A stretch of 41,818 nucleotides of DNA from Streptomyces benahoarensis (GTDB taxonomy: Bacteria; Actinomycetota; Actinomycetes; Streptomycetales; Streptomycetaceae). Of this stretch, positions 1 to 41,818 are shown one piece after another; positions within the stretch are counted from its first letter, which is position 1, and the number at the start of each line of letters is the position of its first letter. The DNA is taken from positions 1 through 41,818 of the forward strand of contig NZ_VKJP01000015.1 in the NCBI RefSeq assembly GCF_007280575.1. Reading direction: 5' to 3'. The position numbers and the translations under genes are program-made. The notes beneath the pieces are model-generated. The model had not been told where the DNA came from, searched no databases, and saw only the letters and a program-made list of their open reading frames with translations.

Positions 1-102
1 AGCTTCCCGAAGGCGCGCGGGCTCAACCCGGTGAACGGGGCTATCCAGGACGGCTCCGACGCCGTGATCACACCAGCCACACCAAGATCATCTCACCTGT
101 GA
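1..102 (+). CDS. C-terminal end of an unidentified protein (partial)
   Basis: Frame 1 is open from the window edge to a TGA at 100-102 and encodes about 33 residues beginning SFPKARGLNPVNG. Codon choice is G/C-rich at third positions, as in real genes here, but the last ten codons are more mixed. No family is recognised. It would converge on the secreted-protein gene at 129-587. Confidence 0.3.
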   Translation, partial: SFPKARGLNPVNGAIQDGSDAVITPATPRSSHL

Positions 103-128
103 CCAGCAGTTACGGGACAACCCTTAGC

Positions 129-587
129 TCACGTCTGGCACTGCTTCGTCGCGGCTCCGCTCCAGTTGCTCCACGCCCCGCCGGCCGGCCTCACATGCAC
201 CCGGATTTCGGCGGTTACGTTGACAGGGCCGCAGACGCGGTCGGTGTTACCGATCTCGAACGGGCCGATCGTGGACCTGCGCTGGACGGTCGTGCGGCCG
301 TTGCCGAGCTTGACCCAGTGGCCGCCTTCGCGGATCCGGAAATACGCTTCGTAGTCGACGTAGGAGGCGTGGGCGCGGGAGTTGGTGATGACGGCGTGGG
401 CGGTGATGTTCCGCATGAAGACATGGCCGTCCTTCCACCGTTCGGCGGAGATGCAGCCCTGTGCGCCGATGTTCTGGGTCGAGACGGCGCCTCCGCAGGC
501 AATGGCGGCGGCGTGGGCGTCTGCCGGCAGTGCCAGCGCGGTCAGCAGGGCTGCTCCTGCTGTGGCGGTAAGTTGTTTCAGTTTCAT
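129..587 (-). CDS. small secreted protein of unknown function
   Basis: A 152-residue protein with a clear Sec signal: a basic start (MKLKQ), a hydrophobic stretch to about residue 22 and an Ala-X-Ala-like cleavage region (ADAHAAA). The mature part has four cysteines (Cys31, Cys45, Cys118, Cys149 by eye), suggesting one or two disulfides outside the cell, and is rich in beta-prone segments. The ATG at 587 is preceded by AGAGGAA at good spacing, supporting this start. I do not recognise the family. It resembles the many short secreted hypothetical proteins of Streptomyces. No operon partner is evident. Confidence 0.75.
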   Translation of the reverse strand: MKLKQLTATAGAALLTALALPADAHAAAIACGGAVSTQNIGAQGCISAERWKDGHVFMRNITAHAVITNSRAHASYVDYEAYFRIREGGHWVKLGNGRTTVQRRSTIGPFEIGNTDRVCGPVNVTAEIRVHVRPAGGAWSNWSGAATKQCQT

Positions 588-781
588 GGGTTCCTCTCGA
601 TCGGGATGTGCCGAAGACCAGACTGCCAGTCAGACCATGCGCCGGTACTCGTTCCATGCCACGCGGCAGCCTGCGCCTGGCCCGTGCGGAGCGCGCGGTG
701 AAGGAGGCCGGGACGATCGGCCGCAGTCCCGCAGTCGACGCCGCTGGGCAGGACCGGGTGAGGAGAGGAGAGCTCGAGGCG

Positions 782-1447
782 TCAGGGGCGGCGGGTGAGG
801 ACGTCGTCGGTGCGGGAGGCGTCGGCAACCCACGTTGCGGCGGCCGGCGCTATGAAGCCGAGCATGGTCTGGATGTCGTCCCGGCGGGCTTCGAGGGGCA
901 GGTGCCAGATCCCCTCGTGGTGAGCGATGCGGTTGCGGAACTTGTGCAGGCGCTTGATCGGGTCTTCCACCGTGGTCAGGGCACGGTTGGGGGCGTGGGG
1001 GAAGGCGCCTGCGAGGTCGGGCCACAGGTTGGTCTTGTACTGGCGGGCCAGCAGGAAGCGCCAGAAGCCGAAACTCAGCTCCGCGATGACCTTCCCGCGC
1101 GGCGTGGTCGCAGCGCCGCCCCGTCCAGCGCGCTCTTGGGTCTGGGCGATGTCGCCGCGGGCCTTGCCGCTGAGGGGGACCTGCCTGTCGATGTACCACT
1201 CGGTGGTGCGGTCCCGGCGCTGCTGGCGGGCAACGAGCCGTGCGTCCAGCGCGTTGCGGAGCATGATCTCCAGGTGTCCGAGCGGTTCGAAGAACGCCGC
1301 GGCGAGGTCGCTGTTCCACCGGTATAAGGCGAGGGCGCCGGTCGAGTCACCGGTGGTCAGGTAGGGGTTCAGCCGGTCGGGGCTGAGCAGCTCGATGACG
1401 GCTTTGTCGTCGGGCGGATCGATGCTGGTGGGCGACGTGCTGTGCAT
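782..1447 (-). CDS. Abi-like HEPN-domain protein
   Basis: A 221-residue soluble protein resembling the Abi_2/Abi-like family. It has an N-terminal helical part (LGHLEIMLRNALDARL) and, near residue 172, the segment FRNRIAHHEGIW, which carries the R-N-x-x-x-H signature of HEPN ribonuclease domains. Family members act in phage abortive infection or as toxins; RNase activity here is inference. No antitoxin gene is adjacent: upstream is a hairpin (1545-1576) and then the IS701 element. The ATG at 1447 has no strong ribosome site, so the start is uncertain by a few codons. Confidence 0.7.
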   Translation of the reverse strand: MHSTSPTSIDPPDDKAVIELLSPDRLNPYLTTGDSTGALALYRWNSDLAAAFFEPLGHLEIMLRNALDARLVARQQRRDRTTEWYIDRQVPLSGKARGDIAQTQERAGRGGAATTPRGKVIAELSFGFWRFLLARQYKTNLWPDLAGAFPHAPNRALTTVEDPIKRLHKFRNRIAHHEGIWHLPLEARRDDIQTMLGFIAPAAATWVADASRTDDVLTRRP

Positions 1448-1544
1448 GATGAGGAAATCGTAGGTACGCTCGGCGGCGAAGACCCTGGAATCGTCCCTGG
1501 TAGCCCTCGAAAGTGGCAGGCCATACCCCAGGGTTTAGACCTCC

Positions 1545-1576
1545 GTAAGGGCTGCCGGGATCCGGCGGCCCTTACG
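1545..1576. terminator. stem-loop between Abi-like gene and IS701 element
   Basis: GTAAGGGC pairs with GCCCTTAC around an inner GCCGG/CCGGC stem, giving a nearly continuous hairpin. There is no clear T-run, as is common for high-GC terminators. It lies just upstream of the Abi-like gene on the opposite strand, so it may instead shield that gene from outside transcription. Confidence 0.4.
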
Positions 1577-1744
1577 CTTTCCGGTGACACCGGTTGGGTT
1601 GCTGGGCGTCCCGCCTAACCTGCCGGCAGATTCGGTGGTGACTAGTACTCCAGCCGTAGATCGTTATGTGCCCTGGTCTTGGGGCTGTCTGCCACTGGCG
1701 GAAACTCGGGTGGCCTCAGCGCACGATCTGGGTAGAGTCGCGCA

Positions 1745-2239
1745 ATGCCCGAGCTGAAGCGGCTCCATGCCGGACACGCCCCGGCGGTTCTGGCCTTCGA
1801 GCTGGCGAACCGCACCTACTTCGCTGCCTCGATCTCCGACCGCGGCGACGACTTCTTCGACCAGTTCACCGACCGGTACAACGCCTCGCTGGCCGAGCAG
1901 GAGGCCGGCAGCTGCGCCTTCTACGTGCTCGTCGCCGAGGACGGCTCGGTACTCGGCAGGTTCAACCTGTACGACTTGGAGGACGGCACTGCCAGACTCG
2001 GCTACCGGGTCGCGGAGCGGGTCGCCAGCCGCGGCGTGGCGACCGCGACCGTCCGGGAGCTGTGCCGGATAGCGACCGCGAGGCACGGCCTGCGCACACT
2101 GCGGGCGGCCACCTCCCACGACAACGTCGCGTCCCAGAAAGTCTTGGCCAAGGCCGGGTTCGTCCCGGTTGGCCCTGCTACCCCGGCCGATCTCGGCGGC
2201 AAGTCAGGCACTTGGTACCAGCGCGACCTCCAGCCATAG
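1745..2239 (+). CDS. GNAT-family N-acetyltransferase
   Basis: A 164-residue acyl-CoA N-acyltransferase of the RimJ/RimL-like type. The acetyl-CoA binding region is seen in GYRVAERVASRGVATATVREL, where the R-G-x-A pyrophosphate loop is relaxed to SRGVAT, followed by the family's conserved N-x-x-S-x-x-V-L-x-K-x-G-F segment (NVASQKVLAKAGF). The substrate is unknown; relatives acetylate ribosomal-protein N-termini or small amines and antibiotics. The gene lies inside the terminal repeats of an IS701 element, and its last codons and TAG stop fall within the inner degenerate IS end. The final residues therefore appear to be IS-derived. Confidence 0.85.
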   Translation: MPELKRLHAGHAPAVLAFELANRTYFAASISDRGDDFFDQFTDRYNASLAEQEAGSCAFYVLVAEDGSVLGRFNLYDLEDGTARLGYRVAERVASRGVATATVRELCRIATARHGLRTLRAATSHDNVASQKVLAKAGFVPVGPATPADLGGKSGTWYQRDLQP

Positions 2240-2250
2240 ACCTTGATCTT
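2228..2250 (+). repeat. internal degenerate left end of the IS701 element
   Basis: CTCCAGCCATAGACCTTGAT and following bases match the right terminal repeat read inward at about 20 of 23 positions. The match extends past the 19 bp shared with the outer left end. The GNAT stop codon lies inside it. Confidence 0.55.
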
Positions 2251-2300
2251 GCTCGTGGGTCGGCTGCGGGAAGGCTGCGGCCACCGCTGATCATCGGTGT

Positions 2301-3611
2301 GTGAAGACTAACGATCTTGCGGTGGCCGCAGGCCACAGCGCAGACCCTGCTCGCTGGCAGGAAGCGTTCGAGGTCCTGATGAGCCGGATAGCCGGCCGGT
2401 TCGCCCGGGTTGAACCCCGGCGTCGGGTACGGGATCTGGTGCTGGGGCTGCTGTCGGACCTGCCACGCAAAAACTGCTGGAGCATCGCCGAGTGGGCCGG
2501 AGAGGCCACCCCGGACGGCATGCAGCACCTGCTCGGCCGGGCCCGATGGGATGCCGGCGCCGTGCGCGATGACGTGCGCGAGTACGTCCTGGAGCATCTA
2601 CACGACGAGGGTGCAGTGCTGGTGGTCGACGAGACCGGGGACGTGAAGAAGGGCACGCACACCGTCGGTGTCCAGCGCCAGTACACCGGCACCGCCGGGA
2701 GGATCGAAAACGCGCAAGTCGCTGTCTACCTCGTCTATGCGGGACGGCGTGGGCACGCGGCGGTGGACCGGGAGCTGTACGTCCCGCGCTCCTGGACGCG
2801 CGACCCAGACCGCTGCCGAGCCGCGGGCCTGGACGAGGACACCGTCTTCGCGATCAAGCCGGAGCTGGCCGCCCGCATGATCGGCCGGTTCCTCGATGCC
2901 GGGCACCGCGCCGGCTGGGTCGCGGCAGACGAGGTCTACGGCGGCAACCCGAAGCTGCGCTCCGCGCTGGAAGAACGCCAGGTCGGCTACGTGCTCGCCA
3001 TCGCCTGCTCACATGAACTCACCACCGGCGCGGGGAAGTTCCGCGCGGATGCCCTGGCCGCGAAGGTGCCCAGACGGGCCTGGCAGAAGCTGTCGGCCGG
3101 GGCCGGTGCGAAGCGGCACCGCTTCTACGACTGGGCCGTCATCGACGTGGCCGAACCCCGCCCCGGCAGCCGCCAGCTGCTGATCCGCCGCAACCGCACC
3201 ACCGGTGAACTCGCCTACTACCGCTGCTTCTCACCCGACCCGGCGCCCCTGAACACCCTGGTCCGCGTCGCTGGATCAAGGTGGCGGGTGGAGGAGACCT
3301 TCCAGTCCGGAAAGGGCCTGGCCGGTCTCGACGAGCACCAAGTCCGCCGCTACACCTCCTGGTCCCGCTGGGTCACCCTGGCCATGCTCGCTCACGCCTT
3401 CCTCGCCGTTGTCCGCGCCGACGAACACGCCCGGGGCCCCACACCTGACGGGCTTATCCCGCTCACCTGCAACGAGATCCAGCGACTGTTCATCGCCTTG
3501 GTCGTCCGGCCCGTGCGCGAGGTAGCCCACCGGTTCGCCTGGTCCGCCTGGCGACGCCGCCACCAGGCCCGAGCCGGCCATTACCGACGACAAGCCGCGA
3601 ATCAGACATGA
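2301..3611 (+). CDS. IS701-family transposase
   Basis: A 436-residue DDE transposase of the IS701 (DUF4322-like) family, full length. The catalytic acids are visible in VVDETGDVKKG (about residue 111), VAADEVYGG (about 208) and VEETFQSGKG (about 331). It has a helical N-terminal region with NCWSIAEWAGE and a basic C-terminus. It would catalyse cut-and-paste movement at the terminal repeats at 1646-1664 and 3617-3635. The frame is unbroken, so it may be active. The TGA overlaps the start of the right-end region. Confidence 0.93.
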   Translation: MKTNDLAVAAGHSADPARWQEAFEVLMSRIAGRFARVEPRRRVRDLVLGLLSDLPRKNCWSIAEWAGEATPDGMQHLLGRARWDAGAVRDDVREYVLEHLHDEGAVLVVDETGDVKKGTHTVGVQRQYTGTAGRIENAQVAVYLVYAGRRGHAAVDRELYVPRSWTRDPDRCRAAGLDEDTVFAIKPELAARMIGRFLDAGHRAGWVAADEVYGGNPKLRSALEERQVGYVLAIACSHELTTGAGKFRADALAAKVPRRAWQKLSAGAGAKRHRFYDWAVIDVAEPRPGSRQLLIRRNRTTGELAYYRCFSPDPAPLNTLVRVAGSRWRVEETFQSGKGLAGLDEHQVRRYTSWSRWVTLAMLAHAFLAVVRADEHARGPTPDGLIPLTCNEIQRLFIALVVRPVREVAHRFAWSAWRRRHQARAGHYRRQAANQT

Positions 3612-3641
3612 AGATCACGATCTACGGCTGGAGTATTAGTA

Positions 3642-3863
3642 CCGCCCCGGGAGGCCAACCGGAATACGGCGGAAGACGGCCTGGAGGCCGCAATGCTGCT
3701 GGCCGCCCGCTCCACCAGCACCCGCACCGGCAAGCCGCTGCTCACCTTCAAGCAGATCGCCGCGGCGCTCGACGTAGGATCCGAGCAGGCCGCTCAGGGC
3801 CGGTACCGCAGGAAGGTCGGCAACCTCAACAGCAGCGACTCCGGGGCCGACGGAACCCCGTAG
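3642..3863 (+). pseudogene. fragment with helix-turn-helix-like end
   Basis: Directly after the IS701 right end, a frame open from the junction to TAG at 3861-3863 encodes about 73 residues including LTFKQIAAALDVGSEQAAQG, which reads like the recognition end of a DNA-binding protein. No start codon remains and no matching 5' part is visible left of the IS at 1640, so it is probably a truncated 3' end. Confidence 0.4.
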
Positions 3864-3979
3864 ACGGCTTCCGCCCACGCCGAGCTGGTGTTGCCGCCGA
3901 CCTGCCCGGCATTGACGGGGCCTCGGCGTTCCCGCTGCCGCCGAAGCTGTCGGTCACGTCCTTCCACGGCGGCCGGGCT

Positions 3980-4126
3980 TCTCCGCCATCCCAGACCGGT
4001 GCGAACTCAATGTCGACGTCCGCACCACTCCGACCTTCGACGCCCACGACGCCGAGACCCTCGTCCGCGAGGTCGTCGCCGAGCTCGACGCGGAGCTGCC
4101 CGCGGACGCGGGGCCGGCACCGTTGA
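3980..4126 (+). pseudogene. fragment resembling an M20-family peptidase
   Basis: One frame reads CELNVDVRTTPTFDAHDAET and continues as an amphipathic helix (LVREVVAELDAEL). This resembles the dimerisation-domain strand and helix of M20 peptidases such as ArgE/DapE. It is open on both sides without a start and loses resemblance after about 4126. Identification rests on this short stretch only. Confidence 0.35.
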
Positions 4127-4237
4127 CAGTGCTGCCCCGCGTACGCTGCGCATGCCCCGCCCCCGGGCCGTGGCGCCGCCCGTTCGCTGCCCCGGCCGTG
4201 GCGCGGTCAGTCCTCCGAGCGCCGGGCCGTGACGCCC

Positions 4238-5581
4238 TCAGTCCAGGGTCGCCCCGGAGGTCTCGGGCGCCCAGGCGAAGGAGACCACCGCGCCGAGGAC
4301 CAGGAACACGCTGAGGACTGTCATGGACGGCGAGAACCCGAGATGATCGATGCTCATCGGTAGCAGGAAGGTGCCCGCAGCGGAACCGACCCGGCTGAGG
4401 CCGTTGAGCAGACCGACACCGGAACTGCGAAGAGCGGTCGGGAAAAGCTCGGGGGGATAGACCTGATCGAGATTGGACGAGGCCGACATCATAAAGGTGA
4501 AGGCCAGGAAGAGAACGAAGAGCAGAAGCTTCGGAGCACCGGGCCAGATACCCATGGGGCCCAGCGCGACGGCCATCACCACAAAGGATCCGATAACGAA
4601 TCCGCGACGCGAGAATCGCGAGACGAACCAGAGACCGGCGATGCTGCCGAGCAGAAGGAATACGTTCAGCAGTCCGTCGCCGAGGAATCCCTCCTTCAGA
4701 CCGAACCTGGCCATGATGATCGGCAGGAATGTGTAAATGGCGAAGTACGGGATGACTTGGCAGTTGTAATAGAGGATGCCGAAGGCCGTCTTGCGCCATT
4801 GCTCCGCGCTGAACAGGCCCCGGTACGAGGCTGAGGGAGCTTTGTCCGTGCCGGGCTCGGCCGCGATGGAGGCGAAGTCCACGTGCCGGCCGATGTACTT
4901 CTCCACGACGGCGCGGGCCTCTTCGACCCGCCCCTTGCTGATCAGCCAGCGAGGCGATTCCGGGGTGCCGATTCGCATCAGCAGGACCACGAGGGCGGGA
5001 AGGGCGCTGCTCGCCAGCAGCCACCGCCAAGCGTTGCCGCCCTGGTCGATGAGGTAGCTGCCGAAGAAGAAGGAGCAGACGTAGCCGATCGTCCACATGG
5101 CGGTGAGAGAGGCCAGCAGAAAACCACGGTGCCGCCGGGGGCAGAATTCGGCCACGAGCGTCGGGCCTATGGCGTAGTCGGCGCCGATGCCGATGCCGAT
5201 GAGGAGCCGCAGAACGAATAGTTCCATCGGCCCGCCGACCCAGAACTGCGCGATCGACGCCAGGGTGATCAGGACGAAGTTCAGCATGTAGAGCTGCTGA
5301 CGCCCCATACGGTCGGCCAGCCAACCGAGCGTGATGCTGCCGAGGAAGATCCCGATGAGCGCCGAGGCCCCGAGCAGGCCCTCCCAGGCGGAACCAAATC
5401 CCATCTGCGGCCTGATGAGTGTCAACGCGATACCGATGATACCCAGTTGATAGCCGTCGGAGAAGTTGGCTCCGAAGGTGAGTGCGGTGATCTTGACGTG
5501 AAATCTATTGAGGGGGGCGTCGTCGAAAGGGACGAGTCCCGGCTCTGATACCGGAATCGGAGCTAGCTTATTTTCAGGCAT
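4238..5581 (-). CDS. MFS transporter, sugar-porter-like
   Basis: A 447-residue integral membrane protein with about 12 hydrophobic segments. The family signature G-W-L-A-D-R-M-G-R lies in the loop after TM2, and PESPRWLISKGR follows TM6, as in the sugar-porter/metabolite:H+ symporter branch of the major facilitator superfamily. It would sit in the cytoplasmic membrane and move a small metabolite; the substrate cannot be read from sequence. It is divergent from the HAL/PAL homologue across about 180 bp containing a palindrome, so the two may be co-regulated and the transporter may handle that enzyme's substrate or product (inference). The ATG at 5581 is the likely start. Confidence 0.9.
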   Translation of the reverse strand: MPENKLAPIPVSEPGLVPFDDAPLNRFHVKITALTFGANFSDGYQLGIIGIALTLIRPQMGFGSAWEGLLGASALIGIFLGSITLGWLADRMGRQQLYMLNFVLITLASIAQFWVGGPMELFVLRLLIGIGIGADYAIGPTLVAEFCPRRHRGFLLASLTAMWTIGYVCSFFFGSYLIDQGGNAWRWLLASSALPALVVLLMRIGTPESPRWLISKGRVEEARAVVEKYIGRHVDFASIAAEPGTDKAPSASYRGLFSAEQWRKTAFGILYYNCQVIPYFAIYTFLPIIMARFGLKEGFLGDGLLNVFLLLGSIAGLWFVSRFSRRGFVIGSFVVMAVALGPMGIWPGAPKLLLFVLFLAFTFMMSASSNLDQVYPPELFPTALRSSGVGLLNGLSRVGSAAGTFLLPMSIDHLGFSPSMTVLSVFLVLGAVVSFAWAPETSGATLD

Positions 5582-5721
5582 CGTCCCACTAAGGTCCTAT
5601 CCGCGTGGAAGTTGTCTTTCTCGACGCCCGCCCACGTGCGGTATGTCCGGGCCGGCAGGCAGTGGACACCTCGCCCGCTCCGCACCCTTGCCAACGCCGT
5701 GAATAACAAGTTTCATGTAGG

Positions 5722-5737
5722 TTCATTGATGAATGAA
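5722..5737. promoter_or_regulatory. palindrome in divergent MFS/HAL-like promoter
   Basis: TTCATT-GATG-AATGAA is a perfect 6-bp inverted repeat in an AT-rich patch, unusual here, between the divergent MFS and HAL-like genes. It could be an operator serving both. The promoter of the second HAL-like gene has a related ATTCA...TGAAT element at 17534-17557. Confidence 0.4.
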
Positions 5738-5811
5738 AACGTGTCAAGGGGTGAGCAGCGATCGACAGTAACAGTCTCCGCATTGACGGCTCCCGACTGA
5801 GGTGCGACGAC

Positions 5812-7209
5812 GTGGTCCGCGTGGCCCGGCGCAGGGCCTCCCTGGAGCTGGACGGCAAGGCACTGGAGCAGGCGGGTCACGCCTACGAGGTAGCGCGCGA
5901 CAGCGAGACGAAGCGGGCTGTCTATGGCCGCACCACCGGAGTCGGGGCGAACAGGCACGAGGTCGTCGACCCGCACGGCGCCGACCAGCACGGCCTGCGC
6001 CTGCTGCGCAGCCACGCGGGCACCACGGGCGAGCCTTCGGACGAGGATCTCGTACGGGCGACACTGGTCATCCGCCTCAACCAGCTCGCCGCGGCGGGGA
6101 GCGGCGTCCACCCACGCCTGCTGACGGCCCTCGCCACGGCCCTGCGCGTCGGCGCGATACCGGTCACACACACCCGAGGTTCCATAGGCACCGGCGACCT
6201 GGGCCAGCTCGCGGAGATCGCGCTGACCTTCGCGGGAGAGCGGCCCTGGGGCACGGGCGGGATCGCACCGGTCCCGGTCAGCCCCGGTGACGCGCTCGCC
6301 TTCATCTCCAGCAACGCGGCCACCCTGGCGCGGTCGGTACTCGCCTGGAGCGACCTGCGGACTCTGCTGCGCGCCAGCCACACCGTCGCGGCGCTGTCGT
6401 TCTGCGCGCTGGGCGGATCACCCGAGGCCTTCGCAGCGCGGGTCCACGCGCAGCGCCCGCATCCCGGTTCCGTGCACTGCGCCTCGGAGATGCGCAGGCT
6501 GCTGTGGGCGGACACGGAGCCGGAGCCCGGCCGGCGCCTCCAGGACCCGTTTGGACTGCGTGCCTTCCCGCAAGTCCAGGGACCGGCGCTGGAGGCGGCC
6601 GACGCCCTGGAGACGGCGCTGACCGTCGACATCAATGCGGCGGCGGAGAACCCCTTCATCGACGTGGAGACGGGCGACGTCTACCACCACGGCCACTTCG
6701 CCACCTCCCACCTCGCCCTCGACCTGGACCACCTGCGGGCTGCGGTCCACCACGTTGCGGAACTCTCCACGGCGCGCCTGAGCGACCTGGTCGAACCCGA
6801 CCTGAGCGGCCTCCCGCCGTTTCTCGCGGACGGCCCGGCGGGCAGCTCCGGCATCATGATCCTGGAGTACCTGGCCCACGACGCCCTCAGTCAGATGCGG
6901 CACGCGGCGGCCCCTGTGACACTCGGCACGGCCGTCATCTCCCGAGGCTTGGAGGACCACGCCAGCTTCTCCACCCAGGCGGCTCACGCCACGACGGCCG
7001 CGATCGCCTCGTACCGCACAGTCCTGGCCTGCGAGCTGCTCGGAGCCGTACGCGCCCTGACCATGAGCGGGGCACAGCTGCCCGGGGCACCCGTGCGGGA
7101 CGCGCTGCGGCTGGCACAGCGGACCCTGCCGATGATCAAGGAGGATCACCCGCTGACGCAGGAGGTCACCGTCGCGGAGGATCTGCTGCCGGCGCTGGCA
7201 GAACTCTGA
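5812..7209 (+). CDS. HAL/PAL-family protein lacking the MIO triad
   Basis: A 465-residue member of the aromatic amino acid ammonia-lyase fold. Recognised landmarks: VYGRTTGVG (the VYGVNTGFG loop with the catalytic Tyr), RSHAGTTGEP, SSNAAT (the active-site Asn), QDPFGLRAFPQV (Gln and Arg kept, usual Tyr replaced by Phe) and LEDHAS near the C-terminus. The cofactor-forming site is altered: canonical GSVGASGDLAPL reads GSIGTGDLGQL, so Ala-Ser-Gly is not present and the electrophilic MIO group should not form. Ordinary ammonia-lyase activity is therefore doubtful. Family-like sequence (RIDGSRLRCDDVVRVAR) continues in frame upstream to about 5761 without ATG, GTG or TTG, so GTG at 5812 may not be the true start. 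Confidence 0.8.
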   Translation: MVRVARRRASLELDGKALEQAGHAYEVARDSETKRAVYGRTTGVGANRHEVVDPHGADQHGLRLLRSHAGTTGEPSDEDLVRATLVIRLNQLAAAGSGVHPRLLTALATALRVGAIPVTHTRGSIGTGDLGQLAEIALTFAGERPWGTGGIAPVPVSPGDALAFISSNAATLARSVLAWSDLRTLLRASHTVAALSFCALGGSPEAFAARVHAQRPHPGSVHCASEMRRLLWADTEPEPGRRLQDPFGLRAFPQVQGPALEAADALETALTVDINAAAENPFIDVETGDVYHHGHFATSHLALDLDHLRAAVHHVAELSTARLSDLVEPDLSGLPPFLADGPAGSSGIMILEYLAHDALSQMRHAAAPVTLGTAVISRGLEDHASFSTQAAHATTAAIASYRTVLACELLGAVRALTMSGAQLPGAPVRDALRLAQRTLPMIKEDHPLTQEVTVAEDLLPALAEL

Positions 7210-7359
7210 GGGTGACCGGGCCACCGGGGACACCGCGGCGGACCTCGGCCCCCGACCCTCACACCGGCGCAGGCTGTGGTGACTGTGAATGTCCGTAGTC
7301 GCGTGCACGGATGAGCCGGGGGTTCGCCGTCGCGTGCAGAGAGGGTGTTCGATACTGAT

Positions 7360-7560
7360 TCAGGCTGCCGCGGGCGGTTTCGGGCGGAGGTATTGCCCGA
7401 CTTTGTTCGGGCTGGCGGTCAGCCGGTTACTCATGGAGTTGACTATGGCCCAGTGGATCATTGACCGGGACCGGGTCGGCAGTGCCTCGTAGTCGCGGTG
7501 CAGACGCCGGTACCGGTTCATGATCGCGAAAGTCTGCTCCACCGTCGTGGCCGCTTGCAT
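7360..7560 (-). pseudogene. C-terminal remnant of an IS5-type transposase
   Basis: The 66 residues include TVEQTFAIMNRYRRLHRDYE followed by MIHWAIVNSMSNRLT, matching the end of IS4/IS5-superfamily DDE transposases (V-E-x-T-F-x-x-x-x-R-Y-R-R-L-x-x-D-Y-E; the Glu is the last catalytic acid). Sequence before residue 3 is unrelated, so it is truncated at about 7555. Confidence 0.7.
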
Positions 7561-7921
7561 CCGGCGGGAGCCGCCGGCCTGATCAAAAGGTCGGTGGCTG
7601 CCGAGAAGGCCGCCAAAAGGCCGGTCGAGGGCCGGTTCCCGGGCGGCGAGGGGCCGTTGGAGGACCTGGGCGCCGGATCAGCGCGGCGGTGTCCTTGAAG
7701 GACCGGCCGTGCACCGACGCGGTCAGGCACCCCCACGCCGACGAAGGACCCCCGCATGCCTGCGTCCGTGATCCTGCGCCCGAAGGCGCCGAGATGAGCG
7801 TCACCAAGACCCGACGCCCCGCACAGACCGATGCCCGCCCGCGCCCAGCACAGCCGGTGACATCCCGTGAGGTCACGCTGGAGGCACGCCGGAGATGATC
7901 GGATGCGCCCGCCGGTTCCTA
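7561..7921. other. unassigned stretch between IS remnants
   Basis: No convincing gene. A short plus-strand frame at 7794-7898 starts MSVTKTRRPAQTDARPRP, but its ribosome site is weak and it ends just before the ISAzo13 terminal repeat. It might be the start of a gene cut by that insertion. Confidence 0.3.
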
Positions 7922-7936
7922 AGGGCGCGCAGAGAA

Positions 7937-8664
7937 TCAACATGCGGATTTGATCTCGCGTTGGGCGGCTTCTGGGGTGAGGAAGGCAGCCGCGTCCGCT
8001 GGTGTGCGGAACCTCGCGGTGGACGGCGGGATCGTGTGGCCGTGCTCGGCCAGGAGAGGCTGCACCTCCTGCACGGCTCTGGACATGGTGCTGCGGGTGA
8101 CGCCGAAGAGTGCGGCGAGGAGGTCGTGGGTGCCGATCTTGCGCTGATGGAGGACGGTGGCGAGGATCCGGGCGGGTGCGGTGAGTGTGTCCTTGGCGCC
8201 GGCGTCCCGGGCCCGGAGCCGGCCGCCGCCGCGCTGCTGGTGCCGGAGACTCTCGCGCCTGTCCCGAGGGCGGGGATCGGCGTGCGGGTCAGCTGGTCCA
8301 GCTGTGCGGTCGTCATGCCTGTCAGTTCCGGGTCGCGGAGCGAGGCGGGGCTGGGACGGGCTGAGGCCCGGGCGGGGACGGTGTCTGCCGGTGCGGCGGG
8401 GTCGGCTGCCCGGGGCGTCGGTTGTGCGTGGGCGGGGTTGAGGGTGTAGTTCCAGTCGCCGTGGAAGCGGTGGCGGTGCATCGGCAGGGCGTCGATCTCG
8501 GCGTCGGTGACCTTGATTCCGGTGTCGTAGGCGCCGGTGTCCAGATGGGCCTCGACCCGTAGCCCGGCGCGGGTGGTGGTCGCGGCGATGCTGTTCACGA
8601 TGACGTCGTGGCTGGTCAACGGCCTGCCACGCCAGTTCATGCTGATATGGGAGAAGAGCCGGTG
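7937..8664 (-). pseudogene. ISAzo13-family transposase, exon 2 (frameshifted)
   Basis: This part continues the transposase after the intron. It starts HRLFSHISMNWRGRPL, then DTGIKVTDAEIDALPMHRH-RFHGDWNYTL, and in another frame ends with LTAPARILATVLHQRKIG and PPSTARFRTPADAAAFL. Its length of 728 bases is not a multiple of three. Family resemblance changes frame at about 8260, so even after intron splicing a full protein needs a frameshift. The TGA at 7937-7939 overlaps the terminal repeat. Either the element is dead, or the base sequence has an error there. Confidence 0.75.
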
Positions 8665-8726
8665 GTGAAGTCGGCCCAGAGCGCGGTCTCGTCTTTCGAT
8701 CGAGCCGTTTCTCTGGGCCGCTTCCC

Positions 8727-8762
8727 GCACCCGGCGTGCCACTATCGCGGCACCGGGCGCTC
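8727..8762 (-). ncRNA. group II intron domain V
   Basis: An approximately 36-base hairpin with the catalytic AGC near its 5' side, a long GC-rich stem with a two-base bulge on the 3' side, and a GNRA-like GCGA in the loop region. Position relative to the intron 3' end (about 60 bases) suits domain V. The fold was made by eye. Confidence 0.65.
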
Positions 8763-8794
8763 CACAAGTCCCGTCCGGCTGCTGATGATTGCCT

Positions 8795-10225
8795 TCATCC
8801 GGCGGTTGGCCAGGGAGAAGGGATGACTGTCCCTCGGTATCGGTAGCGCGTGGTGCGTACCTTGCCGGGATCGAACAGTGTCCGTTCCTCCCCTGATGGC
8901 CACCATCCTCCACCGCAGTATCGGCGGCGGAGGTCCTTCCTGTTGATCCGGTGGTGTTTGCGGCGCAGCCACTTCATGACCTGGCTCCACGTGTACGAGC
9001 TCAGGTACTGGAAGGTCGCGCTGGACACTCCGGGGCGGAAGTACATGCACCAGCCGAACAGCATCTTGTTGATCTGGGTGAGCAGTTCGTCCAGTGACAG
9101 GCCGGTGGCCGTTCCGCGGCGGATCGTCTTGACCTTGTCCATCGCGGCCTTGAGGGCCTTGCGCGAGGGATAGGTGTAGACGTAGCTGCGGCTGGAGCCC
9201 CGTTTGCGGTGGCGCTGGATGTGCCACCCGAGGAAGTCCAGCCCCTCGTCGATATGGGTGATCAGGGTCTTCTCCACGGACAGGCGCAAGCCCATCGTGG
9301 ACAACACCTCCGCGATCTCCTCGCGCAGAGCTTCGGCGTCGTCCTTGGTGCCGGAAACCATCAAGCACCAGTCGTCCGCGTACCTGGAAATCCGGTAGTT
9401 GGGCAAACCTTGACGACGTCGTTTGGCCCGCGCCCAGGGCGTGGAACCGGGGCCTCCCGGCGCCTGGGCGATGTACTCGTCCAGGACCGACAGAGCCACG
9501 TTGCTCATCAGCGGCGAGAGAATCGAACCCTGTGGAGTACCGGCGGTGGTCTCCCGAAGCAGACGATCCTCGCCGAGGATGCCCGACTTCAAGAACGCCT
9601 TCACCAAGGCCAGGACGCGTTGGTCTCCGACGCGCTTCCGCACCCGATCCATCAGGGCGGGGTGTGAAATCTCGTCGAAGCACGCCTTGATGTCGCCCTC
9701 CACGATCCACTCGTACGACTTGGACGTGAAGAACCGCACCTCGGCCACCGCGTCATGAGCCCGGCGGTTCGGACGGAACCCGTAGGAGCATGGGAAGAAG
9801 TCCGTCTCGAAGATCGGCTCCAGCACCAGCTTCAAGGATGCCTGCACCACCCGGTCCGCGATCGTGGCGATCCCCAGCCGACGCAACTTGCCGCCCGGCT
9901 TGGGGATCATCCGTTCACGCACCGGCAGTGGACGGAAACTACGGTCCTTGATGCTGCCCCGCAGTCCGCCGAGGAACTCCTCGACCCCCGTCCGCACCAC
10001 GATGGACGCCGCAGTGCGGCCATCCACCCCGGCGGTCTTCGCACCCTTGTTACCCCGCACCCGATCCCACGCGACCAGCAGAAACGCAGGATCGGCGACA
10101 AGGTTGAACAGGTCATCGAACCTGCGATGAGGATCATCACGGGCCCAACGGTGCAGCTTGGTCTGGATCTCCAGTACCCGTCGCTCCGCCACATAGGTGG
10201 CAGACTCAAGTTCGTCGGTATTCAC
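8795..10225 (-). CDS. ltrA: group II intron reverse transcriptase/maturase
   Basis: A 476-residue intron-encoded protein that would help the intron splice and reverse-transcribe into DNA targets. Reverse transcriptase motifs are clear: KPGGKLRRLGIATIADRVVQ, FFPCSYGFRPNRRAHDAV, GTPQGSILSPLMSNVAL and the catalytic ISRYADDWCLM. A maturase (X) domain follows (GLSLDELLTQINKMLFGWCMYF). The protein ends near YRYRGTVIPSPW with no HNH endonuclease domain. The GTG at 10225 (VNTDELESATY) is preceded by AGGAGG at ideal spacing, which is better than an ATG 69 bases further upstream. A 26-codon ORF (MAKGASKSVAEVLED) overlaps the start and could couple translation. Confidence 0.93.
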   Translation of the reverse strand: MNTDELESATYVAERRVLEIQTKLHRWARDDPHRRFDDLFNLVADPAFLLVAWDRVRGNKGAKTAGVDGRTAASIVVRTGVEEFLGGLRGSIKDRSFRPLPVRERMIPKPGGKLRRLGIATIADRVVQASLKLVLEPIFETDFFPCSYGFRPNRRAHDAVAEVRFFTSKSYEWIVEGDIKACFDEISHPALMDRVRKRVGDQRVLALVKAFLKSGILGEDRLLRETTAGTPQGSILSPLMSNVALSVLDEYIAQAPGGPGSTPWARAKRRRQGLPNYRISRYADDWCLMVSGTKDDAEALREEIAEVLSTMGLRLSVEKTLITHIDEGLDFLGWHIQRHRKRGSSRSYVYTYPSRKALKAAMDKVKTIRRGTATGLSLDELLTQINKMLFGWCMYFRPGVSSATFQYLSSYTWSQVMKWLRRKHHRINRKDLRRRYCGGGWWPSGEERTLFDPGKVRTTRYRYRGTVIPSPWPTAG

Positions 10226-10825
10226 CGGCGAAAACCTCCTGGTCTTCCAGCACTTCGGCCACTGACTTGCTGGCCCCCTTCGCCATGTACGCACCTCTCG
10301 TACGCTCGGACTACTACGGGGCCTCCGCCACGCACTGGAGCCGTCAGCCGACGACGGGCCTGCCCACCAGCTGACTGGATGCCAGCCGGGAAGGGCGGTT
10401 CCAGCACGCTTCCCACGTTCACCACTCTCCGATCGACGAGCGAGCCGCCCAGCTCTACCCCGACAGCATCGCCACGCCTACGCCGCAGGCATTCAGCGTG
10501 GCCTTCTCACCAGCATCGAAAGACCGGCTTCGAAGTCGCCGCCCGACAGGCGGCGTGCGCTGCACCCGGCCCATATCCTCCAGATTGGAGCCGGTGGAAC
10601 ACTTACGGGACGTCAGGCACTGGTTCCTCTCGTACGGCGTCTCGTCTCGCTTGCCGGACACACGCCGTCTGGAAGTACCGACGCGCTCCGTCGTTGTCAG
10701 GGCTGCTCCTACCTCCCCGTGCATCTCCACGGATCGGCTGCCCTCAGCTTCACCGGACTGCTGCGACAGCCCGGCGGCAGGGGCCTCTCACCCCTGCCCG
10801 GTAACAGTGGCGCCTCGTGGCGCAC

Positions 10826-11800
10826 CTCGATCTTGTTCCACTTCGACGTGCCCGGAGGCATGTGGCAGACCGTGATCTCCAGTCCCGTCTCGGCGGCGAG
10901 CGTGGCGAGTTCGGTCTTCCAGGCGCGGGTGCGGTGGCCGTTGGAGCCGCCTGCGTCGGCGGTGATCAGAAGCCGGGTGGCGGCCGGGTGGTCGTGCCGG
11001 CCGCGGGCCTGCCACCAGCGGCGGATGGAGGCGACCGCGAACGCCGCGGTGTCGTGATCCGTGCCGACATTGACCCAGCCGGTGTTCGCGGCGATGTCGT
11101 AGATCCCGTACGGGATCGCCTTGCCCGGTCCCTGGCGGTCGAGGAAGTCGTGCGTCCTGACCTTCACCGGCTCACCGGTCGGCCGCCACTCGCGCCCGGC
11201 GTTCTTGTACTCGCCGACCAGCTCCTTCTTCTTGGTGTCCACGCTGATCACCGGCTGTCCGGTGTCCATATGGGCCTTGGCCTGCTCGTTGATGTAGTGG
11301 AACTGGGCGTCGCGGTCCGGGTGTTGGGCGCCCTCGATGGTCTTGGCGTTGGCCTGCAGGCTGAAGCCTTCCTCCCGCAGCAGGTCACCCACCGTGTCGG
11401 CGCCGACCTTGTGCCCCTGCCGGGTGAGTTCCTCGGCCAGTTTCCTGATCGACTTCGTCGTCCAGCGCAGCGGTGACATCGGATCCCCGCGTGAGTCCGG
11501 CTCAACCAGGGCGAGCAGGGCCGGCCGGAGTCTCGGGTCTATATCGGCTGCTTTCTTGCGCCCGCCCCCGGGGCGGCGGACCCGTCCCAACGGTTCCGCC
11601 CCGGATTCCAGCTCGTCCACGCCCTTGCGGACCGTTGTCTCGCTGACCTGGGCCGCCTGCGCGACGGCCTGGATCCCGCCATGGCCCAGCAACCGGGCCT
11701 CGGCTGCCATCAGCAGACGCCGCTGCCGCTCGTCGAGGTGCGGGAACAACACCTCAAACTTCAGGGTGAGTTGGTCACGGATCGACTCGGAGATGCGCAT
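10826..11800 (-). pseudogene. ISAzo13-family transposase, exon 1
   Basis: The first 325 codons of an ISAzo13-type DDE transposase. An N-terminal helix-turn-helix (GIQAVAQAAQVSETTVRKGV) is followed by a GRVRRPGGGRKK linker, then catalytic segments VISVDTKKKELVG and LLITADAGGSNG. It reaches KWNKIE, whose Glu is the third catalytic acid, and is cut there by the group II intron. It encodes a working protein only after splicing to exon 2, which has its own frame break. Transcribed without splicing, it would read on into intron sequence for about 38 codons. Confidence 0.85.
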
Positions 11801-11910
11801 ACCACATCAACGAGCCGCAGGGCGGGAAGCAACACGTTGATTCTCTGCGCGCCCTAACGAGTTGGTGCGTGATTGCGTTGGTGATGCGCGGTCTTGAGCT
11901 GGTGGGTTTG

Positions 11911-12160
11911 TCAGGCGATGGTGTTGCGGTCGGAGACGAGGCCGGCGATGGCCCGGTAGGTGTCGGGCAGGACGTCTCTCCGGTGTGTCCAGCGGGTCAG
12001 TTGCTTCCAGCGTTTGTGGTCGGCGAGCGCGTGCTCGACGGTGATGCGCTTCGATGAGTGCTCGCGACGAGCCTTTTCTCTGGCCGCGTGCACATGTGGG
12101 AGGGCGCTCTTGTTCGGTTTCCTGGGTGGTGTGACCGCTTGGCCGGGATGACAGGAGGGG
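11911..12160 (-). pseudogene. C-terminal remnant of a second IS5-type transposase
   Basis: One frame reads VTPPRKPNKSALPHV, then HSSKRITVEHALADHKRWKQ and ends DTYRAIAGLVSDRNTIA. This matches the C-terminus of IS5-family transposases with the V-E-H-A catalytic Glu region. It differs from the remnant at 7360-7560, so it is a different element. It abuts the truncated VirB4-like gene and is the likely cause of that truncation. Confidence 0.7.
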
Positions 12161-12736
12161 CTCCAGCACTCCGCGCCGGGCACTGTGCCCGTAGATCCAC
12201 AGGATCTCGGACTCGGTCGCGGGCCGCAGCGCCACGGTCGCCGGCCAGGTCGCGGCGAGTTCCTGCGCCTGCCGCAACCGGCGCACTTCCTCGCGGGCGC
12301 CGACCGGTGCGGGTAGCAGGCCCAGTTGCTGGGCCATTTCCGCGCGGGCCGCATCGATCGCCATGCCAGCCGCCTGCTTCTTGCTGCCGGCGGGCAGCGG
12401 GACGGCCAGCCAGTCCGCGCGGCTGGTCAGCTCCAAGCGCTCCAGCTGGTCCCACACTCGCGTCGCCAGCTGCGCGTAGCGCTCACAGGCGGCCAGGTCG
12501 ACGCCATCGGTCATGCGCCGCACTACCTCCGCCGGGTCGACCTGAGGGCACAGCGACAGCAGCATCGCCTCGCCGCGCAACTGCTTGACCAACGACTCCA
12601 GCGTGCGCAGCCGGCGTTCCTTGACGGTGCGGGAGGACTGCGCGTGCCCGCTGCCCTCCACCCGCCACAGCGCCCAGCAGGTGCCATGGCGGGGCCAGAT
12701 GACGTTTCCGGCGACGTGCCGTACGGGAATTCGCAT
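12161..12736 (-). pseudogene. VirB4-like conjugation ATPase, N-terminal part only
   Basis: About 190 residues starting MRIPVRHVAGNVIWPRHGTCWALWRV match the N-terminal domain of the actinobacterial conjugative ATP-binding (SCO6880/VirB4-like) proteins. That family drives type IV secretion from the inner membrane. The P-loop ATPase domain that should follow is missing: after ILWIYGHSARRGVLEPLL the sequence becomes an IS5-type remnant. The ATG overlaps the upstream stop (TAATG), showing translational coupling. Without the ATPase domain the transfer module cannot work as encoded here. Confidence 0.7.
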
Positions 12737-13359
12737 TACTGCCCCTGATCGTTCGTGTTCGTCGTGCTCGCGGCTGGTGCCGCGAGCAGCGCGCCGACGC
12801 CGGACGCCACCCGCACCACGGGGGCGTCGGCCGCGGGCCGATCGGCGGCCGGCCTGTTCTCCGGGACGGCCGGTGCGGGAGCCGGACACCCCGGCTTGGC
12901 GAGGGAAAGGACCTCCGCCAGTGGTGCGGCCGCGCGTCCGGGCTCGTTCGGCGGCTGCCAGGTGAGAGTGCAGACGCCCACCAGCGCGCCGCTTCGGCGC
13001 TGGCGCACGGGCCGGCCGTCCATCCGGCCCGCGCTGCCGCTCGCTGCAAGGCCCAGCGCACTGGCGGCAACGGACAGGGGATTGCGGCCATCAACGTGGA
13101 TCCGTCCCACGACCAACGCCAGCGCGTACGGCACGCCGACCAGGGGCAGGACATCGACCAGGCCGTGGTGCGCCCACAGTCCGCGGGTGAGGAAGGCCGC
13201 TGCGAAGGTCGCCGCGGCGACGATGATCTGCGGGACCGTGTAGGGGCCGCCCCAGATGCGGCCGCCGCCGGGCCAGTGCCCCACCACGAGGGTGTGCTTG
13301 CGCGCCTTGGTGTAGCACCTGCCGATCAGCGGCTCCGGCGAAGCAGCGGTGGTGCTCAT
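12736..13359 (-). CDS. conjugation-operon membrane protein
   Basis: 207 residues starting MSTTAASPEPLIGRCY, with a cytoplasmic N-terminal part and two adjacent hydrophobic segments (VPQIIVAAATFAAAFL and DVLPLVGVPYALALVVG). The C-terminus is Pro/Ala-rich and low in complexity. Its size, topology and position just before a VirB4-like gene match the PrgI/SCO6881-like inner-membrane proteins of actinobacterial conjugative elements. The start codon overlaps the upstream stop by four bases (ATGA) and its own stop overlaps the next ATG (TAATG). The whole row is thus one coupled operon. Confidence 0.75.
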   Translation of the reverse strand: MSTTAASPEPLIGRCYTKARKHTLVVGHWPGGGRIWGGPYTVPQIIVAAATFAAAFLTRGLWAHHGLVDVLPLVGVPYALALVVGRIHVDGRNPLSVAASALGLAASGSAGRMDGRPVRQRRSGALVGVCTLTWQPPNEPGRAAAPLAEVLSLAKPGCPAPAPAVPENRPAADRPAADAPVVRVASGVGALLAAPAASTTNTNDQGQ

Positions 13360-13676
13360 CGCCGGCCGCCGTCCAGCGGGTCGATGTGGTCGACGACGCG
13401 GACCGCGACTGGGGCCGCGGTGCCACCGGAGGGGTTCTTGATGTCCTCGCCGATCTTGTCCCGCAGCACGGTCATGTTGACGACGATGGCCAGGACCACC
13501 GCACCACCGATGGCCGCAACTCCGGCCTTCAGCACGCTCTTGGTCTGCCCCCACACAAAGGCGATGGAGACGACGTACATCAGCCCCAGCACGCCCACGA
13601 GGAAGAAGTCCTTGAGTTGGCTGACGAGGCTGTTGGCGTCGGAGATGGCCCCTGCCATCTGCATGAGCTCGTTCAT
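13356..13676 (-). CDS. small two-TM conjugation protein (pilin-like)
   Basis: 106 residues. A short amphipathic start (MNELMQMAGAISDANSLV) is followed by two membrane spans (FFLVGVLGLMYVVSIAFVW and AGVAAIGGAVVLAIVVNMTV) and a hydrophilic tail. This is the usual layout of VirB2/TrbC-like or other small inner-membrane subunits in Gram-positive type IV secretion operons. Exact identity is not certain. It lies between the TcpC-like gene, 11 bases away, and the PrgI-like gene, with which it overlaps by four bases. Confidence 0.7.
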   Translation of the reverse strand: MNELMQMAGAISDANSLVSQLKDFFLVGVLGLMYVVSIAFVWGQTKSVLKAGVAAIGGAVVLAIVVNMTVLRDKIGEDIKNPSGGTAAPVAVRVVDHIDPLDGGRR

Positions 13677-13687
13677 GAGCCCTGTCC

Positions 13688-14629
13688 TTACTGAGAGTTC
13701 GAGTTCGTGCCGGGCGTCGCGAGGGCGGGCGCGGCTTCAAGGGAGGCGACCTCCCACCGGCCGTCACGGGCGCGCAGTTCGATCGCGTACGTCATGGGCC
13801 GGCTGCTCGTGTGCTTGCCGTCGCCTTCGACGTCGACCAGGAGCCGGCGCTGGACACCGTCGGGCGGCGTCTGGGCTTCGGCACCTTCGGCCGAGCCTTG
13901 GCCGTGGTCGGCAATCTGCGTGAGCGTCACCGCCGTGTACGGGGCCGGCCGCACCGCGTGCAGCGTGGTGCCGGGGGAGAGGTAGCGGTCCAGCTCGCCT
14001 CGCCCCGTCAGGTACGCCGCCAGGAAGCCGCGGACCGTCTGCACCGCCGGATCCGAATCCAGCGGCGCGTGCGCCGCGCCGTACGAAAGCTCAGGCGCTG
14101 CGCCCTTGGAACCGGTCGGGGCCGCGACCTCGGCAGGCAGCGCCGCGGCCGTCCATCCCGAGGCCCCGCGGCCGCCGGTGGCCCGGAGCGGCACCTGGAA
14201 GTACCTGACGCCGCCGCTGTCGGAGTCCTTCGCCCATTCGGTGATCCGCGCGGCCACGGTCACCGACCAGTAGCCGGCCGAGATCTGCCGCACCTGCACC
14301 GCCGACGCCGACTCCGCGCGTTCCGCCCCGCCCTGCGCCGACCACGACATCGAACGCGCCGCCGGGTAGAACGCCGCGAGCTCCTCCGCGTCCGCGTCAC
14401 TGTCGCCGGCCTTCACATAGGCGGCGACATACACCTCGGCAAACCCGGCCGGTGCCACCGCATCCGACGACGCCGGCTGTGCCCGCGGCGCCTCGACCCG
14501 CGTGGCCACGGCCACCGGCGTCGTAGCCGAGGCCAGGGCCCAGCCGCCCAGCAGTGGACCGGCCAGCAGCAGGCCCCAGGCGCTCCACCGCACCACGGCC
14601 GTCCAGTTCGCCATGGCACCCGTCGACAT
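13688..14629 (-). CDS. TcpC/VirB8-like conjugation protein
   Basis: 313 residues: one N-terminal membrane span (SAWGLLLAGPLLGGWALA), then an extracytoplasmic region with two NTF2-like repeats. The second contains VQTVRGFLAAYLTGRGELDRY and ends in GRWEVASLEA. This is the architecture of the TcpC family (Tn916 Orf13), the Gram-positive VirB8 counterpart that scaffolds the transfer channel. A second ATG at 14712 begins MKWRRKEEQTPLPVEESPSR in another frame and is coupled to the upstream gene. It looks like the missing cytoplasmic start, so a frameshift at about 14640-14690 is likely. Confidence 0.8.
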   Translation of the reverse strand: MSTGAMANWTAVVRWSAWGLLLAGPLLGGWALASATTPVAVATRVEAPRAQPASSDAVAPAGFAEVYVAAYVKAGDSDADAEELAAFYPAARSMSWSAQGGAERAESASAVQVRQISAGYWSVTVAARITEWAKDSDSGGVRYFQVPLRATGGRGASGWTAAALPAEVAAPTGSKGAAPELSYGAAHAPLDSDPAVQTVRGFLAAYLTGRGELDRYLSPGTTLHAVRPAPYTAVTLTQIADHGQGSAEGAEAQTPPDGVQRRLLVDVEGDGKHTSSRPMTYAIELRARDGRWEVASLEAAPALATPGTNSNSQ

Positions 14630-14708
14630 CGACGTGGTGGCCCACCCGGTGTCCGGCTGGGCGACTCCTCCACCGGCAGAGGGGTCTGCTCTTCCTTACG
14701 GCGCCACT

Positions 14709-14873
14709 TCATGACCGCGGCCCCTTCCGCAGCAAATGCCCCCACGTACCCGTCGGGTCCAGAACCCAGATGCGCCGACCGGCGCGACGACTGGCCGCCA
14801 CCTGGTTCATGACTGCCGCCTTCAGGGCCTGGCTCTTGCCGTAGCCCACAGGGCCGAACCTCGTCGCCTTCAC
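14709..14873 (-). CDS. orphan P-loop mini-ORF in conjugation operon
   Basis: 54 residues starting VKATRFGPVGYGKSQALKA: a Walker A motif (G-x-x-G-x-G-K-S), then a helix, and a strand-like IWVLDPTGTWG as in the first beta-alpha-beta of VirB4/TraB-type ATPases. There is no Walker B. It is coupled on both sides: its GTG overlaps the upstream TGA (GTGA) and its TGA overlaps the next ATG (ATGA). It is probably a remnant of a larger ATPase whose remainder was deleted in frame with coupling kept. A functional mini-protein is less likely. Confidence 0.55.
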   Translation of the reverse strand: MKATRFGPVGYGKSQALKAAVMNQVAASRRAGRRIWVLDPTGTWGHLLRKGPRS

Positions 14874-15148
14874 GCCGTCACCTCGCCCCGCACGGTCTTG
14901 GACCGGGTCAGCTCGGCGATCCGCTCGCGCAGCCGCGCCGGCGGAAGCGCCAGCACCTCCCGCACGAGCACCTGCGCCTCATCCGCGTCCCGCTCCACGT
15001 ACGACCGCAGCTGCGCGTGGGTGTCGGCCGAGAAAGGCTCCGTCACCAAGGCGACCGCCAGCTGCGTCGCCCGCCGGCGAATCGCCACCAGCCGCAACTC
15101 CTCCGCCTTCAGCTCCACCGCTTCTCCATGTCCCAGCCCCTCGTTCAC
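14870..15148 (-). CDS. small helical protein of the conjugation operon
   Basis: 92 residues starting VNEGLGHGEAVELKAEELRL, all predicted helical and highly charged, with no membrane span. GTG at 15148 is chosen because GGAGGGAG lies just upstream; a longer frame to 15235 has no ribosome site. The TGA overlaps the next GTG. I do not recognise the family; its place in the coupled operon suggests an accessory or regulatory transfer role (inference). Confidence 0.6.
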   Translation of the reverse strand: MNEGLGHGEAVELKAEELRLVAIRRRATQLAVALVTEPFSADTHAQLRSYVERDADEAQVLVREVLALPPARLRERIAELTRSKTVRGEVTA

Positions 15149-15256
15149 GACGGCTCCCTCCGCTGTGTCGGTGCGCGGAATCCCCCCGCACACACAGAGA
15201 AGGGAGCTGGATCGGGCCTGATGTGACACCGGCACCCGAAAAACTTCTGACGGCCT

Positions 15257-16114
15257 TCACGCCGCCTCGACCCACTGCGGCGCCGCCTGCCGCAGCCGCG
15301 CCACCGCCCGGCTCCGCCGACGACGCAGCGCCACCGGGCTCACCCCCCACACCGAGGCCGTCGCGGCATCCTGCGGCGCGCCCTCGCGGTAGTGATCGCA
15401 GATCCCGGACGCCGCCTCCGCCGTGAGCACCTCGCACTCCAGCGCCCACACCAGGAGCGCCACCATTTCGCCGCGGGCCCCCTCCAGCTCCTCCACCGCA
15501 CTCACAGCTGCCGGAAGACCGGCCGCCTCGGCGGCCCGCGCCAACAGCACCGGCTCGACAGCGTCCGCAGGCTCGACACCACCCGGAAGTGCCGCCGCCC
15601 ACGTCTCATCCAGATGCTCAGAGGGCGCCAGCTCCCGCTTGAGCTCACGCGAGACGCGATGCCACAACTCCAGCCGCAGACCTGCCGCGACCTTCCGCGG
15701 CCGCCGGGCAATCGGGAAGGTGCGCACCACCTCCCACAGGGAGGCGATCACCACCTGCGCCACGTCCTCGATGTCCTCGCCGCTGCGCACACAGCCGCGC
15801 AGCATGCGGCAGGCGTGCGGGAGCATCGCCTGGACCAGCACGCGGGCGGCCAGTTCTGCATCCCGCACGTCGCCGGCACTTACCCGGTGCAGCAGGACAC
15901 CCATCCAGGCGTCGATGAACCCCGGTTCATTGCGCTTGGCGCCCTTCCGCAGGAGAGCGCACAGCTCACCCAGATCGGCGGGGGCCTGGTCCTCGTCCAG
16001 CACACCGGCGCCGAGCATCCAAGAACGCACGCGGTCTGCGCTGCCGCGGTCGGCGCACAGCCACTCCCACTCGGTGTTCAGACGTGTGACCAACGTCGGC
16101 TGTACGGCATCCAC
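15257..16114 (-). CDS. sigma-70-like protein of the conjugative element
   Basis: 285 residues starting VDAVQPTLVTRLNTEWEW; GTG at 16114 has GAAAGGAG at good spacing. The middle part (SGEDIEDVAQVVIASLWEVV and neighbouring helices) resembles sigma region 2. The C-terminus (WGVSPVALRRRRSRAVARLR) resembles the region 4 helix-turn-helix. Such sigma-like proteins occur in Streptomyces integrative elements, where they probably control transfer genes; the promoter target is unknown. It heads the minus-strand operon and faces a palindrome-rich control region shared with the divergent gene at 16524. Confidence 0.65.
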   Translation of the reverse strand: MDAVQPTLVTRLNTEWEWLCADRGSADRVRSWMLGAGVLDEDQAPADLGELCALLRKGAKRNEPGFIDAWMGVLLHRVSAGDVRDAELAARVLVQAMLPHACRMLRGCVRSGEDIEDVAQVVIASLWEVVRTFPIARRPRKVAAGLRLELWHRVSRELKRELAPSEHLDETWAAALPGGVEPADAVEPVLLARAAEAAGLPAAVSAVEELEGARGEMVALLVWALECEVLTAEAASGICDHYREGAPQDAATASVWGVSPVALRRRRSRAVARLRQAAPQWVEAA

Positions 16115-16320
16115 GGCAGGCTCCTTTCGGATCGACTGCCGTGAACTCTGCTCAGCACCCCTTACCAAACTGCTTGCCCCAAAGGAGGAAAAGAGCAGGT
16201 CAATTGGGGTATCCAGCGGGGTATCCGCACCGCCGGGCATGGGTATCCGCCTGCGGGGGCCTTTTGCGCCCGTGCACCTCGCTCTCGGCACCGTTGCCCG
16301 CCATGGCCGGTCCGGTCCCA

Positions 16321-16447
16321 TGGCCGATGCCGACCGATCGGCCACTGCGCCGCCCAGCAGGGAGCCTCATGGCCGGTGGCCGATGGGTAGATCGGCCACC
16401 GGCCATGTCCGATCTGGTGTCGTGACCGACGCCGGCCAGTCGGTCAC
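16321..16447. promoter_or_regulatory. cluster of palindromes in divergent control region
   Basis: Within 127 bases: a perfect 17-bp inverted repeat with a 6-base spacer (16368-16384/16391-16407, arms CATGGCCGGTGGCCGAT), and a 9-bp inverted repeat GTGACCGAC/GTCGGTCAC (16422-16430/16439-16447). There are also four TGGCCGAT half-sites in alternating orientation (16321, 16337, 16377, 16391). It lies between the divergent sigma-like gene and a small coiled-coil/HTH gene. Likely operators for an element-encoded repressor; a nicking or transfer origin is an alternative. Confidence 0.6.
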
Positions 16448-16498
16448 GCTGGCCGGTCGAAGGAGCAGCGGATCCAACGCAGACGTATTCACCATAGT

Positions 16499-16517
16499 GG
16501 TATGCGTCATATACCAT
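16499..16517. promoter_or_regulatory. operator-like palindrome before small HTH gene
   Basis: TGGTAT and ATACCA flank a 7-base spacer (GCGTCAT) immediately upstream of the ATG at 16524. Position next to the ribosome site suggests autoregulation by the downstream protein or repression by another element-encoded regulator. Confidence 0.4.
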
Positions 16518-16523
16518 TCGCTC

Positions 16524-16796
16524 ATGGTGAAGACACCGAAGCGACAGCCGAACCCTCAGGCGTTGAGTGAAGCGGACCTGGAAGACGGCACCGTGAAGTC
16601 GTTCCTGGAGGCCCAAGAGAAGGTCAAGGCGGCTGAGCGGGCGCTGAGGGAGGCGGAGGCGGAGCGGGATGCCGCGGCTCTCGCCACCAAGGAAGCCGAT
16701 GTCGCGCGAGGGCTTCCGCAGCGCCTGGCAGACCTGTATGGCGTCACGCGGCACGCGATTGAGGACATGCGCCGACGAGGCGCGCCCACGACGTAG
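16524..16796 (+). CDS. small coiled-coil protein with HTH-like C-terminus
   Basis: 90 residues starting MVKTPKRQPNPQALSEADLE. Residues 27-60 form a charged coiled coil rich in Ala, Glu and Lys (AQEKVKAAERALREAEAERD). The end, RLADLYGVTRHAIEDMRRRG, reads as a helix-turn-helix recognition pair. It is probably a small DNA-binding regulator of the conjugative element, divergent from the sigma-like gene across a palindrome cluster. A good terminator follows 21 bases after the stop. Exact family unknown. Confidence 0.65.
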   Translation: MVKTPKRQPNPQALSEADLEDGTVKSFLEAQEKVKAAERALREAEAERDAAALATKEADVARGLPQRLADLYGVTRHAIEDMRRRGAPTT

Positions 16797-16816
16797 CGGC
16801 ATCTCGAACAACGTCA

Positions 16817-16848
16817 GACCCCCGGAGGCTGCCCCGGGGGTCTTCTTG
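16817..16848 (+). terminator. rho-independent terminator
   Basis: GACCCCCGG pairs with CCGGGGGTC across an 8-base loop and is followed by TTCTTGTT, directly after the small HTH gene. Confidence 0.75.
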
Positions 16849-16963
16849 TTGCGCGGGTGCCCTCGCCTGCGGGCGGTCGCAGCCGTCTTCGGAGGTGCAG
16901 CGGAGCCTCTCGAATCTCCTGCGGGTGGCTTCCTGTCGCTTTACCGCGGAGCGGTCCTGGCCG

Positions 16964-17023
16964 GTACCACCGTCGATACCACGGTGCGTTCCACCGTACG
17001 TACCACCCTGCGTACCAGGTCGT
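16964..17023. repeat. 12-bp tandem repeats
   Basis: Four to five consecutive 12-base units resembling GTACCACCGTGC: 16964, 16976, 16988, 17000 and a partial at 17012. On the minus strand they encode an R-T-V-V-type repeat (LVRRVVRTVERTVVSTVVP) in a short frame at 16941-17162. They could be iterons for a regulator or replication protein, or simply repetitive coding. Confidence 0.6.
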
Positions 17024-17086
17024 TTTGGAACTCAGGCGTATTCATGCAGGTCAGGGCGTAGGGGTATGCGGTCCCCGCTGCTGACA

Positions 17087-17112
17087 CCTCTTCCTCAGGA
17101 GGAGGAAGAGGC
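17087..17112. repeat. purine/pyrimidine hairpin
   Basis: CTCTTCCTC and GAGGAAGAG form a 9-bp stem with a short AGGAG loop. No T-run follows; role unknown. Confidence 0.4.
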
Positions 17113-17166
17113 CATTTCTCTCCGTTCGGGCCCCGCCGGGCGGTGCGTAGCTCAGCAGGCAATGCG

Positions 17167-17345
17167 TCAGCTCCCGGAGCTGACGCCGACGTGCAATACG
17201 TCGTCGGCCTGTTCGGTGGTCGCCGACCGCGTGGGTAATCCGGCCGGGCCTTGTCGTGCCCCGTCGGTCAGCGCCCGGATGCCCGGGTGGATCTTCGCTG
17301 CGAGGTAGCCGAGGAGCGCGGCGACGTAACGCAGAGAGAAGCGGG
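17167..17345 (-). pseudogene. C-terminal fragment of an unknown protein
   Basis: A frame ending at TGA 17167-17169 reads YVAALLGYLAAKIHPGIRAL, then TDGARQGPAGLPTRSATTEQ and VLHVGVSSGS, with G/C-rich third positions. No start is present, and upstream resemblance to coding continues in another frame. Its end overlaps a perfect 10-bp hairpin (GCGTCAGCTC/GAGCTGACGC, 17164-17186). Probably a decayed 3' end; family not recognised. Confidence 0.35.
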
Positions 17346-17455
17346 CCGCAGACCATCAGCGGGGCCGATGAGTGCAGCCGCCGGGCGTGGCAGCGAAGCG
17401 TCTTGGCCACGACGGTGGTACGCAGCGTCTCGAGTCGGGCGAGGTCTTCGCCGAT

Positions 17456-17486
17456 CCCTGCTGGGGGTTTGCAACCCCCAGCAGGG
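17456..17486. terminator. perfect 14-bp stem-loop
   Basis: CCCTGCTGGGGGTT and AACCCCCAGCAGGG pair perfectly around a 3-base TGC loop. No T-run on either side. It insulates the HAL-like locus on the right from debris on the left and may act as a bidirectional terminator. Its length and perfection are exceptional for this window. Confidence 0.5.
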
Positions 17487-17533
17487 CCCAGTGTTCGCTG
17501 CGATGTGGCCCTTGCCAAGCTTTAAATAAAGTG

Positions 17534-17557
17534 ATTCATTCAGCCTGGCTAGTGAAT
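17534..17557. promoter_or_regulatory. AT-rich promoter/operator before peptide and HAL-like gene
   Basis: An AT-rich patch (GCTTTAAATAAAGTGATTCA) unlike its surroundings contains ATTCA and TGAAT as an inverted pair. It resembles the TTCATT/AATGAA palindrome before the other HAL-like gene. A promoter is likely here by base composition; the -35/-10 boxes cannot be assigned with confidence. Confidence 0.35.
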
Positions 17558-17586
17558 GGATATATGTCAAGCACGAGGAGATGTCC

Positions 17587-17738
17587 GTGGCCGTCCACCT
17601 GGCGGAGCCCGCTGCGGACGGTCGCGCCCTGGCTGTCGCGCAGTCAATGCCGAGCGCTCCCACGGTGCCATCGGGACCGGCGCCGACAGCACGGGCTACC
17701 CGCTGACGGGTCCCATCACCGACTGCTGGCCGATCTGA
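17587..17738 (+). CDS. possible short peptide gene upstream of HAL-like gene (frame break)
   Basis: GTG at 17587 has AGGAG six bases upstream. The frame VAVHLAEPAADGRALAVAQ has strong G/C third positions up to about 17640. From there the bias moves to another frame, reading NAERSHGAIGTGADSTGYPL and ending TGPITDCWPI at TGA 17738, ten bases before the HAL-like ATG. A single-base shift joins the two into a peptide of about 50 residues. It could be a RiPP-type precursor, a leader peptide or the remnant of a small gene. Homologues are needed to decide. Confidence 0.4.
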
Positions 17739-17748
17739 GAGGACCCCC

Positions 17749-19290
17749 ATGGCCGCCCACAAGATCACCAATGTCACCTTGGGTGAGGAGCCGATCACCA
17801 TCGAGCAGTTCGTCGCGGTCGCCCGGCACGGCGCCCGCGTCGAGTTCGATGCGACGTATGTCGACCGAGTGCGCAAGTCCCGCGCGCTCGTGGAGCGCTT
17901 CCTGGCCGAGAACCGCTTGGTATATGGGGTGACCACCGGATTCGGCGACAACGTCACGGAGGTGATTGCCCCGGCGGATGCCGAGCAACTGCAGCGCAAT
18001 ATTGTGCGCTCGCACGCCGTGTCGGTTGGTGAACCCCTACCCACTGAGATCGTCCGCGCCATCGGGCTGATGGAGCTGGTCGGCCTCGGCGAAGGCTATT
18101 CCGGCATCCGGCTTGAGACCCTGGAGCTGATCCGGCGGATGCTCAACGCCCGGGTCACGCCGCACGTACCCAGTGAGGGTTCCGTCGGCTACCTGGCCCC
18201 AGAGGCGCATATGGCTCTTGTGCTGCTGGGAGAGGGCCGGGCCTGGTATGGCGACGAACTGCTGCCCGGGGCCGAGGCGTTGACCCGGATCGGGGAGGAA
18301 CCGACCCGGCTTGGCTGCAAGGAGGGTCTTTCGGTCACCAACGGGACACACTCGGTCACCGCGATCGCCGTTCTGGCCGTCCATGACGCCGGCGTCGCGG
18401 CGGCCACCGCCGACATCGCCGCGAGCCTGTCGGTGCAGGCACTCAAGGGCACCGTTCGCGCCTACGACGCCCGGTTGCACGAGAGGAAGCGGCACCCCGA
18501 GCAGGCCGCGGTCGCTGAGAGCCTGCGGCGGCTGACCGAATCCAGCGCGCTCAGCGCCGAATTCCTCGACCATCGGCTCCAGGACGGCCTGGCCTTGCGC
18601 GCCGTTCCGCAGATGCACGGCGGTGCGAAGCGGACGCTCGCGCAGGCTCGGGAGGTCATCGTCGAGGAGCTGCACTCGGTGGGCGACAACCCGGTCATCC
18701 ACCCCGAGGGCGAGGACGGGGTAGCGCTGATGGGGGCGAACTGCGACAGCACGTACGTCGGCATCCAGGCCGACTCCATGGTGAACGCGATAACGGTGCT
18801 GGCCAAGGTGTCCGAGCGCCGCACCGACCGCATGGTGAACAGCAACTTCAGCGAACTGCCCGCGTTCCTTACTCCCCGGCCGGGGCTGAACAGCGGCTAC
18901 ATGATCGCGCAGTACACGGCCGCCGCGCTGACCATGGAACTGCGCGGCATGGCGATGCCCGCATCCGCGGACAACGTCACCACCTCGGCCAATCAGGAGG
19001 ACACGGTCAGCAACGCCTATCTGGCGGCGCTGAAGGCCTACCGGGCGGCGCGCAAGCTCGGCTACGTCGTAGCGATCGAGGTGATGTGCGCCGTGCAGGC
19101 GCTCGACCTGCTCGCGCCGCTCTCACCCTCGCCGGCCGCGGAGGCGCTGCGGGCCAGGATCCGGGAGACCGTTCCGACCGTCTACGAGGACCGGGTCTTC
19201 CATGCCGACATGGAGCACATCACCCACCTCGTGCGAAGCGGGGAGTTGCTGCGGGTCGCCGAGGACGTGGTGGGCCCGCTGGGTCGCTGA
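17749..19290 (+). CDS. HAL/PAL-family protein with the MIO triad deleted
   Basis: A 513-residue full-length member of the histidine/phenylalanine ammonia-lyase fold. It keeps LVYGVTTGFGDNVTEV, RSHAVSVGEPLP, SVTNGTHSVTA, VGDNPV and TTSANQEDTVSN. At the cofactor site the canonical GSVGASGDLAPLAHM reads GSVGYLAPEAHMAL: Ala-Ser-Gly is deleted and Asp becomes Tyr, so MIO cannot form. The QDPYSLR segment is QDGLALR (active-site Tyr lost, Arg kept) and the His after QED is Thr. The reaction is therefore unlikely to be standard deamination. The ATG has GAGAGGA upstream. It may be co-transcribed with the short peptide frame just upstream. Confidence 0.85.
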   Translation: MAAHKITNVTLGEEPITIEQFVAVARHGARVEFDATYVDRVRKSRALVERFLAENRLVYGVTTGFGDNVTEVIAPADAEQLQRNIVRSHAVSVGEPLPTEIVRAIGLMELVGLGEGYSGIRLETLELIRRMLNARVTPHVPSEGSVGYLAPEAHMALVLLGEGRAWYGDELLPGAEALTRIGEEPTRLGCKEGLSVTNGTHSVTAIAVLAVHDAGVAAATADIAASLSVQALKGTVRAYDARLHERKRHPEQAAVAESLRRLTESSALSAEFLDHRLQDGLALRAVPQMHGGAKRTLAQAREVIVEELHSVGDNPVIHPEGEDGVALMGANCDSTYVGIQADSMVNAITVLAKVSERRTDRMVNSNFSELPAFLTPRPGLNSGYMIAQYTAAALTMELRGMAMPASADNVTTSANQEDTVSNAYLAALKAYRAARKLGYVVAIEVMCAVQALDLLAPLSPSPAAEALRARIRETVPTVYEDRVFHADMEHITHLVRSGELLRVAEDVVGPLGR

Positions 19291-19368
19291 GGTCGGGCTG
19301 AGGACCGGCGGCGCGGTGCGTTATCCGCCCGCCGTTGACGGTCAACCTGACTTGAAAGGGCGAATCGT

Positions 19369-20234
19369 GGCACTGTCACGTTGGCTGATCGGGTGGGATG
19401 ATCTTCGGGTTGATCATGGTGGAGGGGGTTGTCCGTGGGTAATACGCCGCCGTCGTACAAGGGGCACCGGTACCCGGTGGAGATCATCGCGCACTGTGTG
19501 TGGCTGTACTTCCGCTTCCCCGCTCGCTTCCGTGAGGTCGAGGAGCCGATGCTCGAGCGCGGTGTCATCGTGTCCCAAGAGACCGTCCGCCGCTGGTGTG
19601 CGAAGTTCGGGCAGTCCTATGCCAACGCGCTGCGCCGCCGGCGTGTGCAGCTGGGCGACAAGTGGCACCTGGACGAGGTCTTCATCAAGATCAACGGAGA
19701 GCGGAAGTACCTGTGGCGGGCCGTCGACGCTGACGGCACCGTGCTCGACAGCCTGGTCCAGAACCGGCGGGACAAAGCCGCAGCCCGGCGCTTCTTCCGC
19801 CGCCCGCTGAAGACGACCTGCTCGGTGCCGCGGGTGATCGTCACCGACAAGCTCCGCTCCTACGGCGTGGCCCACCGCGAGGTGATGCCCTCGGTCGAGC
19901 ACCATTCCCACAAGGGCCTCAACAACCGGGCCGAGAACAGTCATCAGCCAACCCGGCAGCGCGAACGCGCCATGAAAGGCTTCCGCAGCGTCGGCGGAGC
20001 CCAGCGGTTCCTGGCCGCGTTCAGCGGCATCTCACCCCACTTCCGGCCCCGCCGCCACCTGATGACCGCCGCCCACTACCGCGCCGAGATGACCACCCGC
20101 TTCGCCATCTGGGAGCAGATCACCTACGTCGCCGGCCTGCCTGCCTGCCGCGGCCTGAGCACGGAGCCGGAACCCGTCCCCTCCACACCCGACACACCAT
20201 CAGGCACTCACTCCCTCAACAACGTGACAGCGCC
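19369..20234 (+). mobile_element. IS6-family insertion sequence
   Basis: The ends GGCACTGTCACGTTG (19369) and CAACGTGACAGCGCC (ending 20234) are inverted repeats with one mismatch, enclosing an IS6/IS26-type transposase. The 8 bases outside each end (CGAATCGT and CGCCCTGG) differ, so there is no target duplication. This suggests arrival or later rearrangement by IS6-type cointegration or deletion. A truncated copy lies inverted at 31445-31872. Confidence 0.85.
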
Positions 20235-20332
20235 CGCCCTGGTTCATCGTCGCCTTCCTGATCGGCTGGGCCGTCGTGGGCACAGCTGTCGCGGACGGAC
20301 AGGAGGCGGGGAAGTGAGCGACGCTCTGGACT
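19435..20332 (+). CDS. IS6-family transposase
   Basis: A DDE transposase of the IS6 (IS26-like) family. GTG at 19435 is preferred: GGAGGGGG lies six bases upstream. The start GNTPPSYKGHRYPVEIIAH is followed by the catalytic acids in WHLDEVFIKING, VIVTDKLRSYG and NNRAENSHQPTR. The frame runs through the right end into flanking DNA up to TGA at 20377, adding foreign residues after LNNVTAP; the natural end is near 20234 (the end given here is approximate). The frame is intact, so the element may be active. Confidence 0.85.
20237..20317 (+). pseudogene. C-terminal membrane segment cut by IS6
   Basis: Immediately right of the IS6 end, a frame reads PWFIVAFLIGWAVVGTAVA and stops at TGA 20315-20317, which overlaps the next GTG by one coupling unit (GTGA). 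It is the last transmembrane part of a small membrane protein whose 5' portion was lost to the IS6 insertion or deletion. Confidence 0.55.
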
Positions 20333-21333
20333 CCCAGTTCCGGGACACCGACCGGCGGGTCCGCGACACCGACCGGTGAGTAAGCGATCTCGACAGCCGG
20401 CTGGACGATCTGGAGGGCGAGCACGAGCGGTTGAAGTCCCGGTTCGGCTATACCGAGGACCTGGACCACGAGCTGCGTTCCCTTCGCGACGACATCTCCG
20501 GCCTGGAGACCACGACCGAGGAAGTCGACGGCCGGGTCGACGAGCTCGATGACCGCGTCAAGGCCGCGGAGCGGACGGTGAAGAGGCTCACCCAGCACGT
20601 GCGGCTGCTGGAAGGCCAGATCATGGCTGTCGGGAACGTCCCTCCTGCGGACCTGGACACCTTCACCAAGGACCAGCGCACCCTGGCCGCCACGATGGAG
20701 TCCGGGTGGGACGCCGCCGACGTCCTCCTCACCAGCACCCTCCGCACCCACCACCAGAACCGGGTACAACGCTTCCACGACGCCCAGGCCCGGCACCAGG
20801 CGACCCGGGAGGAAGTCGTCGCCCTGGTCGGCACGCTGCTCTCCACCCCCTACAACACCCAGCCCCATGCCAAGGCCGCCACCAAGCTGCGCTCCGTCAT
20901 CGCGCGCGAGGCGACCGAGCACCAGGGCCTTGCCCGGCAGGCTTCCGAGGCCCGCAAGGCCACCACGGCACTCGCCGCGGACCGGGTGGCCACCGCCGAC
21001 AAACAGCCAGCCATCGCCGCCGGCCAGCGCGCGGAGCAACGGCTGACCCTGGCGCTACGCAGCAATCTGGCCGACGCCGTCAGCAACCGCCTGCTCCTGC
21101 CCGCGTGGTTCGCCACCGTCCTCGGCCCGGCCCCACCAGCACGAGACACCGAACGCTGGCTGGAGTGCGCGACCCGCGTCCTGCTCTACCGCCTCACCTA
21201 CCACGTCGACGACCAGGTCCTCGCCCTCGGCCCCTGCCCCGACCCCGAAGACGAACACCAACATCAGTGGTGGGAGGAACTGACCACCGGCCACTGCGGG
21301 TGGGGATCATGGGGCACGGTTCGGCGGAGCTGA
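20314..21333 (+). pseudogene. coiled-coil protein with in-frame stop
   Basis: GTG at 20314 starts VSDALDSQFRDTDRRV; TGA at 20377-20379 interrupts, and the same frame continues as VSDLDSRLDDLEGEHERLKS for a total of about 339 codons to TGA 21333. Residues up to about 110 form a long heptad coiled coil (LRSLRDDISGLETTTEEVDG). A helical middle and a globular, Trp-rich end (ERWLECATRVLLYRL) follow. No family recognised. It was coupled to the membrane protein truncated at 20237. A restart at TTG 20431 would give a 300-residue protein lacking the N-terminal coil. The TGA may be decay or a base error. Confidence 0.55.
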
Positions 21334-21704
21334 CGCCCGCGGCCATCAACACCTACCGGCGGGCCCGGCCCGAGGTGCGGGTGGAAATCGGGCAGCTGGA
21401 CTTCACGGAGCAGGTGACCGCGCTGGTGGAGGACCGGGTGGGGCGTGGCTTTCGTGCGGCCGAGCCCGGACGACGAGCGGCTCGTCGCGGATGTCCTCAC
21501 CACTGAGCAGCGGATCGTCGTCGTACACGAACGGTCGCCACTGGCCGACCCCGGACATCCGGGGCCGGCGTCGCGGACCTCACCGACCTGCCGCTGTTCA
21601 GCGTCCCGGGGCACGCCCCGCACTCGTTCACCGAGTATCTGTACTTCGACGACCGCGCCCAGCGCCGCAGCTCCGAGTTCGCCGTCACCCCGCAGGAATA
21701 CTGA
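21297..21704 (+). pseudogene. LysR-type regulator, substrate-binding domain remnant
   Basis: Three frames in succession give LRVGIMGHGSAELTPAAI with EVRVEIGQLDFTEQVTALVE, then VAFVRPSPDDERLVADVL, then AGVADLTDLPLFSVPGHAPH to TGA 21704. This is the order of the LysR C-terminal effector domain (G-x-x-G-S-A-x-x-x-x-P, D-V-A-F-V-R-P). Frame breaks lie at about 21440 and 21560. The helix-turn-helix half is absent, so it is dead. Confidence 0.65.
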
Positions 21705-21971
21705 CCGGCGTCGCCACCGGGCGGTCCGCAGGCTCTGGCCTGCGTTCCTTCGCACGGTACTACGCGTGGCCCGGCGCCGTCTTCGTACCCGTCCTCGACA
21801 CTCGGTGAGAGAGCAGCCATCTCGCGGTACGGGCCGGTGACGACAACCCGAAGGCACGGATCCTCCGAACGCACACGACGGGCCTGGACAAGGCCGCCAT
21901 GGTCTTCTGCCACCACGGCGTCTGCAGCGTGTCGGCGCGATTCTCGGAGATGAAGTCCCAGCGGCAGGGGC

Positions 21972-22340
21972 TCACTTCACCTCCCGGGTCGAACAGGCGG
22001 CTGCCCGGCGCAGGATCTCGCGCTCCGGCTGCCACTCCTTTTCTCCGCCTTCAGCAGCCGGGTGTTCTCCGCCCGCAACCCTGCCAGTTCCTCGGCCGGA
22101 CTCCCGCCGGCCTCGCGGCGCTCGGGCAGTGCCTGCGACTCGTTTTCCTTGCGGACCCACGTGCGCACATACGCGGCGGTGATGCCGAGGTCCGCCGCGT
22201 ATGTGCGCTTGCCGCCCGCGGCGCGGTAGAGCGCGACCGCTTCCTTCCTGAACTCCTCCGGATACGGAGACTTGCGTCCCACCTGGACCTCCCTCCCTGG
22301 ATTATCAAGATCCATTGCCAGGGTGTCCACTCCAAAGGAT
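21972..22340 (-). mobile_element. IS3-family remnant with orfA
   Basis: OrfA starts at GTG 22282 (VGRKSPYPEEFRKEAVALYR) after a GGGAGGGAGG ribosome site. It has a helix-turn-helix, then a leucine-zipper-like LAGLRAENTRLLKAEK. A frame break at about 22040 separates this from EWQPEREILRRAAACSTREVK. The start of orfB (SPCRWDFISENRAD) follows at about 21970-21920 and is cut off. TGTCCACTCC near 22325 is a typical IS3-family tip. OrfA plus an orfB stub means it is immobile. Confidence 0.7.
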
Positions 22341-22661
22341 CAGTCTCGCCGGGGTGTTGGGCTGTTGTCATGGTCTCAATGCAGGGCCGTGGACGAACCG
22401 TTGCTGGGGATGGCCGCACCGGGATTGGGGGGACAGCCGTAGTGAGTGGGGGCTACCGCTGCGCATAGCTTCTACGGTGTGAGACATATACGGAACAGGG
22501 CGAAGAGATCCGCTTTTGACAGGCACCGACCGGCCCGGTCTGCAGCGGTGTCGGCTGTCCCGTCGGGCGTGGTGGCGGTTGCCGTACCCACGGCGGGCGC
22601 GGCACATACGACTGTCACTTCCGACCACAACACCCAGCACCCAGCACCCCAAGAAGGCTTC
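22341..22661. other. intergenic, no gene seen
   Basis: Between the IS3 tip and the S33 peptidase start. A longer frame of the peptidase reaches back to 22446, but its extra residues lack signal-peptide character and no ribosome site is present; nothing else is supportable. Confidence 0.4.
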
Positions 22662-24245
22662 GTGATCACCTCCAGCCCCGCCGTGCGCCGCGCCTCTGCG
22701 GTGGGCCTCGCCCTCGTCGCCTGCCTCGGCCCGGCCCCCTCCGCCACGGCCGCGCCCACCCCCACCATGTCGAAGTCCGAAGCCCGGCTCGACCGTTATT
22801 ACGATCAGCGCCTGGGCTGGGGCAGCTGCGCCAAGAGCTCGGGCGACACCATGGGCCGTGATCTGGACAAGGCCGGCGTACAGTGCGCGGACGTCACTGT
22901 GCCGCTCGACTACGCCGACCCCCGGGGCCGTACGATCACCGTCGCGGTATCCCGGCTCAAGGCCACTGACACCCGCCACCGCATCGGATCGATCCTGCTC
23001 AACAACGGCGGCCCCGGCGGCACCGCCCTCGAATCCCCGCCGGAATTCCACGCGTGGATGAAGAAGGTTGGCCCGCGTTACGACATCGTCGGCTTCGACC
23101 CGCGCTTCGTCGGCCGCAGCACCCCGCTGGACTGCGGTCTGCCCGTCGGCACCAATCTCTTCTCGGCCGGTCACAGCCGGGCGAGCTTCGAGCGCCAGGT
23201 CGCCCTCCAGAAGGACCTGGCCGACAAGTGCCGGGCCACCAACGCCTCAGTGCTGCCGCACGTCACCACCCGCAACACGGCCCGCGACCTGGACGTCATC
23301 CGCGGCGCGCTCGACGAGAAGAAGATCTCCTACTTCGGCTACTCGTACGGCACCTACCTGGGCACCGTCTACAGCCAGATGTTCCCCGGCCGCACCGACC
23401 GCATGGTCCTGGACGGCGCCATCGACCCACGCAAGTTCGGCCCCCGGCTGCTCCGGGAGGCCGTCGGTGAGAACGAGCAGGCGCTTGCCGACTGGGCCTC
23501 TTGGGCTGCCGCCCGCAATGACTCCTACGGCCTCGGCCGCACCCGCGCCCAGGTTCTCGCCACCATCGACCGCGTCATCAGGGCATCCGCGCGCGCACCG
23601 CTGACCGTCGGCAGCGCCCCGGATGCCTTCCAACTTGACGACACTCAGACCCCGTTCCTCCTGCTCGCCGGGCTCGACAGCGACACGGACGCGTCCCGCG
23701 CGGCCCTCGGCGAGCAGGTGTCCGTGCTGAACGAGGCCGCGGCCGGGCAGCCGACCCGGCTGTCACCGCAGTTCGCCGGGCTGCTGCGGTTCGCGCTGAC
23801 CGGCGAGCAGTCACACCACGGCAGTGTGCAGTCCGCGGTCATCTGCGGGGACGTGGCGGCCCCGCGCGATCCCGAGGTCTACTGGCGGGCCATCGAGCGC
23901 AGCCGCGCCGCGTACCCGCGCTTCGGCGCGCTGGCCAACAACATCGGCCCGTGCGCCTTCTGGGACCGGCCCCGCGAGAAGCCCACCCGGGTGAAGCACG
24001 ACGCCAAGGCGCTGATCGTGTCCGCCACCGGCGACACGCGCACCGCCCACAAGGGTGCCGTTGCCCTGCACGGTCTGCTGCCGAGCTCCAAGCTGATCAC
24101 CCTCAAGGGTGCGAACCGGCACGCGATCTACGGACTGTACGAGAACGCCTGCGTCGACAACGAGGTCAACCAGTACCTGGCCACCGGCCGGCTGCCCGCC
24201 GACGACCGGACCTGCTCCAAGCAAGCCGGGCTTCAGCCCAGGTGA
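22662..24245 (+). CDS. secreted S33-family peptidase (tripeptidyl aminopeptidase-like)
   Basis: A 527-residue alpha/beta-hydrolase. GTG at 22662 follows AAGAAGG and opens a Sec signal (VITSSPAVRRASAVGLALVA, with APSATAA at the cleavage site). The oxyanion region is NNGGPGG, the nucleophile elbow GYSYGT, the acid VSATGDTRT and the His in NRHAIYG. A C-terminal TAP-like domain with paired cysteines is present. SlpD/SlpE-type relatives cleave N-terminal tripeptides from extracellular peptides. It is convergent with a close paralogue at 24764-26503; unlike that paralogue it has no C-terminal membrane anchor, so it should be released. Confidence 0.9.
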   Translation: MITSSPAVRRASAVGLALVACLGPAPSATAAPTPTMSKSEARLDRYYDQRLGWGSCAKSSGDTMGRDLDKAGVQCADVTVPLDYADPRGRTITVAVSRLKATDTRHRIGSILLNNGGPGGTALESPPEFHAWMKKVGPRYDIVGFDPRFVGRSTPLDCGLPVGTNLFSAGHSRASFERQVALQKDLADKCRATNASVLPHVTTRNTARDLDVIRGALDEKKISYFGYSYGTYLGTVYSQMFPGRTDRMVLDGAIDPRKFGPRLLREAVGENEQALADWASWAAARNDSYGLGRTRAQVLATIDRVIRASARAPLTVGSAPDAFQLDDTQTPFLLLAGLDSDTDASRAALGEQVSVLNEAAAGQPTRLSPQFAGLLRFALTGEQSHHGSVQSAVICGDVAAPRDPEVYWRAIERSRAAYPRFGALANNIGPCAFWDRPREKPTRVKHDAKALIVSATGDTRTAHKGAVALHGLLPSSKLITLKGANRHAIYGLYENACVDNEVNQYLATGRLPADDRTCSKQAGLQPR

Positions 24246-24317
24246 GCGCACATTCCTTGATCGGGAAATTCCCTCAGGAGGAGCCACACCCATCTTGAGG
24301 GGGAGGTTCGACAGGAA

Positions 24318-24358
24318 CGGCCCGCCTCGCACACCGGCTGTACGCGTGGGGCGGGCCC
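24318..24358. terminator. possible bidirectional terminator
   Basis: GGCCCGCC and GGCGGGCC form an 8-bp stem with a long loop, lying between the convergent peptidase genes. Weak evidence: large loop and no T-run. Confidence 0.25.
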
Positions 24359-24403
24359 GCGAGTGACGTTCTGGCCCCGTGTCCGGGTTCGGGGGCCCCG
24401 CGG

Positions 24404-24570
24404 CAGTACAGTGCGGAGTTCCGGTCCGACGTGATCGCGTTGTGGCGGGCTTCGGCCGGCAGGCGGACGTTCAAGGACGTCGCGGCTGATCCGAACGTCA
24501 GCCCGAGACGCTGCGGACCTGGGTGCGTGATGCCGGCGGTCGTCCAGTCGCCGCCGGCGCGTCGCAGGAC
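24404..24570 (+). pseudogene. IS3-type orfA remnant
   Basis: The frame QYSAEFRSDVIALWRASAGR continues RTFKDVAADPNVSP, then shifts frame to LRTWVRDAGG, the helix-turn-helix of an IS3-family orfA. The shift is at about 24511 and no orfB follows. It differs from the orfA at 22282, so it is a separate decayed element. Confidence 0.6.
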
Positions 24571-24763
24571 ACCGAGCCTCGATCAAACCCGGAACGGTTC
24601 AGTGGTCGCAGTGCTCCCTTGCTGGTTCGGAGCGCTGGCCGACGCCGAGGTCCGGATGCTGCGGGAGTGCTTCGGGGGGTGGGGCGGATGACGGTGGGCC
24701 AGACGCCGGCGAAGGGCGGCACCCCGCCGAGGGGATGCCGGCCTTGGGTTGCGCCGGTTCCGC

Positions 24764-26503
24764 TCAGGCGGCGCGGGGGGTCTTGCGGCGGCGTACTGCG
24801 ACGGCGGTGCCGCCACCAGCAACGATCAGCGCGGCGGCTGCACCAGTGATCGCCGCGGTGCTGATGCCGATCGACGCCCCCATCGGCGCGGACAACGCCT
24901 TCGTCGTCATCAGATCCGACGAAGACGCCTCAGCGGCGCGCTTGACGCAAGTCTGATTCTTCGTCGGCAGTTTGCCGGTAGCCAGGTACTGGTTGACCTC
25001 GTCGTCCACGCAGGCGTTGCCGTAGCGGCCGAAGAGGGCGTGCCGGTCGGCGCCCTTGAGGGTGAGCAGCTTGGAGCCGGGCAGTTGCTCGTGCAGGGTC
25101 ACGCTGCTCTTGTAGGTGGTGCGGGGGTCGCCGGTGGCTGCCACGATCAGTACCGGGGCATCGCGACGGACCTGGGTGGGTTCCTCGCGGGGGCGGTGCC
25201 AGAAGGCGCAGGGGCCGATGTTGTTGGTCATTGGTCCGAACACCGGGTGCGCGGCCCGGCTGCGTTCGATGTCGCGCCAGTAGACCTCGGGGTCGCGCGG
25301 GGCGGCCACGTCCCCGCAGAGGACCGCGGCCTGGACTCCCGACGGTTCGGCCGCGCCGTGCAGTAGGTACCGGAGCGTCGCGGCGAACTCCGGCGAGAGC
25401 GGTGTCGGCGCTGTGCCCCGTGCGGCCCTGCTCAGCACGGCCAGCTGCTCGGCGAGGAACGCCCGGGTCGGGTCGGTGTCGTCCCCGATGCTGGAGTAGA
25501 GGAGGACCGGCACCTGGGTGTCGTCGATCCGGAAGGTGTCCGAGCCGGTGCCGACGGTCAGCGGGCCGCTGGCGGACGCCTTGAGAACGCGGTCGACGGT
25601 GGTGAGCACGTGGGCGCGGGTGCGGCCGAGGCCGTATTCGGCGTCGTGGTCCGCCGTCCACGCGGCCCAGGCGGACAGCGCCTTCTCGCTCGCGCGCTCG
25701 GTGCCCTTCGTCAGGCGGGGGCCGTAGTCGGCGGGGGCGACCGCGCCGTCGAGCACGACGCGGTCGTAGCGGCCGGGGAACATCTGGGTGTAAACCGTGC
25801 CCAAGTAGGTGCCGTACGAGTAGCCGAGGTAGGAGATCTTCCGCTCGCCGAGCGCGCCGCGGACGACATCCATGTCACGGGCCGTGTTGCGGGTACTGAT
25901 GTACGGCAGCACTGAGGCGTCATGGGTGCGGCACTTCTTGGCAAGGCTCTTCTGCAGGGCGACCTGGCGGTCGAAGCCTGCCCGGCTGGTGCCGGCCGAG
26001 AACCAGGACGTGCCGACGGGCCAGCCGCAGTCCAGTGGGGTGCTGCGGCCGACGAAGCGTGGGTCGAAGCCGACGATGTCGTAGCGTGCGCCGACGTCCT
26101 TCATCGCCTTGCGGACGTCCGGCGGCGACTGGACTGAAGGTCCGCCTGGCCCGCCGTTGTTGAGCAGGATCGATCCGATGCGGTGGTGGGTGTCAGTGGC
26201 CTTGAGCCGGGATATCGCGAGGGTGATCGTGCGCCCTGCGGGGTGGGCGTAGTCGAGCGGCACGGTGACGTCCGCGCACTGCACACCGGCCTTGTCCAGA
26301 TCGCGGCCCATGGTGTCGACGGGGCCCGTGACGCAGCTGCCCCAGCCGAGGTGTTGCCGGTAGTACTGGTCGAGCCCGGCTCCGGTGCCGTTCTTGGCGG
26401 GGGCCTCTGAAGCTGAGGCCAGGGCGGGGGAAGTGATGAAGCAGGCGGCGAGGGTGAGGCTCACGGCGGAGGCGCGCCGCGCGGTGGGGCTGAGGATGGT
26501 CAC
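24764..26503 (-). CDS. cell-surface S33-family peptidase with C-terminal anchor
   Basis: A 579-residue paralogue of the protein at 22662, about two-thirds identical by eye over the catalytic domain. GTG at 26503 has AAGGAG five bases upstream. Signal VTILSPTARRASAVSLTLAA; oxyanion NNGGPGG; nucleophile GYSYGT; acid VAATGDPRT; His in DRHALFG. After the TAP-like domain come a Ser-rich linker, a membrane span (AAITGAAAALIVAGGGTAVA) and RRRK. This suggests it is held at the outer face of the membrane; there is no LPxTG sortase motif. It probably trims extracellular peptides. Confidence 0.9.
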   Translation of the reverse strand: MTILSPTARRASAVSLTLAACFITSPALASASEAPAKNGTGAGLDQYYRQHLGWGSCVTGPVDTMGRDLDKAGVQCADVTVPLDYAHPAGRTITLAISRLKATDTHHRIGSILLNNGGPGGPSVQSPPDVRKAMKDVGARYDIVGFDPRFVGRSTPLDCGWPVGTSWFSAGTSRAGFDRQVALQKSLAKKCRTHDASVLPYISTRNTARDMDVVRGALGERKISYLGYSYGTYLGTVYTQMFPGRYDRVVLDGAVAPADYGPRLTKGTERASEKALSAWAAWTADHDAEYGLGRTRAHVLTTVDRVLKASASGPLTVGTGSDTFRIDDTQVPVLLYSSIGDDTDPTRAFLAEQLAVLSRAARGTAPTPLSPEFAATLRYLLHGAAEPSGVQAAVLCGDVAAPRDPEVYWRDIERSRAAHPVFGPMTNNIGPCAFWHRPREEPTQVRRDAPVLIVAATGDPRTTYKSSVTLHEQLPGSKLLTLKGADRHALFGRYGNACVDDEVNQYLATGKLPTKNQTCVKRAAEASSSDLMTTKALSAPMGASIGISTAAITGAAAALIVAGGGTAVAVRRRKTPRAA

Positions 26504-26840
26504 AGGTCTCCTTGGGCTGGTGGGTACGGTCGGTGGCGCGGAACGCGGTGTCCAGGGCGGCGCGGAAGTCGGCTTCGGCTCGGTACCAGGCACCTCGTTG
26601 CTGTGGACCTAGAAGTCCGATGAAGATCTTGTTTTGACTGCCTGGCTCAACCGCTTCGCCCCTAAATATCGATCGGGGCAAACCTGCCTGGGCCGGGCGC
26701 GATTTCAAGATTTCCAGTGGGCTTCTAGGGTGTTTCTGACGGCTCTTGAAACATCTGGTGGCTGTCACCGGTGCGCACGCTCAACCATGCGAGGCCACGC
26801 CGGACAGATGAGGTGCTCACGGGTCACCTGAGCCGTTCGG
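26504..26840. other. intergenic, no gene seen
   Basis: Upstream of the anchored peptidase and downstream of the MMPL gene. Less GC-rich around 26620-26760. No ORF with coding bias and no repeat matched; the peptidase promoter is expected here. Confidence 0.4.
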
Positions 26841-29054
26841 TCAGTCCGCCATCATGACCCGGTCGGGTTCCGGGGCAGGTGCGTTCGCACGGTGCTGCGG
26901 GTGGCCGCCCTTGGTGGGCCGTGGGCGGACCGGCCACCAGATGCTCCGTCCGAGGAGTGCGGTAAGGGCGGGGACCAGCACCAGCGAGAGGACGAGCGCG
27001 GAGAGCAGGATCCCGAGCGTCATTGCGAAGGCGATCTGCTCGTTGCCCGGGGTCGTGGCGAGGGTGGCGAAGGAGCCGGCAAGGACCAGGCCTGCGGTCG
27101 CGATGGCCGGTGTCGTGTGCTGCACCGCGCGGGCCACGGCGGCGCGGGCCGGGCCCGGTCGCTGCATTTCCTCCCTGATCCGGTCGCTGATCAGGATGTT
27201 GTAGTCGGTGCCCAGTGCCACGACGAACAGAAACAGCACGAGCGGGAGGGAGAAGTTGACGCCCGGCTTGCCGAGGACGTGCTGGAAGAGCAGGGTGGCG
27301 GCGCCGAGGGTGGCGGCGAAGCCGAGCCCGACGGAGAGCATCAGGATCACCGGTGCGAGCAGGCTGCGCAGGAGCAGCAGGAGGATCAGCGCGATCAGTG
27401 CGGCCGCGACCGGGAACACGATCTTCAGGTCGTGGTCGACGGCGGTGGAGATGTCGGCGTAGATCGCCGCCGTTCCGCCCACGTGTGCCGTCGTTCCGGC
27501 GGGTGTGTGCTGGGCGACCGCTGCCCGCACGGGTCCGGAGGCCAGGTCGCGGGCCTGCTGGCTCTGCGGGTCCGCGGTCGGGTAGAGGTCGATCCGGGCG
27601 GCGCGGTGGTCCTTGTTCAGGACGGTCCGTGCGACCTGGCCCACGCCCTTGACCTGGGTGAGAGCACGGGAGAGGCCGTCGAGCCGGCCTGCGGTGAGGG
27701 TGCCGCCATCAGTGGCGGTGACGAAGACGCTCGTCGGGTCCGACACTCCGGCCGGCAGCGCACGGGATATCTCGGTCGCGGTGGCCGCCGCAGGGGTCTT
27801 GGCAGCGGCGTTGCCCTGGCCGTAGTCCATGCGGATCCCGATCAGCCCGGCGGCCAGCGCGGCAAGCAGGGCGACGGAGGCGAACGTCATCGCCATCGGT
27901 CGTCGTGCGATCTGCGCCCCGAAGCGGGCGGCACGGCCCTCGCCGGGCTCGTGGCCAAGGGACTTGGAGGGCCAGAACATCTTGCGCCCGGCGGCCGCGA
28001 GCAGCGCCGGCAGCAGGGTGAGGCTGCCGAGCAGCATCACCAGGACCGCGACGGCGATGGCGGGGCCCAGCGAGCGGAACTGGCCGAAGGTCGCCACACC
28101 CAGTGTGGCGAACCCGGCCACGATGGTCAGCGCCGCTGAGGTGATCGCGGTGCCCACCCGTCCCGAGACCTGCCCGGCCGCCTCGCGGGCGGACTGCTCC
28201 GGCCGGGCGCGCAGTTGCTCGCGGAAGCGGAACAGCAGGAACAGCAGGTAGTCGATGCCGATGCCGAGCAGGACCACGCTGATCAGATCAGGGGTGCCCG
28301 CGTCGAGCTTGCGCCCGGTGAGTATCGCGGCACCCGCGACGGCTCCCCCCGCCACGCCGATGATCATGGCGACCGCGACCAGCGGCAGCAGGGCCGCCAG
28401 CACGCTGCGGAACACCAGCACGTTGATCAGCAGGATGAGCCCCATGAGGAGGGCGCCCCCGACCTTCGCGGCGGTCTCGTGGGAATCGGTGGTGTCGACG
28501 GTGTCGGCGAGACTTCCGGTGAAGCCGGTGCGCATCCCCGCCTCGGAGAACTGCGTCCGGGCGGCGTCCCGGAAGGCCCGGTAGACGCCCTGGACCCCCT
28601 TATCCGTACGGTTCCCGATCAGCTCGACGGAGAGCAGTTCGAAACTCCGGTCGGGTGCCACCATCGCCGGGGCGATCCGAGGTGTCTGGGAGCGGTCCGG
28701 GACCAGGAATTTCGGTCTGTCGTCCTCCCTGGGCATGATCACCCGACGCTGCGCCAGTTTCACCGCCTCGGCCTTGACCCGCTTCTGGTTGGCGGCGCCG
28801 AGAGCCTTGCCGTCGGACCGGGCGACCAGCATCGTCACGGTGGTGGCGTCGGGGTTCACCCCGAACTGTTCCTCGGCGATCTCCAGAGCGGCCGCCGAGT
28901 CGTAGCTTTTGGGCAGGAAATCCCCGGTCTGGTTCTGGGTGACGCGGCCGATCAGTGTCGGGGCCAGGGCGCTCAGCACGACACCCAGCACCGCCCAGAG
29001 GGCGATGACTTTCCACGGGTGTCTGGTGGAGTATCCGGTCAGGGCGCGGATCAC
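26841..29054 (-). CDS. MMPL-family transporter
   Basis: A 737-residue RND-superfamily exporter of the MmpL type. It has two repeats, each with a first membrane span (HPWKVIALWAVLGVVLSAL), a large outside loop, and a bundle of five spans. Each half carries the proton-relay G-x-D-Y motif: VLLGIGIDYLLFL and VALGTDYNILI. Relatives export lipids, glycolipids or antibiotics; the cargo here is unknown. GTG at 29054 follows GGAGGA at four bases; an in-frame ATG at 29081 is the alternative. It is divergent from a two-component system that probably controls it. Confidence 0.92.
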   Translation of the reverse strand: MIRALTGYSTRHPWKVIALWAVLGVVLSALAPTLIGRVTQNQTGDFLPKSYDSAAALEIAEEQFGVNPDATTVTMLVARSDGKALGAANQKRVKAEAVKLAQRRVIMPREDDRPKFLVPDRSQTPRIAPAMVAPDRSFELLSVELIGNRTDKGVQGVYRAFRDAARTQFSEAGMRTGFTGSLADTVDTTDSHETAAKVGGALLMGLILLINVLVFRSVLAALLPLVAVAMIIGVAGGAVAGAAILTGRKLDAGTPDLISVVLLGIGIDYLLFLLFRFREQLRARPEQSAREAAGQVSGRVGTAITSAALTIVAGFATLGVATFGQFRSLGPAIAVAVLVMLLGSLTLLPALLAAAGRKMFWPSKSLGHEPGEGRAARFGAQIARRPMAMTFASVALLAALAAGLIGIRMDYGQGNAAAKTPAAATATEISRALPAGVSDPTSVFVTATDGGTLTAGRLDGLSRALTQVKGVGQVARTVLNKDHRAARIDLYPTADPQSQQARDLASGPVRAAVAQHTPAGTTAHVGGTAAIYADISTAVDHDLKIVFPVAAALIALILLLLLRSLLAPVILMLSVGLGFAATLGAATLLFQHVLGKPGVNFSLPLVLFLFVVALGTDYNILISDRIREEMQRPGPARAAVARAVQHTTPAIATAGLVLAGSFATLATTPGNEQIAFAMTLGILLSALVLSLVLVPALTALLGRSIWWPVRPRPTKGGHPQHRANAPAPEPDRVMMAD

Positions 29055-29172
29055 GATGTCCTCCGGCGGACGGACTTGCATGCGGACGTCTGCCGGGGGC
29101 TCCCGGCCGGTATCCAGACCATCACCCCGGGGGCCGGGAAGCGTCCTGGCAGCGGATGATCCGGGCCGGGGC

Positions 29173-29218
29173 CCTGGGTCCTGCCCCGGCCAGGGACCAG
29201 GACCCAGGTACTGGTCCC
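29173..29218. promoter_or_regulatory. overlapping inverted repeats between MMPL and kinase genes
   Basis: CCTGGGTCCTG/CAGGACCCAGG (29173-29183/29198-29208) overlaps GGGACCAG/CTGGTCCC (29193-29200/29211-29218). Both are perfect and lie in the 270-bp divergent region. A plausible binding site for the response regulator at 30551, controlling both directions. Confidence 0.5.
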
Positions 29219-29327
29219 CATCCTGGTCTCGGGCCGCGAGCCGCCGCCGACGGTGCTGCCACCAGTGCTGCAGCCGCTGTGCAACTCTGTACCCGAGGCC
29301 GTAAGGCCGGACACAGGGAGAACAGAC

Positions 29328-30554
29328 ATGCGCAGGCGACGACACATCGGGCCCGGCGATGCCCGGGAGCCGCTGCACATCGACAGCGCCGGGCCGCCGT
29401 GGTCCCGCAACGACGCACTCGTGACCGGCGGGGCCTGCGCGATGAACCTGCTCAGCTACGTGTTCTTCGACGACCCCGACGGCCGATACGCCGTGAGCGT
29501 GGCCGGGTTCCTCCTCGTCGCGCTGGCAGCCCTGCCGTTGCTCGTCCGGCGCAGCCACCCGGTGGTGGCGCTCGCTGCCGTACTGGCACTCGATATGACA
29601 GCCACCCTGACCGCGCCGCTGCCCAGACACTTCGGTGCCGTCCTGCTGGTCGCCCTGTACTCGGTCGCCAGGGCCTGCACCGGCCGGGTGACGACGGTCG
29701 CGGTCGCCGCGACGGTGTCGCTGACGCTGCTGAGCCAGAGCCACGGCCGGATTCCAACCTGGCAGGACGCCGTTGCCTCGCCCCTCTCCTCCCTGATCGT
29801 CGTCGGCACCGCCATGGCGGTCAACCGCTGGCAGCGGGAGGTGGCGGCGAACCGCAGACTTCTCGCCGACCGTGCGGTGGCCGACGAACGCCGCCGCATC
29901 GCACGGGAGTTGCACGACATCGTGGCCCACCACATCACCACCATGCAGCTGATGGCCGGTGGAGCTCGGGCCAACCTCGCCGAACCGGAGGTGGTCCGGG
30001 ACGCCCTGGTCACCCTGGAATCCTCCGGGCGGCTCGCCCTGCGCGAGATGCGCCAGCTCCTCGATGTGCTGCGGGCCGGTGACGAAGTGGAGGCCGCGCC
30101 GGCGCAGCCCCAGCCGGGCGTAGACGACCTCGACCGTCTGGTGACCGAGTCCCGCCTTGCCGGACTGCCGACCGAGTTCAGCGTCCACGGGCCGCAGCGC
30201 CCGCTGCCGCCGACCGTCGGCCTCACGGTGTTCAGGATCGCCCAGGAGGCCCTCACCAACGCCCGCAAGTACGCGGGGCCTGCCCGCGCGTCCGTACGGC
30301 TGACGTATGGTCAGGATCGGGTCACCGTCGAAGTGAGGGACGACGGTGGGAGGACACCGCCGCAGGAGGGGGCGTCGTCGGTGGGCTCGGGCGGTTACGG
30401 CCTGATCGGCATGCGCGAGCGCGTCGCCCTGCACGGCGGCACCCTCACCGTCGGCCCGCAGACCGATGGGGGGTTCGCCGTAGTGGCCGACCTGCCGCTG
30501 ACCACGGACGAGGCGGCCGAGGCGGCCGTCCAGCACGAGGGGGCATACCGATGA
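29328..30554 (+). CDS. sensor histidine kinase (NarL-type partner)
   Basis: 408 residues. ATG at 29328 (MRRRRHIGPGD) follows GGGAGA. Four to five membrane spans (from AMNLLSYVFF to LIVVGTAMAV) form the sensor. A HisKA_3 domain follows with phosphoacceptor His in RRIARELHDIVAHHITTMQL. The ATPase domain shows N-box ALTNARKYA and a glycine box GGYGLIGMRERV. No HAMP or PAS domain is seen. It phosphorylates the regulator encoded next, with which it overlaps by four bases (ATGA). The signal is unknown; the divergent MMPL gene suggests membrane stress or drug export. Confidence 0.92.
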   Translation: MRRRRHIGPGDAREPLHIDSAGPPWSRNDALVTGGACAMNLLSYVFFDDPDGRYAVSVAGFLLVALAALPLLVRRSHPVVALAAVLALDMTATLTAPLPRHFGAVLLVALYSVARACTGRVTTVAVAATVSLTLLSQSHGRIPTWQDAVASPLSSLIVVGTAMAVNRWQREVAANRRLLADRAVADERRRIARELHDIVAHHITTMQLMAGGARANLAEPEVVRDALVTLESSGRLALREMRQLLDVLRAGDEVEAAPAQPQPGVDDLDRLVTESRLAGLPTEFSVHGPQRPLPPTVGLTVFRIAQEALTNARKYAGPARASVRLTYGQDRVTVEVRDDGGRTPPQEGASSVGSGGYGLIGMRERVALHGGTLTVGPQTDGGFAVVADLPLTTDEAAEAAVQHEGAYR

Positions 30555-31285
30555 CCGGAACCCGGCCGAACACACCGAGGATCAGGGTGCTGATCGTGGA
30601 CGACCAGCCGCTGGTCCGGCGCGGCCTGTCGCTGATCCTCTCCCCCGACCCGTCCTTCGAGGTGGTGGGAGAGGCCGAGAACGGCGCCCAGGCCGTCACC
30701 CTCGCCCGCCAACTGCGCCCCGACGTCGTGGTGATGGATATCCGGATGCCCGTCCTCGACGGGGTCGGCGCGACCGGGGAACTCGCCGCCACCGTGCCCG
30801 GCTGCCGGGTCCTGGCCCTCAGCACCTTCGACATGGACGAGTACGTCGTGGGTGCCCTGCGCGCCGGAGCCTGCGGGTTCCTGCCCAAGGACAGCTCGCC
30901 GGAGGACCTGAGCGCGGCGATCCGCACCGTCCACGCAGGCGAGGCCGTCGTCGCGCCGCGCCTGCTCACCCGGCTGATCTCCACCTATGTACGGGCCCCT
31001 CACGGCGCGTCGCAGCCACTCCCCACCGACCTGGGCGAACTCACACCCCGGGAGGTCGAGGTGTGGCGTCTGATGGCCACCGGTCTCGACAACACCGAGA
31101 TCTCCCGCACCCTGGACATCAGCCTCTCCACGGTCAAGAACTACATCACCAGCATCTTCGGTAAGCTCGACGTCCGTGACCGTGCCCAGGCGGTCATCGC
31201 AGCCTACGAATCGGGCCTGGTCACTGTCAGTGCGGCAGCCGGGGACTCGCCCGGCGACGGGCACAGCGGAACAAGATGCGAGTAG
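30551..31285 (+). CDS. NarL/LuxR-type response regulator
   Basis: 244 residues. The receiver domain starts RVLIVDDQPLVRRG; phosphorylation Asp is in VVVMDIRMPVLDG, the switch Thr/Ser in LALSTFD and the Lys in GFLPKDSS. The C-terminal LuxR helix-turn-helix is LTPREVEVWRLMATGLDNTE through STVKNYITSIFGKL. The start overlaps the kinase stop, so the two are made together. Likely target: the inverted repeats at 29173-29218. A short extra tail after SAAAG is probably unstructured. Confidence 0.94.
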   Translation: MTGTRPNTPRIRVLIVDDQPLVRRGLSLILSPDPSFEVVGEAENGAQAVTLARQLRPDVVVMDIRMPVLDGVGATGELAATVPGCRVLALSTFDMDEYVVGALRAGACGFLPKDSSPEDLSAAIRTVHAGEAVVAPRLLTRLISTYVRAPHGASQPLPTDLGELTPREVEVWRLMATGLDNTEISRTLDISLSTVKNYITSIFGKLDVRDRAQAVIAAYESGLVTVSAAAGDSPGDGHSGTRCE

Positions 31286-31286
31286 C

Positions 31287-31444
31287 AGGGCTCCGCCCGC
31301 AACACGGGACAGCGTTCGGCGCGGTCCGACAGCGGGCGGACTCGACCGTCGGCGACGCCGTCGTCATCGTCGTCCAGCGCGGTGAAGCTGTAGCGGCCCA
31401 GGCAGTTCAGGTTCTTGTGCTTGAGCGGGGACAGTCGGGCCACG
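31287..31444 (-). pseudogene. C-terminal remnant of a Tn3-family transposase
   Basis: Reading inward from the truncated IS6 copy, the frame gives VARLSPLKHKNLNCLGRYSF, then an Asp-rich linker and RVRPLSD. This resembles the C-terminus of Tn3-family transposases (L-S-P-x-x-x-x-x-x-N-x-L-G-R-Y-x-F ... L-R-P-L). The rest was lost at the IS6 junction. Confidence 0.55.
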
Positions 31445-31872
31445 GGCGCTGTCACGTTGTTGAGGGAGTGAGTGCCTGATGGTGTGTCGGGTGTGGAGGG
31501 GACGGGTTCCGGCTCCGTGCTCAGGCCGCGGCAGGCAGGCAGGCCGGCGACGTAGGTGATCTGCTCCCAGATGGCGAAGCGGGTGGTCATCTCGGCGCGG
31601 TAGTGGGCGGCGGTCATCAGGTGGCGGCGGGGCCGGAAGTGGGGTGAGATGCCGCTGAACGCGGCCAGGAACCGCTGGGCTCCGCCGACGCTGCGGAAGC
31701 CTTTCATGGCGCGTTCGCGCTGCCGGGTTGGCTGATGACTGTTCTCGGCCCGGTTGTTGAGGCCCTTGTGGGAATGGTGCTCGACCGAGGGCATCACCTC
31801 GCGGTGGGCCACGCCGTAGGAGCGGAGCTTGTCGGTGACGATCACCCGCGGCACCGAGCAGGTCGTCTTCAG
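31445..31872 (-). mobile_element. truncated IS6-family copy (3' half)
   Basis: It carries the same transposase sequence as the element at 19369-20234, from LKTTCSVPRVIVTDKLRSYG to LNNVTAP, with the same terminal repeat (GGCGCTGTCACGTTG at 31445). It is on the opposite strand and cut at about 31872. By eye the protein is identical over the shared part. It retains two of three catalytic acids and one end only. Confidence 0.85.
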
Positions 31873-32189
31873 CACAGGCCATTGCGGCCGACTCACGGCG
31901 GCGCGCCTCCTACACGCCCGAGGCCCCAGCACCACAGCAGCCCGCTCAACACGAATCCCTCCGTGCCCCACAGTCCCACCAGCAGCGGACGACCTAGCGC
32001 AGCTGTTGGTCACAGCGCACTGCATCGGCCCGCCTCGCGAAGACCCCAGGAGGGCGCAGTCGCCTCGCGACGGTGGGACAGCGACGGCTTTGGCCGCTCC
32101 CCAGGACCCTCCAGAGGGCGTGTACCTCTTACGGCGACCAGGAACCCGGCCATGCAGCCCTGTGAGTGCGGTGTGCGGCGCTGGGCGAA
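31873..32189. other. unassigned stretch
   Basis: Between the IS6 truncation point and the zinc-finger gene. No frame shows consistent coding bias together with a start; no repeat was recognised. Confidence 0.35.
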
Positions 32190-32447
32190 CTACGACGACG
32201 GAGGATTGCCCTTGGCGCCTTTGGGCCGGCGACGTCTCCTGCTGGCCGTGCGGAGCGGCGGCAGGCTCTTGGGGTCGATGCCATGGGCATGGAGCCGTTC
32301 CCCGTGGACGCCGTTCTTCGGCCGGTCGAAGCACCGCTCGCCCTGCATCGCCTGGCACTTCGGGCAGCGGCCCTGGCGGCGGGGATCGGACGGCTGCCGG
32401 GGGAGCCGGAAGACCGTCATCGGGGTCCCGTAACTTCCGCGCGGCAT
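32190..32447 (-). CDS. small zinc-finger protein
   Basis: 85 residues starting MPRGSYGTPMTVFRLPRQ; ATG at 32447 follows AAGGAG. A treble-clef-like CPKCQAMQGERCFD with HGERLHAHG downstream matches the short C-x-x-C...C...H-x-E-R-x-x-A-H zinc-binding proteins common on actinomycete phages, plasmids and integrative elements. The C-terminus is strongly basic (RRRRRPKGAKG), suggesting nucleic-acid binding. Function unknown. Confidence 0.7.
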   Translation of the reverse strand: MPRGSYGTPMTVFRLPRQPSDPRRQGRCPKCQAMQGERCFDRPKNGVHGERLHAHGIDPKSLPPLRTASRRRRRPKGAKGNPPSS

Positions 32448-32712
32448 CAGCTGCTCCTTGCTGGCGTCGGCACCTGCGGTGCAACGGGCCGGGATGGGAT
32501 GCGGAGCTCGTTGAACAGCAGCACGAGCGCGGCGGCTGCTCGACCGGAGGCCGCTGAAACGGCCCTGCCCGCAGCAGGCCGACGAAGGCACATGATCCTG
32601 TTTCTCGTCATGCCGATGCCAACGCCGACTCGCGGCGATCCGTCATGGCCACTGGTCCGACCGGGGGACGACGCACATTTGGCGATCTTGCGAGACCGGG
32701 CCCGGAGCCGTC

Positions 32713-33821
32713 CTACCGGCCGGGTGTCGTACCGGGCCTGGCGGCAGGGGGCGGGACGTCGGGGCGCACGGGCTGAGCCGTCGGTCCGGGGCGCCGCGGG
32801 GGAGCAGGCACGTCCGCGGCCCGTTCACGCGCTCCCTCAACGATCGTATGGGCCTGCTCTGCGTAACGACCGGGCAGCCGGGGGCCATTCTGCTCGGGCC
32901 GTGCTTGCCAGACGGCCTCTGCGGCATTCCAGTCGCCGGGCGGGCCTGGGGCCAACAGCGGAGTGAGGAGGCCTCGGCCGCCATCGCCGCCTCCTTCCAG
33001 GTGATGCAGCCCTGCAGCCCGGGCACCTGACGGGCTGCCGCCGGGTAGCGGTCAGGCCAGGCAGGCCCTGGAGGCTGGAATGCTGAGGGGAGAACGAGAT
33101 CCACCCCAGGGGCGCGAGTGAGCCGCCGAAGGCGGGCCTCGGTGCGCAGGGCCAGCTGTGCGTAGCGGCCGTCGACGTTCTCGCGCTGGCTTATGAGGAG
33201 GATGTCCGCCAGGTCGCGGTAGCGGCTGGAGGGGGAGCCCTGGTGCCGTTCGTACATGGCACAGACCTTGTCTGCCAGGTGGTTGACGATCGGGTAGAGC
33301 CTTGCCTTGGGCCAGTCGGCGGGCCAGGCCAGGTCGATCAGAGGCGCGATGCGACGCACGTCGGGGGCTGCACTGGGGGCATGCCCGGTGACCACGTCCA
33401 CCTTCACCACGCCGACTTCGTGCGTGCCCACGTGCACCCGGAAGATCTGCTTCGCGCCGGCAGCCCCGTTCTCGTGCATCGACGTCCGCGTGGGAGTGAA
33501 GCTCATGTAATCGTCCAGATCGTGCGCGGCAGCCTTGAGAAAGTCGGCGACCGCCTCACCTATCTCGCCTCCGGCGCTGCGCTGGATGTCGATGTCCCGG
33601 CTCAACCGGGCCGCTGCGGCGTACCGCATGAGCAGCGCGTGACCACCCTTGACGATCCAGGCGTCAGGCTGAGCATGGAACACCCGGGCGACCAAACGAC
33701 TGAAGAAAAAGGAACTGAGCACGTCCGCCACAGGCACACCCTCACTGCGGGCCATGAGCTGCGCCTTGTGCTTGAGCGCGCCGTAGAACGCCGCTGGGGT
33801 CGCGTAGGTATCTCGGGCCAT
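32713..33821 (-). pseudogene. abiEii: AbiEii-type nucleotidyltransferase toxin (frameshift near C-terminus)
   Basis: ATG at 33821 (MARDTYATPAAFYGALKHKA) has AGGAG upstream. The nucleotidyltransferase core is seen in WIVKGGHALLMRYA and LSRDIDIQRS, and a later motif in KARLYPIVNHLADKVCAMYE, as in the AbiEii/AbiGii family (type IV toxin). About 285 codons read to GCITWKEAAMAAEASS at about 32960. The family-like end (LAPGPPGDWNAAEAVWQ) then continues in another frame to 32713. In the unshifted frame a spurious tail runs to 32643. The core is intact, so a working toxin is still possible. Confidence 0.8.
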
Positions 33822-33940
33822 CGTGCTCCTGTAACGTGCGGACACAGGCTCTCAGCCTATGGCCGCACACGAGGAGCGAGTGTGTCGGATGAAAACTCGT
33901 GCGAGCACGGCGCTGCGAGTAGGAGACCCCTGCCCGGACC

Positions 33941-34609
33941 TTAAGCAACCGCCGACGCAGCCGTCTGCTCGCCGGCGTCGGCAAGCAGACGGCTAATCAG
34001 GTCATGGCCTGACGCAGACGCGGGCAGTCCGTACGCCGAGGCGAAGACGGCAACCTGCTGCGCCAGAGACCGCAGATCAACAAGACCGAGACGTGCAGCG
34101 TCGGCCACCACGCCCCCGACATGGCCGCCGTCCAAGCCGGTGTGCAGCAGGTCTGTGATGGTCCGTCCGACTGTGGTGACCGGCAGGCCGTCAACGACAG
34201 TGATCTGTGCAGGGTCTGGCCTGGGCTCATTGTGCACGCGCACCCCTGCCTCCACCGTGCCGCGGGCTCCGGCGGACATCTCCACCGTCCCGACGGGTAG
34301 ATCTCCCAGCCCGTGCAGGAGACATGCCGAACTGTGAGAGATAACACCGGAGTTGCCTGCCTTTCGCCGCCAGGCGGGCTTGCCCGGTTCCAGCCGGAGC
34401 CAGGCCACCTTGATGTCCAGGTGCGGAGGCAGAGGTGCTCCGGCGAGCTGGAACACGTACGCTCCAGCCTCCACCAGCACGCCCGACTGGACGAGACCGC
34501 CGAAACAGGCCGCGCCCACACCGGCCTGTTCAGCCTGCTCGGTGGTGACCAGGCCCCACTGCTCTGCTGTCACCCGGCTCAGTTTCACCAGCGCATCGAC
34601 GTAATCCAC
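33941..34609 (-). CDS. abiEi: AbiEi-type antitoxin/regulator
   Basis: 222 residues; GTG at 34609 (VDYVDALVKLSRVTAEQWGL) is chosen as the family start. The N-terminal winged helix (LVTTEQAEQAGVGAACFGGL, then LVEAGAYVFQL) is followed by the AbiEi C-terminal domain (VISHSSACLLHGLGDLPVGT and TVGRTITDLLHTGLDGGHVG). Relatives bind their own promoter and neutralise AbiEii. It is encoded 119 bases upstream of the toxin on the same strand; such pairs usually overlap, so the gap is unusual. Together they form a type IV toxin-antitoxin/phage-defence pair. Confidence 0.85.
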   Translation of the reverse strand: MDYVDALVKLSRVTAEQWGLVTTEQAEQAGVGAACFGGLVQSGVLVEAGAYVFQLAGAPLPPHLDIKVAWLRLEPGKPAWRRKAGNSGVISHSSACLLHGLGDLPVGTVEMSAGARGTVEAGVRVHNEPRPDPAQITVVDGLPVTTVGRTITDLLHTGLDGGHVGGVVADAARLGLVDLRSLAQQVAVFASAYGLPASASGHDLISRLLADAGEQTAASAVA

Positions 34610-34722
34610 CTGCCCATCATCGCAGCCGCGCCTCGGCCGCCGCCGGGCCCGCAGGCGAAGCCGGGGTCTGACCACCTTCGCCATGGCTGGCTCAGCGCCG
34701 CCCCTTCGCGGGAGCACGCTGA

Positions 34723-35391
34723 TTACGGCAGCTCGTTCTCAGCGTCTTCTGTAAGGCCGAGCTCTTCGTCAGTGAAGGGCTCGCCCAGGTCGGGCATGGC
34801 GAAGAGAGAGCCGGTCCCGGTGGTGGTCTCTATGAACCTGACGAACCGGTCGACAGGGCGGTGCACCTGCTCGCTTTTTAACGATGCACGGCATGCACGG
34901 CAGCGCCACGGACGCTTCAGGATGGTCCACTGAGCTCGTGTGCACGAGGAACATGTCACGAAGTACGTGGAGGGCCCGAAGGGGGTCTCCCAGTTCGCGT
35001 ATCCACAGCGGGGGCGATGACCAGTCTCGGTCCGATCGGAGGCCAGGGACGGCCTGCCCAGGACCACGAACTCACCGCCAGGCCATCGGCAGGCGCAGGA
35101 GGTCTCGCACCGGCATGCGCGAATGCGGGCCAGCTCCTTCGTCTTCTCGACGCGCGGTACCCCAGGGCCCTTGACCTCGATCCACGTGCCCAGTTCGGGC
35201 AGCCAGAAGTCAGGGACGTAGAGGGCGCCAGAGGCAAGAGTGACCGTTTCCGGTTCGTATTCCCACCGGATGCGATTGCTGTCGAGGGTCGCTGCCCAGT
35301 CAGCTTCGAGCCGGGACCGGAACGTGATGTCGCCGTAGGAGGTCGCGATGGCATCCATGGACGGGCCGGGGCTGTCGGGAACGCTGATCAA
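34723..35391 (-). CDS. PD-(D/E)XK-like nuclease with zinc-ribbon cysteines
   Basis: 222 residues; TTG at 35391 has a perfect AGGAG six bases upstream (an internal ATG at 35358 is the alternative). The first half reads DITFRSRLEADWAATLDS, then YVPDFWLPELGTWIEVKGPG. This is an acidic helix followed by the P-D...E-x-K core of restriction-like nucleases, close to phage-type Holliday/T7-like endonucleases. Then come a Cys cluster (CRCETSCACRW) and two C-x-x-C pairs (CSSC, CRAC) that probably bind zinc. It sits 5' of the AbiE pair on the same strand and may be a defence or recombination nuclease. Confidence 0.7.
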   Translation of the reverse strand: MISVPDSPGPSMDAIATSYGDITFRSRLEADWAATLDSNRIRWEYEPETVTLASGALYVPDFWLPELGTWIEVKGPGVPRVEKTKELARIRACRCETSCACRWPGGEFVVLGRPSLASDRTETGHRPRCGYANWETPFGPSTYFVTCSSCTRAQWTILKRPWRCRACRASLKSEQVHRPVDRFVRFIETTTGTGSLFAMPDLGEPFTDEELGLTEDAENELP

Positions 35392-35649
35392 ACCGGGCTC
35401 CTGTCCCTACGCTGCGAGGGTGCCGATTATGCCGGTCGTCGGCCGAGGCAAGACGGCGAACCCGGCGCTCGGCGGGCGGGCGGCATCGCGGCCTACGAGA
35501 GCGATCCGACACGGCAGGAGCCGGCTGGGGCATGCAGCACGCGGACGCCGTCGGCAATAACGCGATGCGCCGTGGCCGGATCAACCTCGTCCCTCCAGCC
35601 CGGCACGGTAGACATGAGCGCCATGCGATGGCCGACGAGGGAGTAAAGG

Positions 35650-36420
35650 ATGCACGCGCTGCTGCTTGCTGTGCTGGCGGCCATCGCCGGGACGGCCTGG
35701 TACTGGAACAGGTTTCCCGGCAAGTGGGTCTTCCCGTTCAGCCCCGAGTATGCGGACAGGCGGGCACAGCTCACAAAGTTCCGTCGGAACCTGCGCGCCG
35801 TGGACAAAGAGGCCGCCCAGGCCGAGAGGTCTGCCAGGGAGAGGGCCAACGCGGAAGAGGCAAAGTACCAGCAGGACGTCCGGGAGCTGGAGAACGAGAT
35901 CGCGGGGCTGCTCCGCCCAGGCACCGGAAGGTGCGTGAAAGGTCCGATCGGCGACATCACCGTATACGAGCATGCAGTGAAGATGGCCGGCCAGACCCCG
36001 GCTGTCATCCAGCTCGCCGGGCTGAAGGCCGAGTTCAGGTCCGACCCCACATACATGATCGACCTGACGGAGCCCAGCGGCCGGACCCATCGGGCAAGGT
36101 ACCCCAGCCGCCGCGAGGCGGACGGCGAGGAGACCCCGTTCTTCACTGCGGAGCAGCTGAGCGACTTCACACTCGACATCCTGAATGCGGCAGCAGACGA
36201 GCATGATTTCCGGACACACCGGGAAGCACGCCTGCCACATGCCCGGAAGGAACTCGAAACGGCACAGAGGAACACCGCTTCCCGAGACGAAGCGCTCAAG
36301 AACCTTCAGAACGTCTGTGCCTGGCAGAAGAACAACCCCCGCCGGAAGACAGCCCTTGCCGAGCTGGACGAGGAACGCCGCCGATGGCAGCAGCTCACCG
36401 GGAAGATGCCCCCGCGGTAA
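35650..36420 (+). CDS. membrane-anchored coiled-coil protein
   Basis: 256 residues; ATG at 35650 follows GGAGTAAAGG. One N-terminal membrane span (LLLAVLAAIAGTAWYW) is followed by a Lys/Glu/Arg-rich coiled coil (residues about 45-90). A small globular domain (GPIGDITVYEHAVKMAGQTP ... FTAEQLSDFTLDIL) and a second coiled coil to the end (RKELETAQRNTASRDEALK) complete it. This layout resembles cytoplasmic-facing scaffold proteins but I recognise no family. It is monocistronic; the next gene downstream is on the other strand. Confidence 0.7.
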   Translation: MHALLLAVLAAIAGTAWYWNRFPGKWVFPFSPEYADRRAQLTKFRRNLRAVDKEAAQAERSARERANAEEAKYQQDVRELENEIAGLLRPGTGRCVKGPIGDITVYEHAVKMAGQTPAVIQLAGLKAEFRSDPTYMIDLTEPSGRTHRARYPSRREADGEETPFFTAEQLSDFTLDILNAAADEHDFRTHREARLPHARKELETAQRNTASRDEALKNLQNVCAWQKNNPRRKTALAELDEERRRWQQLTGKMPPR

Positions 36421-36479
36421 GTGCCGACCGGCCGGTGTCTCTTGTCTCTTGCGCCCCGTCGATGCCGACGTGCGATGCC

Positions 36480-36681
36480 TGATGCCTATGGGCTCAGGAG
36501 ACAGCGTGCGCGCTGTACTCGCCGCCGTACTTCCCCTCGTCGCCGCCCGCACAGCCAGACCGTCAGCGCCCGCACTCTGCAGGCCGCCGTCGACGCCTTC
36601 CCGGGCCTGCGCGATGTCCGGCAGCGCGGACAGCCCCACTGCCGCGGCCGTTGCTGCTGCGACGAAACGCCGCCTGTCCAC
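36480..36681 (-). pseudogene. 5' fragment of an XRE/TPR-type regulator
   Basis: GTG at 36681 has AAGGAGGAGG upstream and starts VDRRRFVAAATAAAVGLSAL, then PDIAQAREGVDGG. This is the signature linker (D-R-R-x-F-x-A-A ... L-P-D) at the start of the TPR half of Streptomyces regulators of this class. After about 65 residues it runs into the antisense of the coiled-coil gene, so the rest is missing. Confidence 0.4.
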
Positions 36682-36816
36682 GTCCGCCTCCTCCTTGCCC
36701 AGGCCGCCCCGGTAACCGCGAGACGGCCACCGCCCACCGCACATCCCCCACGCTTAGCCCGTAGGCGGCAGCAGGGGATACACCGTCAGCACCCGGGGTG
36801 CGTGGTCCCGGTGGAC

Positions 36817-37131
36817 ATGCGACCGGGAGGGTGCGGCGAGACGGGGACGACCCGGGGCGATCAGCATGACGACCTCGCCGAGCACCGGGCTGCCCGTCAC
36901 CAGCAAGAGGCCCACCACGGCGTCCTAGTCACCGACGCGGTCACCGTGCTCGGCGACGCCCCAGAGGTGCTCCGGCTCCTGGACGGGGTCGTCACGGGCA
37001 TCGACACCAACACCCACCGCGGCGCGGCCTGCGTGACGCCGGAGGACGCCGAGCGCGCGCTACGCGCCTGGTGCCACCAGCTGACCTCACTCCTTCCCCG
37101 GCCAGCCGGCTCAGTGACGCCGTTCGACTGA
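36817..37131 (+). CDS. hypothetical protein
   Basis: 104 residues from ATG 36817 (GTG at 36802 also possible). The well-supported coding part reads HGVLVTDAVTVLGDAPEVLR, then LLDGVVTGIDTNTHRG and CVTPEDAERALRAWCHQL, with strong third-position G/C. No membrane span and no recognised family. The end overlaps a second small frame that continues past it. Confidence 0.5.
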   Translation: MRPGGCGETGTTRGDQHDDLAEHRAARHQQEAHHGVLVTDAVTVLGDAPEVLRLLDGVVTGIDTNTHRGAACVTPEDAERALRAWCHQLTSLLPRPAGSVTPFD

Positions 37132-37223
37132 GACTGGGCGCCGCGGACCATATCTGCGAGCACGAGCGGCGCGGCCCGGTTGTGTCCCCCGAACTGGACG
37201 CGCTCGCCCCGCCGACACCCTGA
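37071..37223 (+). CDS. possible small protein overlapping the previous gene
   Basis: A 50-codon frame from GTG 37071 reads RLSDAVRLRLGAADHICEHE, then RRGPVVSPELDALAPPTP. The part beyond 37131 has coding-like third positions. It could be the natural end of the upstream gene after a frameshift. Confidence 0.25.
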   Translation: MPPADLTPSPASRLSDAVRLRLGAADHICEHERRGPVVSPELDALAPPTP

Positions 37224-37361
37224 CAACCGTACGGGCGCGACGACCTGCAGCCGTTCGTCGCACGGCCACGGCCCTCGACGCCGGGGGCCGCGGCCGTGTA
37301 CGGGCGGGCCGCCGCCCGCGCCGCACCGTCTCCGGGCGGTCGTCTGGGGCGGCGGTCGGCG

Positions 37362-38264
37362 TCATCCCGGAGCACCCGCTACGGAAGGTACGGACGGGAG
37401 GGAGATCCGCTGCCCTTCGGGGCCGACGTCCACGCGCAGGTCCCGCCAGTGGGCGGCGTCCGCGACGGCCGGCCAGCCCAGAACGTCGTAGCCGAGAGGC
37501 ATGCGTTGGCCGCGGGTGCGCATGAACTCCACCCGCCCGACGAAACATCCTTGCGCCGTCCCGGGGCCGGTGCTCTCCAGTCGCAGCAGCAGGTCCCAGC
37601 CGAGCGGGCTGTCCAGGGGGACGACCAGGACGCCTCGGGGCGCGAGCTGGTCCAGCCATGCCTGGGGAATACGGCGCACGGAGGCGGTGGCGACGATGCG
37701 ATCGTACGGGCAGTCGGCGAGGTGGCCGAGCTCTCCGTCGCCGGTGACGACGTGCGGGCGCAGGCCCAGCTCGGCGAGCCTCACGGCGGCCCCGGCGGCA
37801 AGCTGACCGTCGATCTCGATCGTTGTCACGTTCTCCCCCCCGACGCGGGCGGCCAGCAGCGCCGTGGTGTAGCCGGTGCCCGTTCCGACTTCCAGGGTCT
37901 TCTCGCCCGGCCGCGGTGCGAGATTCCGCAGCAGCTCGACGATCACCGCTGACGACGAGATGCTGGAGGTCAGCGCTCCCCGGGCGTCGTCGGTGGGCGC
38001 GACGGCCCCATCGTCGATCTGGGTGATCAGCGGATCGCCCGGAGCGTAGACGCGAGTCAGCCACGCGTGAGGGGCGGAGGCGCGGTCGATGAGGGTGTGC
38101 AGGCCGTCCGGCCTCGGCCGGTGCCACCACACCCGGTCAGGGACGAAGTGCTCCCTCGGGAGCGCGCTGAACGCATCGCGTAGCCAGGGGCAGCCGTCGA
38201 ACTCGCCGTAGCGGGCCATCTCCTCGGCACAGGCCCGGCGCAGGTCCTCGGCCGTCGCCGTCAC
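37362..38264 (-). CDS. PIMT-like protein O-methyltransferase
   Basis: 300 residues; GTG at 38264 (VTATAEDLRRACAEEMARYG). SAM-binding motif I is LEVGTGTGYTTALLAARVGG, then motif post-I VTTIEIDG, and motif II YDRIVATASVRRIP. Upstream SISSSAVIVELL matches the family's substrate-side motif, and a PREHFVP segment lies near the start. This is the protein-L-isoaspartate O-methyltransferase fold, which methylates aspartyl side chains. The C-terminal domain is longer than in housekeeping PIMT, as in RiPP-modifying homologues. A possible short peptide gene ends two bases before its start. Confidence 0.85.
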   Translation of the reverse strand: MTATAEDLRRACAEEMARYGEFDGCPWLRDAFSALPREHFVPDRVWWHRPRPDGLHTLIDRASAPHAWLTRVYAPGDPLITQIDDGAVAPTDDARGALTSSISSSAVIVELLRNLAPRPGEKTLEVGTGTGYTTALLAARVGGENVTTIEIDGQLAAGAAVRLAELGLRPHVVTGDGELGHLADCPYDRIVATASVRRIPQAWLDQLAPRGVLVVPLDSPLGWDLLLRLESTGPGTAQGCFVGRVEFMRTRGQRMPLGYDVLGWPAVADAAHWRDLRVDVGPEGQRISLPSVPSVAGAPG

Positions 38265-38266
38265 CG

Positions 38267-38394
38267 CTAGTCCTCGTCTTCCGGCTCGGGCACCGGGTTG
38301 CCCGGATCCCCGGGGAGGAGTAGGGGCCGCCGATCTGCCCGTCGCCCGACTGCCGGTCATCCCCTCGCACTGTCCCTGCATGACGATGACGCAT
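38267..38394 (-). CDS. possible RiPP precursor gene coupled to PIMT-like gene (frame break)
   Basis: ATG at 38394 has AAGGAG eight bases upstream and reads MRHRHAGTVRGDDRQSGDGQ, then IGGPYSSPG. After the run CCCCGGGG (about 38306-38315) a different frame gives DPGNPVPEPEDED and stops at TAG 38267-38269, two bases before the methyltransferase GTG. One added base in the homopolymer joins both into about 42 residues with an acidic, Gly/Pro-rich tail. The arrangement (short peptide plus PIMT homologue only) resembles imiditide loci. Alternatively the methyltransferase frame itself continues upstream. Confidence 0.4.
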
Positions 38395-38928
38395 ACGCCA
38401 TTCTCCTTCGCTCGCCCTCCGCTCACCGTAGAGCCTCGGCGGGAGGCAGTGGGAGCAATTCTCGCTACCTGAACGGGTGTTGCATTCGACGGATACGCGC
38501 TGAGGCGTTGCCGGAGGGCGGCTCACCGGAGCGTCCGGCTGGCCCTCGCCGGGAGTTGGCACACCCTCCGGGCCCCCGAGAAGTGGTGTGCGCCCGGACT
38601 CCAACAGCGTCACGATGCCGTCGGCCTGCGCGCGTGCGCGATCCCTACCGCGGCCAGGGACTGGAAGGCCAGTGGCTACGCCCTGGTGGCGGCTGCCACG
38701 GCCCCCTTGCAGTTCGCCTCGGCACTGCGCGGCTCGGTGCATACCCTGCGTCTTCCTACGCATCAGGGCGGACGTTTCGCGCGACGCCGAACAGGGCCCA
38801 TCCCACTGTCACTCGGGCACGCGGCTGATCCCGGTGTAGAGCACGAGCCCGGGGTCGTCGAAGGGGTGCAGTCGCCGACCACCCCTCAAACAGTGCGGGC
38901 ACAGAGAACAGTTCCTCCTCTCTGCTCG
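38395..38928. other. no gene recognised
   Basis: Several overlapping frames are open on both strands, but none combines a ribosome site with consistent coding bias. The promoter of the peptide/methyltransferase pair should lie at its left end. Confidence 0.3.
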
Positions 38929-39390
38929 TCAGACGGCGAGGGAGCGGATGCGGTGGGGGTCGACGACAGTGATGTCCCGCATGAAGGTGCGGGGCTGGAT
39001 GGTGAGGTCGCCGAGCCGCCTTTCGGGACCGATGCGGGACATTTCGTCGTGGAAGGTGATCAGGGCCTGGCGTGCTTCGCCGGGGTCGTCGACGAGGACG
39101 AGCCGGGGGACTTCGAGCAGGGCTTCGAGGTGGCCGGGGCGACCTGCACCAACGGTGCGGTCGGCGACGGCGAGGAAGCCGACGACGCGGTATTCGGTGC
39201 GGGAGGGCTCGGTCTCGGTGGAAACGTAGGGAATGCCGTCGTTCCAACGGCGTTCCCAGAGACGGTGGGTTTCGAGGATCCGTCCGGGGGCGTAGTCGCC
39301 GTTGGGCATGCGCAGGCTGTACAGGGCGCGCAGATCGATGCCCTGGGCAGGGATCCGGCCGGGCATGCGGACGATGAGATTGCGCAGCAC
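38929..39390 (-). CDS. conserved hypothetical protein
   Basis: 153 residues from GTG 39390. Coding-like sequence (LLARAADLLSQALRRRRNSL) extends in frame further upstream to a TGA near 39540 without a good start, so the N-terminus may be longer or lost. A landmark segment is IDLRALYSLRMPNGDYAPGR. A diverged partner of this segment occurs at 41194-41424 (LDMHTLYTVRAPNGALCPGR), so the two are paralogous fragments or relatives. No membrane span; function unknown. Confidence 0.55.
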   Translation of the reverse strand: MLRNLIVRMPGRIPAQGIDLRALYSLRMPNGDYAPGRILETHRLWERRWNDGIPYVSTETEPSRTEYRVVGFLAVADRTVGAGRPGHLEALLEVPRLVLVDDPGEARQALITFHDEMSRIGPERRLGDLTIQPRTFMRDITVVDPHRIRSLAV

Positions 39391-39550
39391 CTTGACGCTG
39401 ACCCGCCGAGCTCCGGTGACGGGGTCGACGAGCGAGTTCCGGCGGCGGCGCAGGGCCTGGCTCAGCAGGTCGGCCGCGCGGGCCAGGAGCTGGCGGTCGG
39501 GATCGTTGACCTCGGCCCAGGGCGTCCGGCGGCGGCCCTTTCACGGATGA

Positions 39551-40213
39551 GCGCTGGCTTCTCCTCGCCGACCTGCGGGCGGAGCTAGGCCGAACCGCAC
39601 TACGCTGACGCCCGGCCGGCTCGCCGCACAGCAGCGGCTGCTCGGCCGAGCGTCGGCACTCCCGCCCCCAGGGCAGCCCTTCGCTCTCCCCGCCGACCTC
39701 GGGGCGCTCCTCAACCCCAAGGGAGCCAACGAGCAAGGTGGGTTCGAGGAGTGGGCGGAACAGCTCGCCGAGATCGCACGGCAGTCGCAGAAACGACTGG
39801 CGGACGCGGAGTCTGCTTCGGAACACCGGCAAGCCCCCCGATACGCCCAGCCGCGAGATACACAACCCTCCCAGGCGGCCGGCGCAGCAGCCACGCGAAC
39901 AGCACGACCAAGGGCCCAACCCTCACCCTGGCCCGGCACCCGGCCTGTAGGGCAGCGGCCCCGGCGTGCCGAGCTCTTGGTGGACATCGAGTTGAAGACC
40001 GAGGGGGTCGCGTGCCGCGTCGAGGGGCGCCCCTACGCAGGCATCGGTCGCTCGGTGGCTGATGCGCGCGTTGCCGCCGACCAGCTGAAAGAACTGGCGC
40101 GGCTGCATGCCGAAGACGACCTGAATGATCTGGCGACGGTGGCTGGGGTGGAGGAATCCCTCGCCACAATGACCGCGCTCGTACGGGCCTTGGAGGCATG
40201 GACTTCGCGATGA
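39551..40213 (+). pseudogene. open frame without start codon (unknown protein)
   Basis: The frame is open for about 220 codons to TGA 40213 with no ATG, GTG or TTG until TTG 39977. The first part contains FEEWAEQLAEIARQSQKRLA, then a low-complexity Pro/Arg linker. The end, LLVDIELKTEGVACRVEGRP and ADQLKELARLHAEDDLNDLA, looks like a small folded domain. Either the N-terminus is truncated or only the last 78 residues are made. Family not recognised. Confidence 0.4.
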
Positions 40214-40483
40214 AGAACAACATCGACCCGGTTCCAGGGTGGCCAGCAGGGGCGATCACCGCCCATAGGAGCCAGGGCCGCAGTCGAAGGAGAACAGCGC
40301 ACCGTGCGCTGGGCAAGATGCCCAGCGCACGGCTGGCGCGCACCAGTTGGCACTCGCCTTCACGGCGGGGCAGAGCTGGGAAGGTGAGAAGCTTGTCCAT
40401 CACGGCAAGCAGTTCATGGAGGACGCCAGTGAAGGAATCTGCCCCCCGACCGAGTCCAGCTGGCCAGGGACACAGCCGCCGCG
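40214..40483 (+). other. decayed coding stretch
   Basis: A frame reading QLALAFTAGQSWEGEKLVHH, then GKQFMEDASEG looks like coding. At about 40436 resemblance moves to the frame of the next gene (NLPPDRVQLARDTAAALCTL). The two probably once formed one protein. Confidence 0.35.
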
Positions 40484-41197
40484 TTGTGCACCCTCGATCC
40501 GGCTGACAAGCCTCGGCACCAGGCCCTGACCCGCCGATTGAACGATTCTGGCATCACCCAGGGCATGCACGTCGACGACATGCCGCGCCCTCGCTTGAAG
40601 TATTTGGGGTCGGGCGCGTCCCCTGCAGAGATCGCTAGGACCGTAGAGGAGAACTACACCTCGCTGTTCGGGGCACAGCTGAGCATGCTCGACTGGCCTC
40701 GGGACAAGCGCATTGAATACCAGCTGGGGAAGCTCCTGTTTCGCCTGGACGGCCCGCGCCTGCACGAGAAACCTGGAGAGCACAGGAAGGCCCTCGATCG
40801 ATGTGAGAGCCAGTTGCTGGAACTGTGCGACCTGCCCGGGCCCGCACCCCAGGCTCAGGCACGCACTGCCCTCTCTGCGTCAGCTCCTCATCCCGCTCAC
40901 GACGCCGCTGCCTCCGGGGACACGCTTCCTGGCGAGGCCGAGGAACTGCGCAAGGAGCTCGCTGAGGCTCACGCCCGCATAGCCGAACTCGAAGGCCAAC
41001 TCTCCCGCGGGCTCAACACTGTCACAGCACAGGAGGTACGGGCGCGTCTGGAGCAGAGGAGGATCGGACGGGGCGCCGACCGATCCGCTAGTACCCACCC
41101 CGCCCCTCCGGCCAGTGAGGCACGGACGCGAGAAGCTCACCAGCAGCCACGCGGCCCCGAACCCGGGTCCGACCCGTCCCCGGGCATGCACCCCTAG
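40484..41197 (+). CDS. hypothetical protein, probably 5'-truncated
   Basis: Up to 237 residues from TTG 40484. The first 130 residues are globular (HQALTRRLNDSGITQGMHVD, then YLGSGASPAEIARTVEENYT). A linker and a coiled coil (EAEELRKELAEAHARIAELE) follow, and a disordered Pro-rich tail ends it. TTG at 40484 has no ribosome site, and coding resemblance extends upstream through a frameshift near 40436. This is probably the remainder of a larger plasmid- or element-type protein. Family unknown. Confidence 0.45.
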   Translation: MCTLDPADKPRHQALTRRLNDSGITQGMHVDDMPRPRLKYLGSGASPAEIARTVEENYTSLFGAQLSMLDWPRDKRIEYQLGKLLFRLDGPRLHEKPGEHRKALDRCESQLLELCDLPGPAPQAQARTALSASAPHPAHDAAASGDTLPGEAEELRKELAEAHARIAELEGQLSRGLNTVTAQEVRARLEQRRIGRGADRSASTHPAPPASEARTREAHQQPRGPEPGSDPSPGMHP

Positions 41198-41424
41198 CGC
41201 AAGCGCAGGGCCAGGAGCCGACCCGGGCACAGGGCGCCGTTGGGCGCGCGCACGGTGTACAGGGTGTGCATGTCGAGTGCTTTCAACGGGATGCCACCGT
41301 AGAGACGGCCCGCCATGCGCTTGAGCGGGGAAGCGCGGCAGGCGATGGAAACGATTTCGGCCGTTCCCTTGTACGGCGCGGGCGCCGGGTGTGCGCCGCC
41401 GTCGTCGACGGTGCAGGTCACCAT
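41194..41424 (-). pseudogene. partial paralogue of the protein at 38929
   Basis: A 76-codon frame. The central part MAGRLYGGIPLKALDMHTLY and RAPNGALCPGRLLA parallels RMPGRIPAQGIDLRALYSLR and MPNGDYAPGRIL in the gene at 38929. It stops 30 residues later and its start (MVTCTVDDGG) is antisense to a PP2C-like fragment, so it is chimeric and truncated. Confidence 0.4.
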
Positions 41425-41667
41425 GCGGCAGTCGTCCGCTACGCCCAGGTGACGCCGCTGGTGATCACCCACATCGGCATGTCCATGGGCGGGCTGGCCG
41501 CACTGACCACCGCCGGACAGATGGCCCACGCCTACGACGTCCCGCCGCACGCCTCCGCCGTCTACGCCCGTATGGAGCCGGGCCAGCCCACCACGATCCA
41601 CTGGATCGGCGACTGCCGCGCCTACGCCTGGGACGGCGCCGCGCTCACGGACTCGGCGAGTACGGCC
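41374..41667 (+). pseudogene. PP2C-type phosphatase fragment
   Basis: The frame reads RVCAAVVDGAGHHAAVVRYA, then SMGGLAALTTAGQMAHAYDV and TTIHWIGDCRAYAWDGAALT. These correspond to the metal-binding V-V-D-G and the G-D-x-R-A-Y motif of PPM/PP2C phosphatases. No start codon is present and resemblance stops after 41667. Confidence 0.6.
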
Positions 41668-41689
41668 CACGCGTGCGCGAGTGGCTCCG

Positions 41690-41818
41690 CACGCGGATCT
41701 CCAGCACATCCACCTCGAACGACGCGAGGATGCCCCGCTCCACAGCCTCCATCAGCCCGAGTTCGTACAAGACGGGCCCATAGAACTCGACGTCGTCCAT
41801 CGACGCCACCAACCGCCC
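41690..41818 (-). pseudogene. DEAD/DEAH helicase fragment (runs off the window)
   Basis: Entering from the right edge on the minus strand, the frame reads RLVASMDDVEFYGPVLYELG, then LMEAVERGILASFEVDVLEI. This is the segment following the helicase core of the actinomycete helicase-associated-domain proteins (M-D-D-x-x-x-Y-G-P-V...A-x-x-R-G-x-L). It loses resemblance at about 41690, where it meets the PP2C fragment, so the gene is broken here. Confidence 0.5.

Follow-up and report, generated by a model that had tools for sequence, protein, structure and literature searches.

We found that a PIMT-type methyltransferase gene and the small gene directly before it form a conserved two-gene unit in Streptomyces benahoarensis and its relatives, that the short enzymes encoded by such units make up a single clade, and that the small gene changes frame in the window, the whole 41,818-nucleotide stretch of S. 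benahoarensis DNA that was analysed. The unit is likely to be a two-gene RiPP cassette working like those of the imiditides or type I pamtides, in which the methylation of an Asp would lead to an aspartimide or isoAsp.

Layout of the Cassette in the Window

The following features, all on the minus strand, make up the locus:

37362 to 38264, minus strand: PIMT-type methyltransferase of the short clade, an open frame of 300 aa with its start GTG at 38264
38267 to 38394, minus strand: frameshifted precursor gene with start ATG at 38394, stop TAG at 38269-38267 and the frame change inside, called from two adjoining profile matches in two frames and from unbroken homologues at the same position
38305 to 38320, minus strand: frame-change site, with the CCCCGGGG run at 38308-38315, placed by DNA alignment
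38402 to 38408, minus strand: Shine-Dalgarno-like AAGGAGA, seven bases before ATG 38394

As the initial annotation had noted, the methyltransferase starts two bases after a small frame, these two bases separating the TAG from the GTG. The short frame, which ends in GDPGNPVPEPEDED, has no usable start, the sole start codon after the previous stop being a GTG eight codons before its end. The annotation had also described a better-initiated frame meeting it, and this is borne out: the frame from ATG 38394, with AAGGAGA upstream, reads MRHRHAGTVRGDD... / MRHRHAGTVRGDDRQSGDGQIGGPYSSP... and joins the GDPGNPVPEPEDED frame in the CCCCGGGG run. Other minus-strand genes of the window encode an MMPL protein of 1244 aa (26844-30575), a DDE-domain transposase (31207-32484) and an AbiEii-type nucleotidyltransferase (32646-33845).

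Conservation of the Precursor and Its Linkage to the Enzyme

The peptide is unbroken in 24 other loci, each time directly upstream of a homologous methyltransferase, with the consensus Rxxx[DN]G[QE]VGGxx[SA][SA]PG[DE][PA]G[NS] followed by an acidic tail (type A). When the 21-codon core of eight precursors was compared in all 28 pairs, the differences at codon positions 1, 2 and 3 numbered 21, 14 and 303; they lie almost only at third positions, so the precursor is a selected gene and the peptide is under purifying selection. A profile built from 17 relatives' precursors matched the window's own genome, at E <= 0.05, in two adjoining places only, 38308-38364 (2.1e-8) and 38267-38314 (1.2e-3), which lie in two frames. 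Across 392 genomes of the genus, the same profile gave eight places at E <= 1e-14, all eight beside an enzyme of the short clade; the next matches were the first piece in the window (2.1e-8), one in genome G342 (2.8e-8), the second piece in the window (1.2e-3) and weak ones from 0.0017.

The relatives were collected from several sources. In the genus survey (392 genomes, enzyme matches at E <= 1e-54), 13 genomes, the window's own included, had a match, at 16 places comprising 12 short and 4 long enzymes. An unbroken peptide lies just upstream of each of the three closest genus enzymes (72, 67 and 62% identity); the peptide of L036, which sits within L049 of Streptomyces pinistramenti, is MQRREAGVVRWGDDRQSGDGQVGGPYSSPGDPGNPAPQPDDGDED. 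A scan of species genomes, from which the best 80 of 556 relatives were used, gave 14 short-clade loci (L049-L060, L075 and L108), ten with a type A peptide, two (L059 and L060) with a different acidic peptide at the same position (type B), and two decayed (L058 and L108); a second methyltransferase lies near L059. L160 and L163 came from a search at the level of the order. Matches were present in 143 plasmid records, seven of which were inspected, five being type A (S. cyaneofuscatus, S. anulatus, S. globisporus, MMBL 11-1 and MBT27) and two type B (S. rimosus pPZG101 and NBC_01304); the peptide is annotated as "hypothetical protein" in five of the six annotated plasmid records. The total comes to 24 intact type-A precursors and the broken one of the window. 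This tally counts once the repeats L162/L164 (of L052/L053) and L211 (of L041), counts both L075 and L163, which share one peptide, and leaves out L058 (peptide reduced to the tail), L137/G342 and L165/G626 (frameshifted enzymes), the upstream region of L166 and the N-terminally truncated L108, the last also being left out of the tree.

Several loci show arrangements of their own. The cassette of the S. anulatus plasmid is directly followed, on the same strand, by another class I SAM-dependent methyltransferase (L206:4928-5650). L046 and L048 (G339 C1:102942 on the plus strand and 8808634 on the minus strand) encode the same enzyme and the same peptide; the two copies lie at roughly opposite positions of a single contig and may belong to terminal inverted repeats. 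Both cassette types stand in tandem at L168/L169 (G607 C1:145672-147515): the frame of a short enzyme, which has a type-B peptide, runs on with no stop codon into the following precursor (GDHSKPQPAEEPKGPPDNTDGQ...HRKDK), and a long-type enzyme comes after that precursor.

In the relatives, the methyltransferase frames do not extend upstream across the peptide region, and a conserved peptide precedes the enzymes, the two points on which the initial annotation had made its peptide gene depend. Besides the cassette and its reading-frame shadows, no ORF recurs in two or more other loci (14 loci, flanks of up to 6 kb).

Fold and Constraint of the Methyltransferase

The window enzyme matches the Pfam PCMT/PIMT family (1.9e-26), and its AlphaFold2 model (mean pLDDT 94.9) has a PIMT fold: the 13 best rows of a structural comparison are PIMT-family entries with Z 20.1-27.4, the following row having Z 12.8. 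In its catalytic fold, the model resembles the repair PIMTs of E. coli (3LBF; Z 26.4, 204 residues, rmsd 2.1) and Thermotoga maritima (1DL5; Z 26.2, 243 residues, rmsd 3.1). It differs from a canonical repair PIMT by the peptide gene linked to it and by a predicted C-terminal stub, with a helix at 270-275 and strands at 277-281 and 284-288. The extended C-terminus of the initial annotation holds relative to an E. coli-type PIMT, but the enzyme is without the block of 71-89 residues found in all 14 aligned long relatives. The best NCBIfam match is TIGR04188, a methyltransferase of graspetide clusters, over residues 68-316 of the 354-aa frame; at 217.8 bits against a curated cut-off of 380, this assignment is ruled out, as is TIGR04364, far below its cut-off. 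No match to an ATP-grasp, as in graspetide clusters, was seen in the 10 neighbouring ORFs of the window. The same genome has a second, long-type PIMT homologue with 42% identity (L002, G000:C41:1737-2390), with no obvious precursor within 420 bases upstream.

The end branch of the window enzyme is long (0.38 and 0.43, that of its sister being about 0.1). Decay was nevertheless rejected, as dN/dS is 0.27-0.34 (0.32 against the sister) and the enzyme is the odd one out at none of the otherwise invariant alignment columns; judged from its sequence, it looks intact.

Alternatively, the enzyme could do ordinary isoaspartate repair, with the peptide as a neighbour or regulator rather than its substrate, as its fold would allow and as the Asn-Gly of some precursors, which would yield isoAsp, the classic repair substrate, might suggest. 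We consider this very improbable: the enzyme has a patchy distribution, the peptide is linked to it in every intact type-A copy examined, selection on the peptide is strong, and the neighbours are not shared.

The Frame Change in the Window

In a DNA alignment, the window is exactly one base short compared to all eight relatives, just before TCCCCGG. The window precursor is thus frameshifted, either by mutation or by a sequence error; a programmed frameshift was rejected because the homologous precursors are read in one frame. It is quite possible, if somewhat short of probable, that the change is an error of the draft and that the source strain has an intact cassette. The assembly is a draft of 814 contigs and the enzyme is under normal constraint, as described above, both of which agree with an error. 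Against this, decayed copies exist elsewhere, namely L137 (G342 C17:1103424), L165 (G626), L058 (S. zagrosensis) and L108 (S. typhae), and a crude, home-made frame model gives no excess of frame breaks in the genome concerned, with 32.4 predicted switches per 100 kb (308,442 bases) compared to 42.0 in a single-contig control (300,000 bases), or 23.0 and 28.7 with a stricter penalty. Since most of these switches must be false positives and the site at 38.3 kb is itself not flagged, this weak model shows only that the draft is not visibly worse. In the decayed copies, the enzyme is frameshifted or truncated and the peptide is missing or shortened; the G342 copy has a frame change in its enzyme and a peptide without its DGQVGG half. 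If the frame change is a real mutation, the window copy may no longer make a product, though its enzyme looks intact, and the constraint on the enzyme implies that any such loss would be recent.

A Clade of Short Enzymes with Acidic Precursor Tails

The 26 short enzymes form one clade with support of 100/99. When 21 short enzymes were aligned with 14 long ones, the 71-89-residue block of the C-terminal region was absent from all 21 and present in all 14, a shorter C-terminal part remaining in the short ones. Counted from the first aligned residue, 20 of the 26 short enzymes are under 300 aa, and the six annotated plasmid copies have 288-308 aa. The pamtide census is described as having excluded proteins shorter than 300 aa (PMC10787088), so that it may have overlooked some of the branch.

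The net charge of the C-terminal part averages +2.2 (-4 to 8) in the short enzymes and -4.1 (-9 to -1) in the long ones. The last 12 residues of the precursor have a net charge of -8 to -5 in 25/25 type A peptides, with a Lys or Arg in one, and of -5 to -1 in six type B peptides. For the long enzymes, a first tail comparison on 24 hand-picked precursors was replaced by one in which an automatic rule chose the candidates at all 66 long-enzyme loci among the best 80 of the 556 relatives. In the 49 loci with a candidate ORF, some of them certainly spurious, the tails average +0.16 (-6 to 4), contain Lys or Arg in 44 cases and reach -5 or below in one, so that the tails beside long enzymes do contain basic residues but are close to neutral overall rather than strongly basic. 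That the charge changed jointly on enzyme and precursor is an attractive reading, since an acidic loop in the C-terminal region of the imiditide enzyme NmaM is reported to matter for modification (PMC13001092); being one event on the tree, it allows for no statistical test.

Putative Modification Site

We infer a mechanism in which a precursor of about 40 aa is made from the peptide gene and would then be methylated, with SAM, by the PIMT-type enzyme on an Asp side chain; attack of the next backbone amide on the methyl ester would give an aspartimide that could open to isoAsp. The acidic C-terminal tail might serve as a handle for the enzyme. Aspartimide formation requires the amide NH of the next residue, which proline lacks, and both Asp-Gly and Asn-Gly are classic succinimide sites. 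The likeliest modified residue would be the [DN] of [DN]G[QE][VI]GG, and the site probably lies there rather than in GDPG, whose Asp is followed by proline and is thus an unlikely target. The initial annotation had taken the Asp-Gly/Gly-Asp-rich peptide to fit aspartimide chemistry; this would hold for DG[QE][VI]GG and is unlikely for GDPG.

No Asp outside the tail is common to all precursors. In GDPG, the Asp is replaced by Glu in L004 and L005 and stands before Pro in the others, except for L050 (GDAG). The remaining conserved position outside the tail, that of [DN]G[QE][VI]GG, is Asp in 18 of the 24 intact precursors and in the window, and Asn in the other six, with at least two changes on the enzyme tree, of which the well-supported branches alone force one. 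Type-B peptides, which belong to the same clade, can be aligned with type A only with difficulty. L057 of S. zagrosensis has Asn-Gly at the presumed site (Asn8), and its only Asp residues are two that stand before Pro (20 and 29) and the penultimate residue, 35; this implies that either the Asn-Gly serves after deamidation or the enzyme targets the tail.

This last precursor, together with the many Asp and Glu of the tails, is what speaks for a different chemistry in the same cassette, in which the carboxylates of the acidic tail would be methylated, or a methyl ester would be stable, and aspartimide would not be the product. We regard this as unlikely, because characterised relatives are described as making aspartimide or isoAsp (PMC10787088) and because conservation is far higher in the [DN]G[QE][VI]GG stretch than in the tail. 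Aspartimide formation, probably at [DN]G[QE][VI]GG, is the reading we retain.

It can be proposed, tentatively and with considerable doubt, that the clade is a reduced branch of the aspartimide RiPPs with reversed charge, which has lost much of the supposed recognition domain, has strongly acidic tails, and in part uses Asn-Gly for Asp-Gly, the enzyme then acting on spontaneously deamidated Asn (isoAsp). If true, a repair-type PIMT activity would have been put to biosynthetic use in part of the branch.

Comparison with Imiditides and Type I Pamtides

Imiditides and type I pamtides are described as two-gene systems with linear, Gly/Pro/Asp-rich precursors of about 45 aa, whose PIMT homologue puts a methyl group on one Asp; the resulting ester cyclises to an aspartimide that can be hydrolysed to Asp or isoAsp, and mass shifts of +14 and -18 Da are seen (PMC10787088, PMC13001092). 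Named members are NmaA-NmaM of Nonomuraea maritima and SpaA-SpaM of Streptomyces sparsogenes (PMC13001092, PMC10787088). The class is young, and its recognition rules and biological role are presented as not yet settled (PMC13001092). A natural clade with acidic tails and without much of the supposed recognition domain would offer a direct test of these rules, and with precursors that have either Asp or Asn at a single site, the question of the site becomes answerable. Among the titles and abstract openings that literature searches on imiditides, pamtides and aspartimide RiPPs brought up, none describes a branch of this kind.

The cassette differs from the described members in several respects. 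The full extra C-terminal domain is missing in the short enzymes. The WXXXGXP motif reported near the C-terminus of imiditide enzymes (PMC13001092) is, in its strict form, absent from the window enzyme (YDVLGWP) and from most clade members; its W is found in four of 13 clade members (L057-L060), in a stretch that the alignment does not show to be the same motif. The tails of the clade are strongly acidic, whereas the reported precursor C-termini have basic residues, and part of the clade has Asn-Gly at the presumed site. As the full domain is missing and the modification is putative, imiditide membership is unproven.

Like the imiditides and type I pamtides, the cassette consists of two genes, with a small Gly/Pro/Asp-rich precursor directly before a PIMT homologue, is found mostly in Streptomyces, and has no other RiPP enzyme recurring nearby, the precursor being frameshifted in the window. 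Length and composition also agree: 17 precursors have 36-47 aa with Gly 18.4, Pro 15.5 and Asp 17.8%, compared to Gly 17.3, Pro 16.8 and Asp 10.2% in type I pamtide precursors (PMC10787088). In summary, the imiditide-like two-gene locus proposed in the initial annotation is supported by the conserved peptide-enzyme unit of the relatives and by its fit to the published descriptions, and in our best reading, the cassette works like an imiditide cassette, in a clade set apart from the described members as these have been described.
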